Of a stretch of DNA of 64,000 bases, positions 1 to 64,000 are shown in pieces. The stretch's first letter is position 1; every line of letters starts with the position of its first letter. Source of the DNA: Cohnella herbarum (GTDB lineage Bacteria > Bacillota > Bacilli > Paenibacillales > Paenibacillaceae); the NCBI RefSeq assembly GCF_012849095.1, contig NZ_CP051680.1, positions 6,072,001 to 6,136,000 on the forward strand. Reading direction: 5' to 3'. Under the pieces are notes generated by a model. That model was not told the origin of the DNA. It did not search any database and saw only the letters and a list, made by a program, of their open reading frames with translations. A program made the position numbers and the translations under genes.

Positions 1-1829
1 AAGGTGATCTTGGTCCCCCCGTTGCCGCTTTGAATGTGAATCCCGCACTCGTTTCCGTAAATGAGCTTGATCCGCGATTCGACGTTGACTAACCCGATAT
101 TTTCCTGGCCGAACATGTGCAGGTTTTGCAACTGATTGTTGATCAAGCCGAGCCGAGCGGGTTCGATTCCATTGCCATTATCGTAGACGGAGATTTGAAT
201 CAAATTGCCCGCGCGGCGTCCATTGATCGTGATCACGTTATTGTCTCTGCTCATATCGATTCCGTGGACAATGGAATTTTCGACTATCGGCTGAAGCAGA
301 TGCTTGGGAATGCCGTAAGTAAGAATTTCTTCCTCCACGTCGACGACAACCTCGAACAGTTCTTCGAACCGTAAATTGTATAGCTCGAGGAAGGAACGGC
401 AATAACGGATTTCATTATCGATGGAAATGACCATTTCATCCTTGATGCTGCTTCGGAAGAGATTAGCCAACATCTTGATCATTTGACTTACCGTATAGTC
501 TTGCATGCTCAATGCTTTCATTCGAATGGCCTCAAGCGTGTTATAGAGAAAATGAGGGTTAATCTGCGATTGCAGCGCATATAATTCGGCGGTTTTCTGT
601 TTCAGTTCGGCATCTTTCCGCTGAAGCTCCCAAATATATTCCCTTTTGATATATTCCTCCAGTCTTTCGCTCATCAGATTCAGGTTATAGGCAATGAGCC
701 CTACTTCGTCCTTACGGTCTTGCGTGAGCGCCCTTGCGGAGAGATTCCCTTTTTGAATTTCCTTAATCGTACGAAGAACGTCGCCCAACCGTTTAGAAAA
801 TACGGAAGTGCCGAGGAAAGTCAAAGCGAGCGTAAGGAGAAGGCACACGAGAGCCGTATACGAAATGACTCTGGTTATCGAACGAACGTCGCTGAACAAT
901 TCGGATTGCGGAATCATCCCTACAACCAGAAAACCGTACTCTTCGTTTTCGTTGATGTTTATGATGGAATTTCGAATCGTCATTGTACTGCCGGAAGATT
1001 CAAGAATAGCTGAGGAATAAGGAAAGGGCTTGTCGTAATATTGGCCGGACGAATCGAAAATGATGCCGCCGTCCTGCGAAAGGATCAAAATCGTGCCGAC
1101 CAAATATTTTTGATATCGCTCATAGGCTTTTTTTAGCATGTCCGATCTGTACGTCATAATCAAGTAGCCTATAGACACCGAGGGATCCTCCGGATCTCTC
1201 AAGTAGTCATAGATGGAATAAACTCTGGGGGAACTATCATCGCGGGTTTCAGCAAATGCGGGTATTAGATACGTTTTATTCCGATTGATGTTCGAATCTT
1301 TACTGTTCTCCGTAATGGCCGCGCTCAGCTTGGGGAAGTATTGTTCCGTCTTCATCAAGCCGTTACGGGTACCCATCAACTTAAAATCGAACGTTGCGTT
1401 AACCAATAGGGTATCCAATAGATTCGGATCGCTAGGCAAAGCTCTTTCATCCAAAAAGCTGTAGACGGACTCCGCATTTTTTCTAGTCTCGTTGGAGATC
1501 GAGAGATTGGACGATTTGGGGGAATGGGAATTTAAGTATTGAAAGGATGAAATGATCGCGTTTCCCCGTCCGTTTTCCATCGTTTCCCCATAATAGATGT
1601 AATTCATCGTCTTTTTCAGATTTGCGTTTTGATCCGCGAAGAAGGAGCTGACCGATTGCAACACTTCTTCGTTGTAGCTCAGGGCCTGTTCTTTCAAAAT
1701 ATTCGTAATTCTATTAACGATTAATAACGTTAAAATACTTAACGAAATTAGGATAATAAGCGAATTCATAAGCAACAATTTGTTAAAAAAGCGCTTTCGG
1801 ATGTGTTTGGCGTACATCAAGCGAATCAT
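1..1829 (-). CDS. YesM-type sensor histidine kinase (3' end cut by window edge)
   Basis: Membrane sensor kinase of the YesM class, expected to phosphorylate a YesN-type AraC response regulator lying beyond the left edge. The reading frame starts at an ATG whose codon is at 1829-1827, with a GGGTGA ribosome site 7 nt upstream, and stays open to the edge (about 609 codons visible). Visible parts are TM1 at about residues 16-34, a large extracellular sensor region, TM2 at about 310-335, a HAMP linker, the YesM phospho-acceptor motif NPHFLYN at about 420, an N-box (VENSIVHG) at about 513 and a DNGNGIEP G-box at about 545. The following ENIGLVNVESRI segment is typical of the class. It is divergent from the sugar ABC transporter at 1989, so by family precedent it probably controls that transporter in response to an extracellular oligosaccharide. 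Family assignment is sure; the ligand is unknown. Confidence 0.93.
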   Translation of the reverse strand, partial: MIRLMYAKHIRKRFFNKLLLMNSLIILISLSILTLLIVNRITNILKEQALSYNEEVLQSVSSFFADQNANLKKTMNYIYYGETMENGRGNAIISSFQYLNSHSPKSSNLSISNETRKNAESVYSFLDERALPSDPNLLDTLLVNATFDFKLMGTRNGLMKTEQYFPKLSAAITENSKDSNINRNKTYLIPAFAETRDDSSPRVYSIYDYLRDPEDPSVSIGYLIMTYRSDMLKKAYERYQKYLVGTILILSQDGGIIFDSSGQYYDKPFPYSSAILESSGSTMTIRNSIININENEEYGFLVVGMIPQSELFSDVRSITRVISYTALVCLLLTLALTFLGTSVFSKRLGDVLRTIKEIQKGNLSARALTQDRKDEVGLIAYNLNLMSERLEEYIKREYIWELQRKDAELKQKTAELYALQSQINPHFLYNTLEAIRMKALSMQDYTVSQMIKMLANLFRSSIKDEMVISIDNEIRYCRSFLELYNLRFEELFEVVVDVEEEILTYGIPKHLLQPIVENSIVHGIDMSRDNNVITINGRRAGNLIQISVYDNGNGIEPARLGLINNQLQNLHMFGQENIGLVNVESRIKLIYGNECGIHIQSGNGGTKIT

Positions 1830-1939
1830 GGCTGTTCACCCGTTTCCTGCTCTATGATCTTAAAATTCACTATAACATGCTCGGCCATAAAACTTCACGA
1901 GAACCATAATTTTTATATAAAATCTCATAATCATTGCAA

Positions 1940-1969
1940 TTGTTACACGACCTTCATGGGCTCTATACT
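1940..1969 (+). promoter_or_regulatory. Possible promoter of the sugar transport operon
   Basis: TTGTTA (1940-1945), an 18 nt spacer and TATACT (1964-1969) sit just before the first permease gene. The predicted start point would fall almost on the AGGAGG ribosome site at 1978-1983, leaving almost no leader, so the real promoter may lie further upstream in the AT-rich 1860-1940 stretch. Confidence 0.3.
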
Positions 1970-1988
1970 TAGTGGCAGGAGGTAGAGA

Positions 1989-2951
1989 ATGACAATGGAA
2001 ACCTTGCAGACCAAGACACCGCCCCATCTCCCGGCCCAGGCAGGAGGGTTAACCGGCAAGCAAAAACAAAAGATCAAACTGTTATTGATGATCTCTCCTT
2101 TTTTGGTAGTTACGTTCGTTTTTTATTACTTGCCATTATTGGGTTGGTCATTCGCGTTTATGGATTATATTCCGGGAGTGCCCATTTTCGAGCAACAATT
2201 TGTCGGTTTGAAGTATTTCAGAATCATTTTTTCCGGAGGCAACGATTTTTTGCTCGTTATGAAAAATACGCTGAGTCTCAGCTTCCTTGGCTTGGCGACA
2301 GCCCCGATTCCGGTCATTTTCGCCATTATGCTGTCCGAAGTACGGCATAGCAAGTTATCGAAAACGATTCAGACCCTCACTTCAATCCCGAACTTCATTT
2401 CTTGGATTCTCGTTTATGCAATCGCTTTCGCCCTGTTTTCTTCCCAGGAAGGAATGATCAATAAAATTCTGCTGGATTGGCATGTGATCGATAAACCGCT
2501 AGAACCGTTAATTAGCAGCACCTATGCATGGTACTTTCAGATCTTGATAGGACTTTGGAAGGGAACCGGCTGGGGAGCGATCATCTATATTGCGGCAATC
2601 GCCGGCATTGATCAGGAGCAGTACGAAGCGGCCGAGATCGATGGCGCCGGGCGGTTCAGGAAAATATGGCATGTGACGATTCCGGGTATTCTTCCCACGT
2701 TTTTCGTTCTGCTGCTGCTTGCCATTTCGAATATTCTGAGCAACGGCTTCGAGCAGTATTATGTCTTCCAGAACGCCATGAACAGCAACAAGCTTGAGGT
2801 GTTCGACACCTACATCTATCGAATGGGGATCGCCAACGCGGAATATGCCTTTTCGACGGCAATGGGTATTTTCAAATCGGTAATCAGCATCATTCTGCTT
2901 CTATCTGCCAATTCTTTGTCCAAAGCCGTTCGCAAGGAAAGCATCATCTAA
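1989..2951 (+). CDS. LplB-type sugar ABC transporter permease
   Basis: Inner-membrane permease (320 aa) of a carbohydrate importer of the LplB/YteP family. Six hydrophobic spans are visible after a polar N-terminus of about 35 residues. The cytoplasmic EAA loop, which docks the ATPase, reads EAAEIDGAG at about residues 213-221. The start ATG follows a clear GGCAGGAGG ribosome site. It is the first gene of a run of same-strand genes to 15057 and is followed after 20 nt by the second permease. As usual for this class, no ATPase gene is adjacent; a shared MsmX-type ATPase elsewhere is the likely partner. The substrate is not deducible, but the downstream enzymes point to a plant or algal polysaccharide fragment. 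Confidence 0.93.
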   Translation: MTMETLQTKTPPHLPAQAGGLTGKQKQKIKLLLMISPFLVVTFVFYYLPLLGWSFAFMDYIPGVPIFEQQFVGLKYFRIIFSGGNDFLLVMKNTLSLSFLGLATAPIPVIFAIMLSEVRHSKLSKTIQTLTSIPNFISWILVYAIAFALFSSQEGMINKILLDWHVIDKPLEPLISSTYAWYFQILIGLWKGTGWGAIIYIAAIAGIDQEQYEAAEIDGAGRFRKIWHVTIPGILPTFFVLLLLAISNILSNGFEQYYVFQNAMNSNKLEVFDTYIYRMGIANAEYAFSTAMGIFKSVISIILLLSANSLSKAVRKESII

Positions 2952-2971
2952 GGGGAGGGGAGGAACCGCCG

Positions 2972-3862
2972 GTGCGAATCAAACAAAGAGATTTTCTGTT
3001 TCAGTTTATAAATTCCGGAATCTTGATTGTGTTTGCCTTTAGCTGCATTTATCCGTTCTACTATTTGATTATTAACTCTCTGAGCAATCCCGCGGATGCC
3101 GCTAATGGCATTTACCTGTTTCCCAAAAATATTACGCTTGTCTCGTACGAGCATCTTGCGCAAATTCCGTCGATTTATCAAAGCGTTTTCATATCGCTCT
3201 CAAGAACGGTCGTGGGAACCGTGCTGACGGTTTTCAGCTGCGCCTTCGTCGGTTTCCTGGTTTCGAAAAAGACGATGCCCGGACGGAAATGGATATACAG
3301 ATCGATCATATTCACCATGTTCTTTAATTCGGGACTTATTCCCTGGTATATGCTCATGAAGGAGCTTCACCTGAAGAACAGCTTCCTGCTATACGTGTTG
3401 CCCAGCATGATTTCGGCATTCTACATTATTCTGGTCAAAACCTATATCGAGTCGCTTCCTGCCGCATTGGAAGAATCCGCCGAGATGGACGGCGCGGGAC
3501 TGACTACGGTCTTCTTCAAAATTATCATGCCGCTGTCCATGCCGATCATCGCTTGCGTTGCCGTATTCAGCGCGGTGAATCAATGGAATTCGTGGGCGGA
3601 TAACTATTACCTGGTATCCGACAGCAACCTGAATACGCTTCAATATTTGCTCTATACGAATCTACAAACCAATATGGCCAATATGATGAATGCGACTTCC
3701 GGAGGCAGTTCCGTGACATCCATGGCCAGTTCCGTGCAGGTGACTGCGGCATCGATTAAGCAGTCGATGACGGTCGTTACGGTGCTGCCGATCTTGTTGG
3801 TCTATCCGTTAATGCAAAGATATTTTGTCAGGGGACTCATGCTTGGAGCAATTAAAGGTTAA
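2972..3862 (+). CDS. YtcP-type sugar ABC transporter permease
   Basis: Second permease (296 aa) of the same importer, of the YtcP/YesQ (CUT1, MalG-like) family. It uses a GTG start behind a GGGGAGGGGAGG stretch. The EAA loop reads EESAEMDGAG at about residues 166-175 and the C-terminus (VRGLMLGAIKG) is typical of the family. Six membrane spans are visible. It is tightly linked to the LplB-type gene upstream and is followed after 62 nt by the binding-protein gene. Together with 1989-2951 it forms the membrane channel heterodimer. Confidence 0.93.
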   Translation: MRIKQRDFLFQFINSGILIVFAFSCIYPFYYLIINSLSNPADAANGIYLFPKNITLVSYEHLAQIPSIYQSVFISLSRTVVGTVLTVFSCAFVGFLVSKKTMPGRKWIYRSIIFTMFFNSGLIPWYMLMKELHLKNSFLLYVLPSMISAFYIILVKTYIESLPAALEESAEMDGAGLTTVFFKIIMPLSMPIIACVAVFSAVNQWNSWADNYYLVSDSNLNTLQYLLYTNLQTNMANMMNATSGGSSVTSMASSVQVTAASIKQSMTVVTVLPILLVYPLMQRYFVRGLMLGAIKG

Positions 3863-3924
3863 GCGATTGCTGGTAAAACTGCCCGCAAGGGTATTTTTAT
3901 AAAACAAAAAGTGAGGGGATTGTC

Positions 3925-5700
3925 ATGAGTAAAAAAGCGGCGTCTTGTCTTCTATCCCTATTGTTGATCGGTACCCTTTTCGGTTGTTCGAGCGAAAACA
4001 AGAATGAGACGAGCGTGCCTGCCACAACGTCGTCGCCGAGCGCGACTTCGCAAGGACAAGCGTCGGCGGAGGCCAAACCGCCAATTACGTTGAAGATTTC
4101 CGCCTTCGTTTCCAAGGCTGAGCCGAATGGCGTTGGGCAAAACCCGGTCGCGAAATATATTGAGGAGAAGCTCGGGATTACGATGAACATGACTTCGGTG
4201 GGCGGCGGCGACGATTGGCCCCAGAAACTGAACGCTTTAATCGCGAGCAACGACCTTCCGGATATTTTCCTGGTCACGGATCCGGTGAAACAAATTCCGC
4301 AGATGATCAAAGCAAAACAAATCGTTGAGCTCGGTCCGCTGCTGGAGAAGAACGGCAAAAATATACTGTCCCATAATCTCGGCAAAGCGATGGTCGAACT
4401 GCAAACGAAATATAGTCCAAGCGGCGACAAGCTGTATTCCATCGGCATGAACATGGGGACGTGGGATACGGGAACAGCGCCGATCGCGGGACATTTTATC
4501 CGATGGGATCTCTACAAAAAGCTCGGTTACCCTAAGCTCGAGAATTACGATACCGATCTTCTGAACGTGCTCAAGCAGATGCAAGAAGCAGAGCCGACGA
4601 CGAAAGACGGCAAAAAAGTGTACGCCTTAGGCGGATGGTTCGCCGACGCGCAAGGCTGGGGAGACTGGGGAATCACTTATCCGCTTTCGTTTTCGGAAGG
4701 TCAAAGCTATGTGACTTTGGATAAAACGGTGGTAGCCGACATCGAAACGAACACCGTCAATCCGAATAACGCGTTGACCGATAAAAACAGTATTTTCTGG
4801 CGTGCCATCAAATTCTATAACAAGGCCAATCAGATGGGCATTCTGGATCCGGAGTCGTTCTCGCAAAAGTCGGACGGCTATGTCGCCAAGATGAATACCG
4901 GGAGATATCTGTATGAAAGCGAAGGCTGGTATGTAGACGGCATTAACAACTTCTTCGAAAAAGAGGGAACGCCGGAAAAAGGAATGGTAGCGCTGCCTGC
5001 GCTCGGTACGGACAAATATACGTTGATTAATATGTTGCCGGCCGGCGAAAGGACGTATGTAATCTCATCGAAATGCAAGGATCCGGAGAGGGCTTTGGAG
5101 CTGCTGGACTTCCTTTCCTCGTATGAAGCTTCCAGAATCGTATGGAACGGATTGGAAGGGACGAATTGGAACATGGAAGACGGCAAGCCCGTGCCGACGG
5201 ATGACTTCCTGAACCAGGACGGCAACGATTTCGAATTCATGAAGAAAACCGGAGCATTGATCTACCAGCATTTCGTCGGCTTTGCAAGCGGCACAATCGA
5301 TCCTGCAACGGATACTCCGGTTAATCTGTTCGCGAATTCGGAGAAAGCCATCGCCAAGAAGCTGAAGCCGGTTCACCAAGATATGCTGGAGCATTATGGC
5401 GCGAAGTCGTTGTTCGATCTTTATACTTCTAATATGAAAGCCTATAAGTCCAACGCGCTCTTTAGCTTGGGAGAACTGCCGGACGATCTGAAGACTTATG
5501 AAACGAATCTGCAAGCCTATACCTTTAAGCAGCAATTCCCGCTGATCCTGGCCAAGGACGATGCGGAATTTAATAAGATGCAAGACGAATTCATTGCGGG
5601 CTTGAAGGAATTTAAGGTGGACGAGATCTTCGCCTACTGGAAATCGAAGGCCGATCAATCGGCTCAAGAGCTGGCGCCTATTTACGACTTGCTGAAATAA
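3925..5700 (+). CDS. LplA-type sugar-binding lipoprotein
   Basis: Extracellular solute-binding protein (591 aa) that captures the sugar for the two permeases upstream. The signal peptide ends in a lipobox (LFGC, Cys at about residue 21), followed by a low-complexity Ser/Thr/Ala linker, so the protein is tethered to the outer face of the membrane. Length and layout fit the 500-600 aa family-1 binding proteins that pair with LplB/YtcP permeases. The start ATG has a GTGAGGGGAT ribosome site. Ligand unknown. Confidence 0.92.
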   Translation: MSKKAASCLLSLLLIGTLFGCSSENKNETSVPATTSSPSATSQGQASAEAKPPITLKISAFVSKAEPNGVGQNPVAKYIEEKLGITMNMTSVGGGDDWPQKLNALIASNDLPDIFLVTDPVKQIPQMIKAKQIVELGPLLEKNGKNILSHNLGKAMVELQTKYSPSGDKLYSIGMNMGTWDTGTAPIAGHFIRWDLYKKLGYPKLENYDTDLLNVLKQMQEAEPTTKDGKKVYALGGWFADAQGWGDWGITYPLSFSEGQSYVTLDKTVVADIETNTVNPNNALTDKNSIFWRAIKFYNKANQMGILDPESFSQKSDGYVAKMNTGRYLYESEGWYVDGINNFFEKEGTPEKGMVALPALGTDKYTLINMLPAGERTYVISSKCKDPERALELLDFLSSYEASRIVWNGLEGTNWNMEDGKPVPTDDFLNQDGNDFEFMKKTGALIYQHFVGFASGTIDPATDTPVNLFANSEKAIAKKLKPVHQDMLEHYGAKSLFDLYTSNMKAYKSNALFSLGELPDDLKTYETNLQAYTFKQQFPLILAKDDAEFNKMQDEFIAGLKEFKVDEIFAYWKSKADQSAQELAPIYDLLK

Positions 5701-5722
5701 TCAGTGAAGGAAGGGATAAGGT

Positions 5723-7828
5723 ATGGAAGCCGTTCAAATTCGACTGCTATTTCAGAAGAAATCGTTAAAGCTTGCCATGATCGTTATGACCGCAATTTTG
5801 TGTATGTTGCCATCTTTCCCTCAACGCATTCACGCAACGGGCACGACTTATTATGTGAGCTCTTCCGGAGGCAACGATTCGAATGACGGATTAAGCAGCG
5901 CCACACCGTGGCGAACGCTGACGAAGATCTCGTCGATCACGTTTAACCCCGGCGATACGATTTTGCTCAAAGCGGGCGATCAATGGACTGGGGAAATCCT
6001 GTATCCGCACGGAGAAGGCACTTCGACGAACTGGATTACGGTCTCTTCCTACGGAACCGGCGCCAAGCCGAAACTGTTGCCCGGCGCGAGCACGAATTGG
6101 GCGATCTATATCAACAAGTACGGAGGGTGGAAATTCGTCGGACTAGAGATCGGGAACGCGCGCAACGGCATCGTCTACATGAATGACGATACCTCCAGCG
6201 CGCAGCGAGACGGGCTGTGGATCGAGGACTGTTCTTTCCATGACTTGAAGGACGGTCCGGTATATCCCGCTCCCTTGCTGCTTCCGTTTCTGAACTACTC
6301 TCAAGCCATTATGATTTTGAATAACGAGGGCGTACCGCTCCTGAAAAACGTGACGATCAAGGATAGCGATTTTCTAAACAACGACTCTCCTTTTTGGATC
6401 GATTTCGTCGAAAATTTGACAGTGGACAACGTCGAGACCAAGAACTCCCTCATTATGGGGCCGGTGCTGTACGGAGTCGAGAACGGAGTCGTTCAGAACT
6501 CGAGGTTTTTGAACAATTCCATTACGAAAGGCATGTATTGGGGAACGGCGGGGTTTACGTTGAGGCATTGCGTGAACGTCGTCGTTCAAGATAGCGAAAT
6601 TGCCTTTACGTACCGTCCCAACGGGCAGCCTGACGGGGTCGGATTCGACTTCGAAGGAGGCAACGTGAACAGCAGCGCCGTACGGTTAAATATTCATGAT
6701 AATGCGGGATCGGCGTTTCTGATCTACAACAATTCGGGCGAAACGAATCCCGGAACGTCGATTCTGGATATTACCGCAACCAATAACGGCACTCAGGATC
6801 CTGTCAACTTGCCCGCATTCATTCGGTCGTATGGCAATCCGAACAATGCCGGGACGATTTCCGGGAATACCGTCACCAAGATTCATTCTGCCCAAAGATT
6901 GAATTATGTCAACGGTATCGGTTTGACCGAAACATGGCCTGCGGGGTACGCCGTCTCGAACAATAGCATGTATGTCTCTTCTCCTGCCGGCATTGTCGGC
7001 AACCCCGGATTCGAGTCCGGCGTGGCCAATCCGTGGACGGGATCGGGTACGGCGAACGTGACCGCTTCGAACGTGCACAGCGGATCTTACGCGGCCCAAG
7101 TCGGAGGAGCGGGCTCCGCTTTCGAGCAGGCCATCGCGGTTAGTCCGAATACTACGTATGCAATGAGCGGCTTTGCCAAGGTGGCGGCGTCGGGTGAACA
7201 AGTATCGATCGGCGTGAAAAACCACGGCGGAGCACAGCAGGCTGTTCCCCTGTCTAGTACAAGTTACGCGAAAGGTTCGCTTACGTTTACAACGGGACCT
7301 ACGAATACGACCGCGACGATCTTTTTGTCCAAGGATTCGGGCACCGGCAATGCATTCGGCGACGACTTCAGCGTCGTTCCGCTCTCGACCAATCATATCG
7401 GGCTCGATACGCCCGGTAGTCATACGGAAGTCGTAGCGAACAACTATTTCGTCGCCACGAAAGCGACCGCGGGCGCGAACATGGACGTGACGAAACTTCA
7501 ACTGTATGTATTATCGGGCGCTACAGGAAACGTAAAGATGGGGATTTACAGCGACAACGCCGGAAGCCCTGGCGCCAAGCTGGCGGAAACGACGGCCATT
7601 ACGCTTGCCAATGGGTGGAATACCGGTCTGATCCCCACGACTAGCCTGACATCGGGAACCTCGTATTGGCTGGTGTATGATTTAAGTTCGAAGGGGAGCG
7701 TGATAACGTATAATCCTTCCTCGTACGAGTTGAAATATGCGCCTTATGCCTATTCCTCGGCGCTGCCTTCATCTGCGCCTACAAGCATGATCTACGGTGG
7801 CGGAACTTATGCATTCTATGCTTCGTAA
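5723..7828 (+). CDS. Secreted beta-helix protein with C-terminal carbohydrate-binding-like domains
   Basis: Secreted protein of 701 aa. A signal peptide (about residues 1-38, cleavage after IHA) is followed by YYVSSSGGNDSNDG, the DUF1565-like beginning of many right-handed parallel beta-helix enzymes, and by Asn-rich beta-helix rungs to about residue 425. Residues about 430-555 begin GNPGFESGVANPW, as in CBM4/9-type carbohydrate-binding modules. Residues 560-701 form a further beta-sandwich-like domain with YSDNAGSPGAKLAE. The architecture is that of polysaccharide lyases or glycosidases acting outside the cell. No catalytic residues can be assigned by eye. It lies 22 nt after the binding-protein gene, so it probably produces the oligosaccharide that the importer takes up. 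Confidence 0.8.
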   Translation: MEAVQIRLLFQKKSLKLAMIVMTAILCMLPSFPQRIHATGTTYYVSSSGGNDSNDGLSSATPWRTLTKISSITFNPGDTILLKAGDQWTGEILYPHGEGTSTNWITVSSYGTGAKPKLLPGASTNWAIYINKYGGWKFVGLEIGNARNGIVYMNDDTSSAQRDGLWIEDCSFHDLKDGPVYPAPLLLPFLNYSQAIMILNNEGVPLLKNVTIKDSDFLNNDSPFWIDFVENLTVDNVETKNSLIMGPVLYGVENGVVQNSRFLNNSITKGMYWGTAGFTLRHCVNVVVQDSEIAFTYRPNGQPDGVGFDFEGGNVNSSAVRLNIHDNAGSAFLIYNNSGETNPGTSILDITATNNGTQDPVNLPAFIRSYGNPNNAGTISGNTVTKIHSAQRLNYVNGIGLTETWPAGYAVSNNSMYVSSPAGIVGNPGFESGVANPWTGSGTANVTASNVHSGSYAAQVGGAGSAFEQAIAVSPNTTYAMSGFAKVAASGEQVSIGVKNHGGAQQAVPLSSTSYAKGSLTFTTGPTNTTATIFLSKDSGTGNAFGDDFSVVPLSTNHIGLDTPGSHTEVVANNYFVATKATAGANMDVTKLQLYVLSGATGNVKMGIYSDNAGSPGAKLAETTAITLANGWNTGLIPTTSLTSGTSYWLVYDLSSKGSVITYNPSSYELKYAPYAYSSALPSSAPTSMIYGGGTYAFYAS

Positions 7829-7842
7829 TGCGATCATTCGCG

Positions 7843-7876
7843 AACGATCCCTTCCTTGATGGAGGAAGGGATCGTT
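7843..7876 (+). terminator. Hairpin after the beta-helix gene
   Basis: A perfect 14 bp stem (7843-7856 with 7863-7876) and a 6 nt loop lie 15 nt after the stop codon. There is no good T-run after it, so it may act as a weak terminator or as a 3' mRNA stabiliser that lowers expression of the genes downstream. Confidence 0.55.
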
Positions 7877-7913
7877 ATTAAGGGGTCATTATGACGAACA
7901 GGAGCACATGACT

Positions 7914-9194
7914 ATGCGCAAATTTGCCGGTATAAGCCGGTTTCCGTTAGGATTCTGGAATTACATGGATATCCGGGAGTTGGATGACCAGGTGCTTGCC
8001 GATTGGGAAGAGGCCGCATTTTCCTGCATCTTGTCCCCCTTCTTTACGCTCGAAGAGGAGGACCGGGGGAAGCTGGATATCCTCCTGCGCTGGTGCGCGG
8101 AACATAAGGTGAACATCATTTTACGCGACCCGCGCGTATCCCTTCGTCATACTGAGCCCGGCTCATCCGAGAAAATGCGACTTGCCGCGGACTACGACAG
8201 CCTCGTGGCCGAGGCGGTGGCGGAATTTGCGGATCATCCTCAGGTTTACGGCTTCTTTATTCTCGACGAGCCTCATTGGAATTACTATGAAGCCGTGGTA
8301 CAAGCCGTGCAAACGGTGAAGAAGCATTCGGATCGACTCTTGCCTTTCGTTAATTTGCTGCCGGCTATGCCGTCGACCGTGGATTTGCTGCAATTCCGCC
8401 ATTATGATCGTTATCTGGCCGACTTTGCCGAACGAACGGGAGCTCAACAAGTTTGCTACGACTACTATGGTCAGATGATGGAGAGGAACGAGGAAAGTTC
8501 GCAGTATTACGTCAATCTGAATCATTATCGCAATTTGTCGCGGCAAGGCGTCGAGTTTTGGACGACCCTCTTGTCTACGCCTCATTTTAATTATCGACGT
8601 CCTTCTTATGAAGATATGAGGTGGCAAGTGAATACGTCGCTTGCCTATGGCGCCAAAGGCATCTTGTATTTTACTTTTTATACGCCGGATAACGCGTATA
8701 ACAGCGAGACGAACTACAGACAGGGACCGATCGATTGGTGGGGAGAACGTACGGACACCTTTTACGGAATCCGAAATGCGAATCGGGAGCTTCATCAACG
8801 CTGGGGAGACTTGTTTCTCGAGCTGCAGTTGTTGCAGGTCGGGCATTATCCGGAAGTTCCGGCGAAAGAACTGAATACGGTTGATTACAATGGCCCCGTG
8901 AAGGAAATCGAGATCTTGACGGGACGCGAGCCGAAACTGATCCTCTCGGAGTTCCGGCACAGAACTTCCGGGCAATCTTATGCGTTTATCGTCAATGCCA
9001 ATCCGCGAGATTCCGTGCAGGTTCAGGTTCAACTGGAGGGCGTCCTGCGATTGAGGCGGTTCAACGCCTACGGCGAGGCTTACGACGTGGTCAATTCGGC
9101 CCCATATGCCGATATTTTTCAATCGAAGATCTGGTTGGCTCCAGGACAAGGGGAATTAATGGAGCTTGTCAGGACGGAGCCGACGGAGCTTTAA
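7914..9194 (+). CDS. Putative glycoside-hydrolase-like TIM-barrel protein
   Basis: A protein of about 426 aa with no signal peptide, so cytoplasmic. The second ATG (7914) is preferred because GGAG at 7901-7904 is 9 nt from it but only 3 nt from the ATG at 7908. The N-terminal 330 residues look like a (beta/alpha)8 barrel. Strand-end motifs are GFFILDEPHW at about residue 115, where the Glu is a candidate acid/base, and a GAKGILYFTFYTP segment at about 245. The last 90 residues look like the beta-sandwich that follows many GH-A-like barrels. I do not recognise a named family. Context (importer, beta-helix protein, DUF5107 protein) suggests it cleaves imported oligosaccharides. Confidence 0.7.
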   Translation: MRKFAGISRFPLGFWNYMDIRELDDQVLADWEEAAFSCILSPFFTLEEEDRGKLDILLRWCAEHKVNIILRDPRVSLRHTEPGSSEKMRLAADYDSLVAEAVAEFADHPQVYGFFILDEPHWNYYEAVVQAVQTVKKHSDRLLPFVNLLPAMPSTVDLLQFRHYDRYLADFAERTGAQQVCYDYYGQMMERNEESSQYYVNLNHYRNLSRQGVEFWTTLLSTPHFNYRRPSYEDMRWQVNTSLAYGAKGILYFTFYTPDNAYNSETNYRQGPIDWWGERTDTFYGIRNANRELHQRWGDLFLELQLLQVGHYPEVPAKELNTVDYNGPVKEIEILTGREPKLILSEFRHRTSGQSYAFIVNANPRDSVQVQVQLEGVLRLRRFNAYGEAYDVVNSAPYADIFQSKIWLAPGQGELMELVRTEPTEL

Positions 9195-9216
9195 TCATCA
9201 GGGCGGTGACATATCT

Positions 9217-12135
9217 TTGAACAAAGTACAGGTTTTCCAGGAGATGCTGCGGATTCCAACCTATCCGCTGTTGCAGGACGATATTAACCCGATTTTCGAT
9301 AAGGCGCTCGATCCTTATCCCTATTCCATGCAGAACTATCGAGATAATGCGATCCAATTGACGGAATACGAGACCGTTGTCCTTGAGAACGAATACTTGC
9401 GCCTGGTGCTGCTGCCTTCTTTGGGCGGACGTTTGTACAGTGCATTGGACAGGCGGACCGGCAAGGAAATGTTTTATAAAAACAACGTCATTAAACCCAG
9501 AATGATCGGCACACGGGGGGGATGGTTCTCGGGCGGCGTCGAATTCAATTTTCCGATCAGCCATTCTCCCAATACGATGGAACGGGTCAACTACGCGATC
9601 CGCGAGCATGAGGACGGCAGCGGTTCGGTCGAATTCGGCAACATCGAGCGCATCTCGGGGATGAATTGGAAGGTGGAATTAAAGCTGATGCCGGGGAAAG
9701 CCCGAATCGAGCAAAATGTCACCTTGTACAACCCGACCTCCTGCGACCAAAGGTTTTACTTCTGGACCAATGCGGCGGTGGCGTACGATCCGGGCTTGGA
9801 ACTGATCTATCCCTTTGACTGGTGCGTCAACAATTTGACGCCGAATTACGTGAAATGGCCCTATTTCAGAGAATTCGATTGCAGGAATGCCGACGACATT
9901 CCGTACGCGTTCGAGACATTCGGCAAGTTGACGACGGACAACTTCTTCGGGTCCTACAACCATGCGGCCGGCCATGGCGTTGCCCATTATGCCGACCGCA
10001 AGGCGTTGAAGGGAGCCAAATTTTTCTCTTGGGGCAACGACGAATTAAGCAAGGCGTGGAACAAGTCGTTGACGGACGACGAATCGCAGTATTTAGAAAT
10101 TCAAAGCGGACCTTTTGAAACCCAGATGGTTTACAAATTCATGAAGCCATATCAGCAGATGAAGTGGAGCGAATACTGGTATCCGATCCCGGAGCTGGGC
10201 GGATTGAAATACGCCAATAAGTCGATCGCGGTGAACTATCGTCCGGAGGGCAGTCGGCTGGAACTCAAGCTTCGCGCCGTGGAACATCTGGACGACTGCC
10301 GCATCCGGTTGAAGTCGGGCGATAAGGTATATTCGGATCGGCGCAGCCTGTCGCCCGAACGGATGGAATCGATCGTCTGGACGACCGAACAATCGCTTGA
10401 CTTGGACAGTCGAATAGAACTGGACATCTATTCCGGGGATGATCTCGTCTTGCAATGGCGAGGAAATCAACCATCCGATGAAGACTACGCGGATGCGAAT
10501 GTATATGGGGACGCGAGAATCGTTCTTGAGGAACGGGATCGGCAGCGGCTTTATGATTACGCCGTCAGGCAGGAATCCCTGGGCGAAACGGATCAGGCAT
10601 TCGAATTGTATATGCGCAACCTGGAGACGTTCCCTCAATGCGTCCTGACCCTGAACAGGGTCGGGGGGATTCATCTGAAACGCTTGGAGCTGGAACGGGC
10701 GGAACAAATTTTTCGGAAAGCGTTGGCCTATGACAATCGGAACGATGAAGCGAGATTTCAGCTTGGGGTCGTTTTCAAGGAAAAAGGCCAACTGACCAAA
10801 GCGAAAAGCCTCATGCTCGATATTGCGCTGGATGCTTCTCAATACGAGGCATCGGTCATCGAGCTGATCAAACTGGATATTATGCTCGGCGACTATAAGG
10901 AGGCCGAATCGCTCTTCGAGTCGATCCGTCTTCCCAATCGATATACGGACTTTCTGCAAGCTATCGCAAGCAGAAAATCCGCGAGAAGCCGGAGTGCGGC
11001 TGAGGTCGATCCGACGGAGCCTGCGGCCGATGAACTGTTGCTTGCCGAACGATATTTATCGGCCTTCAACGGCGGACATAAGGAAAGTCTGATGCGATTC
11101 ACGGGCGGCGACGAGCAAGTCTTGCTGCGCATTGCGCTGGAATACACGGGCTTGCTGCTGTTCGAGGAAGCTCGTAACATCTTGGAACTGATCGGCAAAC
11201 CCGGGATGGGGATGAAGAGCCGGCTGCTCTATTATGACGTCTGCCGGCAGAACGGCAAGACTGAAGGATCGATCCAGGAGGCGCTGGCAGGCAGCCTGGA
11301 TTATGTGTTCATCAATGAAAGCCGTCTGGCCAAGATCTTGCAGGAGCATGCCGGTCAGGACGATAAGGGACGGGCGGATTATTTGCTCGGCACATATTTA
11401 TACGCCGGTGGCAGGAAGGAAGAAGCGCTGCGGCACTTGACGAGCGCTTATGAGAAAGGACTTAAATATACGGTGCTGTTGTACAGTATCGGTTATATCT
11501 ATCGCCATGGCATGAACGATAACGCTATGGCCGTCGAATACTGGTCTGAGGATCTGCGGATCAATGGCGGAAGCAACGCGCTTGTGCTCATCGGTCTGGA
11601 TGCGATCTTTAAGCAAACGAGTCAATTGGAGAGGCGAACGAATCTGCTGCCTTATTTGGGCAACATCCGGAATCGCAGCCTGGTCCTGTTGACGATGATT
11701 GGAATTCTCCAAGATTCGGGGTTATACGAGCAGGCGCTGTCGATGCTGCAAACCGAAGAGTTCGAAAACTGGGAGGGTCAGGAATTAAGCGGCTCCTGCT
11801 ATAGAGAGGTCATCCAAAGCCTGGCATTCCATGAAGCCGAGCAAGGGAATATGGGCAAAGCAAGGGAATGGATCGAACGAATCGATCGCTATCCCCCCAA
11901 TTTGAATTACGGAGACTCGGCGCGCGCGCCATTGGCCGAAGTCCATTATACCAAAGGAATCATCTTTGACATGACCGGCGATCCGGCGGCGGCTTGGCGT
12001 GAATTTGATCAAGGCGCTTGGGAATTGCATAACGGCGTAATCGCCCACACGGAACGCAGCAAAGCGTTCAGCCGCAAGTGCTATGAGCGGAGAAACGGAC
12101 ATCAGATCCAATCAAGAGGAGGTAATCTCAAATGA
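9217..12135 (+). CDS. DUF5107 domain protein with TPR repeats
   Basis: A cytoplasmic protein of about 972 aa. The TTG at 9217 is preferred because GGGCGGTGA at 9201-9209 lies 7 nt before it; an upstream ATG at 9166 would overlap the previous gene. Residues about 20-400 form a DUF5107 domain with a galactose-mutarotase-like beta-sandwich signature (LPSLGGRLYSALDRRTGKE, then GGVEFNFP). The rest is helical and rich in TPR-like units, for example YAVRQESLGETDQAFELYMR and following. Proteins of this layout occur in polysaccharide-utilisation gene clusters, where they are assumed to bind or process sugars; no activity can be assigned from sequence. Its stop codon overlaps the next start (ATGA), indicating translational coupling. 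Confidence 0.82.
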   Translation: MNKVQVFQEMLRIPTYPLLQDDINPIFDKALDPYPYSMQNYRDNAIQLTEYETVVLENEYLRLVLLPSLGGRLYSALDRRTGKEMFYKNNVIKPRMIGTRGGWFSGGVEFNFPISHSPNTMERVNYAIREHEDGSGSVEFGNIERISGMNWKVELKLMPGKARIEQNVTLYNPTSCDQRFYFWTNAAVAYDPGLELIYPFDWCVNNLTPNYVKWPYFREFDCRNADDIPYAFETFGKLTTDNFFGSYNHAAGHGVAHYADRKALKGAKFFSWGNDELSKAWNKSLTDDESQYLEIQSGPFETQMVYKFMKPYQQMKWSEYWYPIPELGGLKYANKSIAVNYRPEGSRLELKLRAVEHLDDCRIRLKSGDKVYSDRRSLSPERMESIVWTTEQSLDLDSRIELDIYSGDDLVLQWRGNQPSDEDYADANVYGDARIVLEERDRQRLYDYAVRQESLGETDQAFELYMRNLETFPQCVLTLNRVGGIHLKRLELERAEQIFRKALAYDNRNDEARFQLGVVFKEKGQLTKAKSLMLDIALDASQYEASVIELIKLDIMLGDYKEAESLFESIRLPNRYTDFLQAIASRKSARSRSAAEVDPTEPAADELLLAERYLSAFNGGHKESLMRFTGGDEQVLLRIALEYTGLLLFEEARNILELIGKPGMGMKSRLLYYDVCRQNGKTEGSIQEALAGSLDYVFINESRLAKILQEHAGQDDKGRADYLLGTYLYAGGRKEEALRHLTSAYEKGLKYTVLLYSIGYIYRHGMNDNAMAVEYWSEDLRINGGSNALVLIGLDAIFKQTSQLERRTNLLPYLGNIRNRSLVLLTMIGILQDSGLYEQALSMLQTEEFENWEGQELSGSCYREVIQSLAFHEAEQGNMGKAREWIERIDRYPPNLNYGDSARAPLAEVHYTKGIIFDMTGDPAAAWREFDQGAWELHNGVIAHTERSKAFSRKCYERRNGHQIQSRGGNLK

Positions 12136-12833
12136 GAGTATTGGCCATCGGGGCGCATCCGGATGACGTGGAGGCGCTATGCGGAGGAACGCTGGCGAAA
12201 TGCGCGGCAAGAGGCGATCGAATCACGATCATGATTGCCACGAACGGCAACGTAGGCTCTTCTACGCTATCCCGCGAAGAGATTGCGGCAGTTAGAAAGA
12301 AAGAGGCGGAGGACGCCGCCGCGTTAATAGGAGCGGATCTGATTTGGATGGGATTCGACGACGAGTTTTTGTTTCACGATCGTCAGACCCGGCTTGCCTT
12401 TATCAACGCGATTCGGAAAGCCGACCCGGACTTCATGTTCGTCACCAGTCCCAACGATTATCATCCCGATCATCGGATATGCGGAGAGATCGCCATTGAC
12501 TGCCGCATTCCGGTGACGGTGCCCTTAATCGAAACGGAATATCCGCCGATGAGCAAAATCCCTCACGTATTCCTAATGGATACGGTCGGCTCCGTCGGTT
12601 TTGAGCCTGATGCGTACGTGGACATTACCGACACCTATGAGCTGAGAGGCCGTATGTTGCAATGTCATGAGAGCCAGGGGGCATGGCTGCAATATGTTTA
12701 CGGAATGGATTACGCCGAATTTTTGGCCAGACCGACTGCCATGCGGGGAATGGCGATCGGCGTCAAGTACGCCGAAGCGTTTCGCAGCCTCCCGATGTAT
12801 CCGATAAGCGGCGGATCATATATGCTGCCTTAA
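12132..12833 (+). CDS. PIG-L family deacetylase
   Basis: Zinc-dependent de-N-acetylase of the PIG-L/LmbE family (233 aa), cytoplasmic. The metal-binding AHPDD motif is at residues 8-12 and the second histidine motif, YHPDHR, is at about 113-118. The start overlaps the preceding stop by 4 nt and is served by AGAGGAGG inside the upstream gene. Family members remove acetyl groups from GlcNAc-type sugars. Here it probably deacetylates a sugar from the imported glycan, but the substrate is inferred from context only. Confidence 0.9.
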   Translation: MRVLAIGAHPDDVEALCGGTLAKCAARGDRITIMIATNGNVGSSTLSREEIAAVRKKEAEDAAALIGADLIWMGFDDEFLFHDRQTRLAFINAIRKADPDFMFVTSPNDYHPDHRICGEIAIDCRIPVTVPLIETEYPPMSKIPHVFLMDTVGSVGFEPDAYVDITDTYELRGRMLQCHESQGAWLQYVYGMDYAEFLARPTAMRGMAIGVKYAEAFRSLPMYPISGGSYMLP

Positions 12834-12866
12834 AGCATGGGCGAATTAAAGGGGCGACGGATACCT

Positions 12867-13879
12867 ATGGATTCGTATAAAAAAATATGGGAGTGGACGG
12901 GATACAACGAGTTGGCGTCCCGTCTCGTCGAACGCAATGCGCCAGGTCCCGGCGAGGTGGAAGTCCGAGTTCAGGCAATCGGCATTTGCGGAACCGATCT
13001 GCACATAATGAGCGGCCGTGTCCGGTTTGCCGAGCAGCCGCTGCCCCTTGGCCACGAGCTGGCGGGAGTGGTGGAGCGGGTCGGCGAAGGGGTTAGTCAA
13101 TGGAAAGCCGGCGATCGCGTATGCATGGATCCTTTGATCGGATGCGGCGGATGTCCGGCCTGTTTAACGGGGAACAAACATCGTTGTCCTGCTGCGGGAG
13201 AGATAGGGCTCCAGTTCCCGGGGGTTGGCAACAGTTCTTAACGATTCCGGCTGCGAACCTGTATTTGCTTCCGAAATCCATAAGCTACGAAGAGGCCAGT
13301 CAAGCCGAAACGCTGCACTGCTGTTTAGGCGGGGTCGATATTTTGGAAATCCGTTTAGGCATGAATGCGACGGTGCTAGGGGACGGTCCGACGGGATTGT
13401 TTTATGTGCAGCTGTTAAAAAAAGCGGGTACAGGTAAGATCCGTTTAGTCGGCATGCGAGAAAACCGACTCGAGCTTGGACGCCGTTTAGGTGCGGACGA
13501 AACGACGAATTTACGGACTCAGACCCTCCAATCCTTGGCTGAAACCCAGGATATCGTGATCGAAGCGGCAGGTACGGAGGCATCGCTCCAAAGCGGCATA
13601 CAATTGTTGAAAAAAGGCGGACAGCTTTTGTTGTTCGGGTTGCCCGGCCAACCGATTGTAACGGACATTCAATCCGTGGTGTTAAAAGAACTTCGATTGT
13701 ACGGCTCGACGAATGCGCCTGGCGTGTGGCCCCGGGTTATTGAAATGATCGCCTCGGGCGGAGTGAAGGTGTATCCGTTAATTACGCACCGTTATGCTTT
13801 TGATGAGCTGGATAAAGCCGTTGAAACCGCACGCAGCCAGTCCGATGAAGCGATCAAAATCATCGTCCACAATCCATAA
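12867..13879 (+). pseudogene. Zinc-dependent alcohol/polyol dehydrogenase, frameshifted
   Basis: Medium-chain zinc dehydrogenase (sorbitol/threonine dehydrogenase type) split into two frames. The N-terminal part, from an ATG at 12867, has the catalytic-zinc Cys (GICGTD), a GHE motif and the four structural-zinc cysteines (CGGCPAC, then RC). It continues to GLQFPG and then stops at 13239-13241. The C-terminal part resumes in the next frame at GGWQQF and carries the NAD-binding domain (VLGDGPTGLF) to 13879. The frames join at GGGGG (13220-13224): one additional G would give a continuous protein of about 337 aa. Both halves are otherwise well preserved, so this is either a recent frameshift or a sequencing error. 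An alternative in-frame ATG lies at 12837. Its likely role is oxidation of a sugar or polyol before the dehydratase downstream. Confidence 0.85.
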
Positions 13880-13896
13880 AGCCTGGAGGAATCATC

Positions 13897-15057
13897 ATGA
13901 GAATTACCGCAGTAAAAACCAAAGCCATCAAAATCCCCTTTTTTAAAGGAGAAAAATGGTCCGGAGGCACAAGGTACAGCGCTCCGTCCCTGATCGTCCA
14001 GATCGAGACCGACGAAGGGCTGATCGGAATCGGAGAGTCGGTGGGGCCGACCATTCCCGTCATTCAGACTGTGGTCGACAAAGAGTTTGGGCCTTTTCTG
14101 ATCGGGCGCGACCCGATGGAATTGGAATCGATTCTTCATCAGTTGGATGAATACTGCGTGAATTGGCAACAAATCGGTAATTACGGCATGGCCGGAATCG
14201 AGATGGCGCTTCTCGACTTGCGGGGTAAAATCTTAAATACGCCAGTGTACAATCTCCTGGGCGGCAAGTGCAAATCCGAAGTGGCATTCGCCGGTTATAT
14301 ATTTATCGACACGCCCGAAAACAATGCGGAAGAAGCACGGAAATTCGTCGCTGCGGGGTATAGCGAACTCAAATTAAAGGTCGGCAGGGATATCGACTTC
14401 GACGAGAAGCGCGTGAAAGCCGTGCGCGCAGCGGTAGGCCCCGCAATCAAAATCCGCATTGACGCCAATCAAAACTGGAGCATACCCACCGCGATCAAAG
14501 CCATACGAAAAATGGAAAAATACGATTTGCAAATGGTGGAGCAACCTACCCGGTATGATGACGTTGACGGTATGGCGACCGTGGCTCGCGCGGTTGATGT
14601 GCCGATCATCGCGGATGAAGGATGCGCCACCTATGAAGATGCTTTGCGTTTGATCGATAAACGAGCTTGCGCGTGTTTTCTTGTCTATCCGTCCGAGGCC
14701 GGAGGAATCTTGAAAGCGAAGCAAATTGTCGATCTGGCAAACCACGCCGGTATCTGGTGCGTAACCGGAAGCTGGGCGGAAACCGGTATTGGCACTATGG
14801 GCAATGTCCATTTCATTTCGTCTTCACGCAACTTCCCGTTTGCCAACGATACGCATTTAAATTTCATGACCGGCGATCTGCTGCGGGAGCCGATCATCTT
14901 TAATCGGGGGACAATCACGGTTCCCGACCGTCCCGGGTTCGGCATCGATTTGGATATCGCCAAGCTGGACCATTTCGGCAATCATTTTAAGAGGGAAATG
15001 GTTTTCTATGACCCGGAGGATCCCCAATTCCAGCCTCGAATTGGGCAGATTTTGTAG
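13897..15057 (+). CDS. Mandelate racemase/muconate lactonizing enzyme family dehydratase
   Basis: Enolase-superfamily enzyme (386 aa). The start ATG follows TGGAGGA. The family's catalytic layout is visible: a KxK-type motif (ELKLKVGRD) at about residues 151-159, metal ligands in DANQNW (about 189), VEQPT (about 215) and ADEG (about 240), and a late GSWAETG segment. Members dehydrate or epimerise sugar acids. It follows the oxidoreductase at 12867 by 17 nt, so a route from imported sugar to sugar acid to keto-deoxy acid is plausible. The exact substrate cannot be read from the sequence. Confidence 0.88.
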   Translation: MRITAVKTKAIKIPFFKGEKWSGGTRYSAPSLIVQIETDEGLIGIGESVGPTIPVIQTVVDKEFGPFLIGRDPMELESILHQLDEYCVNWQQIGNYGMAGIEMALLDLRGKILNTPVYNLLGGKCKSEVAFAGYIFIDTPENNAEEARKFVAAGYSELKLKVGRDIDFDEKRVKAVRAAVGPAIKIRIDANQNWSIPTAIKAIRKMEKYDLQMVEQPTRYDDVDGMATVARAVDVPIIADEGCATYEDALRLIDKRACACFLVYPSEAGGILKAKQIVDLANHAGIWCVTGSWAETGIGTMGNVHFISSSRNFPFANDTHLNFMTGDLLREPIIFNRGTITVPDRPGFGIDLDIAKLDHFGNHFKREMVFYDPEDPQFQPRIGQIL

Positions 15058-15079
15058 CTTTCTCTACCAGCTTATAAAC

Positions 15080-15109
15080 AAAGCCCCGTCCTCATTCGGA
15101 CGGGGCTTT
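15080..15109. terminator. Bidirectional terminator between convergent genes
   Basis: A 12 bp perfect GC-rich stem (15080-15091 with 15098-15109), 6 nt loop, A-run before and T-run after. It can end both the enolase-superfamily gene and the M20 gene that converges on it. Confidence 0.88.
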
Positions 15110-15165
15110 ACTATCCCCCCAAAAATGCAGCCAGATTGCAGCCGACGGCTTTTTTGGAGGTCACC

Positions 15166-16368
15166 TTATTGTGCTGCCTGATTATTGAGGTTAAATTCTG
15201 CTGTTACCGATGCAAGAAGCTCGGGATCGATAATGAGCTCCAACCCTGTTAAGGCCAAAGCTTTAGCGCCGATAAGCAACGCTTCATCCCCTCTGCTTGA
15301 TCCTGCCGCTTCACGGAAATCAGGCGTGTGAGGAGTCAGATCGTCGGGACCGATCTTGATATAAGGATGGGCTGTCGGAACGACTCGGCTGACGTTTCCG
15401 GCGTCGGTCGAGCCCACGCCCGATTTCTGCTCATAGACGATGGTTTCGCCTAACGATTCGAGATGTTTGCCGACGATTTCGTCCAGCGGGCGGTTCAAAA
15501 CAAAGTCGTGCACTTCATTTTGGAACCTTTCGATCTTTACCGTACTTCCGGTTGCCAGAGCGGCGGCTTCAGCGATATTACGTACCTTCTCGGAGACGGC
15601 TTCCGTACGTTCCCACGTGCTTGCCCGGATGAAGAATCGCGCAGAGGCATACTCCGGAATAATGTTCGGCGCATCTCCGCCGTGAGTAATGATGCCGTGA
15701 ATCCGGACATCGGTAGGCAACTGCTGCCGTAAAGCGTTAATGCCGTTGAACAATTGGATAACCGCATCCAGCGCGTTAATCCCTTGTTCCGGCGCTCCCG
15801 CGGCATGGGACGCTTTTCCGAAAAATCGAAAATCGAGCGGTTCTAATGCCAAGCTTGATGACGACAGGCGCGTTGTACCGAGCGGATGGATCATCAACGC
15901 CGCGTCGATCCCTTCAAACAAGCCGTGTTTGACAAAGCTCCCCTTTGCGCTGCCGTTCGGACCGCCCTCCTCGGCGGGCGTTCCGAATACAAACACTTCA
16001 CCGCCGGTTACGTCAATTACGCGTGAAAGCGCAATGGCGGCCGCTGTGCTTGTTGTGCCGATGATGTTATGGCCGCAAGCGTGTCCAAGACCGGGGAGAG
16101 CGTCGTATTCAGCGAGAAAACCGATTTTAGGTCCTTGTTTTGACGATGCTTTACGGGCAACAAACCCTGTTTCATGGCCGGCAACATCGCGGGTTACTTC
16201 GAAGCCCGCGTTCTGCAAAATGTCCGTTAATGTCTTAGAGGCGAAATATTCCTGATTGCCAATCTCCGGATTCGCATGGATACGATGGCTAGTGTCGATA
16301 TAAAGTGATTTTGCGTCGTCGATGTGCTGTAAGATTTGGGTTTTCCATGTCTCTAGGGCAGTGCTCAT
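15166..16368 (-). CDS. M20 family amidohydrolase / N-deacylase
   Basis: Metallopeptidase-fold amidohydrolase (400 aa) of the HipO/YxeP/AbgB group, which removes N-acyl groups from amino acids. Visible metal-site motifs are HACGHN (about residue 110), EEGG (about 147) and the His in MIHP (about 172). The start ATG has a strong AAGGAGG ribosome site. It lies 163 nt downstream of the flavin monooxygenase gene on the same strand. In Bacillus subtilis, YxeP (M20) works with the YxeK monooxygenase on S-(2-succino)cysteine, and HipO lies in the ytmI sulfur operon with YtnJ. By analogy this enzyme probably deacetylates an N-acetylated S-substituted cysteine or a related product. The 163 nt spacer has a perfect GCGAATTCGC palindrome but no clear terminator. 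Confidence 0.88.
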   Translation of the reverse strand: MSTALETWKTQILQHIDDAKSLYIDTSHRIHANPEIGNQEYFASKTLTDILQNAGFEVTRDVAGHETGFVARKASSKQGPKIGFLAEYDALPGLGHACGHNIIGTTSTAAAIALSRVIDVTGGEVFVFGTPAEEGGPNGSAKGSFVKHGLFEGIDAALMIHPLGTTRLSSSSLALEPLDFRFFGKASHAAGAPEQGINALDAVIQLFNGINALRQQLPTDVRIHGIITHGGDAPNIIPEYASARFFIRASTWERTEAVSEKVRNIAEAAALATGSTVKIERFQNEVHDFVLNRPLDEIVGKHLESLGETIVYEQKSGVGSTDAGNVSRVVPTAHPYIKIGPDDLTPHTPDFREAAGSSRGDEALLIGAKALALTGLELIIDPELLASVTAEFNLNNQAAQ

Positions 16369-16531
16369 CTAAACCGGCCTCCTTGAATTCATGCACTGAA
16401 TAAAAAAAAGAACCCTATACGCAGCGAATTCGCTCGAATAAGATACCTTCAGTGGTCTGATGGGTAAAATGTATTAAAACCAAGTAATTACATGGGATAT
16501 ATGAGGATAATAACGGTTATTTGTGCTGCCG

Positions 16532-17917
16532 TCAACCGTCTTGCGAAATTCCCCTCCTAAGATTCGCGCCCGGGTGACCGGCCGGAAGCAAGCGTTGGCC
16601 TTCTCCGAACAGCTTTTCACGGAAGGTTCCCGGCTCGTACTCGGTTTTGTACACCCCTCGTTTCTGAAGCTCGGGCACGACCAGATCGACGAAATCGATC
16701 AAGCTGCCAGGAGTAATCATATGCGTCAAGTTAAACCCGTCGACACCCGCCGCCTCGAAATAACTTTGAATGCCGTCCGCCACTTCTTGCGGATTACCGA
16801 CGATCGACATCTTGCGTCCGGGCCGTTCGAATCCGTTCAGCACCTCGCGAACGGTTAATTTCTTCGGATTGTCTTTCGTCAAGGATGCCGCTCTGGACTG
16901 TCCGTGTTCCGTGTGCTTGTATTCAAAAGAGGTGTCCAAATCGGAGTATTGGGAAAGATCGTATCCGGTAGATCCTCCGTATTGCGCCTTGGCCGCTTCC
17001 GAGCTCCACAGGCTCGCATACTCCTCGTACTTCGCCTCGGCCTCCTTGGTCGTTTCCGCTACGACAACGTTCAGGAACGTAAAAGCTTTAATGTGATCCG
17101 GATTGCGTCCGAAAGATTCCGCGCGGTTCTTAATATCCTGAATATATTGCTTGGTCTGTGCCGGTGTCGGTCCCCCGACGAATATGCATTCCGCATGACG
17201 AGCCGCGAAGTCGCTTCCGCGCGGGGAGCCTCCGGCTTGATAAATAACAGGAGTCCGCTGAAGCGAGGGCTCGCTGAGATGGGGGCCGGGAACCCGGTAA
17301 TACTTGCCTGCATGATTGATCTCATGAACCTTGGCCGGATCCGTGAACATGCGATTCTCCACATCGTGGACGATCGCATGATCTTCCCAGCTTGCCTCCC
17401 ATAGCTTATATACGACATCAAGAAATTCGTCCGCCATTTCGTAACGATCATCGTGCTTCATCATCTCCTGCAACCCGAAATTTCGAGCGGCGCTTGGCAG
17501 ATAGGACGTCACCACATTCCAGGCCAACCGCCCTTTTGTTAAATGATCCAGCGTACTCATTCTTCGGGCGTGTGCGTATGGATGCTCATAGGTTGTACTG
17601 ACGGTTAGGGCAAACGACAAGTGTTTCGTTGCCTGCGCCATGATGGGAATAGCGAAGGCCGGATCATTGAGCGGAACTTGCACGGCATCGCGGACGGCGG
17701 CATCTCTGCTCTGCCCGTAGATATCGTAAATCCCGACGACATCCGCCAAAAAAACAGCATCGAACTTGCCGCGCTCAAGCAGCTGAGCCAGCTCCGTCCA
17801 ATAGTCCAAATCTTTGTACCGGGATGTTCGAACATTGAGCGGGTGTTTCCATAGCCCATGCGAGTTGTGCATTGCGCTTGTCATGTCAAATGCGTTCATA
17901 CGGATTTGTTTACTCAT
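16532..17917 (-). CDS. NtaA/SnaA/DszA-type LLM flavin monooxygenase
   Basis: FMN-dependent luciferase-like monooxygenase (461 aa) of the NtaA/SnaA/DszA/YtnJ/YxeK group, which uses reduced FMN from a separate reductase to oxidise and cleave C-N or C-S bonds. The start ATG at 17917 follows AGGGG; a TTG 15 nt upstream would overlap that ribosome site. Family features include HGLWKHP, LTVSTTYEHPYAHARRMSTL, the GRLAWNVVTSY segment and QAGGSPRG. No flavin reductase gene is visible in the window. It is divergently transcribed from the MetNIQ-type importer and is followed by the M20 gene, a combination known from Bacillus organosulfur operons. I infer a role in releasing sulfur from a thioether or sulfonate-like substrate. 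Confidence 0.9.
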   Translation of the reverse strand: MSKQIRMNAFDMTSAMHNSHGLWKHPLNVRTSRYKDLDYWTELAQLLERGKFDAVFLADVVGIYDIYGQSRDAAVRDAVQVPLNDPAFAIPIMAQATKHLSFALTVSTTYEHPYAHARRMSTLDHLTKGRLAWNVVTSYLPSAARNFGLQEMMKHDDRYEMADEFLDVVYKLWEASWEDHAIVHDVENRMFTDPAKVHEINHAGKYYRVPGPHLSEPSLQRTPVIYQAGGSPRGSDFAARHAECIFVGGPTPAQTKQYIQDIKNRAESFGRNPDHIKAFTFLNVVVAETTKEAEAKYEEYASLWSSEAAKAQYGGSTGYDLSQYSDLDTSFEYKHTEHGQSRAASLTKDNPKKLTVREVLNGFERPGRKMSIVGNPQEVADGIQSYFEAAGVDGFNLTHMITPGSLIDFVDLVVPELQKRGVYKTEYEPGTFREKLFGEGQRLLPAGHPGANLRRGISQDG

Positions 17918-17948
17918 ATCGATTCCCCTCAATGTTGAAATTGACGAT

Positions 17949-17978
17949 ACTCTATCATTTTTCCTTTTTGGGTGTCAA
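17949..17978 (-). promoter_or_regulatory. Promoter for monooxygenase and M20 genes
   Basis: On the minus strand: TTGACA (17978-17973), an 18 nt spacer and TAGAGT (17954-17949), 32 nt before the start of the monooxygenase gene. The -35 is perfect and the -10 is 4 of 6. Confidence 0.6.
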
Positions 17979-18018
17979 GAGAGGTAAAGACGCTCGCTTT
18001 TGCCCGTGAAAAAAAGGA

Positions 18019-18048
18019 TTGACAACATCGTCCGGTTAGACTTAAAGT
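18019..18048 (+). promoter_or_regulatory. Promoter for the MetNIQ-type operon
   Basis: TTGACA (18019-18024), then TAAAGT (18043-18048) at 18 nt spacing. Transcription would start near 18055 and give a 205 nt leader before the TTG start of the ATPase gene. It is back-to-back with the minus-strand promoter about 40 bp away, so one regulator could control both. Confidence 0.55.
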
Positions 18049-18075
18049 TTATTCCTAGACAGGTGACTGAACACT

Positions 18076-18140
18076 CAGAACTGTATTCCACTTCCAAGTG
18101 GCTCTGTTTTTCGGAGCGGAGGAGGCCAGTTCTGTGGGCG
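18076..18140 (+). promoter_or_regulatory. Structured leader RNA (candidate riboswitch/attenuator) of the MetNIQ-type operon
   Basis: The 5' leader can form a closing stem of 8 perfect base pairs (CAGAACTG 18076-18083 with CAGTTCTG 18127-18134). This encloses two hairpins: CCACT/AGTGG (18088-18101) and CTCTG/CGGAG with a T5 loop (18102-18116). The strand GGAGGAGG (18118-18125), inside this domain, can also pair with CCTCTTCC (18144-18151), which is the left arm of the following terminator. The two pairings exclude each other, as expected of a transcription attenuator. No S-box, T-box or other riboswitch consensus known to me was found. The ligand would plausibly be a sulfur metabolite, but that is inference. 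Confidence 0.55.
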
Positions 18141-18182
18141 AAACCTCTTCCGAACGCGGGGGAGGTTTCTTTTATTTTTTAT
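18141..18182 (+). terminator. Leader (attenuator) terminator before the MetN-type gene
   Basis: An 11 bp stem (18141-18151 with 18158-18168, two G-T pairs), 6 nt loop, then a T-rich run (TCTTTTATTTTTT). It lies between the promoter at 18019 and the TTG start at 18260, with no gene before it, so it can only act within the leader. Confidence 0.8.
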
Positions 18183-18259
18183 ATCCGACTATTTGCATCT
18201 GTTTTATGAGTTTAATCTACGCATTCATTTGGTTGCATGCAGCAAAGGAGAGATCATCA

Positions 18260-19285
18260 TTGATCAAATTTGAATCCGTCGGCAAAACGTTCGGTTCCAA
18301 GAACAAACCTATCCGCGCTGTCGAAGATGTCTCCTTAACGGTTGCGAAAGGAGAAATCTACGGTGTAATCGGTTATAGCGGAGCCGGGAAAAGCACTCTT
18401 CTTCGGCTCGTGAATTTGTTGGAGCGGCCTACGGAAGGCAGAATTCTCGTTAACGATCGCGACGTTACCGAAATTTCATCCAAGGAGCTTCGTCATCTGC
18501 GCAGGCGAATCGGGATGATCTTTCAGACGTTTAATCTTTTTAACTCCCGAACCGTATTCGGCAATGTAGCTTATCCGTTAAAACTGGGGCGTTATCCAAA
18601 GCATCAGCTCAAGCAAAGAGTCGAAGAGCTGCTTCGATTTGTCGGATTGGAGGACAAAGCGGATCAATATCCGGAACAGTTGTCCGGAGGGCAAAAGCAG
18701 CGGGTTGGCATCGCGAGAGCGTTGGCGACATCGCCTGACATTCTGATCTGCGATGAGGCGACCTCATCCCTTGATCCGGAGACGACCCAAGAGATTCTCA
18801 AACTGCTTAAAAAAGTAAACGAGGAGTACAGCATTACCATTCTCTTAATCACTCACGAAATGCACGTCATTCGAAGCATATGCGATCGTGTCGCGGTTAT
18901 GGAGCAGGGGAGAGTCATCGAGGAGGGGAACGTATTCGATATATTCGCCCATCCGCAAAAACTAACGACCCGGAACTTCATCGGTTCCGTTCAGAACGAC
19001 AAGCTTTCCCCTAAGTTGCTGGAAACGTTAAGAAGAGACCACAAAGGACGATTGTTTCGAATCATTTTCAAAGACGACACGGCTAGCGAGCCGATCTTGT
19101 CGAAAGCTACGAGAAAACACGATGTCGATTTTAACATCGTTTATGGCAGCATCAATGAGCTGCAAGGCAAATTGTTCGGCAGCCTGATCGTAGAGTTTAT
19201 CGCGGAGAACGGCAAAATCGACGAAGTGATCAGCGAACTGGGAAGGACAGTCGAGCTCGGGGAGGTTATCGATCATGAAAGTTGA
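18260..19285 (+). CDS. metN: MetN-type ABC importer ATPase with NIL domain
   Basis: ATPase (341 aa) of a methionine-uptake-family importer. A TTG start at 18260 is chosen because AAAGGAGA lies 8 nt upstream; a longer frame from 18098 would read through the leader terminator. Walker A is GYSGAGKST (about residue 37), the signature is LSGGQKQRVGIARAL (about 140) and Walker B is ILICDEATSSLD. Residues about 250-335 form the C-terminal NIL domain, which in MetN binds methionine and inhibits transport. The permease gene overlaps its end by 11 nt. The neighbouring desulfurising monooxygenases suggest that the transported ligand is an organosulfur compound related to methionine, not necessarily methionine itself. 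Confidence 0.9.
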   Translation: MIKFESVGKTFGSKNKPIRAVEDVSLTVAKGEIYGVIGYSGAGKSTLLRLVNLLERPTEGRILVNDRDVTEISSKELRHLRRRIGMIFQTFNLFNSRTVFGNVAYPLKLGRYPKHQLKQRVEELLRFVGLEDKADQYPEQLSGGQKQRVGIARALATSPDILICDEATSSLDPETTQEILKLLKKVNEEYSITILLITHEMHVIRSICDRVAVMEQGRVIEEGNVFDIFAHPQKLTTRNFIGSVQNDKLSPKLLETLRRDHKGRLFRIIFKDDTASEPILSKATRKHDVDFNIVYGSINELQGKLFGSLIVEFIAENGKIDEVISELGRTVELGEVIDHES

Positions 19286-19937
19286 TTGGAATACATTCTG
19301 GCCGCGCGTAGTCGAGGCGACCGGCCAAACCATCACAATGGTGTCGATCACTCTTGTTATTTCGAGTTTGTTCGGTTTGCTCATCGGGCTTCTGCTGTTC
19401 GTTACGCGCAAAGGCAACATTTTGGAAAACCGATTTGTTTTTATGGTATTGAATTTGTTTATTAATATCATCCGTCCGATTCCATTCATTATTTTCCTGG
19501 TGACGATCAGTCCCGTAACGCGATTCGTAATCGGTACGACCATTGGAACATGGGCGGCTATCTTCCCGATGGCTATCGTGGCTTCATTCGTCATTGCCAG
19601 AGTGGTCGAGAATAACCTGGTTTCTATTGATCCGGGCATTATCGAAGCGGCCAAAGCGATGGGGGCCAATTCGTTCCAGATTATATTCGGCGTTCTTGTC
19701 CTTGAAGCGCTGGGACCCCTGATCCTTGGTTTAACGTTCATAACCGTTGCGCTTATTGATTTCTCGGCAATGGCAGGAACGGTTGGGGGAGGTGGTTTAG
19801 GCAACTTGTCGATGACATACGGCTATCAGCGCTTCGATGGCTCGGTTATGCTAGTCACCATCGTTATCCTTATTCTTCTTGTACAGATTGCTCAGTTCCT
19901 GGGAAACCGAATCTCGCGCAAGTTTTTACGCCGGTAA
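19275..19937 (+). CDS. metI: MetI-type ABC importer permease
   Basis: Five-span permease (220 aa) of the MetI family, partner of the ATPase with which it overlaps by 11 nt. The EAA loop reads EAAKAMGANSFQIIF at about residues 128-142, and the family's GGGGLGNLSMTYGYQRF segment is present at about 172-188. Its size matches MetI proteins. It forms a homodimeric channel for the ligand bound by the lipoprotein at 19991. Confidence 0.92.
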   Translation: MKVDWNTFWPRVVEATGQTITMVSITLVISSLFGLLIGLLLFVTRKGNILENRFVFMVLNLFINIIRPIPFIIFLVTISPVTRFVIGTTIGTWAAIFPMAIVASFVIARVVENNLVSIDPGIIEAAKAMGANSFQIIFGVLVLEALGPLILGLTFITVALIDFSAMAGTVGGGGLGNLSMTYGYQRFDGSVMLVTIVILILLVQIAQFLGNRISRKFLRR

Positions 19938-19990
19938 CCCGTGATCTTGTTTTCCAAACTAAAAAATATACGAAATGGAGCTGTATCTCA

Positions 19991-20968
19991 ATGAAAAAAC
20001 AAGCATGGCTTAGCTTAGTACTTGTCCTCGCATTCTTGGCGGTTACCGCTTGCGGCAACAAAAATTCCGGAAATAGCAATCCAGCCGCGGCACCGGAGAG
20101 CTCGGCGCCGGCATCCTCCGCCGCCGCGGAATCGCCTTCCCCGTCACCGTCTCCCGAACCCTCCAAAGAACCGATCAAAGTCAAGATCGGCGTAACCGGA
20201 TCGGACGGACCGCAATGGCCGTTGTTTAAGGAAAAAGCGAAAGCGGAACTGAATATCGATATCGAGTTGATCGAGTTTTCCGATTACACCTTGCCTAACT
20301 TGGCATTGGCGAATAAAGAAGTCGACATTAACTCGTTTCAGCATTTGGCTTTCTTGAGCCAATTTAACGTGGAGCATAAGCTGGACATCGTACCGATCGG
20401 CTCAACCGTTGTAGCGCCGCTCGGTCTGTATTCCCAAAAATACAAAGCGGTGACCGAGATTCCGGATGGCTCCGAGATCGCCGTTCCCGACGATCCGTCC
20501 AATCAAGGACGCGGGTTGCTCGTGCTTCAACAAGCAGGACTGATCAAGCTGAAGGATAACCCTGGTTTGTTCGCTACTCCCGACGACATTGTCGAGAACC
20601 CGCACAAAATCAAGATTGTTTCGGTCGTCGCCCAACAAACTCCTCGCGTACTGCCGGACGTTGCAGCTTCTATTATTAACGGGGGGATTGCGGGGCAGGC
20701 AGGACTGAAATTAGCGGATGCGATTTTCCATGATGATCCTGAAGCCGAATCGACAAGACCCTATATCAATGTCTTTGCCGTTCGTAAGGAAGACAAAGAT
20801 AACGCTAGTTACCTTGAACTTGCCAAACTCTATCAGCAGCCGGATATCGCGGAAGCCGTATTGAAGGATACGAACGGAGCTAGCTTCGTTACGAACATTC
20901 CGGTCGATCAGCTTCAACAAACGTTAGATCAATTGATCGAGAATATTAAAGCGTCGAATGCGAAGTAA
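19991..20968 (+). CDS. metQ: MetQ/NlpA-type substrate-binding lipoprotein
   Basis: Binding lipoprotein (325 aa) of the NLPA/MetQ family. The lipobox is VTAC (Cys at about residue 18), followed by a long Ser/Pro/Ala linker. MetQ-like blocks are visible, such as VDINSFQHLAFL and PDDPSNQGRGLLVLQQAGLI. Methionine binders share the Asn/Arg-containing DPSNQGR region, so the ligand is probably amino-acid-like. A bulged GACTCTCC/GGAGAGCAGTC hairpin lies in the 165 nt gap before the next gene and may reduce read-through. Confidence 0.92.
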   Translation: MKKQAWLSLVLVLAFLAVTACGNKNSGNSNPAAAPESSAPASSAAAESPSPSPSPEPSKEPIKVKIGVTGSDGPQWPLFKEKAKAELNIDIELIEFSDYTLPNLALANKEVDINSFQHLAFLSQFNVEHKLDIVPIGSTVVAPLGLYSQKYKAVTEIPDGSEIAVPDDPSNQGRGLLVLQQAGLIKLKDNPGLFATPDDIVENPHKIKIVSVVAQQTPRVLPDVAASIINGGIAGQAGLKLADAIFHDDPEAESTRPYINVFAVRKEDKDNASYLELAKLYQQPDIAEAVLKDTNGASFVTNIPVDQLQQTLDQLIENIKASNAK

Positions 20969-21133
20969 TTGAAACATCTGCAACTGGATTGAAGGCAATT
21001 ACGGAGCCATAATTCACGCCAATTCCGACTCTCCTGCGGCTGCTTACCGGTAATTCTGCCGGAGAGCAGTCGCTTAGAGTCTATTTATTTGAAGGCAAAC
21101 CGTCGAGTTGTGAAATCAGCAAGGAGGAGCAGA

Positions 21134-22366
21134 ATGGGACATACCAAAGGCGTATGGGGCAGCAGCCCTTCGGACAGCTACGAACGGCTTGCGGATCGAT
21201 TTAGGCACACTTTTCATCGAATCCGGGAAGGCTCCGTTCAGAGAGAGTTAAACCGTAAACTGCTTTACGAAGAAATCGGATGGTTGAAGGATATCGGCTT
21301 CGGAGCCGTACGGATTCCGAAGGAAAAAGGCGGGTTCGGCGCTACGCTTCCCGAATTCTTCAACCTGCTGATCGAATTGGCGGAGGCGGATTCAAACCTG
21401 CCGCAGGCGTTGCGAATTCATTTCGGCTTCGTTGAGAGAATCTTGGGTTTGCCGGACGGCGGGCAGCGGGATAGATGGCTAAAGCGGTTGGCGGACGGGG
21501 CTCTCATTGGCAACGCCCAGACGGAGACAGGAGAGTCGATAGTGGGCAGCTACGCCACAACATTATCCACGAGAGAGGAGCGCTTGAAGCTAACCGGAGT
21601 GAAGTATTATTCGACGGGTACGATTTATGCCGATTGGATCGTCGTGGGAGCGACTAACGAAGAAGACGAAATCGTGACGGCGATCGTACCGGCGACGGCG
21701 GAAGGAGTCGACATTGCGGACGATTGGGCAGGATTCGGCCAGACGCTTACGGGCAGCGGTACGACGACGTTTTCGGATACGCCGGTAGACAAGGACGAAG
21801 TGCTGAGCCGCGAATCGTATCCGAAATACGGGACGGCATTCGTCCAGATGGTTCATCTCGCGACATTGGCGGGTATTGCCAGAGCGGCCGCGAGGGATGT
21901 CTCGGCGGCGGTTGCGGAGCGCCGGAGAACGTTCTCGCATGCGTCAGCGGCCCGTTCTGCCGAAGATCCGCAAGTGCTTCAGGTCGTTGGGCGAGTGCAC
22001 AGCCAAGCGTATGCCGCGGGAGCGATTGTATTGAAGGCGGCAGAAGCCCTGCAGAGAGTATGCGACTTAGAAGAGACGGCCGGCGATACGGAGTATGAGG
22101 ATAAGGTGAAAGACGAGGCCGATGTCGAAGTATCGCAAGCGCAGACTGTCGTTACTGGACTAACGCTGGAGGCCGTTTCCTCCATCTTCGACGCGCTCGG
22201 CGCCTCGGCCACCGCCCGTTCGAAGGGAATGGATCGCTATTGGCGCAACGCCCGGACGATCGCTTCGCACAATCCTCTAATCTACAAAGAGAGAATCGTG
22301 GGCGATTACACGGTGAATGGAACTCGGCCGTCCATCGGCTGGCAGACCGGAATTGCAAATAAATAA
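21134..22366 (+). CDS. DszC/SfnC-type flavin monooxygenase (acyl-CoA dehydrogenase fold)
   Basis: Flavin-dependent monooxygenase of about 410 aa with the acyl-CoA dehydrogenase fold, from the group that includes DszC and SfnC and oxidises sulfur compounds with reduced flavin. The start at 21134 follows AAGGAGG; an upstream TTG at 21089 lacks a ribosome site. Typical segments are KYYSTGTIYADW (about residue 157), GFGQTLTGSGTTTF (about 198) and a C-terminal MDRYWRNARTIASHNP (about 365), where the last His matches the active-site region of DszC. It shares these blocks with the C-terminal half of the next gene, so the two are paralogues. A flavin reductase must be supplied from elsewhere. Confidence 0.88.
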   Translation: MGHTKGVWGSSPSDSYERLADRFRHTFHRIREGSVQRELNRKLLYEEIGWLKDIGFGAVRIPKEKGGFGATLPEFFNLLIELAEADSNLPQALRIHFGFVERILGLPDGGQRDRWLKRLADGALIGNAQTETGESIVGSYATTLSTREERLKLTGVKYYSTGTIYADWIVVGATNEEDEIVTAIVPATAEGVDIADDWAGFGQTLTGSGTTTFSDTPVDKDEVLSRESYPKYGTAFVQMVHLATLAGIARAAARDVSAAVAERRRTFSHASAARSAEDPQVLQVVGRVHSQAYAAGAIVLKAAEALQRVCDLEETAGDTEYEDKVKDEADVEVSQAQTVVTGLTLEAVSSIFDALGASATARSKGMDRYWRNARTIASHNPLIYKERIVGDYTVNGTRPSIGWQTGIANK

Positions 22367-22424
22367 CGCAAGCGATTCCTTCCGATACGAGGTATGTTTC
22401 GATCAACTAAAAAGGAGGGAAGGC

Positions 22425-24659
22425 ATGTCGGTTAAGATAGAAGCTCAGACCGTGACGGAACCGGAAGTTGCAGACGCGATCGGTCTTGCCTACAAGCTTG
22501 GGGAATTGCCGCTCGATCTTCGGCGGAGAGGCATCCCGGCGATTCGATATGCCGGTGCCGAAGGAAACGGCGGCTTGAAGTTTAGAACCAACACTGCGAC
22601 CGAATATACGCTTCAATTCGAAAGTCCAGTGCGGGCGCTGCGGCGTTTGTCCTCCGGGGAAGACATTCGCATCGTCGGAATTACGCTTCAGTATCGGCGC
22701 GAGGCGATTCTCGTGCGTTCGGAATCGCCTTTGAGGACTTTGGCAGACTTGAAGAATACGAAACTCGGGATCGCCTCTTGCGGCAACCCCGAGGATGCTA
22801 TTCGCATTCGCGAAGCGGAAAAGAATCTTGATGTCGCGCTCGCGAGAACCGGGATCTCGTCGGAAAGGCCGAATTGGATAGAACTCCATCGTGAGGGAGC
22901 GGACGGTTTGCATGCCGGGAGGCGGGAATTGCAAGCTCTGCTGCTCGGAAAGGTGGAAGCCGTCTACGAAGGCAGAGCCCTCGCTGCGAAGACTCGTCGG
23001 TTGCTCGGCGTTCGGGAACTGGAGGATTACATTTCCTATAAACCCGCCGTGGCAGTGCTGACTGCTTCCGCTGGCTTGATTGCAGAACATCCCGAATGGG
23101 TTGAACGCACTCTGGCCCATATCTCCCTCGCATCCGATTGGGCTTCCGAGAACCGCGACGAAGTGAACAGATTCGCGGCCAAACAACTCGGATTGCCCGA
23201 AGACGCCGTGGAGTCGGTCTTTTCGGAGTGCCTATATGAGCAATTCGGTACAACCGTCACGAACGACAAGTGGAGTCATCTCGTCCGCCTCAAGAGGGAG
23301 CTGCAAGAGATCGGTTTGCTGAAACCGGATTTCTCTCTGGACGATGCGCTGGATCAGGCAACAACTCAGAGGGCACAATCGCTCATAGACGGCGGGCAGA
23401 TCGAGATTCCCCAGAGCGAGCCAATCTCTCTATACGCGGAGAGCGATCTGGCGCGTTCGTTCTTTACGGATCGTCGACCGGCCCGGCTGCTTGCCGGGGA
23501 CGAGGATGCGCTCGAGGCGGCACGAACGTTCGCGGCGGAGATCCGGCCGGGCGCTTCGGACCGGGATCGTCGGCGTAAGTTGCCGCTCGGGGAAATGAAG
23601 CGACTCGCCGAGCTCGGACTGCTTGGACTCGTTGTGCCGAAGGCTTACGGCGGACCTGACGTGAGCACCCGCACGCTCGTGGAAATCTTCAAGCTGATCT
23701 CTCACGCCGACGGATCGATCGGGCAAATCCCGCAAAACCACCATTTCTTTTTAAAGTCGATCGAGCTCATCGGCAGCGAGGATCAGAAAAGCTTTTTCTT
23801 CGGCGAAGTGCTGAAGGGAGCTCAATTCGGCAACGCTTTGGCTGAGCGAAGCGGCGGCAAACGCGAGAAGCGAATATCGACCACGATTAGGAAATCGGAT
23901 GGCGAGGAAATCTACGAACTTTCCGGCAGTAAGTATTATTCGACCGGGGCGCTCTATTCCCATTGGATTCCCGTCACTGCGCTGGACGAAGAGGAGAAGC
24001 GGGTGACCGCATTCGTCCCGAGACATGCTCCGGGAGTGACGGTACTGGACGATTGGTCCGGCATCGGCCAGCGTACGACGGCTAGCGGCACCGTCGTGCT
24101 CCGGGAAGTGAAAGTGCCGGAACGTCATCGGTTCCAACATTGGAAAATCTTCGAGGGACCGCAATATTTCTCGGCATTCGGTCAAATCATGCATGCGGCG
24201 ATCGACGTCGGCATCGCAAGGGCCGCTTTGGAGGATGCTGCTTCGTTCGTTCGAGAGCACTCGCGTCCTTCTTTCGGCAGCGGAGCGGCCAGCGCGTCGG
24301 AGGAGCCGGATCTGATCCGCCGGTTCGGAGAGCTAGGCATTCGCCTGCAAGCGGCGGAAGCTTTGCTGGACCGGGCCGCGGATGCCATCGACGCAGCGCG
24401 GAAGGTTCTCAACCCGGAGACGGCAGGCCATGCCGCGTTGACGGTGGACTCGGCGAAATGGCTGGTTACGGAGACCGCGATCGAAATTACGAACGCCCTA
24501 TTCGAGGTCGCGGGCACATCCTCGATGGATCGCAAGCACAACTACGACCGTCATTGGCGCAACGTCCGCATCCATACGCTCCACGATCCGGCGCGTCTCA
24601 AACTTCATAACGTAGGCAAGTGGTTCCTCAATGGAATTTATCATGAATACAAAGTTTAG
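22425..24659 (+). CDS. Fusion of a DszB-like domain to a DszC/SfnC-type monooxygenase
   Basis: A 744 aa protein starting at an ATG with AAAGGAGG 7 nt upstream. Residues about 1-320 resemble DszB (SsuA/NMT1-like fold): VGITLQYRREAILVRSESP at about 85-103 parallels the LGITPLLGRQGFFVRDDSP block of DszB, and the EHPEWVERTL to LLKPDFSLDDALD region matches its C-terminal helices. Residues about 345-744 are a full DszC/SfnC-like domain (SKYYSTGALYSHW, GIGQRTTASGT, RHWRNVRIHTLHDP). No stop or internal ribosome site lies in the linker (about 23320-23450), so it is a real fusion. The DszB catalytic Cys27, His60 and Arg70-x-Gly-Gly have no counterparts in my by-eye alignment, so the front domain may bind or channel substrate and not cleave sulfinate. 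That comparison uses a DszB sequence recalled from memory. Confidence 0.82.
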   Translation: MSVKIEAQTVTEPEVADAIGLAYKLGELPLDLRRRGIPAIRYAGAEGNGGLKFRTNTATEYTLQFESPVRALRRLSSGEDIRIVGITLQYRREAILVRSESPLRTLADLKNTKLGIASCGNPEDAIRIREAEKNLDVALARTGISSERPNWIELHREGADGLHAGRRELQALLLGKVEAVYEGRALAAKTRRLLGVRELEDYISYKPAVAVLTASAGLIAEHPEWVERTLAHISLASDWASENRDEVNRFAAKQLGLPEDAVESVFSECLYEQFGTTVTNDKWSHLVRLKRELQEIGLLKPDFSLDDALDQATTQRAQSLIDGGQIEIPQSEPISLYAESDLARSFFTDRRPARLLAGDEDALEAARTFAAEIRPGASDRDRRRKLPLGEMKRLAELGLLGLVVPKAYGGPDVSTRTLVEIFKLISHADGSIGQIPQNHHFFLKSIELIGSEDQKSFFFGEVLKGAQFGNALAERSGGKREKRISTTIRKSDGEEIYELSGSKYYSTGALYSHWIPVTALDEEEKRVTAFVPRHAPGVTVLDDWSGIGQRTTASGTVVLREVKVPERHRFQHWKIFEGPQYFSAFGQIMHAAIDVGIARAALEDAASFVREHSRPSFGSGAASASEEPDLIRRFGELGIRLQAAEALLDRAADAIDAARKVLNPETAGHAALTVDSAKWLVTETAIEITNALFEVAGTSSMDRKHNYDRHWRNVRIHTLHDPARLKLHNVGKWFLNGIYHEYKV

Positions 24660-24676
24660 CGGAATTAGCACGTAGC

Positions 24677-24705
24677 TTGACAAACCGTCCTGGTAAAAAG
24701 ATACT
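24677..24705 (+). promoter_or_regulatory. Promoter of the AraC-type gene
   Basis: TTGACA (24677-24682), 17 nt spacer, GATACT (24700-24705); start codon 60 nt downstream. Confidence 0.6.
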
Positions 24706-24765
24706 TATTCGGAGTGCGAGCTGCTACCTTGTTGAATTCGTCGAATAGCGAGAGGGGAAGAAGGT

Positions 24766-26661
24766 ATGGATTGGGAAGCCCACATCGAACGGTGGAGCCG
24801 AACCGCCGTTCGATTGCTGGATATTCGACAGTATCGCGTGGAGAACGGAACTTTACCTGATCGCTATTTGGCGCATACGAGCTTTTTCGTAGTTACGACC
24901 CAGGGAGAGGCGAAGGTGAGTCTGTCGGGGAAGGACTATCAAACCCGTTCCCTCCACATTCTACACGGAGGAAAGGGTGCGGAGCTAGGCTTTATGCCGC
25001 TGGGAAACGACTTTGCCTGCTATTTGATTCTGTATAACGCAGAATGCGCCTTGCCGGAGGATCGGGAGAGCTTCCGTATGTCTTATGAATTTATTCCTTA
25101 TGCGGTTTTGCCTCTGAAGGAACAGTGTCAAGCGATGGATCGCCTGTGGCAGCAATCAACTCCATTGGACAAGTTGCAGGCGCAGTCCGCCTTTCTTCCG
25201 TTCGTACATGAAGTCATGCGACAAATCCGCACATCGGCAACGGAAAGCGGCAAACATAATTTGGTAACCGAAGCGATTCACTATATTCATGAGAATTACA
25301 GGAAGCCGATTACGGCCGAGGAATTGGCCGGGATTTACGGCTGCAGCGCGAGCTACTTGTCTCGCTTGTTCAAAAGCCATTTAGGACTAGGTCCGATTGA
25401 ATACTTGATTCATGTACGCGTTCATAAATCGAAGCAGTTCCTGCTGAGATCGGAGGCTCGTGTCCAGGAAATAGCGAGCAGCGTTGGCTACTCGGATGTC
25501 TATTATTTCAGTCGCTTGTTCAAGAAGCATACCGGTTGCTCTCCGCTTCAATTCCGGGAGGACAATAGGCAGACTGTTCAGCATAATCCATCACGTCCGT
25601 TAAAATCGTCCATTGTATCTCAAAAGCATGTTCTCCATAATGATAATGATAATTATTATCATTTGATTAGAGAAGGGGATACATCGATGTTCAGATTTTC
25701 AAGACCGGCGTTCGGAGCAATGATGCTATTATGCACAACTTTGCTTCTGAATGCATGTCAGTCGAACGGCAATACAGGGACGCCTGCCTCCCAACCTGCT
25801 TCAGTAGAAGCCGCTACGGACAGCACGGCTGGAGAAACGCGGATTTACGAGCATTTGAAAGGCCAAACGGAAATTCCCGTGAAGCCTCGGCGCGTGGTCA
25901 GCCTCTTCCATCTGGGCGAACTGATAGCGCTTGGAGTAAAGCCGGTAGGCTCGACTACCTTCATTCTGAAAAATCCGCTCCTAAGCGATACTTCCGATAT
26001 TGCGGATGTCGGAGTTCCGCCTAACGCGGAAAAGATTATGTCGCTGGAGCCTGATCTGATTGTAACAACGGCACCGTTTGCAGAGGCATTCGAGGGCGGG
26101 TACGAAGCATTGAGCAAAATCGCGCCAACGATTGTAGTGGAGCAGTACAACGATCCGATTAAGGATGTTGAAATGTTCGGCGATATTCTCGGTAAGCAAG
26201 AGGAAGCGCGGAAATGGAATGAGACATTCGCGACAAAAATAGCGGAATACAAGGAGAAGATTAGCCCGTTCATTGGTGCCGATGAAACCTTCTCGATTTT
26301 GAACGTGCGTCCCGGTGCGTATTATATTTACGGCGATACCAATATGGGAGGCAACATTCTCTACAAGTATCTAGGTTTGAAGCCGACGGATAAAGTAGAG
26401 ACTGACGTCATTAAGGGAGAAACATGGGAAATATCCGCCGAGGTAATCCCCGATTTCATAGGCGATCGGTTATTTCTGGCCGTGAATGAAGGGGCAGAGA
26501 AAGAATTGAAGGAAGCGGAGAAGCTTATTCAAAATTCGCCGGCAGGGAAGACCGGAAGGATCTACAATATCGATTTCAATCAATTTCTTCCCAGCGATCC
26601 GATTTCAGTAGAACAACAGTTGGATATCATCGTCAGTTTAATGGTTGATAGCAATAAATAA
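24766..26661 (+). CDS. AraC-type regulator reading in frame into a siderophore-binding lipoprotein
   Basis: A single open frame of 631 codons. Residues 1-165 are an AraC-type sensor region. Residues about 170-270 carry two HTH motifs (TAEELAGIYGCSASYLSRLF and VQEIASSVGYSDVYYFSRLF) ending in GCSPLQF, where AraC proteins normally end within a few residues. The frame then runs through a promoter and a Fur box (translated as HNDNDNYYHL) into a complete lipoprotein signal and a periplasmic-binding domain. A lipoprotein signal inside a DNA-binding protein makes little sense, so I think two genes are present. One added base at the G pairs 25556-25561 would create a TAG at 25566-25568 and end the regulator as expected. 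The regulator probably activates the iron-uptake gene after it when its siderophore is present. Confidence 0.75.
   Translation: MDWEAHIERWSRTAVRLLDIRQYRVENGTLPDRYLAHTSFFVVTTQGEAKVSLSGKDYQTRSLHILHGGKGAELGFMPLGNDFACYLILYNAECALPEDRESFRMSYEFIPYAVLPLKEQCQAMDRLWQQSTPLDKLQAQSAFLPFVHEVMRQIRTSATESGKHNLVTEAIHYIHENYRKPITAEELAGIYGCSASYLSRLFKSHLGLGPIEYLIHVRVHKSKQFLLRSEARVQEIASSVGYSDVYYFSRLFKKHTGCSPLQFREDNRQTVQHNPSRPLKSSIVSQKHVLHNDNDNYYHLIREGDTSMFRFSRPAFGAMMLLCTTLLLNACQSNGNTGTPASQPASVEAATDSTAGETRIYEHLKGQTEIPVKPRRVVSLFHLGELIALGVKPVGSTTFILKNPLLSDTSDIADVGVPPNAEKIMSLEPDLIVTTAPFAEAFEGGYEALSKIAPTIVVEQYNDPIKDVEMFGDILGKQEEARKWNETFATKIAEYKEKISPFIGADETFSILNVRPGAYYIYGDTNMGGNILYKYLGLKPTDKVETDVIKGETWEISAEVIPDFIGDRLFLAVNEGAEKELKEAEKLIQNSPAGKTGRIYNIDFNQFLPSDPISVEQQLDIIVSLMVDSNK
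25613..25641 (+). promoter_or_regulatory. Internal promoter for the siderophore-binding lipoprotein
   Basis: TTGTAT (25613-25618), 17 nt spacer, CATAAT (25636-25641). Its -10 abuts a Fur box, so transcription would be blocked by Fur-Fe. It supports an independent gene starting at 25687. Confidence 0.55.
25642..25660 (+). promoter_or_regulatory. Fur box
   Basis: The 19 bp site matches the classical Fur consensus GATAATGATAATCATTATC at 18 of 19 positions and is flanked by further symmetric AT pairs. It overlaps the -10/+1 region of the internal promoter and precedes the lipoprotein start by 27 nt. Confidence 0.9.
25687..26661 (+). CDS. Iron-siderophore-binding lipoprotein (internal start in the AraC frame)
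   Basis: Ferric-siderophore-binding protein of the FhuD/FepB class (324 aa from this ATG). AGAAGGGGAT lies 8 nt before the ATG. The signal peptide ends in LNAC (Cys at about residue 23), followed by a Ser/Thr/Ala linker. The binding domain contains RRVVSLFHLGELIALGVKPVG and later GGNILYKYLGLKP, both typical of the class. The Fur box and promoter just upstream indicate iron-repressed expression. No permease or ATPase gene is next to it, so it may deliver to the FecCD pair at 44.3 kb or to one outside the window. Confidence 0.85.
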   Translation: MFRFSRPAFGAMMLLCTTLLLNACQSNGNTGTPASQPASVEAATDSTAGETRIYEHLKGQTEIPVKPRRVVSLFHLGELIALGVKPVGSTTFILKNPLLSDTSDIADVGVPPNAEKIMSLEPDLIVTTAPFAEAFEGGYEALSKIAPTIVVEQYNDPIKDVEMFGDILGKQEEARKWNETFATKIAEYKEKISPFIGADETFSILNVRPGAYYIYGDTNMGGNILYKYLGLKPTDKVETDVIKGETWEISAEVIPDFIGDRLFLAVNEGAEKELKEAEKLIQNSPAGKTGRIYNIDFNQFLPSDPISVEQQLDIIVSLMVDSNK

Positions 26662-26687
26662 TAGAACAAATCTCGTCTCAAAACAAA

Positions 26688-26891
26688 TTGAATGTCAACG
26701 CTAGTCAGTCCCTAGTCTCTTTCGCAGATGCGAACAAAATTTCGACTTGGGCAGTCGATGCGATGAAGTGGTCCGTAAGCAACGGTTTGCTTTCTGGAAA
26801 AGGTAAAGGTACGCTGGATCCCGCGGGGGTTGTATCGCGTGCCGAAGTTGCGGCGATTATTAATCGGTTTGTGACTACCTTCAACACGTAA
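26688..26891 (+). pseudogene. S-layer homology domain remnant
   Basis: About 67 codons encode one and a half SLH-type units: SFADANKISTWAVDAMKWSV, then SGKGKGTLDPAGVVSRAEVA. No signal peptide, upstream domain or ribosome site is present and the frame opens only at 26658. It looks like the 3' end left from a larger cell-surface protein gene whose front was lost, probably by the rearrangement that placed the lipoprotein gene before it. Confidence 0.7.
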
Positions 26892-26909
26892 TCATAGGTT
26901 CGGAATTAC

Positions 26910-26985
26910 AAAAGCGCACCTTCTAGAATAATCATTCGATAAAGCCCATTCGGGTTAGCCGGTGAACTCTAGGAGGTGCGCTTTT
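26910..26985. terminator. Long bidirectional hairpin terminator
   Basis: Arms AAAAGCGCACCT.CTAG (26910-26926) and the reverse complement (26969-26985) pair over 17 positions with one mismatch, with an inner small hairpin (GCCC/GGGT) in the loop and a T-rich tail to 27000. It separates the SLH remnant from the toxin-antitoxin pair. Confidence 0.8.
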
Positions 26986-27105
26986 GTTGTTTTTCTTTAT
27001 TTCATTTTGGATACTTGTTAAAATATATGTACGTTATAAAGTTATAACTGTAAGAAGGTATAACTTATTAACTGGTGATCATACTATAGAAAGGAGAATG
27101 TAAAA

Positions 27106-27399
27106 ATGAATGGTGTGGTCCGATTGAAGAAAGACAAAAGGGATGTATCTCGTTATTCTCGCAAAATAGGGCGGATGGGAAACAGTCTGGGCATAAGCTT
27201 GCCTAAAAAACTTGCTGAAAAATTAAAAATATCGCTTGGCGATGAGATTGAATTCATCGAAAATGAACGTGGTGAAATCGTGTTAAAAAAAGCGCGGCAA
27301 AATAAATTGCCCGATAATGTTCGCCCTGAAGTTCTAGAAGCTTTCTTTGATGTGTTTGAAGAGGATGCAGGTATTCTTGAGGATTTAAGGGACCGATAA
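27106..27399 (+). CDS. AbrB/MazE-type antitoxin
   Basis: A 97 aa protein with a SpoVT/AbrB swapped-hairpin DNA-binding domain in residues 15-65 (GRMGNSLGISLPKKLAEKLK, then GDEIEFIEN). The acidic C-terminal tail (FDVFEEDAGILEDL) is of the kind that binds a toxin. AAAGGAGA precedes the ATG. The stop is separated from the Doc-type toxin start by one base. The AT-rich upstream stretch carries repeats of GTTATAAC/GTATAAC (27035-27070) that may be the autoregulatory operator. Confidence 0.88.
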   Translation: MNGVVRLKKDKRDVSRYSRKIGRMGNSLGISLPKKLAEKLKISLGDEIEFIENERGEIVLKKARQNKLPDNVRPEVLEAFFDVFEEDAGILEDLRDR

Positions 27400-27400
27400 T

Positions 27401-27793
27401 ATGACGTACTATTTAACTAAAGAAGAAGTTGTCACGGCGCATTATTTCATGATGAGGAAAATGAACGATGCAGATCAAGCAGGTGTCAAGGATCATTCGC
27501 TGTTGGACTCTACGGTACAAAGGGCTCGGCAGAGTGTATTCGGAGAAGATGCATATCCATCTTTGTTTGATAAGGCTGCGGCATTATTGGAATCGTTAGT
27601 CAAAAATCTTTGTTTTCATAATGGGAATAAGCGGACAGCCTATCTTGTTACAAAGTCGTTCTTGTTGTTGAATGGGTATCATTTAAGAATGGAAAGAAAG
27701 CACGCAGTGGAGTTCATTGTCGATATTGCAACAGGGATGCATACGTTGGAGACGATTATTCAAATGCTCGAAGAACATTCTGATTCAAGATGA
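27401..27793 (+). CDS. Doc-type (Fic fold) toxin with altered catalytic motif
   Basis: Death-on-curing family toxin (130 aa), which in active form phosphorylates EF-Tu. The core motif reads NLCFHNGNKRTA at about residues 69-80. Family members usually have NHxFxxGNKR, so the catalytic His is Leu here (CTT, one base from CAT). The rest of the fold is intact (YLVTKSFLLLNGY). It is coupled to the AbrB-type antitoxin by a 1 nt gap. The change predicts a weak or dead toxin unless another His takes over. Confidence 0.87.
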   Translation: MTYYLTKEEVVTAHYFMMRKMNDADQAGVKDHSLLDSTVQRARQSVFGEDAYPSLFDKAAALLESLVKNLCFHNGNKRTAYLVTKSFLLLNGYHLRMERKHAVEFIVDIATGMHTLETIIQMLEEHSDSR

Positions 27794-27794
27794 T

Positions 27795-29054
27795 TCAATT
27801 TATCGCCACCGGCCTCTTCTCGCGAAATAATAGTAAGAAGAGTGTCGACGCGGTGACATACAACATGCCTGTAATGCTGAACGTTAGGGCATATCCCCAA
27901 TAATAACCGTAAGTAGCGATGAGGTAAGAATGAACAGGTCCCATCGTTGCCCAGCCAAGCATAAAAGCCGTCTGCATGCAGGAATTCGCGAGGCTTTGTT
28001 TTTTGGTGGAGACTCGATCGATAAGAATCGCGGATTGAAGCGGATTAGCCGCATTCATGAGCGCTTGTCTGAATAAAAAGCTAACGGAGGCAACGATCAG
28101 CAAATTCGTGAAACCCGTTATTAGTAAGAATGGCAGCGACAGGGTTTGGAAAATAACGATCGCTTTCACCGACCCGATTCGATTGGCCAGCGACGGACCA
28201 ATGAGCATGGAAATAATGGTCATCACTTGACCTAACGATATTAATAAACTCATAGCGCTAAGAGAGGTCGAGAATCGATTCGTGAAATATAAATTCAAAT
28301 AGGGAACGACAAGTCCGGACCCGATGCCGATCAAGAGCTGAACGGAGGCAAACTTGGCTATAAAGGACATTTCGCCCTTCGGTTGAGCTGCTGGCTTAAC
28401 GGTGGGTTTTTTGTCGAGTGGTTTAGTATTTTGATTCCGGCTACGTGCTGATTCCCTTATCGCTAGCAAGGGGAGAAACGCGGCTATCGTCGCTAGACTG
28501 CCCGCGAGCAAAACGATTTTAAACGAGAGAAGCGCATTTAATCCCGCAGCTTGCATAACATCCGCAATTACTCCGCCGCCAAGGCTGCCAGCAACTTGAG
28601 AGGCAAGCACGAACGCGGAATAGATGCTGAATATTCGTATTCGATCCGCTTTGGCTATATTTTCGGCGAGGAAAGGAATCGCGAGTACTTGAAAGATAGC
28701 GGCGAATAAGCCTGTGAGAACAGCCATCGTTAGCAGACTGCTCTCCGACTCGAATATTGAACGGCCAGCCAGAATTATTCCGCTACACAGAGCGCCGATA
28801 ACGAGGAATCTCCTGCGGCTGACGCGATCGCCGAACAAACCGATCGGAATAAAACATATCGCCGTCGCGAGCGACTGCATACTGACGATTTTACCGCTCA
28901 TCGCATCAGGGTAGCCGAGTTCGTGGATGTACAAATTATATAAAACGGAGAACATGCCCGTACCGATCTGATATAACATGTTCGCTAGGAAGAATAGACG
29001 AATATTTCTGGACCAGCCTTGCAACTCCGTTGCGGTAGATTGGATAAACTTCAT
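27795..29054 (-). CDS. MFS transporter
   Basis: Major facilitator superfamily transporter (419 aa) with about 12 membrane spans and a central cytoplasmic loop rich in Lys/Pro/Gln (about residues 205-225). The loop between spans 2 and 3 reads GLFGDRVSRRRFL, the MFS motif A variant GxxxDRxxRR. GGAGGCG lies before the ATG. Its stop is 1 nt from the stop of the convergent Doc gene. Substrate unknown; an efflux role is common for such single MFS genes. Confidence 0.88.
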   Translation of the reverse strand: MKFIQSTATELQGWSRNIRLFFLANMLYQIGTGMFSVLYNLYIHELGYPDAMSGKIVSMQSLATAICFIPIGLFGDRVSRRRFLVIGALCSGIILAGRSIFESESSLLTMAVLTGLFAAIFQVLAIPFLAENIAKADRIRIFSIYSAFVLASQVAGSLGGGVIADVMQAAGLNALLSFKIVLLAGSLATIAAFLPLLAIRESARSRNQNTKPLDKKPTVKPAAQPKGEMSFIAKFASVQLLIGIGSGLVVPYLNLYFTNRFSTSLSAMSLLISLGQVMTIISMLIGPSLANRIGSVKAIVIFQTLSLPFLLITGFTNLLIVASVSFLFRQALMNAANPLQSAILIDRVSTKKQSLANSCMQTAFMLGWATMGPVHSYLIATYGYYWGYALTFSITGMLYVTASTLFLLLFREKRPVAIN

Positions 29055-29195
29055 AGATACGCCTCCGGAATGCTATTCCAAACAACCTTACTCTTCTAGT
29101 AGGCGTAAATCAATCGAAGACTGCCCCGCCATCCCCATGTCGTACGAATGCCACCTTTAATTGAGGGTAAAACCAAAATTTCAGGAGGTAAACAG

Positions 29196-30440
29196 GTGAA
29201 AAAGTATTTGTGCTCATTAATTAGTTTTACATTGTTGTTCGGTCTATTCATTTCCGTACCGCAAACCGAAGCCGCGCCGGGCGGGCTGTTAAACGGCAAA
29301 TCGGGTTATTACCCGTCGTGGCAGTGGCAAACTGAGAGTCGAGCAACGGATAACGATCTTCAGACCTCCGCCGATATTTATTGGGGCTCTGCCCTAGAGT
29401 GGGGATCGTCGCCGGTCACGGTTTCGAGCTACGAATCGTATTTGACGGAGGGGAGAGCGAGAGTAACCTTTTATAACGGGATGAGGCAATTCTTGTATTC
29501 GGAAGAGATAGAGCGCGCATCTTCCGTTCAAACGGTTAATTTACAGGTGCCAGTCAGGAATGTCGTGTATATTCATATCGAAAATATCGATTCCAACGCT
29601 TCCGTATCCAGACTGCATGAGTTTGATATTTTCGGCGCGTTGACCCAACCTCCGATCACGGATCTTGCAGCCATTTCCGAGGATAGAAAAGTAAAGTTGC
29701 AATGGACTACGCCGAGCGTTACGGAAGCAACTTATTCTTATATCAAGCGCTCAAGAATGCCGGAGGGTCCCTATTCTCTTATCGGCGTATCTACAAACGA
29801 TTCCTTCGAAGATAACGATGTCGTCAACGGGACGACTTATTACTATAACGTAACTTATCTTATGGAGGGCAGAGAAAGCGATAGGTCGAACGAGGTATCG
29901 GCTGTACCGAAGATAAGCTCTCCAACCCATCTGCGGGCTGTCGCTAATAATGAGGATAAATCCATTTCATTGGATTGGACCACTGTGACGGGTGCGACGT
30001 ATTACAAAGTGAAACGATCGATCTTCGAAGAGGGACCGTATATAACCGTTGCCAAAAGCGTATACGAAACTTCGTACACGGACAGGAATGCCGCCCTGAA
30101 CACGGAGTATTATTACGTAGTAACCGCAACGAATAATCTAGGTCAAGAAAGCGGATATTCGAACGAAGCTTCTGCTGCAATAGGCGGGGCCGATCCGATG
30201 CGATCGCTTCTTACGATATACTTATCCGGCGGTCAAATTAAAGAATACGACATTTCCGCATCCGAACTTGACGCCTTCCTCGCATGGTACGATGCCAAAG
30301 ATGCAGGGGCCGGATCGGCAAAATACAAGCTTACGAAGACGGGTAACAAAGGACCGTTCAAAGCTCGCAGCGAATACGTGATCTTTGATAAGATCCTCAC
30401 GTTCGACGTGGATGAGTACGATGAGATAACGATGCCATAA
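29196..30440 (+). CDS. Secreted protein with fibronectin type III domains
   Basis: A secreted protein of 414 aa. A GTG start at 29196 is preferred: AGGAGG lies 7 nt upstream and the signal peptide then begins VKKYLCSLIS and ends at TEA. Residues about 35-150 look like a jelly-roll carbohydrate-binding domain (SRATDNDLQTSADIYWGS). Two FN3 domains follow (about 155-245 and 245-335; each has YYYNVTYL or YYYVVTATNN). The last 80 residues (RSLLTIYLSGGQIKEYDIS and following) resemble a tail seen on other Paenibacillus secreted FN3 proteins. No SLH or LPXTG anchor is visible. Function unknown; a wall or glycan adhesin is plausible. Confidence 0.82.
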   Translation: MKKYLCSLISFTLLFGLFISVPQTEAAPGGLLNGKSGYYPSWQWQTESRATDNDLQTSADIYWGSALEWGSSPVTVSSYESYLTEGRARVTFYNGMRQFLYSEEIERASSVQTVNLQVPVRNVVYIHIENIDSNASVSRLHEFDIFGALTQPPITDLAAISEDRKVKLQWTTPSVTEATYSYIKRSRMPEGPYSLIGVSTNDSFEDNDVVNGTTYYYNVTYLMEGRESDRSNEVSAVPKISSPTHLRAVANNEDKSISLDWTTVTGATYYKVKRSIFEEGPYITVAKSVYETSYTDRNAALNTEYYYVVTATNNLGQESGYSNEASAAIGGADPMRSLLTIYLSGGQIKEYDISASELDAFLAWYDAKDAGAGSAKYKLTKTGNKGPFKARSEYVIFDKILTFDVDEYDEITMP

Positions 30441-30477
30441 GAGAAAGCCCGGGAGCTTCGGCTCTCGGGCTTTCTCT
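30440..30477 (+). terminator. Terminator after the FN3 gene
   Basis: A 17 bp stem (30440-30456 with 30461-30477, one G-T pair), a TTCG tetraloop and a TATTTT tail, immediately after the stop codon. Confidence 0.9.
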
Positions 30478-30523
30478 ATTTTAAAGTTGAAAAAAATTAG
30501 TTTGGGAGAATTTTGTGAGCGGA

Positions 30524-30567
30524 GTCTAGTAGAATTTTGCAGAGTAAAATTTACTAGCTTACTAGAC
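30524..30567 (+). promoter_or_regulatory. Inverted-repeat leader element before the giant SLH gene
   Basis: GTCTAGTA (30524-30531) and TACTAGAC (30560-30567) pair perfectly, and a further TTACTAG (30551-30557) plus AATTTT/AAAATT give an alternative inner stem. The element ends 3 nt before the AGGAGG site (30571-30576). It may be a repressor operator or an RNA hairpin that limits access to the ribosome site. Confidence 0.4.
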
Positions 30568-30585
30568 GATAGGAGGTCCCATTCT

Positions 30586-33500
30586 ATGGGCAGGCTGCGC
30601 AAACGTATCCCTTATTTTGCAATAATTATTGCATTTTTGATGATCTTTCAGACCTTCTCTGGCATGCCAAAGGCAAGCGCTGCCGATGCGGCGCCCGCAC
30701 AGCCGGCTTCAAGCTCGAAGATATCCGGCTTAGGACAGGCCCTGATCGGCGAGGTCGTGTCGATTAACGGCACGGAGCTCGTGCTGAAGCAGGAAGCGAT
30801 TCGCCCCGATCAACAGGCGGACGAGGAGATTCAAGCTTCGGAGCTTCCCATGGGGCTGGCGGAATATGTTGCCGTCCAGTTGACGTCGAAAACCGTATTC
30901 CAGAAAAATTCGGCCGGGGTTCCGATTCGGGTCGGCAGCGGCTTGCTCGTGGCGGGGCAGCTTGCGGACGGCAAGCTGGTTGCCGACTTCGTCAGCGACA
31001 TGTCCAAGGTTGCGCCGATAGAGCAGCCCGTGCTGCCAAATTCGATGACGGAGTCGTCTGCCGCAAGGGTAGAGAGCACTCCGGAGCTCGCCGATGCGGG
31101 TGCCGAAGCATTATCGGAAGCAGGGGTTCCTTTGCTCGGGGATTCCGAGCCAAGGATGCAAAAGACGGCCGCCGCAACCGCCAGCACTGCTAACTCGACG
31201 GTCGAATATAAGCTCCAGGGACAATGGGGATTCCCCGGCATTCATTGGAATTGGCCGATCGTCGATATCGTCGATCTGGGAGACTTGGTGAAAATCGGAG
31301 TTTGGTTTGAATTCAACGCAGGGATGGGAGCTTCCTGGGAGTGGCCTGTCGACGCGAATTTCAAGCTTCCGAAGCTGGAGGTCGGACAGACTTCCAAGTT
31401 TACCGTTCAGATGACGCCTAAGGGAGTAGGCGCGAACGAGCATACGATGTACTCGACTTTCGGCGTCGGATTTTACGTTCATTTCATCCTCCAAGCGTTA
31501 GGAAAGCAATATAATCTTGGCGTCCCTATTCTCAATTTCGGATTCGGCAACTCGACGAACAAGGCGGCGCCGTTTAATGGCAGTTATTTCTGGATGGACC
31601 GCACGACGAATATCACCATTCCGATCCCCATCCCGAAAACGCCGCTGAAAATCAAAATTTCGTTGCTGCTGGATTATATGCTCCACGGAAACGATCCGTT
31701 TATTATGGATTCGACTCGGCCTAGCGCCGCGGGGGCGGTCGTTAAGGATCGTTTCAATTATACGGCGGATAGGCATGTGGTCAAATTCTCTACTTGGGAT
31801 ATCACGCCTACGGCGACATCCGGTACGATCCAATTTCCGGAGGTTCAATATGCCCCCTCGGTGAATTACGCTCAACTGCAGATCAAGGTGGGGGGATCGG
31901 TGGGCATGATCCCGGTTCCCGCATTCCCCTACCCTCCGATATCCATATACACGAATTATACACTCGGAGCCGCAGGGACGCCGCCCACGGTATCTTTTAC
32001 GGCTGCGCCGGAGATGACGATGGAGCCTTACCTCCCTGGCGGCAGGGTCGGAGATCCGTACCGCGTCCACTTGAAGCCGGCCGGAGGGTACCCGTTCACG
32101 GCCGAGCAGCAGAAGCTGAACGGGCACGGCGATTACAAGCTATCGATCGTATCCGGGAAGCTGCCGAAAGGTTTGGCGCTGGATCCGATAACGGGCGTCA
32201 TCGAAGGCACGCCTCTCGCGCCTAACGCGGATGAAGAAGTCGTGCTCCGCATGACGGATTCCGAGAATTATTCCAAGGATTTTACTTTCAAGATCCCGAT
32301 CATACAGACGGCAACGAGCCGCATTCAGATCGGGCAGTTCGTGAATCAGCCGTATAGCTATCCATTAGGAGTCAAGGGCGGTACGGCTCCATTCTCATGG
32401 ACGCTCGAATCGGGACAGCTTCCGCCGGGCATATCGCTTAACCCGGCGACCGGCATCCTGTCGGGCACGCCAACGACGGTAGGGACTTACCCGATGACCT
32501 TCGGCGTCGTCGATTCTACAGGCACGGCAACGAAAGGCCGTTGGGCCAATCTGAAGGATAAGGTTGAAATCACCGCCGCGATCGTACCGCCAAGCGCGAA
32601 GGGAAATTACCGATGGAAGGCGGAAGGAACGATAGCGGACGATCCCGGCAACGGCAACGGGATGGTCTATAACACGGAGACGGGAGAGTTGATGCGCTTT
32701 ACAAGCGACGGCAAGACGATGCTGTACGCGAATGGCGGCTGGCAGGAAGCGAAGGGCTTGTCGACCGCTCCTAAAGCGAGAGAGTTCGCGTCGATGGCGT
32801 ATTCGCCTAAGCTTGGGGGCATCGTTCTGTTCGGGGGCTCCGCGAATAAGTGGTCGGGTTCCGTCAGCTACAACGTTTTCGGAGATACGTGGCTCTGGAA
32901 AGAGGGAGCGTGGACGAAAATCAGCGACGGCGTATTTTGGAAAGTGGAGCTGGTGAACGGGAAGCCGGTAAGGACGATTTCCGGTACGGAAGCTCCTCCG
33001 CCGCGCCTCAACGCGGCCCTTACGCAGGATCGGGATGGCAATCTGATTCTATACGGCGGCAACGAGGAAATGCTTCCTGCCTTTGGAGATACGTGGGTGC
33101 TATCGGGAACGACATGGGGGCAGAAAACGACCGCGACCCAGCCGCCGATGACCCTTGATCCGCTTATGGCCTTCCATAAAGGAGTCGGGAAGCCGGTGCT
33201 GATCGCACGTCATCTGATGAATAGAAATACCGAAGTGTATGAATGGAACGGAATCGATTGGGTGGACAAGACCAACCAAGTCTATCAGGCAGGGGTCGGT
33301 CCGCAAGATTTATATTTATCCGGCGCAGCCTATCATCAGGCTTCGCGCCAGCTTGTCTTGTACGGCGGCTATGAAAAGCAAGCCGGAAGCTATGGCATCG
33401 GCCCGATGAAGCAAGATTTTTGGGGCCTTGGCACGCTTGGGGGCTCCGGCAACGGAGACGGCATGTTGTCCTCCTGGACACGAATCGAAGCCGTCGGTCA

Positions 33501-36500
33501 GCCAACGTTTCGCAATCCGGAGCTGTCGGTTTCTCACTCTTATCCGGTCATGCTGACGTACGACGATAAGCGGGGAACGCTGATGGCGTTCGCCAAAGAA
33601 TTCGCGGGCACGGACAATCAATACAGCTTGAGCTTGAGCGGCTTGGTCGCCAATCCAGCCGTTCTGCCGGCCGATGGCGTGGCGAGCGCGGAACTGACGT
33701 TCCAAGTGACGGACGGAAACGGAAATCCGATGCCGGGACGTTCGGTGAAGCTAGTCGGTACAGGCAGCGCGTCGGGAGCATTGCCGGTGCAAACGGCGGT
33801 TTCGAACAGCTCCGGCATCGTTAATTTCGAATATACAGGAACGCAAGCGGAAACTCTCGTCCTGCGTATTGACGACATCTCGACGGGCGAGACGCTCGGC
33901 GGGACGACGGTTGCGCTCACCGAACCGGTTCCCGACGCCGACCGATCCTCCTTGTCGTTATCCGAGACGGAAATCCTAGGAGACGGCGCGACGCCGGCTA
34001 CGCTCGAAGTCATCGTCAATAATATCAACGGAGTACCCGTTCCGGGATACGAAGTTTCCGTAGCTGCTATTCATTCTTCCACGGCGCAAGTTACGGGTGC
34101 GGGAACAGGACTCGGTACGACCGGTCCTGACGGAAAGGCGGCGTTCACGATTACGGACACGACGGCCGGGACGCTCCAACTGGCAGTATCGGCCCGTAAA
34201 GCGGCAGAACCGTCATCAGTCAGCTTCCCGCTGGGAGAAATCTCGCTCCGGGTCCTGCAGCATCGCCCGTTGACGATTACGACCGGCAGTCTGGCCGATG
34301 GGCAGACGGGCGTTCCATATTATCGTGTGCTCGAGGGAAGCGGCGGAAACGGGTCTTACCAGTGGAGCCTAATCGACGGTGACCTTCCTCCCGGATTGAC
34401 TCTTGGCAGCCAGGGACAATTGACGGGCACGCCGGTTCCGGGAAGTTACGGAAAGTATGCCATTACCGTGAGGGCGACGGATGAATCTGTTCCGGTTCAA
34501 ACGACGACCGCAAATCTCGAGCTAAAAGTACTTCCGCCTCAGCTTGTCTTGCTTGCTCCGTCTATCCACGAAGACAGCGACATGAAGGTCGGCGACTATG
34601 CCAACATTCAACTGAAGGCGGAAGGCGGAAGCGGAAGCTACGATTGGACGGTCGTCTCCGGCTTCCTACCGAAAGGAATGCAGCTTAACGCGCGAAACGG
34701 CATTATCGACGGCGTGCCGATCGAATCCGGCGATTACGAGGTCACCGTTCAGGTGAAGGACAGCGTCGGAGCGACTGCGCAATCCGCCGTGGGCTTTACC
34801 GTCCTGCCGGTCCAATCCGCTTACGTTGGCATCGGAACCAGCACGACCGAAGATGGAACCTTGGAAGTCGTCTCAGGCGACGTGACTGCGATCGCGACCG
34901 GCGTAGGCACGATGGAGGTTTCCATCTTCCAGCGGAATCCCGGCGGCGATACGAGCGGAACTTTCCGTACGGCGAATAAATATTTCCAGATCAGAAATGA
35001 CGGCAGCTTCTCGGATATTCAGTTTAACGTAGAGAACGTTGAGCCATCGGCGGTTCACATTTATCGTTGGAACGCAGCAAGCTCGTCATGGAGCCTGCTG
35101 CCCAATCAGACGTTCGATGCGGCGCTGGGCGTAACGACGGTGACATTGGATGCCGATACAATCGCCGGCTTGTCCGGGGGTACCGTCTTCGCGGTCGGAT
35201 CGCCGATTGAACCGCCGCCGGCGTTGACGGGACTCGACGTCAATACGGGACCGGCCGTCGGAGGTACCGCCGTCTCGGTGGCAGGCGATCGGTTTACGCC
35301 GGACTCCGTCGTTCTGTTCGGTGGCGAACCTGCCGCATCGACCGAATTCGTGGACGAGCATACGCTCCGCGCGCTAACGCCGCCTGGAAACGGCACCGTC
35401 GATGTCCGGGTGCAGAACGCATTAGGGATCAGTGAGCGGGTGGAAGCTGCGAATTTTACCTATACCGGAGAGTCTGCCGAACTGGTCATTACAAGCCCGG
35501 AGAAATTACCGGATGCCGGAATGGGTCCGTACGAGGTTCCAATAACGGCGGCAGGGGGAGTGCGTCCGTATAAGTGGACGCTTGCGGAGGGACAATTGCC
35601 TCCGGGACTGTCGCTCGGTTCGGAAGGCGTCATCTACGGAAAACCGACTGCCCCCGGCACGTATGCTTTCGGATTGCAAGTGAGCGGGACAGGCGGCACA
35701 GGGCTAGACAGCCGACAGTTCGAATTGACCGTAATCGATACGCCGGCGATCGAGACAACCTCGCTTCCGGTCGGACAAGTCGGCAAGCCGTATCAATTCG
35801 GACTGACGTTCCAAGGGAGTCAAACCGACGCAGAATGGCACATCGCGGGGGAGCTCCCGCCAGGATTATCGGTCGACGCGAACGGGGTCATTCAAGGCGT
35901 TCCCGCGAAAAGCGGTGCCTACGTACTCCAAGCGGAAGTCGTAGATGAATTCGGCGTTCGTTCGGCGGTAACCGCGCTGCCCTTGGTCGTGTATGAGCAG
36001 TTGGCTCAGCCGCAGCATCTCTTGATAGGTAGTAAGGGGGTACAAATTCCCGCAAGCGGCCTGGCTTCCATTGACGGATTGCCGGAGCTAACGATCGTAA
36101 GCATTGCGCTCGATCCCGACGGCATTGTTGCCGCACGGATCGCAGACGGACAACTGCAGCTTACGCCCGTTGCGGCGGGCGCCGCGGACGTTACGGTTAC
36201 TGTCACGGAATCCGTATACGGCACCAGCACGAACATTCTGCTGCCGGTGACGGTGGCTACGCCTTTATCGCCGATCCCTAAGGCGATCGCAGCTTCCGAC
36301 TTGAATGAAGGCGGCGTCGGCGCCGTGTTTAAGGCTAACGATCTGGCGACTCCGGCTTATCCGGACGGATTGCTCGCGATCGGCTCCGCGCAATCGGAGA
36401 ACACGGCAATTGTGCAGGTGCAGCTCGTAAACGGACAATTGGCCATGAGCCCGGTTGGTCCCGGGAGCACCCGAGTGCTGGTAACGGTTAAGGACGAGGT

Positions 36501-38067
36501 GTACGGAGCATTCGTCCAAATGTATGTTCCGGTCACGGTACATGCCGCCGCGAAGCTGCCTCCCGTGGCCAAGGCGATACAAACCTTGATTATGCAAACC
36601 GGCGGCTCAGCGGTAGCCATGACGGCGGATCAATTGGCTACGTCGGCTTACGCCGAAAGTGCGCTGCGGATCGACGGCGCCAGCTCAAGCAATTCGGGCG
36701 TGGTCGTTGTTCAGTCAGCCGACGGCGGCCTGATCTTATCGCCTGTTGGTTCGGGCGCCGCGAACGTGACGGCGACCGTCACGGATGCGGTGTATGGAAC
36801 GAGAGTTAACGTCGTCGTTCCCGTTCAGGTTCAACAGGGCACGCCGAATCCAACAACCGACCCTGGACCTACTCCGCAGCCGGTGCCGACGGCGCCGACA
36901 AGCAAACCGAACGTCGCAAAGATCACGCTGACGGACGGACGAACGGTTAATGTGGACATTATCGAGACGGCTGCCGGAAAGTATGAATTGAGTTTTCCTT
37001 CTTCAGCATCCGGCGGAGACGTGCGATTGGAATCCGCGTTGCTGAAGAAGCTGCTAGAAGCGAGCGAACAAGCCAAGCTGCGAATTCGTTCAACGGAGGG
37101 GTGGCTGATCTTGCCGCTTCGGGACTTGGCGGATTCCTTGCAAGCTTATGCCGGCAGCCAAGGCTCTGTAACGGCAAGCTTCGAAAAGCTGAGCGGCGAC
37201 GCGAGTGATCGAATGCTGTCCGAGCTACAACAGGCCGGCTTTACGGCGGCGTCTCCGCCATTCGAATTCAGCGTCGCTTTGAATGACGGACAGAATCGGT
37301 CGATAAAGCTGGATTCGTTCGATAGATTTTTGAACAGGGCGATTTACATGGATTCTTCTCCAGAGGCGAGCCGCACAACGGTCGTATGGTTCGACGAAAA
37401 AGCGGGCAAATGGCGGCCCGTTCTCTCTCGTCTAGAGAAAGAGGCCGGTCGGAGCATGGCCGTATTCAAACGAAAAGGCAACAGCGTGTATGCTGCGGTT
37501 ACTTCGCATGTGACGTTCGGAGATGTGAGAACGCATTGGTCTCGCGAAGCGGTTGAGGAAATGGCATCGAAGCAAATCGTTAGCGGTGTCGCCGCCGGGA
37601 AGTTTTCTCCGGAAGGAAAAGTCACCCGTGCTCAGTTCGCAACCATGCTCGTGCGTGCGCTAGGCGTATCGGAAGTGGAGGACGGGCTCGCATTCAAAGA
37701 CGTAGACGGCGGGGAATGGTATGCTTCCTCGGTCAAGGCAGCAGCCAAAGCCGGGTTAGCAAGCGGCTATTCCGACGGATCTTTCCGTCCGAATCAAACG
37801 ATTTCGCGGGTGGAAATGGCGGTCATGCTCGTCAATTCGCTTAATTATCTTGGCGAAGACATTGAAGGCCAAGCGTTATCGCTTGACGCTTATAAAGTTA
37901 AGGATTCAGTTGCCGGATGGGCTAGAAAAGCGTTTGCGGTGATGCTGGCAAAGGGCATTCTGACTGGCCAAACCGACGGGCAGCTCGCGCCAGAGCGATC
38001 GGCAACGAGAGCGGAGGCGGTTGCCGTGCTGCAGAGGCTGCTGAACCTCGTGACTTTTGCATCATAA
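30586..38067 (+). CDS. Giant SLH-anchored surface protein with Ig-like and Kelch-like domains
   Basis: A surface protein of 2493 aa. The ATG at 30586 is chosen for its AGGAGG site and because a signal peptide follows directly (GRLRKRIPYFAIIIAF to ASA). Order of parts: a DUF5666-like segment (about 45-135); an unassigned region rich in Trp/Pro (about 205-480); two putative-Ig (He_PIG) units with LPPGISLNPATGILSGTP-type cores (about 500-660); a Kelch-like propeller (about 674-1010; repeated LYGG and VLFGG); two Big_1-type domains (about 1018-1215); more He_PIG units; an IPT/TIG domain (about 1548-1633); three ~95 aa repeats (about 1815-2085); and three SLH repeats (about 2306-2490) that bind pyruvylated wall polymer. 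It is likely an adhesin or S-layer-associated protein; ligand unknown. Confidence 0.88.
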   Translation: MGRLRKRIPYFAIIIAFLMIFQTFSGMPKASAADAAPAQPASSSKISGLGQALIGEVVSINGTELVLKQEAIRPDQQADEEIQASELPMGLAEYVAVQLTSKTVFQKNSAGVPIRVGSGLLVAGQLADGKLVADFVSDMSKVAPIEQPVLPNSMTESSAARVESTPELADAGAEALSEAGVPLLGDSEPRMQKTAAATASTANSTVEYKLQGQWGFPGIHWNWPIVDIVDLGDLVKIGVWFEFNAGMGASWEWPVDANFKLPKLEVGQTSKFTVQMTPKGVGANEHTMYSTFGVGFYVHFILQALGKQYNLGVPILNFGFGNSTNKAAPFNGSYFWMDRTTNITIPIPIPKTPLKIKISLLLDYMLHGNDPFIMDSTRPSAAGAVVKDRFNYTADRHVVKFSTWDITPTATSGTIQFPEVQYAPSVNYAQLQIKVGGSVGMIPVPAFPYPPISIYTNYTLGAAGTPPTVSFTAAPEMTMEPYLPGGRVGDPYRVHLKPAGGYPFTAEQQKLNGHGDYKLSIVSGKLPKGLALDPITGVIEGTPLAPNADEEVVLRMTDSENYSKDFTFKIPIIQTATSRIQIGQFVNQPYSYPLGVKGGTAPFSWTLESGQLPPGISLNPATGILSGTPTTVGTYPMTFGVVDSTGTATKGRWANLKDKVEITAAIVPPSAKGNYRWKAEGTIADDPGNGNGMVYNTETGELMRFTSDGKTMLYANGGWQEAKGLSTAPKAREFASMAYSPKLGGIVLFGGSANKWSGSVSYNVFGDTWLWKEGAWTKISDGVFWKVELVNGKPVRTISGTEAPPPRLNAALTQDRDGNLILYGGNEEMLPAFGDTWVLSGTTWGQKTTATQPPMTLDPLMAFHKGVGKPVLIARHLMNRNTEVYEWNGIDWVDKTNQVYQAGVGPQDLYLSGAAYHQASRQLVLYGGYEKQAGSYGIGPMKQDFWGLGTLGGSGNGDGMLSSWTRIEAVGQPTFRNPELSVSHSYPVMLTYDDKRGTLMAFAKEFAGTDNQYSLSLSGLVANPAVLPADGVASAELTFQVTDGNGNPMPGRSVKLVGTGSASGALPVQTAVSNSSGIVNFEYTGTQAETLVLRIDDISTGETLGGTTVALTEPVPDADRSSLSLSETEILGDGATPATLEVIVNNINGVPVPGYEVSVAAIHSSTAQVTGAGTGLGTTGPDGKAAFTITDTTAGTLQLAVSARKAAEPSSVSFPLGEISLRVLQHRPLTITTGSLADGQTGVPYYRVLEGSGGNGSYQWSLIDGDLPPGLTLGSQGQLTGTPVPGSYGKYAITVRATDESVPVQTTTANLELKVLPPQLVLLAPSIHEDSDMKVGDYANIQLKAEGGSGSYDWTVVSGFLPKGMQLNARNGIIDGVPIESGDYEVTVQVKDSVGATAQSAVGFTVLPVQSAYVGIGTSTTEDGTLEVVSGDVTAIATGVGTMEVSIFQRNPGGDTSGTFRTANKYFQIRNDGSFSDIQFNVENVEPSAVHIYRWNAASSSWSLLPNQTFDAALGVTTVTLDADTIAGLSGGTVFAVGSPIEPPPALTGLDVNTGPAVGGTAVSVAGDRFTPDSVVLFGGEPAASTEFVDEHTLRALTPPGNGTVDVRVQNALGISERVEAANFTYTGESAELVITSPEKLPDAGMGPYEVPITAAGGVRPYKWTLAEGQLPPGLSLGSEGVIYGKPTAPGTYAFGLQVSGTGGTGLDSRQFELTVIDTPAIETTSLPVGQVGKPYQFGLTFQGSQTDAEWHIAGELPPGLSVDANGVIQGVPAKSGAYVLQAEVVDEFGVRSAVTALPLVVYEQLAQPQHLLIGSKGVQIPASGLASIDGLPELTIVSIALDPDGIVAARIADGQLQLTPVAAGAADVTVTVTESVYGTSTNILLPVTVATPLSPIPKAIAASDLNEGGVGAVFKANDLATPAYPDGLLAIGSAQSENTAIVQVQLVNGQLAMSPVGPGSTRVLVTVKDEVYGAFVQMYVPVTVHAAAKLPPVAKAIQTLIMQTGGSAVAMTADQLATSAYAESALRIDGASSSNSGVVVVQSADGGLILSPVGSGAANVTATVTDAVYGTRVNVVVPVQVQQGTPNPTTDPGPTPQPVPTAPTSKPNVAKITLTDGRTVNVDIIETAAGKYELSFPSSASGGDVRLESALLKKLLEASEQAKLRIRSTEGWLILPLRDLADSLQAYAGSQGSVTASFEKLSGDASDRMLSELQQAGFTAASPPFEFSVALNDGQNRSIKLDSFDRFLNRAIYMDSSPEASRTTVVWFDEKAGKWRPVLSRLEKEAGRSMAVFKRKGNSVYAAVTSHVTFGDVRTHWSREAVEEMASKQIVSGVAAGKFSPEGKVTRAQFATMLVRALGVSEVEDGLAFKDVDGGEWYASSVKAAAKAGLASGYSDGSFRPNQTISRVEMAVMLVNSLNYLGEDIEGQALSLDAYKVKDSVAGWARKAFAVMLAKGILTGQTDGQLAPERSATRAEAVAVLQRLLNLVTFAS

Positions 38068-38097
38068 AGCGTTCCGAAAGGGACGCCTGCAATAAGG

Positions 38098-38138
38098 AAG
38101 AAGCCTTCGCAATTGCGGTTGCGAAGGCTTCTTTTTTT
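38098..38138 (+). terminator. Terminator after the giant SLH gene
   Basis: A 15 bp perfect stem (38098-38112 with 38119-38133), 6 nt loop and a T7 tail; strong in the plus direction. Confidence 0.92.
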
Positions 38139-38224
38139 CGGAGCGGCGATAGATTTCAAGATTTTTCACTTGTGAGGATTTTGGGGGAATGCCGTAATAC
38201 GTGAATAAATGGATACCTTGCATG

Positions 38225-41200
38225 TTACTTAGATGCCGCTTGGATGTCGCCGAACGCCCAATGCGAGGCCGGAACGTCCGACCAGCGAGGCTCGGATCGA
38301 ACCGCCGGGGCGATACCCAGCAGTCTGTTTATGATGACGACCGCTTCTGCTCGATGGAGCGGTTGACCCGGGCGGAATGTTCCGTCTGTAAAGCCTTTCA
38401 TTATCCTCGCAGCCGACACTGTATCGATTGCTTTTTGTGCCCAATGTCCGTTAGTATCCTTGAACGTCGTCCCCATGCCAATATCCCCTTCGATCAGTTG
38501 AGCGACGATGACTGCTATTTCTCCTCTTGTAATCGTCTTATCGGGGTAGAACTTGCCATCCGGGCTTCCGCGCATTACGCCCATGGACACCGCTTTGTCG
38601 ATCGCCGGTCCAGCCCAATATGGACTTGTCATATCCGCGAACGCAACGCTCTCGCGAACGATTGGACGTTGAACGACGCGACTAACGATCGTCGCGATCT
38701 CCGCTCGCGTCAGCTCGGCTTCAGGGCGGAATGTCCCATTGTCAAAACCGTTCATGTAGGCCATAGACGGTGCCTTGGGCTGCGGCTTGGCTTCTTCTTT
38801 CCAACCTTTAACTTGAACTAAGGCGAACGTACCGGGTTTGCTCGCGGAGAACTTGACGCCCTGGGACCCCAGTTTGCCGCTTACAAGCTCAGTAGTTCCA
38901 TCGTTATATTCAAGATAGATGCCCATCTCTTCGCCGGATGCTTTCTTCGTTTCATCCGCCCCGATCGGCAGCGTAAACTCGATTGAGTGTCCTTGGGCGG
39001 TTGTTTCCATTTTCACCGGAGTGCCGAATAGGGCGACGGCGCCGTTCGAAGCGCTGGCGCGCTTAACTAACGCATCGCGGGCAGCAGAATCTTGCAACGA
39101 TTCCATATGGAAACTGACTTCTTTCGCAGATCCTTGAAAAGTCTCGTTCGAAATCGCGGCTTGTACGAACTTTGTTTCTAGATTCAACGCGACTCCAGCG
39201 ATGGCTAATGCTTGCACGGCTTCCTTGCTCATCTTTAAGTCCGCCAGGTCCGCACCGCCGTTATTTGTCGGCCAGCTTAAGGTTACCCTTTTAACGCCTT
39301 TGTCCTCTAGTTTCTTTAGAACGGATTGTATCCAATCTGTCGTAAAAGTAGCCGAATCGAGAAAACGTCCGGAAGGATCGGCAGTCCTTCGAACGACAAA
39401 TTCTGCCATAACGCCATCTGTTCCATCGCTCTTGACTTGGCCAAACAACGTTTGTTCGGAGGAACCCCCACCGCCGCCTCCGATTGGAGCAGGCCTTATT
39501 TTCGTCGTAAACGTCCAGTCGCCCATCGCATTTAATCCCGTTATGCCGTTACCCGCCAAATCTTGAAACGCCCCCGCAGAAAATAGCAGCGCGTATTCCG
39601 TCGAGTAAGCCAATGGTGAGCTTGGGTGAATGCGAACGGTCGCTCCGTTCACAGTCACTTTCGCCGTATCCGTTGCCGGGAAGCTTTCAACAGGTTGCGC
39701 GCCTGCTACCTTAACGAGTGTAATCGTTCCCCCCGCAGCCGGTTGAACAGGCTCGTTAAACGTCACCGCCAGCTCAGAATTTAGCTCAACCCCGACAGTT
39801 CCATCCGCAGGAGACAATGAGATTGCCGAAGGACCGACAACATCCGGAGCCGCTCCGATGGTAAAGCGCCATTCCGAAATGCCGGTCAAGCCGGCGTACG
39901 GATTGCCTGCGGCATCGACGAAAGCTCCATCTTCTATTTCCACGTAATAAGTCTTGCCGAATTCGAAATCGTCGAACGGTTTAATCGTAACGTCGCTGCC
40001 CGCCACCGTGACGGCTTCGATGTTATTGGCGTAGATCGTCGCGAACCGATTGCCGGTATCGGCATCCGTGATGAAAATCTCTTTACCTGCTACGGCCGTC
40101 ACATTCTCGTCAAAAGCAATACGTAACGGAGCATTCGCCGCCACATTCGCTTGTCCGTTCGTCGGTGACGAAGCGGTCAGCGTCGGCGCGACGGTATCGG
40201 GAAGTACCGTCGTAAACGTCCAGCCCATCGGCATGATGCCCGCGAAGGCGTTACCCGCTAGATCCGTTATCACGCCTGGCATAACGGAAATGCCATACTT
40301 CGTACCGAAGTCCAAAGACCTTGAAGGCTGTATGGTGACCGTGTCCGCGTTGAACGAAACTTTGGACGTCTCCAGAATCGATATCGTGTCTACGATCTCT
40401 AATGCATCCCTATTTACGATTAGGATATTTCCGATTCCCGCCTTGACGGGCTCGTCAAACTTCATCGTCAGAGCACTGTCGACGGGAACGGAAGTCGCAC
40501 CATTCGCCGGCGCCACTTCGCTGACGCTTGGCTGCCGCGTATCCGGCTCCGCTCCGGTCGTAAAGCGCCATTGCGTACCGACGATTGCCCCGAACAGCTT
40601 GCCTGACCAATCCCGAATCGTTCCTTCGGGGATATCGATCTGGTATTCGGTTTCGTATGCCAACGGTTCCGAAGGTTCGATCACGATCGTTTTTCCTTGA
40701 GCTTTCAATCGGGTGCTGCTGCTCGTATCGAACGATTCCACGACCGATTGGTCGGACACGTTGCGTATGACGATTGTTTTGCCGAATTCCAGCGTTACGC
40801 TTTCGCTGAAAGTCAGGCTTGGTTTGACGTGTACGGATGCGCCGGACGAACCGTTAGCCGGATTTAAGGACTCCAACGCGGGGTCGAGCGTATCCTCAAC
40901 CGTAAAGTACCAATCCGTCCTCTGCAGTCCGGCAAAACCATTGCCCGCCAAATCTTGGATACCGTCTGCCTCTACTACAACATAATAAGAGACTCCGTCT
41001 TCTAAAGGCTCGGAAGGCTGGAAAGTGACCGAGCGGCCGTTTACCGTAGCGTCTGCGGCGTCGAACGACTCCACGAGCATATCGCTGGCGGTTCGATATA
41101 GTCCGGCTACATCGGTGCCGTCGACCGCGACTTCTTCGGTGAACGTCATCGTTAACGAAGCGTTGTGAGCCGCGTTCGTTGCGCCTATCGCCGGGGAAAA

Positions 41201-42367
41201 GGATTGAACGGTCGGCTCGATTTCGTCCCATAAATATCCCATCACCTTCAGCTTGTTCCCATCATCCATATCGTTATAAGCGATATAAAGACTATCGTCC
41301 GCATCGACGGCGATCGACAAACCGTTTGGACGACCGCTTGAGAAGCCTGTCGGGCCTATCGTATCCCATGTGTCCCCGTCATAATACCGTACCGTAACTT
41401 TATCCCCGTTGTCCGCGTCGCTATAGGCCAAGTAAGGGTTGCTGTTGATGTCGAGAGCCAATGCAGGGCGATTGCTTTCATCGGCATTCCAGGAACCGAT
41501 TGTATTCCAGGACGTGCCGTCGAACTGCTCGACATACACTTTAGCAGCGATCTCGTTACCTGATAGATAAACAACATAGAGTTTCCCGTTCTGAGCGGCT
41601 ACGATTTGCGGCAAGTTGGAACTTACTTCAGCGATCGATCTATTCCCTCCAACGTACTCCCAAGCCGTTCCGTTGTAGAAGCGTACGCTAGGAAGATAAT
41701 TATTCGCCGCATCCGCGTATACGACGTAGGGCCGATTGTCCGCACCTATGGATATATCTCCGAACCAAGCTGCCCCTTCCGACACGGGACCGCCTTCGAC
41801 GGACCAACCGTTCCCTCCGTCCGGAATTTTAGAAACGTACATTTTATTTCCATCGTCTACATTGAGATACGACATATAGACGTTTTTCGCGCTATCCACC
41901 GCAATGCTCGGCCAGTCCGATCTCACTGCCGCGGCTTCAGCTCCGCCGAGCGTCGTCCAATTCTCCCCGGCTTCATAGGTCATTGCTTTCGGGCGTTGGT
42001 TGTTGATTTGATCCCAGTACCCAAAGTACAACGTGCCATCCGGAGCACCCTGAAAAGAAGTTTTCGAAGTCGGGGCTATTACGAATTTCGGTTCGCCGAC
42101 GCCATGCCATCCGCTTCCATCCCAACGCTTTACCGTAGGAAACGTTCCATAAGAAACGAACAAGCTGTTTCCTTGAGCGAGTAATTCCGGTTCATAGTCC
42201 TCGAATCCCCCAAATCCCCCAGGCCCGGAACGCGTTTCCTCCCCTATAACCTGCCATCTGAATCCCGCCGCATCTGCGCGTTCCACCCCCAGAGCCAGCA
42301 TTGCCTGCAGAGCGATCAGTACGGCAAGAACCGTCAGTTTCGCTTGTTTCCAAGATCGAATTATCAT
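38225..42367 (-). CDS. SLH-anchored surface protein with propeller and five Ig-like domains
   Basis: A secreted protein of 1380 aa. The ATG whose codon is at 42367-42365 is chosen for its AGGAGAGG site and following signal peptide (MIIRSWKQAKLTVLAVLIA to ADA). Residues about 35-370 form a beta-propeller of about six blades (repeats such as SIAVDSAKNVYMSYLNVDDG). Residues about 380-955 hold five Big_5/SbsA-type Ig domains, each with PANGxxxV, a FxExV strand and DLAGN. A poly-Gly linker (GGGGGG) and an unassigned ~220 aa region follow. Three SLH repeats end the protein (about 1199-1378; FRPEAELTRAEIATIV and similar). It converges on the other giant SLH gene. Likely a surface adhesin or glycan-binding protein. 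Confidence 0.87.
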   Translation of the reverse strand: MIIRSWKQAKLTVLAVLIALQAMLALGVERADAAGFRWQVIGEETRSGPGGFGGFEDYEPELLAQGNSLFVSYGTFPTVKRWDGSGWHGVGEPKFVIAPTSKTSFQGAPDGTLYFGYWDQINNQRPKAMTYEAGENWTTLGGAEAAAVRSDWPSIAVDSAKNVYMSYLNVDDGNKMYVSKIPDGGNGWSVEGGPVSEGAAWFGDISIGADNRPYVVYADAANNYLPSVRFYNGTAWEYVGGNRSIAEVSSNLPQIVAAQNGKLYVVYLSGNEIAAKVYVEQFDGTSWNTIGSWNADESNRPALALDINSNPYLAYSDADNGDKVTVRYYDGDTWDTIGPTGFSSGRPNGLSIAVDADDSLYIAYNDMDDGNKLKVMGYLWDEIEPTVQSFSPAIGATNAAHNASLTMTFTEEVAVDGTDVAGLYRTASDMLVESFDAADATVNGRSVTFQPSEPLEDGVSYYVVVEADGIQDLAGNGFAGLQRTDWYFTVEDTLDPALESLNPANGSSGASVHVKPSLTFSESVTLEFGKTIVIRNVSDQSVVESFDTSSSTRLKAQGKTIVIEPSEPLAYETEYQIDIPEGTIRDWSGKLFGAIVGTQWRFTTGAEPDTRQPSVSEVAPANGATSVPVDSALTMKFDEPVKAGIGNILIVNRDALEIVDTISILETSKVSFNADTVTIQPSRSLDFGTKYGISVMPGVITDLAGNAFAGIMPMGWTFTTVLPDTVAPTLTASSPTNGQANVAANAPLRIAFDENVTAVAGKEIFITDADTGNRFATIYANNIEAVTVAGSDVTIKPFDDFEFGKTYYVEIEDGAFVDAAGNPYAGLTGISEWRFTIGAAPDVVGPSAISLSPADGTVGVELNSELAVTFNEPVQPAAGGTITLVKVAGAQPVESFPATDTAKVTVNGATVRIHPSSPLAYSTEYALLFSAGAFQDLAGNGITGLNAMGDWTFTTKIRPAPIGGGGGGSSEQTLFGQVKSDGTDGVMAEFVVRRTADPSGRFLDSATFTTDWIQSVLKKLEDKGVKRVTLSWPTNNGGADLADLKMSKEAVQALAIAGVALNLETKFVQAAISNETFQGSAKEVSFHMESLQDSAARDALVKRASASNGAVALFGTPVKMETTAQGHSIEFTLPIGADETKKASGEEMGIYLEYNDGTTELVSGKLGSQGVKFSASKPGTFALVQVKGWKEEAKPQPKAPSMAYMNGFDNGTFRPEAELTRAEIATIVSRVVQRPIVRESVAFADMTSPYWAGPAIDKAVSMGVMRGSPDGKFYPDKTITRGEIAVIVAQLIEGDIGMGTTFKDTNGHWAQKAIDTVSAARIMKGFTDGTFRPGQPLHRAEAVVIINRLLGIAPAVRSEPRWSDVPASHWAFGDIQAASK

Positions 42368-42571
42368 TCTTATTCCTCTCCTTGTCCTGTGGAGCTTCTG
42401 AATTTCGCTCATTCTGTCGAATGATAGCAACTCGCGCTCACAAAATACTCACAAGGTCAAAGGCCGACTGTTTCGATTCGCGGGCACAACTTATTCCAGA
42501 GAGCTTCCAATGCTAATTAAGTTATAATAGGAAAAATAGCTAAGAAACTTCTCGCGGTAAGGAGACGGGTT

Positions 42572-44212
42572 ATGGATAGTAAGCAACTGCTGGACATATC
42601 GAATACGCTGATCGAGATCGGGGAAGTCTCGTATTCGTTCGAAGCCGACGGTTGGCGGTTGGAGTCTCAGACGATGACGAAGCTGACCTTTCTCTATTTT
42701 GAGAAAATACAAGGAACTTTCGTATTGAACGGAATCCCAATCCAATTGAACCGCAAGAGCTCGTTTATGCTCGAACCCGGCATGACCGTAGAGGCTAGAA
42801 GCGTAAGCGGCCATGAAACGAAACTTTATATGATTACCTTTGATATGTACCGGTTATCGGAAAAATCGGCATCGAGAAGAGTGTTCGATCAGGTCGATTC
42901 TTTTCCGATTACGGGCAGTATCCAGCAGGATCAGTACAGGATTCAAAGGCTAGTGCTAATGATTGCGGAGGAATTCAATGAAGAAAATAACGGCTTAATC
43001 TCAGATCAATCGGGAAAAAATCGCGCTTGTTTGCATATGTACGAATTGCTGGAACTGCTACTGGGGAGTACGCCGGCCGTGTTGCCTGGCGGGGAGAAGC
43101 GAGCGATTCTCATGACGATTCCCTATATGCACCGGGCTTATGATTCCGACTTGACGCTGGAGAGATTGGCGGAGCTGGCCGGGATGCATCCGTCTTATTA
43201 TTCTCAGATGTTCAAGCAAGAGATGAACAGGTCCCCGATTACGTTTCTTACCGAGATTCGGATGAACCGTGCCAAGGAAGAGCTGCTGATGACCGGTCGG
43301 AAAATGAGCGAAGTGGCAAAGCGGGTCGGTTATCAGGATTCGTTCTATTTCAGCCGCCGCTTCAAGGAGTATACGGGCTGCGCGCCAACGCTATACAGGG
43401 AGCAACCGAAGCCGAACGTGATTTCCTTATCGTATGCGTATACGGACCACTTGCTGACGCTCGGCATTACTCCCGTCGCCGCGCAAACGTACAAGGAAAT
43501 CCCGAAGACGACTCGAATGCTCGCGCTGCCCTTTCACGGATCGGAAGTATGGCAGGTCAGCCGCCAAACCTTCCTCGAAGCTAAGGCTGATCTCGTGATC
43601 GGCAAAGACAACGTGTCTGCGACGGCTCGTGAGCTCATCGGCGATCTAGCCCCGATTATCACGATTCCATGGGGGACGCTGACTGTATTCGAGCATCTTC
43701 GAGAGGTCGCGCGAATCGTTCAGCGGACCGAGGAAGCCAAGGAATGGATAGCGCGGCATGAGCGTACAACGGAAGCTGCGCGTCGGCGAGTGCAAGCCGC
43801 CATCGGACAAGCTACCGTGACTCTATGCGTGATCGGCCATTATGGAATGCGCATTTACGGTAATCGGAACATTGGCCATGTTTTCTATCAATCTCTCGGC
43901 TTACTGCCGCCTAACCGGCTTCTGCAAGATATGGAGGAGCATACGGGTGCTAAATTATTCAATTGGAAAGCAATCGAGATCGAGCAGCTTACCGAATACG
44001 ATTCGGATTATTTGTTCGTCGCCGTTCGTTCGGACGGGAATGAGCAACAATATTTGCACCGCCTTCAGACGAGCGAGGCGTATGTTCGGCATTCAGCCGT
44101 TCGCCGAAATCGCGTTCATTTCTTGGATTGGGAGAAGTGGATCGTATATGCTCCGATGTCCATCGAGAGCCAACTGGATGAAGCGGTTGACTACTACACG
44201 GATGTGCATTAA
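42572..44212 (+). CDS. Btr-type AraC regulator with siderophore-binding domain
   Basis: Transcription activator (546 aa) with the layout of B. subtilis Btr: an AraC sensor region (residues 1-180), two HTH motifs (about 190-290; LERLAELAGMHPSYYSQMF and MSEVAKRVGYQDSFYFSRRF, ending GCAPTLY) and a ferric-siderophore-binding-protein domain (about 300-546; LSYAYTDHLLTLGITPVA). It lacks a signal peptide, so it senses siderophore in the cytoplasm. Such proteins activate the uptake genes next to them when iron-siderophore is present, here the operon at 44350-47392. AAGGAGA lies before the ATG. Its true domain fusion contrasts with the doubtful one at 24766. Confidence 0.9.
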   Translation: MDSKQLLDISNTLIEIGEVSYSFEADGWRLESQTMTKLTFLYFEKIQGTFVLNGIPIQLNRKSSFMLEPGMTVEARSVSGHETKLYMITFDMYRLSEKSASRRVFDQVDSFPITGSIQQDQYRIQRLVLMIAEEFNEENNGLISDQSGKNRACLHMYELLELLLGSTPAVLPGGEKRAILMTIPYMHRAYDSDLTLERLAELAGMHPSYYSQMFKQEMNRSPITFLTEIRMNRAKEELLMTGRKMSEVAKRVGYQDSFYFSRRFKEYTGCAPTLYREQPKPNVISLSYAYTDHLLTLGITPVAAQTYKEIPKTTRMLALPFHGSEVWQVSRQTFLEAKADLVIGKDNVSATARELIGDLAPIITIPWGTLTVFEHLREVARIVQRTEEAKEWIARHERTTEAARRRVQAAIGQATVTLCVIGHYGMRIYGNRNIGHVFYQSLGLLPPNRLLQDMEEHTGAKLFNWKAIEIEQLTEYDSDYLFVAVRSDGNEQQYLHRLQTSEAYVRHSAVRRNRVHFLDWEKWIVYAPMSIESQLDEAVDYYTDVH

Positions 44213-44259
44213 ACCGACAATCTAATAATATTCCATCGGGAAACTCTTAAAATAGACCA

Positions 44260-44288
44260 TGGACGGCTTCTCGTCGTCTTCTTATAAT
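44260..44288 (+). promoter_or_regulatory. Promoter of the siderophore uptake operon
   Basis: TGGACG (44260-44265), 17 nt spacer, TATAAT (44283-44288), immediately followed by a Fur box over the start point. Confidence 0.65.
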
Positions 44289-44303
44289 TGATAATGATTA
44301 TCA
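44289..44303 (+). promoter_or_regulatory. Fur box (7-1-7)
   Basis: TGATAATGATTATCA is a perfect 7-1-7 Fur palindrome. It covers the expected start point of the promoter at 44260, so the uptake operon is repressed by iron. Confidence 0.93.
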
Positions 44304-44349
44304 GTATTAATGCGAGGTGGGATCGCCTATCGATACAGGCAGCGGGGGA

Positions 44350-45357
44350 ATGAAGCGGAGCGCCAAGCTGTCTTTGCGAATAGCTATCTATATGATAGCG
44401 CTGCTGGCCTTACTTGCTTCTATGTTCCTAGCGATATCCTACGGTGCGAAGGAGCTGTCGATGTTCGTTGTATGGGCAGCCGTATTTCAGTATGACGAGA
44501 CGTTGACTACCCATCAAGTGATTCATGAATTACGCCTTCCGAGGGTGATCGGCGCGGCCGTAGTGGGGGCTGCATTCGCAGTTGCCGGTGCTCTCATGCA
44601 AGGAGTAACTCGTAATCCTCTGGCGGATACAGGGATTCTCGGCGTGAATGCGGGGGCTACCTGCGTTGTCGCGTTATGTTTTGCTTTTGTTCCGAGCATG
44701 CCATATCTAGGATTAATCGGATGCTCATTCGTTGGAGCCGCGCTCAGCACACTCTTCATATTTGCATTAGGTTCTAAAGTACCCGGTGGCTTAACGCCTT
44801 TGCGGCTTATTATCGCGGGCTCCGTAATCGCGGCTATGCTCGGTGCAATAAGCACGGGCATCGCCATCTACTATGATCTTAGCCAGGATTTAGCGTTCTG
44901 GTTTTCCGGCGGAGTAGCGGGAATCAAGTGGCTGCATTTGAAGTTTCTTGTGCCGATTATCGTGGCGACGTTGCTATTAACGATGGTGCTCAGCAGGACT
45001 ATCTCGTTGCTCTCGCTTGGAGAAGAGGTCGCGGTGAACTTAGGGGGACGAATCAAGCTGGCGAGAATATTGGCCGTTACAGCCGGAGTTATTCTGGCTG
45101 GCGTATCGGTATCGGCTGCGGGCTCGATTTCATTCGTCGGGCTCGTCATCCCTCATATTTCTCGCAAGCTAGTCGGCGTGGACTATCGAGCCATCATTCC
45201 ATTGTCCGCGATATTAGGCGCCGTTTTACTCGTGTTAGCCGATCTGGCGGCAAGGATGGTCAATCCTCCTAGAGAGTTTGCTCTGAGTGCTATGGTGGCG
45301 CTTATCGGCGTTCCGTTCTTTCTCTATTTGGCACGGAAAGAGAAGAGGAATCTGTAA
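44350..45357 (+). CDS. FecCD-type siderophore ABC permease
   Basis: Permease (335 aa) of the BtuC/FecCD family with about nine to ten membrane spans. Family blocks are LRLPRVIGAAVVGAAFAVAG, GVTRNPLADTGILGVNAGA and SFVGLVIPHISRKLVG. The start is uncertain: an ATG at 44350 gives the usual short N-terminus, and a GTG at 44317 is possible; neither has a good ribosome site. The stop overlaps the next start by 1 nt, so the two permeases are coupled and probably form a heterodimer. Confidence 0.9.
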   Translation: MKRSAKLSLRIAIYMIALLALLASMFLAISYGAKELSMFVVWAAVFQYDETLTTHQVIHELRLPRVIGAAVVGAAFAVAGALMQGVTRNPLADTGILGVNAGATCVVALCFAFVPSMPYLGLIGCSFVGAALSTLFIFALGSKVPGGLTPLRLIIAGSVIAAMLGAISTGIAIYYDLSQDLAFWFSGGVAGIKWLHLKFLVPIIVATLLLTMVLSRTISLLSLGEEVAVNLGGRIKLARILAVTAGVILAGVSVSAAGSISFVGLVIPHISRKLVGVDYRAIIPLSAILGAVLLVLADLAARMVNPPREFALSAMVALIGVPFFLYLARKEKRNL

Positions 45358-46388
45358 TGGGCTTGAAAGATTTACAACCCGGTAACAACCGGGCTCGCGG
45401 AGCGATGTTCGTCGGCGTTGTCTTGATGGTTATCTGTCTAGGGGTTCTGATATTCAGTCTGAATACAGGAACGATTAAGCTGTCGCCTATGCAGGTGCTG
45501 CAAACATTGTTTGGATTCGGCACGGCGAAAGAGGAAACGGTATTGTTCGATTATCGAATGCCCCGCATACTGATTACGATGCTGGCGGGGATCGGACTCG
45601 GCGTTTCCGGCGCCATTTTGCAGGGAGTATTCCGCAATCCGCTCGCCGATCCGGGAGTCGTTGGGCTTAATGCAGGCTCGGCGGTCGGGCTTATCGTATT
45701 TGTCAGCTTCTTTCAATCGATGGAGCAGATGTCCGCGCTTTTGATCCCGCTATTCACTTTCTGCGGCGCGATGCTTACGGCACTGCTTATCGGCGTACTG
45801 GCTTATGAGCGCGGTCAGAATTTGCAGCCCACCCGCGTGATTCTCGTAGGTATCGCGGTAGCGGCGGGATTCAGCGCCCTGACCTTGTATCTCTCGCTCC
45901 GGCTCGATTCGGAAACCTATACCTTCGCGGCAAGATGGCTTGTCGGCAACATATGGGGGAGAGATTGGATCCATGTGTTCGCGTTGCTTCCTTGGATTAT
46001 CGGCTTCGGTACGTATGCCTTGCTGCAAGCGAGAACGTTGAACGCGCTCGGGTTAGGAGACGGAACGATCGTAAGCATAGGCGTGTCGCTTAATCGTAAA
46101 CGAATCGGGCTGCTCGTTGCGGCGGTTTCCCTCTCAAGCGCAAGCGTAGCGATGGCCGGGGGAATCGGGTTTATCGGATTTGTTGCTCCCCATCTCGCGC
46201 GGAGGCTTGTAGGTTCGTCGCATCGGCATGTGATTCCGATCTCCGGAATGATTGGCGTTGTTATTCTTGTGCTGGCCGATACGGCGGGACGCTCCTTATT
46301 TCTGCCTAGCCTGATTCCTGCCGGAGTTCTGGTTGCGGGTATCGGAGCCCCGTATTTTCTCTATTTGTTACTAAGATCATCTAAATAA
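45357..46388 (+). CDS. FecCD-type siderophore ABC permease
   Basis: Second permease (343 aa) of the same family, partner of the preceding one. Family blocks are DYRMPRILITMLAGIGLGVSG, GVFRNPLADPGVVGLNAGSA and GFIGFVAPHLARRLVG. The start ATG overlaps the stop of the upstream gene. It is followed after 14 nt by the binding-protein gene. No ATPase gene follows, as in the B. subtilis Feu system, which uses the distant YusV ATPase. Confidence 0.93.
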   Translation: MGLKDLQPGNNRARGAMFVGVVLMVICLGVLIFSLNTGTIKLSPMQVLQTLFGFGTAKEETVLFDYRMPRILITMLAGIGLGVSGAILQGVFRNPLADPGVVGLNAGSAVGLIVFVSFFQSMEQMSALLIPLFTFCGAMLTALLIGVLAYERGQNLQPTRVILVGIAVAAGFSALTLYLSLRLDSETYTFAARWLVGNIWGRDWIHVFALLPWIIGFGTYALLQARTLNALGLGDGTIVSIGVSLNRKRIGLLVAAVSLSSASVAMAGGIGFIGFVAPHLARRLVGSSHRHVIPISGMIGVVILVLADTAGRSLFLPSLIPAGVLVAGIGAPYFLYLLLRSSK

Positions 46389-46402
46389 ACGAACCGAGGT
46401 CG

Positions 46403-47392
46403 ATGAATAAGATGTTTAAGAAAACAATGCTTAAGAAAACGAACGCTTTGATGCTGTTAGGTCTGGCGATGATCCTATTGCTCGGCGCATGCGGCCAGAG
46501 CAACAATAACGAATCGAGCGCAACGGCTTCCCCGACTGCGGGGACGAGCCCGGCAGCGGAGCAAAGCGCGGACCCGGCTTCTCCCGAGGCGCAGGCAGCG
46601 CCGAAAATCGCTTCCTTGTCGATTCATATTACGAACAATTTGCTTGCGCTTGACGTTACGGCCGCGGGCGGCGTGATGGGCGGCAAAGCGAAGGATTTCC
46701 TTTCTCATGTAGCCGGTCGCTTGAAAGATACAGTGAAGCTCGGCGTTGCAAAGGAAGTGGACATGGAGGCATTGCTGCAGCTTGAACCGGACGTGATCTA
46801 TGCCGATAAGGAGTTCGCGGGTCAAGATACGTCTAAACTAGAAGCGATTGCCCCGGTTAAGATGTTCGATCTCGATCAAGGAACATGGAGAGATCATCTG
46901 AAGCTCCTAGCCGCGGAGTTGGGTCGGGAGCAGCAAGCGGAAAAGTTCATTGCCGATTATGAAGATCAACTTAAGCGCGTTAAAGGTTTGATTCAAACGA
47001 AGTTCGGCGACAACCCGAAAGCGATGGCTATTCGCGTCACGGCGAAGGAACTGCGGGTATTCGGAACGCCTCGTCCAATGGGGCCGATTTTGTTCGAAGA
47101 TTTGGGCTTCCAGCCTGCGAGCGGCGTAGAGAAGATTACGGATGCGCCTTACGAGGTCATCTCCCAGGAAGTGTTGCCCGACTTTAACGCGGATGCGATC
47201 TTCGTCGTCGTTAACGTAGAGGACGATGCGAAGAAGATTTATGAAGAAATGCAGAACAGTCCGATCTGGAAAGGCTTGAAGGCGGTTCAGAACGGGCATG
47301 TGTACGTGATCGGCGAGCAGCCTTGGTTGGACTATTCCTCGATCGGCAACAAGATGGCGCTGGATGAAGCGGAAGACTTCTTCGGCAAATAA
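46403..47392 (+). CDS. Iron-siderophore-binding lipoprotein
   Basis: Ferric-siderophore-binding protein (329 aa), FeuA/FhuD class. The lipobox is LGAC (Cys at about residue 30), followed by a Ser/Thr/Ala/Pro linker to about residue 60. The binding domain includes VDMEALLQLEPDVIYADKEF and a C-terminal VIGEQPWLDYSSIG. It ends the Fur-controlled operon and delivers ligand to the FecCD pair. The ligand is probably the same siderophore that is sensed by the regulator at 42572. Confidence 0.93.
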   Translation: MNKMFKKTMLKKTNALMLLGLAMILLLGACGQSNNNESSATASPTAGTSPAAEQSADPASPEAQAAPKIASLSIHITNNLLALDVTAAGGVMGGKAKDFLSHVAGRLKDTVKLGVAKEVDMEALLQLEPDVIYADKEFAGQDTSKLEAIAPVKMFDLDQGTWRDHLKLLAAELGREQQAEKFIADYEDQLKRVKGLIQTKFGDNPKAMAIRVTAKELRVFGTPRPMGPILFEDLGFQPASGVEKITDAPYEVISQEVLPDFNADAIFVVVNVEDDAKKIYEEMQNSPIWKGLKAVQNGHVYVIGEQPWLDYSSIGNKMALDEAEDFFGK

Positions 47393-47422
47393 GCGGAGTA
47401 GGTATCATGTAGCATAACGGAA

Positions 47423-47460
47423 TAGAAGAAGCGCAATCCACCGGGATTGCGCTTCTTCTA
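47423..47460. terminator. Bidirectional terminator
   Basis: A 17 bp perfect stem (47423-47439 with 47444-47460) and a 4 nt loop lie between the siderophore operon and the convergent two-component operon. T-rich sequence follows on the plus strand. Confidence 0.88.
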
Positions 47461-47463
47461 TCT

Positions 47464-48351
47464 TTATTGCTGATCCGAAGGATACTCCTTCACCTTGACT
47501 TTTCCGTCTCCCCATTCGCTTCGCGTTTCCACAAACTGCATCGCTTTGTCTATCGCGTTGTTCTCGGCAGCATCCGCTTTAGGCTGCATGTCCTTCAGCC
47601 AGCCGTTATATTCCACCGACAGCAGCTCCTTGTTATAACGGGAGAACGTCAACTGAGCGCGTTCGCCGTCTTCCGAATTCACCATAAAGGTAATATCGGG
47701 ATTGCTGCCGTAGTTCGAACTGCTGTGCCCTTGCGAGACGTATTCAACCGAAGCGATCTTGCCCGCAAGGAGCTTGTGATTTTCAGCCGTTTCCTTCACG
47801 AGCTTCGAGAAATCGTCGTGTTGCTTCAGCAGTTTTTTGTCCAATCCAAGCGATCCGGCATCTTTCCAATACTTTCCTTGCAACGCGGTTCGGGGATCTC
47901 CGGTAATGGCGTCCACTTCGAACGTATAGCTCTGCCCGGCCGCTTCGGCGACTTCGCCGTACCATACGGCCCGGGGATCGAGCTCGGTTGCCGGATGGTA
48001 AGACATGACGATTGTTTTGCCCTTCAGGTTCGCGTGAAACAGCATCCATAGATTTTGCGCTCCGAGTTCGGCGGCCTCGCTCATGTTCAGGTCCTTAGCC
48101 GTTCCTTTCCCGCTGAGCTCGTGAAGCTTGACTTGATAATCGGCCTTGACATAATCGCTTGGCAAGCTGGTTTTCGCCGTTTGAGCAATCGGCGCGCTGT
48201 AGCTGGTAGGCACTTTGGCCGTCTTGCCCAGCTCGGCGGCTTTCGCCGCTTGCGACAAGCCGCCGAACGCTAGCGTGCACGCCGTAATTGCCGCTGCCGC
48301 TCCGAGTACGAGCAGCTTGAGCTCTTTTCTTTTTACCGTTGTTTCCTTCAT
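47464..48351 (-). CDS. Secreted protein, possibly PepSY-like, linked to a two-component system
   Basis: A 295 aa protein with an N-terminal hydrophobic segment (KLLVLGAAAAITACTLAFGG, about residues 13-32) that serves as a signal peptide or anchor. A segment around residue 135 (WYGEVAEAAGQSYTFEVDAITG) resembles a PepSY unit, and a second pattern near residue 210 may be another. I do not recognise a named family. AAAGGAGAG lies before the ATG. It is the third gene of the response regulator-kinase operon, separated from the kinase by 85 nt. PepSY proteins often modulate proteases or kinases outside the cell, so a role in tuning the adjacent kinase is possible. Confidence 0.72.
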   Translation of the reverse strand: MKETTVKRKELKLLVLGAAAAITACTLAFGGLSQAAKAAELGKTAKVPTSYSAPIAQTAKTSLPSDYVKADYQVKLHELSGKGTAKDLNMSEAAELGAQNLWMLFHANLKGKTIVMSYHPATELDPRAVWYGEVAEAAGQSYTFEVDAITGDPRTALQGKYWKDAGSLGLDKKLLKQHDDFSKLVKETAENHKLLAGKIASVEYVSQGHSSSNYGSNPDITFMVNSEDGERAQLTFSRYNKELLSVEYNGWLKDMQPKADAAENNAIDKAMQFVETRSEWGDGKVKVKEYPSDQQ

Positions 48352-48436
48352 GTTCAGCTCTCCTTTGCGTTACCGCGTATTGGTGTTTGCAAGTGCAAGT
48401 ATAAGAACGCCAGGTTAGCAAACGATCACCGAGTTA

Positions 48437-49834
48437 TCATGAAGTTGTAAAAGTAATTTTGCTGATCGTGCCTCTGCCGATTTGGGAAGCGAAAGATAAC
48501 TCCGCGCCATGGCTGGCAGCAATCTGCTCGCACAGCGACAGTCCCAGGCCGGCTCCGCCGTCCGCTCTGCTGCGAGCTTGATCGACGCGGTAGAAAGCTT
48601 CCGTTATTCGCCCTAATTGCTCTTTGGTCATTCCTTTGCCGTCATCGCTCACGACAATGACGGGGCGTTCCGACTCCACGTAAGCTTCCAGCCGTACTTG
48701 TCCTCCCGGCGAACAAGCCTTCACGGCGTTATCCGCCAAGTTGACGACGAGACTTTCCAGCAAATTGCGGTCGCCCCGTACCGAATCCAATCGGCATTTC
48801 CAAGACAATCGGACCTCGCGGTCTTCCAGCTTGAGCTTAAGGGTCTCCGCCGTTTTACGGAACAGATCTTCCAGCTCGACCGTTTCAAGCACAATATCGC
48901 TGCGGCCGAGCGTCGCCAGTTCCAGCAGCTGATGGGCTAGATTTTGCAATCTGCGGCTCTCGGACATAATATAATCGGTCGCCTCCAGCTTATCGTCCTC
49001 CGTTAACGCGACCTTCTGAATATACTCCGCATAGCCGTATATCGAGGTTAAAGGCGTTCGAAGCTCATGAGCGAAGTTATCGATAAAACGCTGCTTTTGT
49101 TCGGCCGCCAGCTTCAACTGCTCCATCTGCTGCTGAATTTCCTCGGCCATATGATTAAAGCTGTCGGCCATTTCCGATAGCTCGTCATGGCGGGTCACCC
49201 GAATTCGGTTACCGTATTCGCCTTGCGCGATGCTCTTGGACGCCTCCGAAATTTGGCGAAGCGGCTTGAATACGCGGCCGAGCACGAAATGCAGACAAAG
49301 GGCCAGCAAGGTGCAAAATACGATACCTAGCAGGAAGAGCATGCCGGTCATTCGGCTCCACGCGGATAAGTTGCCCGTGACGTCGTAGAGGTAGTTTAGC
49401 GTATAGGACTCGTAAGGCGCTGGAAGATTACCGGTTACGAGGACGTAAGTCCGGTCGTTCTGTTTCGTAGTCGTTACCGTGCGTTCTCCCGGGATTGCCG
49501 TTGGAGAATCGCCTGAGAGTTGCAAGTTTTTCGGGAGACTAGAGTAAAGCGTGCCGACTCTATCGGATAGCTCGAGGGCCACTCCCTGCTTGCCGTAATA
49601 AGTCGAGTAAGACCGGAATAGCGAGCCCAGCGCCTCCTCACCGACTGTCCCCCTGCTTTCCAAAGCGTACAAGTCCTTCCCGTATGTGGAAGCGATAAAA
49701 TAATGCTCGCCAAGGCTGCGCTCGCGCGAACTGTCGAGATTCGTTCTGAGCGTAATCGCCGAGAACAGAAAGATGGCCAGGTTGAAAAAAAGAAGGAATA
49801 GCAGTAAAGTAACAAGAAACGTTCTTGCTTTCAT
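48437..49834 (-). CDS. OmpR-class sensor histidine kinase
   Basis: Membrane histidine kinase (465 aa). TM1 is at about residues 8-28, an extracellular region of about 125 residues follows, TM2 is at about 162-184 (LFLLGIVFCTLLALCLHFVL), then HAMP (about 185-240). The H-box is NFAHELRTPLTS at about 252-263, followed by an N-box (NLADNAVKAC), a G1 box (VSDDGKGM) and a G2 box (GGAGLGLSLC). It follows the response regulator with a 2 nt gap. Stimulus unknown; the cell envelope is a common target of such systems in this group. Confidence 0.93.
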   Translation of the reverse strand: MKARTFLVTLLLFLLFFNLAIFLFSAITLRTNLDSSRERSLGEHYFIASTYGKDLYALESRGTVGEEALGSLFRSYSTYYGKQGVALELSDRVGTLYSSLPKNLQLSGDSPTAIPGERTVTTTKQNDRTYVLVTGNLPAPYESYTLNYLYDVTGNLSAWSRMTGMLFLLGIVFCTLLALCLHFVLGRVFKPLRQISEASKSIAQGEYGNRIRVTRHDELSEMADSFNHMAEEIQQQMEQLKLAAEQKQRFIDNFAHELRTPLTSIYGYAEYIQKVALTEDDKLEATDYIMSESRRLQNLAHQLLELATLGRSDIVLETVELEDLFRKTAETLKLKLEDREVRLSWKCRLDSVRGDRNLLESLVVNLADNAVKACSPGGQVRLEAYVESERPVIVVSDDGKGMTKEQLGRITEAFYRVDQARSRADGGAGLGLSLCEQIAASHGAELSFASQIGRGTISKITFTTS

Positions 49835-49836
49835 CT

Positions 49837-50490
49837 TTACACCTCTAACCGGTAGCCTAGCTTATAGACCGTTTTGATCCGATTTTCCAGGCCGAACTTT
49901 TTCCGAATTTTTTGTATATGGACATCGACTGTCCGGGTATCTCCTTCATAGTCGTAGCCCCAAGCCAACTCTAGCAGCTTCTCCCGCGAAAGCGCGATGT
50001 TGCGGTTTCTAACCAGCGCCTCCAATAGCTCGAATTCTCTTGGCGTATATTCCACCGATTGATGATCGCAATAGATGATACGGCTACCGAAATCGATTCG
50101 CACGTCGTCCAGCTCGAAGCTCTCGTTCGCGCTTGCTTTCATCGTTCGGCGCAGCACGGCGTCCACGCGGGCGAGCAATTCCAGCATTTCGAACGGCTTG
50201 ATCATGTAATCGTCGGCGCCCATCGTCAGTCCTTTCACCCGGTCGGACAACCCGTCCCTCGCAGTTAGGAAGATAGTCGGGGTTCTCGTGTTTTTTTCAA
50301 ATACTTCATAACCTCCCAATTCAGGGAGCATAATATCAAGCAGCAAGAGATCATATTCATTCCGCGCGAGCTCATCGACCGCCGCTTGTCCGTCGTAAAC
50401 GGAGATGCAACGATGCCCGACGGTTTGCAGGCTTCTTCGGATCAATTCGTTAATCGGTTTTTCGTCTTCGACGATAAGAATGGTCGCCAC
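49837..50490 (-). CDS. OmpR-family response regulator
   Basis: Response regulator (217 aa). A GTG start at 50490 is preferred: AGAGGTG lies 6 nt upstream and the protein then begins VATILIVEDEKPI with acidic residues in place. The receiver has the phospho-acceptor Asp in LLLLDIMLP (about residue 49), the Thr in IFLTARD and the Lys in YMIKPFE. The C-terminal winged helix contains EYTPREFELLEALVRN and ends KTVYKLGYRLEV. It is the first gene of the operon with the kinase and the secreted protein, and is divergent from the SEC-C gene. Confidence 0.93.
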   Translation of the reverse strand: MATILIVEDEKPINELIRRSLQTVGHRCISVYDGQAAVDELARNEYDLLLLDIMLPELGGYEVFEKNTRTPTIFLTARDGLSDRVKGLTMGADDYMIKPFEMLELLARVDAVLRRTMKASANESFELDDVRIDFGSRIIYCDHQSVEYTPREFELLEALVRNRNIALSREKLLELAWGYDYEGDTRTVDVHIQKIRKKFGLENRIKTVYKLGYRLEV

Positions 50491-50604
50491 TGCTATCACC
50501 TCTGCACGCAATATATCACAGAAATGTAATAGAGTTGTAAAGTCATGATTTCTGTCCATAAGCATGTATAATAAGAAAATAAATTACGGGATCGAGGGTT
50601 AAAG

Positions 50605-51753
50605 ATGTACGATTTTTCAGCACATTTTAAACAGAGGAACAAAGAGCTTGCCATACAGGGAGCAGTAAAAGTTCATCTTGGGGAAATCCTCCCGCTACTG
50701 GGTAAAGGTCGCTTAACCGAAATCGCTTCATCGGTCAATTTGCCTGGACGTTCTAAGATGAATAAGGCAGAGCTTGCGGCTGAGCTGACGCGCAGTATTC
50801 CGGAACCTTCCGCATTGGATTTCACCTTGCGATTGTCTACCGAAGAGGAGTTTCTGTTTTATCAACAATTGTTGCGTCAGCCTTACGTGCAAAATAACGA
50901 AATTACGCCTGGGACCTATCTGCACTTCAACGAGCGTGGCGTCTTATTTACGTTTTTCGATGAGGACAAGCTTTATTTGGTAATTCCCGAAGAAGTGAAA
51001 GAGGCTATTCGGGAGTTGGATTGGGATGCGGTGCTGCGAACTCGGTCATCGGAGCAAATGGTGCTGAAGTATGTAGATGCGGCGGTTAATCTCTATGGGG
51101 TGTGTACGCCGGAGCAGCTTCTCAACATCTATAACGATCAGAACGGGCAGAGTTTGACCATGGCGGAGCTTGAGGAGATCACCCATTTTCATCTGAACAG
51201 AATGCAGCTTTACGAACGTATCGATGGGTATTTCGCGAGTCATTATTTTGATTCAGACAGTATTGACGAGCTGCAGGGTCTGTTGAAACGTATTCGGAAT
51301 AAGCCTCTGTATATTCCCGGTAAAGAGGAGTTTCTAAAGCATTCGGAAAATCACTATTATGAGAAAACGCCGCAGCTATTGCAGCTGAGACTGTTTATTT
51401 TGAATCAGTTGTGCAATAATGCTAAGCTCGTGGATGAACTCCTAGATGATATTCAGCTTGCTTGTTCTATGGAAGCGCCTTTGCAAGAGATCGTGAACGA
51501 GTTGGAAAGAAGAGATATCAATTTCGATAACATGGAGCAAGTTAAGCGGTTTGCTTCTCTAGTTACGGAGGTATACAATCATACCAGGCTTTGGTCTAAC
51601 TGCGGTCATACGCCTGCCGAGTTGGGTGCTTTGTCGGGAGGCCGTGCTACCCGGGTGATTCCGGGGCAACGCATCGCTCCTGATAAGGTCGGGAGAAATG
51701 ACCCTTGCCCGTGCGGAAGCGGCAAGAAGTTCAAGAAGTGTTGCGGAAATTAA
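50605..51753 (+). CDS. SEC-C motif protein of unknown function
   Basis: A 382 aa cytoplasmic protein. The last 25 residues are a SEC-C zinc motif ([18 protein letters not shown]) like that at the C-terminus of SecA. The first part resembles a helical DNA-binding-like region with an SAP-type pattern at about residues 30-65 ([20 protein letters not shown]). The middle is helical and unassigned. A GAGGG ribosome site precedes the ATG. SEC-C is found in many otherwise unrelated proteins and suggests binding to the ribosome or to SecB-like partners. No operon partner is evident. Confidence 0.8.
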
Positions 51754-51837
51754 TGAAATCGCAGTCAGAAGAGAAACTGCAAAAGTAGTAAAAACTCTTT
51801 TCAATGTTTTTTTTAGCGGTGTATAATGTGTAATAAG

Positions 51838-51885
51838 AAATAAAGAAATAAAGAAATAAAGAAATAAAGAAATAAAGAAATGAAA
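51838..51885 (+). repeat. Octamer tandem repeat in a 5' leader
   Basis: Five perfect copies of AAATAAAG (51838-51877) and one degenerate copy. They lie between a TATAAT -10 element (51822-51827) and the ribosome site of the antitoxin gene at 51944, so they are transcribed as part of its leader. Such arrays change length by slippage. Confidence 0.9.
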
Positions 51886-51943
51886 AATAATGATCACAGA
51901 GCGTAAAGGAAAGGAATATACAAGAAAAAGGAGGGTATACTTT

Positions 51944-52330
51944 ATGGCAATAGCTGATGAGGTGGTGAAGCATGTGGAGTGGAAGCGTGCTCGTGTTTCG
52001 AAACAGCGTCAGGTGACGATACCTCTAAAGTTCTTCGAGCAAGTTGGAATAAAAGATGAAGTAGAGGTTGGATTGCAAGGCCAAAATATTATTATTCGTC
52101 CAATTCGCCAGAGTACTGGAAGCGATCACTTCGCCGAGCAAATCTTGGCTGAATTGATTGCAAATGGTTGCCCTCAAGAAGAATTGTTGGAGAAGTTTCG
52201 AGAGAGACAGACTGAAATTCGTCATGCGGCTAAGGATTTGCTTGCAGAAGCCCAAGTAGCTGCGCGCCAATTCAAGGGAACTGGTGACGAGCAAATGAAA
52301 GAACTGTTTGGCGATGTAATGGGAGGTTAG
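51944..52330 (+). CDS. AbrB-family antitoxin
   Basis: A 128 aa protein. The ATG at 51944 follows AAGGAGG; a longer frame from 51890 has no ribosome site. Residues about 15-60 are an AbrB-type domain (RVSKQRQVTIPLKFFEQVG, then GQNIIIRPI). The C-terminal half is helical and acidic, as expected for toxin binding. It is followed by a RelE/ParE-type toxin frame starting 4 nt after its stop. It probably neutralises that toxin and represses its own promoter. Confidence 0.85.
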   Translation: MAIADEVVKHVEWKRARVSKQRQVTIPLKFFEQVGIKDEVEVGLQGQNIIIRPIRQSTGSDHFAEQILAELIANGCPQEELLEKFRERQTEIRHAAKDLLAEAQVAARQFKGTGDEQMKELFGDVMGG

Positions 52331-52333
52331 TCT

Positions 52334-52638
52334 GTGCTCCCAATATTAATAGAGAAAGCTGCTGAGCGGTTCTTAAAAAAATTGTTGAGAAGCCGCTCCA
52401 AAAAGCTTTTTATGAATCAATTATCAAGATTCGAATAGATCCCTACATTGGTGAGCTTAAGACCGGGGATTTAGCTGGATACTATTGTTATGACGTTTAT
52501 TACGGTAAGACAAATTATGAAATCGCCTATATTATCGAAGAAAATGATAGCGGTGAATTGGTGGTTGTTATCTTAGCCGTTACTAGAGAGAATTTTTATG
52601 CGGAATTGAAAAGACGTGTAAGAAAGCGCCCTAAGTAA
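52334..52638 (+). pseudogene. RelE/ParE-type toxin, frameshifted
   Basis: A GTG start (52334) follows the antitoxin stop by 3 nt. The first frame reads LPILIEKAAERFLKK and then loses frame at an A7 run (52375-52381). The next frame continues IVEKPLQKAFYESIIKIRID, then GDLAGYYCYDVYYGKTNYEIAY and a late LAVTRENFYAELKRRV, stopping at 52636-52638. One more A would restore a protein of about 101 aa with a typical RelE/ParE fold. It is either a recently disabled toxin or a sequencing error. A weak CGCCC/GGGCG hairpin with T-run follows at about 52625-52660. Confidence 0.82.
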
Positions 52639-52863
52639 GCCAAGGGGGCGTTTTTCTTTTTTCGAATAACGTTATGCAATAACGTTAACTCTCATCCTCT
52701 CGCCAAAGTATGAAGAAAGACGCAAATCCCATGAAACAAGAGAAGAAGTTTTCTCCAACGAGGACTTCGTTTTTTCAGGAAACTATTTACAATATCACCG
52801 CGTCAATATAGGGGGCAAGAATTAAAAAAGGAATAACTTTATCCAGGGGGGCGACTGTGCCTA
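52639..52863. other. Intergenic region upstream of the transcobalamin-like gene
   Basis: 225 nt with no gene. It holds the terminator-like hairpin tail of the toxin, a palindromic pair TAACGTTA-like (about 52666-52690) and the octamer GACGCAAA near 52719, which also occurs in c-di-GMP-I riboswitches, but the other conserved parts of that RNA are absent. No cobalamin riboswitch motif was found. Confidence 0.4.
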
Positions 52864-55047
52864 ATGAAATCCGGTCTAAGTAAACGGCTTGGCAAGCTCT
52901 TCATTGAGATTACGGTGATCGTTTGTTTGCTTATTCAAACCGTACTATTCGTAGGCAGTAATCCATCGACACATGCGGCGGAGTCAACGGCTAATCTCCC
53001 TAATCCTCGCTTTCCGTCGGAGATGCAAAAGGCGATGAAAGAAGCGGAGGCTATTTTGCTTAAGGGCGAGGGGTTCTCGGATTGGGCGGCTTTAGCTTTC
53101 GTGCGGAACGGCACCCCTTTGCCCGAAGGCTACTTGGAAAGCAAGGGGAATGAAATATTAGAACGCAAAGGCAAATACGATTCGGCGTCCGAGCTTTCCT
53201 TAGCGATTATGGCCTATTCCGCCGCCGGGGGAAAAGCGCATCAAGTCGCGGGCATTAATCTGATGCAGAAGCTAGTTAATCGTACCGATATGGAGGACGA
53301 AGGGAGTTACGGAGTATCTCTGGCCTACTTAGCGTATTTATTTTACTCGACTAATAATTACTATAGGCCACTGTGGTATTCCGATCTGTTTTTCAATCGT
53401 CTCAACGAAACCCGCTTGGCGAGTGGAAGTTGGCCGAGTTCCGGCGATCGGTTCGATGAAGTCTCGACGACCCTCGTGGCCGTTTCCGCGCTGAAGGCTT
53501 CCGGCGATATACCTAAGTCATACGATGGGGAAAAGATTGCCGCATGGTTAAAAACCTTGATCAAAGGTAACGGAAGCATCAATCAAAGCACTGCCGATAC
53601 TGCCAACGCGATTATGCTGCTATCTGCCGTAGACGCTGATGCCGCCGATTTTCATCTGACCGATGGGGATAACCCTTTACGATTTATAATGTCTAACCGA
53701 CTATCGGAAGGCGGTTTTTCCGAGACGCTAGGCGGGGAGCTAGACCCGAACGCTACGCTTCAAGCGTATTTAGCGCTTACGAATTACAAGCTGATCTTGG
53801 AAGGAAAGCCCGGTCTGCTGAGCGGTTGGAGGCATTCCGATCCGAAGACGGTTACCGTACGCGTAGAAGGACCGAAGGGAACGATCGCAAGCGGATCATC
53901 CACGGGGGTTACGGCGCATGACGCCGTTAAGTCGTTTTTGGAACGCGATAATATCGCCTATGCGATGACCAAGAAAAAAATCGTTTCGGTTAACGGGATT
54001 AAAGAACATCAATACGGGGGAGACGAAGCATGGAGGTTTGCCGTCGAAGCCAACGCGTACTATGATTTCCAGCCCGAATGCTCTAACGGCGAGGAGAGGT
54101 TGAATGATGGCGATTTGATCATATTGTACTATGGGGCAAGCAATATGCCTTGTAACGTGGGATTCCAAGTAGAGTACATAGCCGGCGATGGCACGTTGCG
54201 TGATACGAATAGTATTCCTCACCATACGCCAATGATCTTGCACGTCAAGAAACCTAAAATAACTTCCGAAGGTACCTCTACAGAGAATGGATCTTTCATT
54301 ACCGTTGATATTAATGGGAAGAAGGTTGCGACAGATGCGGAAGGCAAAGTCGAAGTCGGGGGCTTAAAGGCTGGCGCGTACGATTTCGTTTTTACGGGAT
54401 ACCAAGCGGGCGGAGTACCGACGATTCTGAAAACGATTATCCATGTTAGAGTCGTTTCTACATTAGACGAATTCAAAGACCGCGATGAAGTTTCGAGCTG
54501 GGCTGCGAACGAGGTGGCAAGCGCGCTTAGCAACGGCTATTTGCAAGGAATAAATTCTGCCGGGGATCTATTAGCTCCGAAAAAAGGGTTAACCCGTGCC
54601 GAATTTGTCGCGATGCTGTTGCGCGTAAGGAAACAAACGACGTCGACCGAGCAGGGCCGTGTTTTTACGGACGTCCCGTCTAAGAAGTGGTACAGCGACG
54701 TTGTGAATAAGGCTGCGGAGTTAGGCATTACGGATCGAGTCCGAGGCGAATTCGAACCGAACCGAAATATCACTAGAGAAGAAGCGGCGATTATGCTAGC
54801 CAATGCAGGCGCGTTGAACACTTACGGCACCTTGGATCGCCTTCATCTGTCGGATATCGAGGATTTACCGGGTAACAGCTTGAAGGCGATCCAAGCCGTC
54901 AACGAACACGGAATCATGACGGGGAGCGAGGGGGAATTTATGCCGAAGGAAACGTTGATTCGCGAGCAAGCGGCTGCCGTTCTCGCTAGACTTGAAATAT
55001 TTTTATACCGGGATAAATTTTTCGGTTATTATGATTATTTCAAGTAG
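52864..55047 (+). CDS. SLH-anchored transcobalamin-like surface protein
   Basis: A 727 aa secreted protein. A signal peptide (about residues 1-39) is followed by a helical region (about 55-325) with prenyltransferase/squalene-cyclase-like alpha/alpha repeats (SELSLAIMAYSAAGG, STADTANAIMLLSAV). A DUF4430-like domain (about 329-425; TVTVRVEGPKGTIASG, then LNDGDLIILYYG) comes next. This pair is the layout of transcobalamin and intrinsic factor. A CnaB-like beta domain (about 465-535) precedes three SLH repeats (about 540-725; LTRAEFVAMLLRVRK, ITREEAAIMLANAG). Its likely role is a wall-anchored binder of cobalamin or another small ligand. The ribosome site is weak (GGGGGG, 11 nt upstream). The Fe or B12 ligand is not proven by any motif. 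Confidence 0.8.
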   Translation: MKSGLSKRLGKLFIEITVIVCLLIQTVLFVGSNPSTHAAESTANLPNPRFPSEMQKAMKEAEAILLKGEGFSDWAALAFVRNGTPLPEGYLESKGNEILERKGKYDSASELSLAIMAYSAAGGKAHQVAGINLMQKLVNRTDMEDEGSYGVSLAYLAYLFYSTNNYYRPLWYSDLFFNRLNETRLASGSWPSSGDRFDEVSTTLVAVSALKASGDIPKSYDGEKIAAWLKTLIKGNGSINQSTADTANAIMLLSAVDADAADFHLTDGDNPLRFIMSNRLSEGGFSETLGGELDPNATLQAYLALTNYKLILEGKPGLLSGWRHSDPKTVTVRVEGPKGTIASGSSTGVTAHDAVKSFLERDNIAYAMTKKKIVSVNGIKEHQYGGDEAWRFAVEANAYYDFQPECSNGEERLNDGDLIILYYGASNMPCNVGFQVEYIAGDGTLRDTNSIPHHTPMILHVKKPKITSEGTSTENGSFITVDINGKKVATDAEGKVEVGGLKAGAYDFVFTGYQAGGVPTILKTIIHVRVVSTLDEFKDRDEVSSWAANEVASALSNGYLQGINSAGDLLAPKKGLTRAEFVAMLLRVRKQTTSTEQGRVFTDVPSKKWYSDVVNKAAELGITDRVRGEFEPNRNITREEAAIMLANAGALNTYGTLDRLHLSDIEDLPGNSLKAIQAVNEHGIMTGSEGEFMPKETLIREQAAAVLARLEIFLYRDKFFGYYDYFK

Positions 55048-55049
55048 CG

Positions 55050-55682
55050 TTACGAAGCCAAAGCTTCATCCGTAATTTTAGCAATATCGATGTGAGATTT
55101 GGATCCTTCCATGACCAGATCAGGCAAAATATTTTGCAGAAAATAATTAACGCAATGAAGCTTAATGCCTTTAATTTTGATCAGGGCACTGCGATACATG
55201 ACGATAAATTCTTTTTCCGTGTTTCCCCGTTGCAGTTCCGTAAAGGCTTCATAGACTTGGTCCAGCTTGTCGGCGACTTCTAGGATTAGACCTTCGACCG
55301 AATCGTCTTTACCTTCGCGTAACTGTCTGCGGAAGATAGGCTGAAATTCCTCGGGAATGTGCTCGTCAATGAAATGGGCGACCATTCCTTCTTCTACTTT
55401 TTGCAGCATGGACCGAAGCTCCAACGAATAATGCTTCACGGGCGTCTTGATATCGCCGATGAAGATTTCTCCGTAGTCATGACTGCTTGTGATTTCGTAT
55501 AGCTTCTTCCAATCTATCGCGACGCCGTTGCTTTCTTCGATATCCGCCAAAGTTTTGGCATACTGAACGACTTTCCAAGAATGAGCCGATACGCTGTGCT
55601 CCTCGAACTTGAATCTGCCGGGGCAACGAATAATGCGCTCTAGATCGTTTAGCGATTGAAAATACGTATGAATGCCCATCAT
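55050..55682 (-). CDS. YfbR/HDDC2-like HD domain phosphohydrolase
   Basis: Metal-dependent HD hydrolase (210 aa) of the YfbR type, which dephosphorylates deoxynucleoside 5'-monophosphates. The metal ligands are the His in EEHSVSAHSW (about residues 27-36), the HD pair in SSHDYGEIFIGD (about 66-77) and the Asp in EVADKLDQVYEA (about 138). GGGGG precedes the double ATG start. It converges on the transcobalamin-like gene with 2 nt between the stops. Substrate preference is inferred from the family. Confidence 0.87.
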   Translation of the reverse strand: MMGIHTYFQSLNDLERIIRCPGRFKFEEHSVSAHSWKVVQYAKTLADIEESNGVAIDWKKLYEITSSHDYGEIFIGDIKTPVKHYSLELRSMLQKVEEGMVAHFIDEHIPEEFQPIFRRQLREGKDDSVEGLILEVADKLDQVYEAFTELQRGNTEKEFIVMYRSALIKIKGIKLHCVNYFLQNILPDLVMEGSKSHIDIAKITDEALAS

Positions 55683-55818
55683 TTGAAACCCCCTTCGTTG
55701 GTATATTGCGCTACTTTACGTTCAGTATACATTCGGTTTGTTAATGGAGGATTAACTGGGGCGGGAACTTGGCGGAGGAAGGTTAAAAAGCTGTTTTCCA
55801 GAGCATTATGATATAATA

Positions 55819-56592
55819 ATGAACAACGATTCGATGATCGAAATCAAGACGTTTGGAGTGAGGGGATTGTTCGAACAGATCGATAAGAAGAAAAGCTTGC
55901 TTGATCAAAAAAGACCCTTGCCTGTCCATACGGTCAGGAGTATACGAGAGCACCTGATCGTCAATTGGACTTACCACTCCAACGCTATTGAGGGAAATAC
56001 ATTAACTCTTTCCGAAACGAAAGTCGCTCTCGAAGGAATAACGGTTGGCGGCAAAACGATAAAAGAGCATTTGGAAGCTATTAACCACCGAGATGCGATT
56101 TTATATGTCGAGGAGATCGTCGGCAATCAAGAGAGTTTATCGGAATGGCAGATTAAGAGCATCCATCGACTCATTCTTAAAGGGATCGAAGACGAGAGTG
56201 CAGGTATCTATCGTAAAGAAAACGTGATCATTAGCGGTGCGCTTCAGATCCCCCCCGATGCCACGCAGATCCAGTCCGAAATGGAACGATTTATCGATTG
56301 GGTTAAGCATGAGGGTCAGCTATTGCATCCTATTGAGAGGGCGGCTGTTATTCACCTTGATTTTGTTGGTATCCATCCTTTTATTGACGGGAATGGGAGA
56401 ACGGCGCGATTGTTGCTGAATTTCGAACTGATAAAAAGCGGGTACCCTCCGATTGTCATTCAAAAAGAGAATCGAAGCGAGTATTACTCGGCATTGGATC
56501 ACGCTCATACGAGCAAGGATAATACGAAGTTTATCGCGCTAGTTTCGGAGATTATGGATCAAACCTTTGCTATGTATTTGAGACTTGTTTAG
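55819..56592 (+). CDS. Fic family AMP-transferase
   Basis: A 257 aa Fic protein with the complete active motif HPFIDGNGRTAR (about residues 192-203). An N-terminal inhibitory-helix motif, HSNAIEGN (about 52-59), makes it a class II, self-inhibited Fic enzyme that transfers AMP to, or removes it from, target proteins. The start is uncertain: TATAAT lies only 2 nt before this ATG and no ribosome site is visible, so initiation could be leaderless or at ATG 55834. The last 18 codons and the terminator after the gene recur 1.7 kb downstream. Confidence 0.88.
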   Translation: MNNDSMIEIKTFGVRGLFEQIDKKKSLLDQKRPLPVHTVRSIREHLIVNWTYHSNAIEGNTLTLSETKVALEGITVGGKTIKEHLEAINHRDAILYVEEIVGNQESLSEWQIKSIHRLILKGIEDESAGIYRKENVIISGALQIPPDATQIQSEMERFIDWVKHEGQLLHPIERAAVIHLDFVGIHPFIDGNGRTARLLLNFELIKSGYPPIVIQKENRSEYYSALDHAHTSKDNTKFIALVSEIMDQTFAMYLRLV

Positions 56593-56642
56593 GTTCCCCA
56601 ATAGGAATGCCAAACCACAGCCGTAAGAGGTTGTGGTTTTTT
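56538..56642 (+). repeat. Direct repeat, copy 1 (3' end of the Fic gene plus terminator)
   Basis: 105 bp spanning the last 18 codons of the Fic gene, its stop and the hairpin terminator. Copy 2 is at 58231-58336, with five differences by eye (about 95% identity). The two copies flank the collagen-like gene. Confidence 0.93.
56612..56642 (+). terminator. Terminator after the Fic gene
   Basis: An 11 bp stem (56612-56622 with 56629-56639), 6 nt loop and a T6 run. Confidence 0.88.
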
Positions 56643-56743
56643 GCCATATTTTAGCTATATACGTCGACTAATCATGTGAAAATACTTTTTTTTGTGGAAA
56701 TTAATAATTTTTTGCATAAATATGTCATGTCTTTTTGATGAAG

Positions 56744-56752
56744 TGATATAAT
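56744..56752 (+). promoter_or_regulatory. Extended -10 promoter of the collagen-like gene
   Basis: TGATATAAT is a perfect extended -10 (TGnTATAAT) in an AT-rich stretch; no clear -35 box is present. The start codon lies 87 nt downstream. Confidence 0.55.
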
Positions 56753-56838
56753 AGTTGCTGCTACGAGAATCAGGGACTATTTTCTAAAACAGCACAAGAA
56801 GTAAGTAAGACCGCAAATTATACTTAGGAGGCGGTAAA

Positions 56839-58143
56839 ATGTTTAAGAAGAAATGGATGGTACTTGCAACAGTATTTACGCTTGCCGCGACATTGATCTC
56901 GGTACCGGTAACTCAAGCAGCAGGCATTTCACTGAATATTAATGGGAGCAACGTACAGAATGATGTTCAACCAGCTGTGATTAACGGGACAGTATTCGTG
57001 CCTATTAAGCATGTCGCGAATACATTCGGAATAACGATAAATTGGGATAAAGAAACTCAAACAGTGACGGCTGTAAAAGGCGGAAATTCAGTTTCTTTTG
57101 TTCTCGGAAAATCAGACGTAACTGTAACAAATGGATCAGAAACAACAAAAGAGACACTTGAGCAGCCTGCTCAGATTATTGATAACAGGATTATGGTGCC
57201 AGTCCGCGTTCTAGCGAATCATTTTGATGCTCAGGCATCTTGGAATGGGAAGCTGCAGTCCGTTATTATCACGACAGCAGATAAAGCCCCGACGGCTACG
57301 CAAGGTGCGAAAGGCGACAAAGGCGACAAAGGCGACAAAGGCGATAAGGGTGACAAAGGGGATAAAGGGGATAAAGGAGACAATGGGTCTTCAGGATCTT
57401 CAGGTGCAACAGGCCCGGCAGGTGCGACAGGCCCGGCAGGTGCAACAGGCCCGGCAGGTGCAACAGGCCCGGCAGGTGCGACAGGTGCAAAAGGCGACAA
57501 AGGCGACAATGGTACACCAGGTGCAAATGGTCAGGATGGTGCAGCAGGTACACAAGGTGCAATAGGTCCGCAAGGTCCAATAGGTCCGCAAGGCCCGGCA
57601 GGACCTGTAGGACCTGCTGGATCGACCACCATTATTCCGTTTGCTTCCGGCAAACCGATCATTATGACCACTATTATGGGTGGACTTAGTGGAACAAGCA
57701 GTGTGATTGGTTTCGGTAACTCCGCTACAGGCGTGTCGCCTATTGGTGGAACGATAGATCTTACAGGTGGTGGCAGTGGATCCGACATCAATTATGCCTT
57801 TTCGGTACCGCGTGATGGAACTCTGAAGTCAATATCGGCTTTTTTCAGCACAGATATGGCGTTATCGCTAGTTGGCACGACAGTCACAATTACAGCACAG
57901 TTGTATAGCTCTTCAACTCCTAATAATACGTTTACACCAGTTTTAGGCGCTAATGTCACGCTTGCTCCGGCATTTACTGGAGTATTAGCAATAGGAAGTA
58001 TTGCAAATGGTATCACCACTGGGCTGGATATTCCTGTAAGCGCGCAGACGCGATATTTACTTGTGTTCTCTACAACGGCAACGGGGCTATCTCTTGTGAA
58101 CACAGTTTCAGGCTACGCAAGCGCGGGAATTGAAATAGAATGA
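56839..58143 (+). CDS. Collagen-like surface protein with copper-amine-oxidase N-terminal and BclB C-terminal domains
   Basis: A 434 aa secreted protein. A signal peptide (about residues 1-27, ending TQA) is followed by a copper-amine-oxidase N1-type domain (about 28-148; [19 protein letters not shown] and [13 protein letters not shown]), a fold often used as a wall-binding unit. Residues about 155-265 are a Gly-X-Y collagen region (GDKG and GATGPA units). The last 170 residues match the BclB exosporium-glycoprotein C-terminal domain (IPFASGKP, then [15 protein letters not shown] and [20 protein letters not shown]), which trimerises. TTAGGAGGCGG lies before the ATG. It is likely a trimeric filament on the cell or spore surface. 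The gene lies between two copies of the Fic gene tail. Confidence 0.88.
57302..57620 (+). repeat. Tandem DNA repeats encoding the collagen region
   Basis: Two blocks: about nine 9 bp units (AAAGGCGAC and variants, 57309-57382) and four to five 18 bp units (GCAACAGGCCCGGCAGGT type, 57405-57490). The second block is nearly perfect at DNA level, indicating recent expansion; repeat number is likely to vary between strains. Confidence 0.88.
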
Positions 58144-58230
58144 CGTTGGTTGGTGTTGGTAGTCATTCCGTCGGATGTTCCTCTCCAGAAGGTGAATCGT
58201 ATGGGCAAAGTTGCGACTCCACGCATCGTT

Positions 58231-58336
58231 GCTAGTTTCGGAGATTATGGATCAAACTTTTGATATGTATTTGAGACTTGTGTAGGTTCCCCAATAGGAA
58301 TGCCAAAACCACAGCCTTAAGAGGTTGTGGTTTTTT
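58231..58336 (+). repeat. Direct repeat, copy 2 (Fic gene tail remnant)
   Basis: A second copy of the Fic 3' end. It encodes VSEIMDQTFDMYLRLV and a stop, followed by the same spacer and terminator. No upstream Fic sequence is present, so it is a gene fragment. The 307 nt between the collagen-like and SLC13 genes holds otherwise only about 85 nt without recognisable content before it and about 115 nt after it. Confidence 0.92.
58305..58336 (+). terminator. Terminator inside direct repeat copy 2
   Basis: A 12 bp stem (58305-58316 with 58323-58334) and a T6 run. It now serves as the terminator of the collagen-like gene. Confidence 0.85.
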
Positions 58337-58450
58337 ACTACATACGTCGCCTTGCAATGTAACAAAGTTTACTGAAGTCGCTCGTAGAGAGGGTTACAAT
58401 ATATACTATCCTTATCAATACTGCGATCACGATAGAAAGGGGCTACGTAC

Positions 58451-60312
58451 GTGAACGGTCCGATGATCCTCACCTTAGTCGTATTAGCTCTGGCTTCCGC
58501 TTTGTTCATCTCCGGTAAGGTTCGTTCCGATTTGGTTGCCATAGGGGCGTTAATTGTTTTAATGCTGTTTAATATTCTAACCCCGGCAGAGGCGTTGTCG
58601 GGATTCGCGAATTCAGTTGTCATCATGATGGTTGGCTTATTCGTCGTAGGCGGAGGTATTTTTCAGACGGGGTTAGCGAAAATGGTCAGCCGAAAGATGC
58701 TGAAGCTGGCAGGTTCGAATGAGACTCGGATGCTCGTCATGATCATGGTCGTCACTGCGGCGATTGGCGCATTCGTTAGCAATACGGGAACGATCGCGGT
58801 GATGATGCCGGTCGTCGTGAGTTTGGCGATGAGCGCGAAGACGAACCCGGGGCGACTACTCATGCCGCTTGCCTTTGCAAGCAGTATGGGGGAATGCTGA
58901 CTTTAATCGGAACGCCGCCCAACATGGTCATTCAGGAGGTATTATTTGAGGCAGGGTATGAGGGAGTTTCATTTTTTACGTTTACGCCGATCGGTCTTGT
59001 CTGCATAGTCGTCGGGGTTGTAGCGATGCTCTTCCTTCGCAGATTTCTGCCGCAGAACGAGAGAGAGGAAGATAAACAACGCAATGGACGCTCGCTTCAG
59101 GATCTGGCGAAGCAATACCGGCTCTCGCAGAATCTGTATCGGGTGCAAGTAGGCGCGAATTCTCCGATCCTATCGAAGACGCTGCACGAGCTCGAAATCA
59201 CCGCGCAATATGCGTTGAACGTCATTGAAATTCGACGGAAGATTTCGGCTAAGAACCAGTTCTTCAAAACGATCAATCAGGAAATCGCAAGATCGAATAC
59301 GATCATTCAAGATGAAGATATTATGTACGTTCATGGCCCCTTCGAGAATGTTCAAGTATTCGTTAATGATTTCGGTTTAGCTATGCTGGACCATCAAGTT
59401 CCGGAGAACAAGCGATCGTCGAGCGAGGAGCAATATGCGACCGAAGACGTGGGGATTGCCGAAGTGATGCTCACCCCTACTTCTCGGCTTATTCATAGAC
59501 TGGTTAAGGAGTCCGGCTTTCGCGAGAAGTATCGCGTTAATATTCTTGGGATACATAGGAAGGATCAATATATTCTGCATCATCTGAAGGAAGAGAAGAT
59601 GCGCTTCGGCGACGCGATGCTCGTGCAGGGGACTTGGAAAGATATCGCTCATCTGGCGAATGAACCGGACGTCGTAGTGGTCGGGCAACCGATCGAGGAA
59701 TCGCGCAAAGTAACGATGGACAACAAAGCGCCGATCGCCGCGGGAATAATGCTGCTTATGGTCGGGTTGCTGATCGCGGACTTCATCCCCGCGGTGGCTT
59801 CGGTTATGATCGCTGCCGTGCTGATGGTCTTGTTCGGTTGCGTACGAAGCATGGAGGATGGATATAAGACGATCAATTGGGAAAGCGTCGTGCTGATCGG
59901 CGGCATGATTCCGATGTCGATCGCGATCGAGAAGACCGGGGCTGCCGCGCTTCTGTCCGAAGGAATGGTCGATTTGTTGGGAGGCTACGGACCGATGGTT
60001 TTGCTGGCCGGCGTGTACTTTACGACTTCGATTCTCACTTTGTTCATTAGCAATACGGCTTGTGCCGTGTTGTTAGCTCCTATTGCGCTTGCGTCTGCGA
60101 TTCAGCTCGGCGTCAATCCTTATCCGTTCTTGTTCGCCGTATCCATCGGAGCGAGCATGTGTTTCGCTTCGCCATTCTCAACGCCGCCGAACGCGCTAGT
60201 CATGTCGGCCGGCCGCTATAGGTTTTCCCACTACCTCAAGGTTGGATTACCTCTTCAGCTTATTATGGGCATTGTGATGGTGGCGGTACTTCCTTTGTTT
60301 TTTCGGTTCTAA
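58451..60312 (+). pseudogene. SLC13-family anion transporter with RCK_C domains, frameshifted
   Basis: Sodium/anion symporter of the SLC13/DASS type (about 620 aa when joined). The first frame starts at GTG 58451 (AAAGGGG site) and carries spans 1-5, ending in LAFASSMG and then a stop at 58898-58900. The second frame resumes with GMLTLIGTPPNMVIQEVLF, the conserved family motif, then two RCK_C (TrkA-C) domains (about 59100-59690) and the remaining spans, with a late SNTACAVLLAPIALA. The frames join at GGGGG (58888-58892); one more G would restore ASSMGGMLTLIGTPPN. The substrate is probably sulfate or a dicarboxylate. Confidence 0.87.
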
Positions 60313-60329
60313 GTTAGCATGCACTCTCG

Positions 60330-60360
60330 AATCCACAACCTCGCGCGGTTGTGGATTTTT
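60330..60360 (+). terminator. Terminator after the SLC13 gene
   Basis: An 11 bp stem (60330-60340 with 60347-60357), 6 nt loop and a T5 tail. Its core is much like the Fic-tail terminators (CCACA/TGTGG). Confidence 0.88.
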
Positions 60361-60478
60361 ACTAGGTCGCAGGCTTCTTATTGCGAACTAGAGATGACAA
60401 TTTCGCGCATAGAGAGGACGTATTTCTATGCCGGTTGCCGGATTTCATTTTGTATAATAGATTAGGAGGTGCTAAACA

Positions 60479-61237
60479 ATGAAACCCATTTATTTATTGA
60501 CCCAAGGCGATGATTTTGCCAGCACGGAAGCGGCCACAACGGCAATTATGGAAGCGCACGAACGGGGGATTCTCAGAAATGCGTCGGTCATGGTTAATTG
60601 TCCGTACTTCGAAGAAGCCGCGCGGAGATATGCGAATACGACGTCGCTTTGTTTCGGACTGCATGGCGTCATGAATTCCGAATGGTCCAACATTCGTTGG
60701 GGCCCGGTTACGCCTAGCGAAGAAGTCCCCTCGTTAGTAGATGATGGAGGGAACTTCTTGGAGACCCCGATGGAGCTCTACCGAAGACGGCCCGTATTAG
60801 GCGAAATCATGGTAGAGCTAAAGAATCAGTTAGCCAAAGCTAGAAATGCGGGATTCGATATCAAGTACGTAGACACCCACATGAGGTTTGAATGGATAAG
60901 GGAAGATTTAACCGCTTCGATAGAAGCGTGGTGCCAAGAGGAAGGCTTGATTTTCTACAAGCCCTACGAACGTTATCTTCCTCTCGACGAGAACATAAAG
61001 AATCCAATCGATAGACTAAAAAAGGCGCTTCATTCAGAGCTTAACGGTCAATATCTTCTCATCGGCCACCCGGCATACGATATTGCCGAGATGCATAATT
61101 TAGACGTCAACGGATCGCATATCGCCAGGGAAAGAAACCTAGAACGATTAATGTTCATGGATAACGAAGTTATTGAACGAATGCGAGAACTAAGCATCCT
61201 TCCGATCTCCTACGATGAATTGGAGCGGCTTAAATAG
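60479..61237 (+). CDS. YdjC/ChbG-type carbohydrate deacetylase
   Basis: A 252 aa enzyme of the YdjC (ChbG) family, which removes acetyl groups from chito-oligosaccharides or related sugars. Metal-site features are QGDDFAS (residues 9-15, Asp pair), the LHG segment (about 62) and DTHMR (about 131), plus GHPAY near 197. TTAGGAGGTG precedes the ATG. It converges on the LacI gene, with the two overlapping by 8 nt at their ends. It has no signal peptide, so it acts on imported sugars. Confidence 0.88.
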   Translation: MKPIYLLTQGDDFASTEAATTAIMEAHERGILRNASVMVNCPYFEEAARRYANTTSLCFGLHGVMNSEWSNIRWGPVTPSEEVPSLVDDGGNFLETPMELYRRRPVLGEIMVELKNQLAKARNAGFDIKYVDTHMRFEWIREDLTASIEAWCQEEGLIFYKPYERYLPLDENIKNPIDRLKKALHSELNGQYLLIGHPAYDIAEMHNLDVNGSHIARERNLERLMFMDNEVIERMRELSILPISYDELERLK

Positions 61238-62297
61238 TCGCGCTCTTCGTACTCGCGCTCTTCGAGCTCGTGCTCTCTCCCCAAATCACCTCGGTGGCCA
61301 GCCGGACCGTCTCATGCGGTCGATTCGGATTGTCGAGCCGTTGCAGCAATTGTTCCGCAGCCCGAACCCCTAACTGATAGTCGTCGTTGGAGACGGTCGT
61401 TAACGTATACCCCAGAAATTCAGCCTCGTCGACCTGATCAAACCCGGAGATCGCGATGTCTTCGGGAACCTTCTTGCCGATCCCGTTCAAATATTTAATG
61501 ACGTGAAGCGCGATTCTATCGTTCGCGCATACGAATGCCGTAGGCAGCGCATTAAGCGCTGCAAGCGCTTGGGAAATGTCCTCATAGCTCTGAAAGTTGT
61601 CGGGGGTTTCCGAGATGAGGTAATGCTCGGGAACGGCCGGCAATTTCGCTTCGAGAACGGCTCTTTGAAAGCCGAGCCAACGCTCCATGAAGCTTCTGCA
61701 CGAGCCGATATCGCCGATAAAGCCGATGTCCTCGTGTCCGGACTGAACCAATTGCCGGGTTATCCGGTACGTGCTGTCCTCGTTCTCCATCAGCACGACG
61801 TCGGCGTTAAGATTCGATAGGGGAATATCGGGATTAATGCTAATGCAAACCGTGGGCAAAGGCAATTCTAGCAATTTCTCGGTATATTCCTTGCTTATGC
61901 TTCCGGCGACGATTACCCCTTTAATATCCGGTCCCGTAATCGGAGGCAGCGTAAGCGAATGAATATCCTCGGGTTTAACGAAATTAAGCTTCATTTCATA
62001 GCCGTGCTGGCTGACGATTTCTTCGACGCCGCGCATGACGTGCATCCAGAAGCTCGTAACATGGAGATGGCCTTTGGTTAAATAGACGATGCTTTTCGTT
62101 TGGCCCGCTGGAGAGGTTGCAGGATAAGATGCGCCGGGAAGCTTCACTTTCTTATAGCCCATGGCCAGAGCTTGCTCGATCACTTTTCTCTTGGTAGCAT
62201 CCGTGATGCTCGGGTGATCGTTAAGCGCCTTGGAGACGGTGTTTCTGGATAGGCCTAATTTATCGGAGATGTCTGATGTTGTAATTTTTTTGGTCAC
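61230..62297 (-). CDS. LacI-family transcription regulator
   Basis: A 355 aa repressor of the LacI/GalR family. The HTH is at residues 5-28 (TTSDISDKLGLSRNTVSKAL), followed by the hinge region and a periplasmic-binding-protein-like sugar domain (about 68-345; GVIVAGSISKEYTEKLLELP and FVCANDRIALHVIKYL). It uses a GTG start with AGAAGGA upstream. It is divergent from the Gfo/Idh/MocA gene at 62575 and probably represses that operon in the absence of its sugar effector. Confidence 0.92.
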   Translation of the reverse strand: MTKKITTSDISDKLGLSRNTVSKALNDHPSITDATKRKVIEQALAMGYKKVKLPGASYPATSPAGQTKSIVYLTKGHLHVTSFWMHVMRGVEEIVSQHGYEMKLNFVKPEDIHSLTLPPITGPDIKGVIVAGSISKEYTEKLLELPLPTVCISINPDIPLSNLNADVVLMENEDSTYRITRQLVQSGHEDIGFIGDIGSCRSFMERWLGFQRAVLEAKLPAVPEHYLISETPDNFQSYEDISQALAALNALPTAFVCANDRIALHVIKYLNGIGKKVPEDIAISGFDQVDEAEFLGYTLTTVSNDDYQLGVRAAEQLLQRLDNPNRPHETVRLATEVIWGESTSSKSASTKSATI

Positions 62298-62400
62298 GAT
62301 TATTCAATCCTTCTTAGTGCCGTTATAAGCTCATCTCTCATTGTTAGCGTTGTTAAGATTTTTGTCAACAAACATGCCGGTGAATTGCAAGCTTTATCTA

Positions 62401-62519
62401 GTTTACAAATTGCACAAAATAAAAAGAATCAAAGCTAATAAACAATGTGTTTACGGATTTGGGGACGGGATGTATAATGAAATGCAACAAAACAATTCAA
62501 TTTTAAGTAAAATGTAAAC
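62401..62519. promoter_or_regulatory. Promoter and candidate LacI-type operator half-sites
   Basis: TTTACG (62450-62455), 17 nt and TATAAT (62473-62478) form a plausible promoter for the Gfo/Idh/MocA operon. The motif TGTAAAC/GTTTACA occurs at 62401-62407, 62449-62455 (one mismatch, over the -35) and 62513-62519. Its position is that expected of operators for the divergent LacI-type repressor. Confidence 0.45.
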
Positions 62520-62574
62520 TTACAATCTTACAAAACTTACATCATGACATCATGGGAAAGAAGGCGCTTGAAAC

Positions 62575-63669
62575 ATGGACCACAGAATTTTAAACGTAGG
62601 ATTAATTGGTCTCGGAGAAGTCGCGCAAGTCGTTCATTTGCCCGTCTTGCAGTCGCTGCCGAATGATTATCGGATCGCCGCCATATGCGACGTGTCGCCG
62701 AAGCTATTGCAACATATCGGTCAACAATATCGCGTGGAAACCCAAAACCAATACACCGATATGAACGAACTGGTGAAGCAGGAAGATCTGGATGTCGTCT
62801 TCGTATTGAACAGCGACGAATATCACGCGGAATGCGCCATCGCGGCGGCGAATAGTAAGAAACACGTGCTGATCGAGAAACCGATGTGCTTGACGTTCGC
62901 CGAAGCGGACGCGATTATCGAGGCGAGAGATCGCAATGGCGTTCACATTATGATCGGGTACATGAGACGATATGCCGCTTCGTTCGTCGAGGCGGTCAAA
63001 GAAATCGGCGGTTTGGACAACATTACATATGCCAGAGTCAGAGATATTATCGGTCCCAACCACTACTTCATTCGTCCGACTAGCCATACGGTGAACTTCA
63101 ACGATATCCCGGAGAGCAGCAAGGAAGATCGTAAGCTTCGGGCCGAACGATTGGGCATAGAGGCGACGGGGCTTCAGCCGGACTCGCCGTTGTTCGGATT
63201 TTACCGATTGCTGGCCGGTCTGGGAAGCCATGATCTATCGGCGATGAGGGAAGCATTGGGGATGCCGAAAGCGGTATTGGGCGCGAAGTTGTCGATCCAT
63301 AAGGACAGCATTTTCCTGAATGCGATCTTCGATTACGGCAGCTACTCGGTCACCTATGAAACCGGAATGGATCAACAAGGGCGTTTCGACGCTCACGTGG
63401 AGGTGTACTCGAGCCGCAAATCGGTGAAAGTGCAGTACGATACGCCGTATATCCGCCATCTTCCTACGAAGCTGCACGTCAGCGAAACCGAGGGCGAAGC
63501 GTATAAGGAAACAGTCATTCGACCTACGTTAACGGACCCGTACACGCTGGAGCTCAAATATTTGCACGATGTCATTATCCGGGACGTAGCCCCGAAAACA
63601 ACGCCGGAAGACTCCAAGGACGATCTGCGGGTGTTCGAAATGATCATGGAAGCGCTTCAGGCAAAATGA
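62575..63669 (+). CDS. Gfo/Idh/MocA family oxidoreductase
   Basis: NAD(P)-dependent sugar or inositol oxidoreductase (364 aa). The Rossmann motif GLIGLGEVAQ lies at residues 9-18 and the EKP motif (LIEKPMCLTF) at about 100; the C-terminal alpha/beta domain follows. A weak GAAAGAAGG site precedes the ATG. The next gene (63693) starts 23 nt after its stop, so the two form an operon. It probably oxidises or epimerises the sugar released by the downstream enzyme. Confidence 0.92.
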   Translation: MDHRILNVGLIGLGEVAQVVHLPVLQSLPNDYRIAAICDVSPKLLQHIGQQYRVETQNQYTDMNELVKQEDLDVVFVLNSDEYHAECAIAAANSKKHVLIEKPMCLTFAEADAIIEARDRNGVHIMIGYMRRYAASFVEAVKEIGGLDNITYARVRDIIGPNHYFIRPTSHTVNFNDIPESSKEDRKLRAERLGIEATGLQPDSPLFGFYRLLAGLGSHDLSAMREALGMPKAVLGAKLSIHKDSIFLNAIFDYGSYSVTYETGMDQQGRFDAHVEVYSSRKSVKVQYDTPYIRHLPTKLHVSETEGEAYKETVIRPTLTDPYTLELKYLHDVIIRDVAPKTTPEDSKDDLRVFEMIMEALQAK

Positions 63670-63692
63670 CGGCAAATCTCGGAGGTGTAGAT

Positions 63693-64000
63693 GTGAATCC
63701 GGACATTTATCAAATACGAAGCTCCCGTTCCAGACAATTCACGACTTTCGATCCCGTTACGAGAAGCAAGACGAAACGGATCATGCCCGGAGCGCCGGCC
63801 AGCACGATCGTGGAAAGCGACACGCCGGGTATCATCAACCGGATGTGGCTAACGTTCCCCGGTTGGTTCTGGAGACATTGGGAAACGGGGGCGGGGAACG
63901 ATCCGTCCACGTTGAAGAAACTCATCATTCGTATCTACTGGGACGGAGAAGCTTACCCGTCCGTCGAATGCCCGGTCGGCGATTTTTTCGGCATTGGACA
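63693..64000 (+). CDS. GH172 (DUF2961) family glycoside hydrolase (cut by window edge)
   Basis: The N-terminal 102 residues of a DUF2961 protein. The GTG start at 63693 follows GGAGGTG. The block LIIRIYWDGEAYPSVECPVGDFFG is the family's signature. GH172 enzymes include difructose-dianhydride synthases/hydrolases and alpha-D-arabinofuranosidases. It follows the oxidoreductase in the same operon; the rest lies beyond the right edge. Confidence 0.9.
   Translation, partial: MNPDIYQIRSSRSRQFTTFDPVTRSKTKRIMPGAPASTIVESDTPGIINRMWLTFPGWFWRHWETGAGNDPSTLKKLIIRIYWDGEAYPSVECPVGDFFGIG

Follow-up and report, generated by a model that had tools for sequence, protein, structure and literature searches.

According to PMC13352529, monooxygenases of the acyl-CoA-dehydrogenase fold oxidize DMS to DMSO and on to dimethyl sulfone, MsuE supplying the reduced FMN; methanesulfinate is the product of SfnG and the substrate of MsuC, which turns it into methanesulfonate, and SsuD releases sulfite. 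The same text reports no significant growth defect upon loss of MsuC and indicates that sulfinate oxidation can continue without it, so an oxygenase dedicated to sulfinates is in some cases dispensable. In DszC, His391 helps protonate oxygen at the flavin (PMC11134501). In the desulfinase DszB, His60 and Arg70 are described as holding the sulfinate and Cys27 as reacting with it, and Gly73 is named among the active-site residues (PMC12168087). It has been suggested (PMC11852219) that other bacteria using DBT turn it into a sulfonate and process this further with Ssu enzymes, bypassing DszB. One engineered bifunctional enzyme, DszA-DszB (PMC11550978), joins a Dsz desulfinase to a Dsz-type flavin monooxygenase, as does the protein described here; the engineered enzyme, however, is man-made, has DszA as the partner, and showed raised activity, whereas ours is natural, has an SfnB partner, and has lost the desulfinase residues.

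The window, a 64,000-nucleotide stretch of Cohnella herbarum DNA, carries on its plus strand a 744-aa gene (22425..24659) whose product consists of a DszB-like pseudo-desulfinase domain followed by an SfnB-family monooxygenase domain. The longest frame opens at 22317, within the preceding gene, but we preferred 22425 as the start: it closely follows a ribosome-binding-like aaggagg, and most relatives of the fusion use the corresponding position. Run on the whole protein, Pfam recognized acyl-CoA-dehydrogenase-like domains; run on the N-terminal piece, it recognized NMT1 at a score barely above its cut-off (21.4 versus 20.5). When the two pieces were searched against PDB sequences, the N-terminal piece matched DszB best (E = 8.5e-8) and the C-terminal piece DszC (2.3e-55), with the methanesulfinate monooxygenase MsuC lower down (1.3e-46). 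The linker between them (about residues 324 to 352; 23394..23480, plus strand) is free of stops, and there is no in-frame start codon between residues 300 and 375. The preliminary description of this DNA had proposed a natural fusion in a single chain, which a stop or a new start in the linker would have undone; the uninterrupted frame and the same join in 17 other loci confirm it. That dszB-like and dszC-like genes elsewhere are separate, overlapping, or nearly adjacent might suggest a sequencing or assembly artefact merging two genes. The probability of this is negligible, however: the join recurs in 17 other named records and in 11 database proteins of 734 to 745 aa, two of which nearly duplicate the proteins of L001 and L007, and we dropped the explanation on the strength of those 17 loci.

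The 11 proteins were recovered by searching residues 1 to 340 against 5.8 billion proteins (about 8000 candidates were scored in each protein search; 7993 here). All have acyl-CoA-dehydrogenase domains, the organisms given for them are Cohnella and Paenibacillus, and several are named “SfnB family sulfur acquisition oxidoreductase.” Scanning genome contigs yielded the 17 fusion loci (L001 to L017) and two distant matches to the C-domain part only. Full-length matches occurred in 6 of 37 genomes of the genus sample, the window's included. In the family sample, the N-domain lay in a fusion-length frame in 10 of 344 genomes, and a strong unfused relative was present in 5 of 344. With at most four candidates scored per genome in the order and phylum searches, a close C-domain (E ≤ 1e-60) was found in 14 of 392 genomes of the order, each time in an open frame of at least 740 aa, and the sole close C-domain among 398 genomes of the phylum was the window's own. 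A search for the architecture, which the preliminary description had advised for Bacillales, found it repeatedly in genus, family, and order, among soil bacteria of a Cohnella/Paenibacillus group. Among viral contigs there were two pattern matches, neither of which was confirmed.

Phylogenetic trees place the 18 fusion N-domains together, and likewise the 18 fusion C-domains, each set being split from all other rows by a well-supported branch; the N-domain tree held 14 unfused rows, and the C-domain tree held only 8 others, of which several sit on very long branches. Since each half forms a single fusion clade within the few other rows used, one fusion event suffices. Genes of the two types also occur side by side, a DszB-like gene followed by an acyl-CoA-dehydrogenase-like gene, in Sinorhizobium and, with a 4-base overlap, in Allorhizobium and Mycobacterium; such gene order offers an easy route to fusion. 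The rhizobial pairs are not themselves the parent of the fusion, because the neighbors of their DszB-like genes are just 25 to 27% identical to the fusion C-domain. On a Sinorhizobium meliloti plasmid (L038, 7965-11295), two DszB-like genes with intact motif flank an acyl-CoA-dehydrogenase-like gene, and an NtaA/DmoA-family monooxygenase gene lies downstream of this trio. Five genomes of one genus of the same family as Cohnella (L076 to L080) carry an unfused DszB-like gene, also with intact motif, directly followed by a 299-aa gene, weakly binding-protein-like, and by a gene for a distant NtaA relative; an ABC ATPase gene adjoins.

Residues 353 to 738 (23481..24638, plus strand) make up an FMN monooxygenase domain of acyl-CoA-dehydrogenase fold, which scores above the curated cut-off of the NCBIfam SfnB model TIGR04022 (501.2 bits versus 430.9). 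The DszC model NF043015 gave 211.5 bits against a cut-off of 850, and DszC proper was rejected as the identity of this domain. Of the earlier label “DszC/SfnC-like,” then, the DszC/SfnB-like fold stands, but the family by curated cut-off is SfnB, not DszC. The best Foldseek match was DszC (3x0y; E = 1.5e-23): the C-domain has its fold in common with DszC, TdsC, and MsuC, although it is about 30 to 32% identical in structure alignment. Rhizobial plasmids carry standalone SfnB proteins about 49 to 51% identical to the domain; those of two plasmids (49 to 50%) are annotated as 405 aa, without the 340-residue stretch that precedes the domain in the fusion. Counted on the sequence alignment, H720 falls in the column of DszC His391, and both H717 and H720 are present in 27 of 27 non-redundant fusions (29 minus 2 near-copies). 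Given the chemistry of its fold relatives and the constancy of H720, the C-domain probably has S-oxygenase activity, with SsuE as its supplier of reduced flavin.

The N-domain (about residues 11 to 323; 22455..23393, plus strand) has the two-lobed fold of DszB. DszB was its best match in fold comparison as well as by sequence, and an hhalign profile comparison of 18 fusion N-domains with six unfused DszB-like proteins gave a probability of 100 (E = 8.6e-43). The SsuA model TIGR01728 scored 55.3 bits against a cut-off of 163.5, and we rejected a transport or sulfonate-binding protein of SsuA type on this basis. A crude hydropathy scan flagged 2 of 27 fusion N termini (L015 and L017), both at the conserved first helix; the window's protein was not flagged. 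The N-domain resembles DszB in fold, approximate length, and position ahead of a DszC-like partner.

Where it differs from DszB, besides being joined to a monooxygenase, is in the catalytic residues. In the hhalign columns, the nucleophile Cys27 corresponds to Pro13 (codon 22461..22463, plus strand), His60 falls in a gap, and the RxGG motif aligns with Q64-F65-E66-S67 (QFES; 22614..22625, plus strand), the last also in the joint alignment. Across the 27 fusions the joint alignment has Cys in 0, His in 0, Arg in 13, the first Gly in 2, and the second Gly in 1, so that none has the Cys, the His, or an RxGG in the aligned columns, and no Cys anywhere in the N-domain is invariant. Both the DszB-like domain and its missing Cys27, His60, and RxGG, which the preliminary description had noted by eye, were thus borne out. 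By comparison, all five residues were present in 128 of 128 unfused relatives, although this conservation is partly selected and the set leans toward intact members, because 120 of them are the listed matches, of 1839, to a motif-bearing profile (the other 8 were chosen). A fairer control is provided by the six unfused relatives found via the fusion's own profile (P0013 and L056 to L060), in all of which the motif is intact. In L017 the RxGG columns read QWGG, with an unaligned RIGG nine residues upstream, and in L013, L014, and L017 a Cys sits one place off the column of the lost nucleophile; these oddities resemble stages of motif decay. The 120 listed relatives (P0013 to P0132), with their full Cys/His/RxGG set, are, where named, mostly called “ABC transporter substrate-binding protein,” and the hydropathy scan flagged an export-signal-like N terminus in none of them; many may be misnamed desulfinase-like enzymes.

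Mean pairwise identity among 18 sequences was 38% for the N-domain, with a minimum of 25%, and 73% for the C-domain. In nine pairs, dN/dS was 0.23 to 0.40 for the N-domain and 0.04 to 0.12 for the C-domain, a roughly 3- to 6-fold difference that would fit a looser structural role, too. None of the 17 other fusion loci has a stop in the matched range (18 of 18 genes with the window's). These comparisons indicate that both halves are under purifying selection. Six N-domain residues (E27, D31, R197, H232, R249, and E259) are invariant in all 27 fusions and mostly different in unfused relatives: the E27 column, which with D31 lies in the ELPLD stretch at codons 27 to 31 (22503..22517, plus strand; joint alignment), has W in 120 of the 128 unfused relatives (120 listed of 1839 plus 8 chosen), and the H232 column has Q in 114 of these 128. 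The six could equally form a new active site.

Gene content around the fusion is that of a sulfur-assimilation neighborhood. Directly upstream is a second DszC/SfnB-like monooxygenase gene, SfnB2 (21089..22366, plus strand; 270 bits, under the SfnB cut-off), preceded by genes for a MetN-MetI-MetQ-like ABC importer (18098..20968, plus strand) and, on the minus strand, by an NtaA/DmoA-family FMN monooxygenase gene (16532..17932; TIGR03860, 542.7 bits versus a cut-off of 279.7). Because all three importer proteins miss the curated MetN, MetI, and MetQ cut-offs, the importer may carry a sulfur compound other than methionine, and these genes possibly encode an organosulfur importer. Within about 8 kb on each side of the fusion, all 17 loci have an NtaA-family monooxygenase and MetN-, MetI-, and MetQ-like genes (counted at E < 1e-25 for MetN-like and 1e-8 for MetI/MetQ-like); SfnB2, 68 to 88% identical to the window's, was near the fusion in 10, HpaB-like and aldo/keto reductase genes in 13 each, SsuD in 9, and MetY in 3. 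Family models placed SsuD (L005) and homocysteine synthase (L013) above their cut-offs and the HpaB-like protein below its own. Neither the window between 13000 and 28000 (E up to 0.5) nor L001 to L016, where tRNAs alone reached the gathering score, yielded a riboswitch, and control by a riboswitch was dropped for lack of a candidate in either set. Downstream of the fusion, one 631-aa frame (24766-26661, plus strand) encodes an AraC-type regulator and then a siderophore-binding-like lipoprotein; the latter has a possible start of its own at M308 (nt 25687), after the ribosome-binding-like sequence AGAAGGGG, so the single open frame perhaps gives two proteins.

SsuD was not found in the stretch of the window searched around the fusion, and the genome has three SsuD genes elsewhere and one SsuE above cut-off. 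Over the 19 fusion genomes, SsuD was above cut-off in 18 (it was not found in G028) and SsuE in 19. Within the family sample, SsuD occurred in 68 of 197 genomes, namely, in 8 of 8 with the fusion versus 60 of 189 others (Fisher p = 1.5e-4, uncorrected for kinship); the presence of SsuE says little, given how widespread it is (146 of 197). Of the 19 fusion genomes, 1 (G761) had a strong standalone match to the DszB-like profile (325 bits, motif intact). Other standalone matches in these genomes reached at most 43.5 bits, and the two in the window's genome were weak, at 38 and 34 bits. The sulfur context presumed in the preliminary description is borne out by the neighboring genes, but its suggestion that the enzyme could be self-contained in scavenging sulfur is not: in the window the fusion has two further flavin monooxygenase genes and an ABC transporter as neighbors, enzymes of this fold depend on a separate flavin reductase (SsuE is above cut-off in all 19 fusion genomes), and the desulfinase half has none of the known catalytic residues.

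Since the N-domain has lost its catalytic residues yet is conserved, its probable role is to bind or sense a sulfur compound, not to cut one. The reading we favor, to which we lend somewhat more belief than doubt, takes the protein to be a two-component FMN monooxygenase of the SfnB type whose DszB-derived N-domain binds a ligand and thereby acts in substrate presentation or as a switch. The C-domain, with reduced FMN supplied by SsuE, would oxygenate the sulfur of an organosulfur compound, be it a sulfide, sulfoxide, or sulfinate. The two-lobed cleft of the N-domain would bind a ligand that belongs to the same pathway and resembles a sulfinate or sulfonate, either presenting it to the C-domain or switching C-domain activity, and the C-S bond would then be cut by NtaA/DszA-like and SsuD monooxygenases in place of a desulfinase. 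With SsuD as its last step, a pathway can dispense with a desulfinase, in keeping with the N-domain's loss of catalysis, and we favor ligand binding because DszB minus its chemistry leaves a cleft made for sulfinate. Judging by entry titles, a binding-protein fold likewise serves as a regulatory domain in a cyanobacterial bicarbonate transporter (PDB 9uak/9uai). Counting against this reading are the occurrence in G761 of an intact standalone DszB-like protein beside the fusion, the faster evolution of the N-domain, the six invariant residues (which would suit a new active site equally well), and the dispensability of MsuC noted above. Of the roles that the preliminary description had left open for the N-domain (binding the substrate, channeling it, or different chemistry), the evidence favors a noncatalytic one.

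Two other roles for the N-domain compete with ligand binding. It might be a scaffold, binding no small molecule, that keeps together the subunits of the monooxygenase or tethers the flavin reductase or a neighboring monooxygenase; faster evolution with a few charged invariant positions fits an interface, and genes of partner flavoenzymes are in the same loci. We consider this unlikely, albeit a live alternative, given that the whole two-lobed binding-protein fold, with DszB as its best match, has been kept, which exceeds the needs of an interface. Alternatively, the N-domain could still be an enzyme with a rebuilt active site (E27, D31, R197, H232, etc.), making the chain bifunctional. The invariant acidic, Arg, and His residues, at positions where unfused relatives mostly differ, would then be catalytic, the order of desulfinase and monooxygenase matches that of dszB-dszC pairs, and 18 of 19 fusion genomes lack a strong standalone DszB-like match. 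This, too, is a live alternative, but one to which we give less weight than to a scaffold: nucleophile Cys and His are absent from all 27 fusions, no N-domain Cys is invariant, the N-domain evolves faster than the C-domain, and SsuD provides another route of C-S cleavage.

That the N-domain is a decaying passenger left from the gene fusion is very unlikely. The QWGG of L017 and the displaced Cys of L013, L014, and L017 do look like decay, but N-domain dN/dS is 0.23 to 0.40, all 18 genes are free of stops, and invariant residues persist despite N-domain identities as low as 25%. As for history, we propose, more tentatively than the ligand-binding role itself, a single fusion, in the Cohnella/Paenibacillus lineage, of a pathway desulfinase to a flavin monooxygenase; having lost catalysis, the desulfinase would now gate its partner from within the chain, either sensing sulfinate/sulfonate or presenting substrate.

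Each half of the fusion belongs to a known family; what is new is that the two are combined, that the combination has become fixed in one bacterial group, and that every sampled fusion has lost the catalytic residues. A literature search, in which subscription journals were thinly covered, found no description of a DszB-like/SfnB fusion, and a search pairing SfnB with Paenibacillus found no paper. If the N-domain binds a pathway intermediate, the protein would exemplify natural substrate delivery or feedback inside a two-component flavin monooxygenase, and would offer biodesulfurization a natural template in which a DszB-type domain is joined to a DszC-type one. With 1839 unfused-length relatives matched and the desulfinase motif in all 120 of those listed, it would also be a clean case of an enzyme becoming a noncatalytic domain. 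A sensing or substrate-presenting N-domain, if that is its true role, would make this a pseudoenzyme-enzyme chimera of a kind not yet described for sulfur scavenging.
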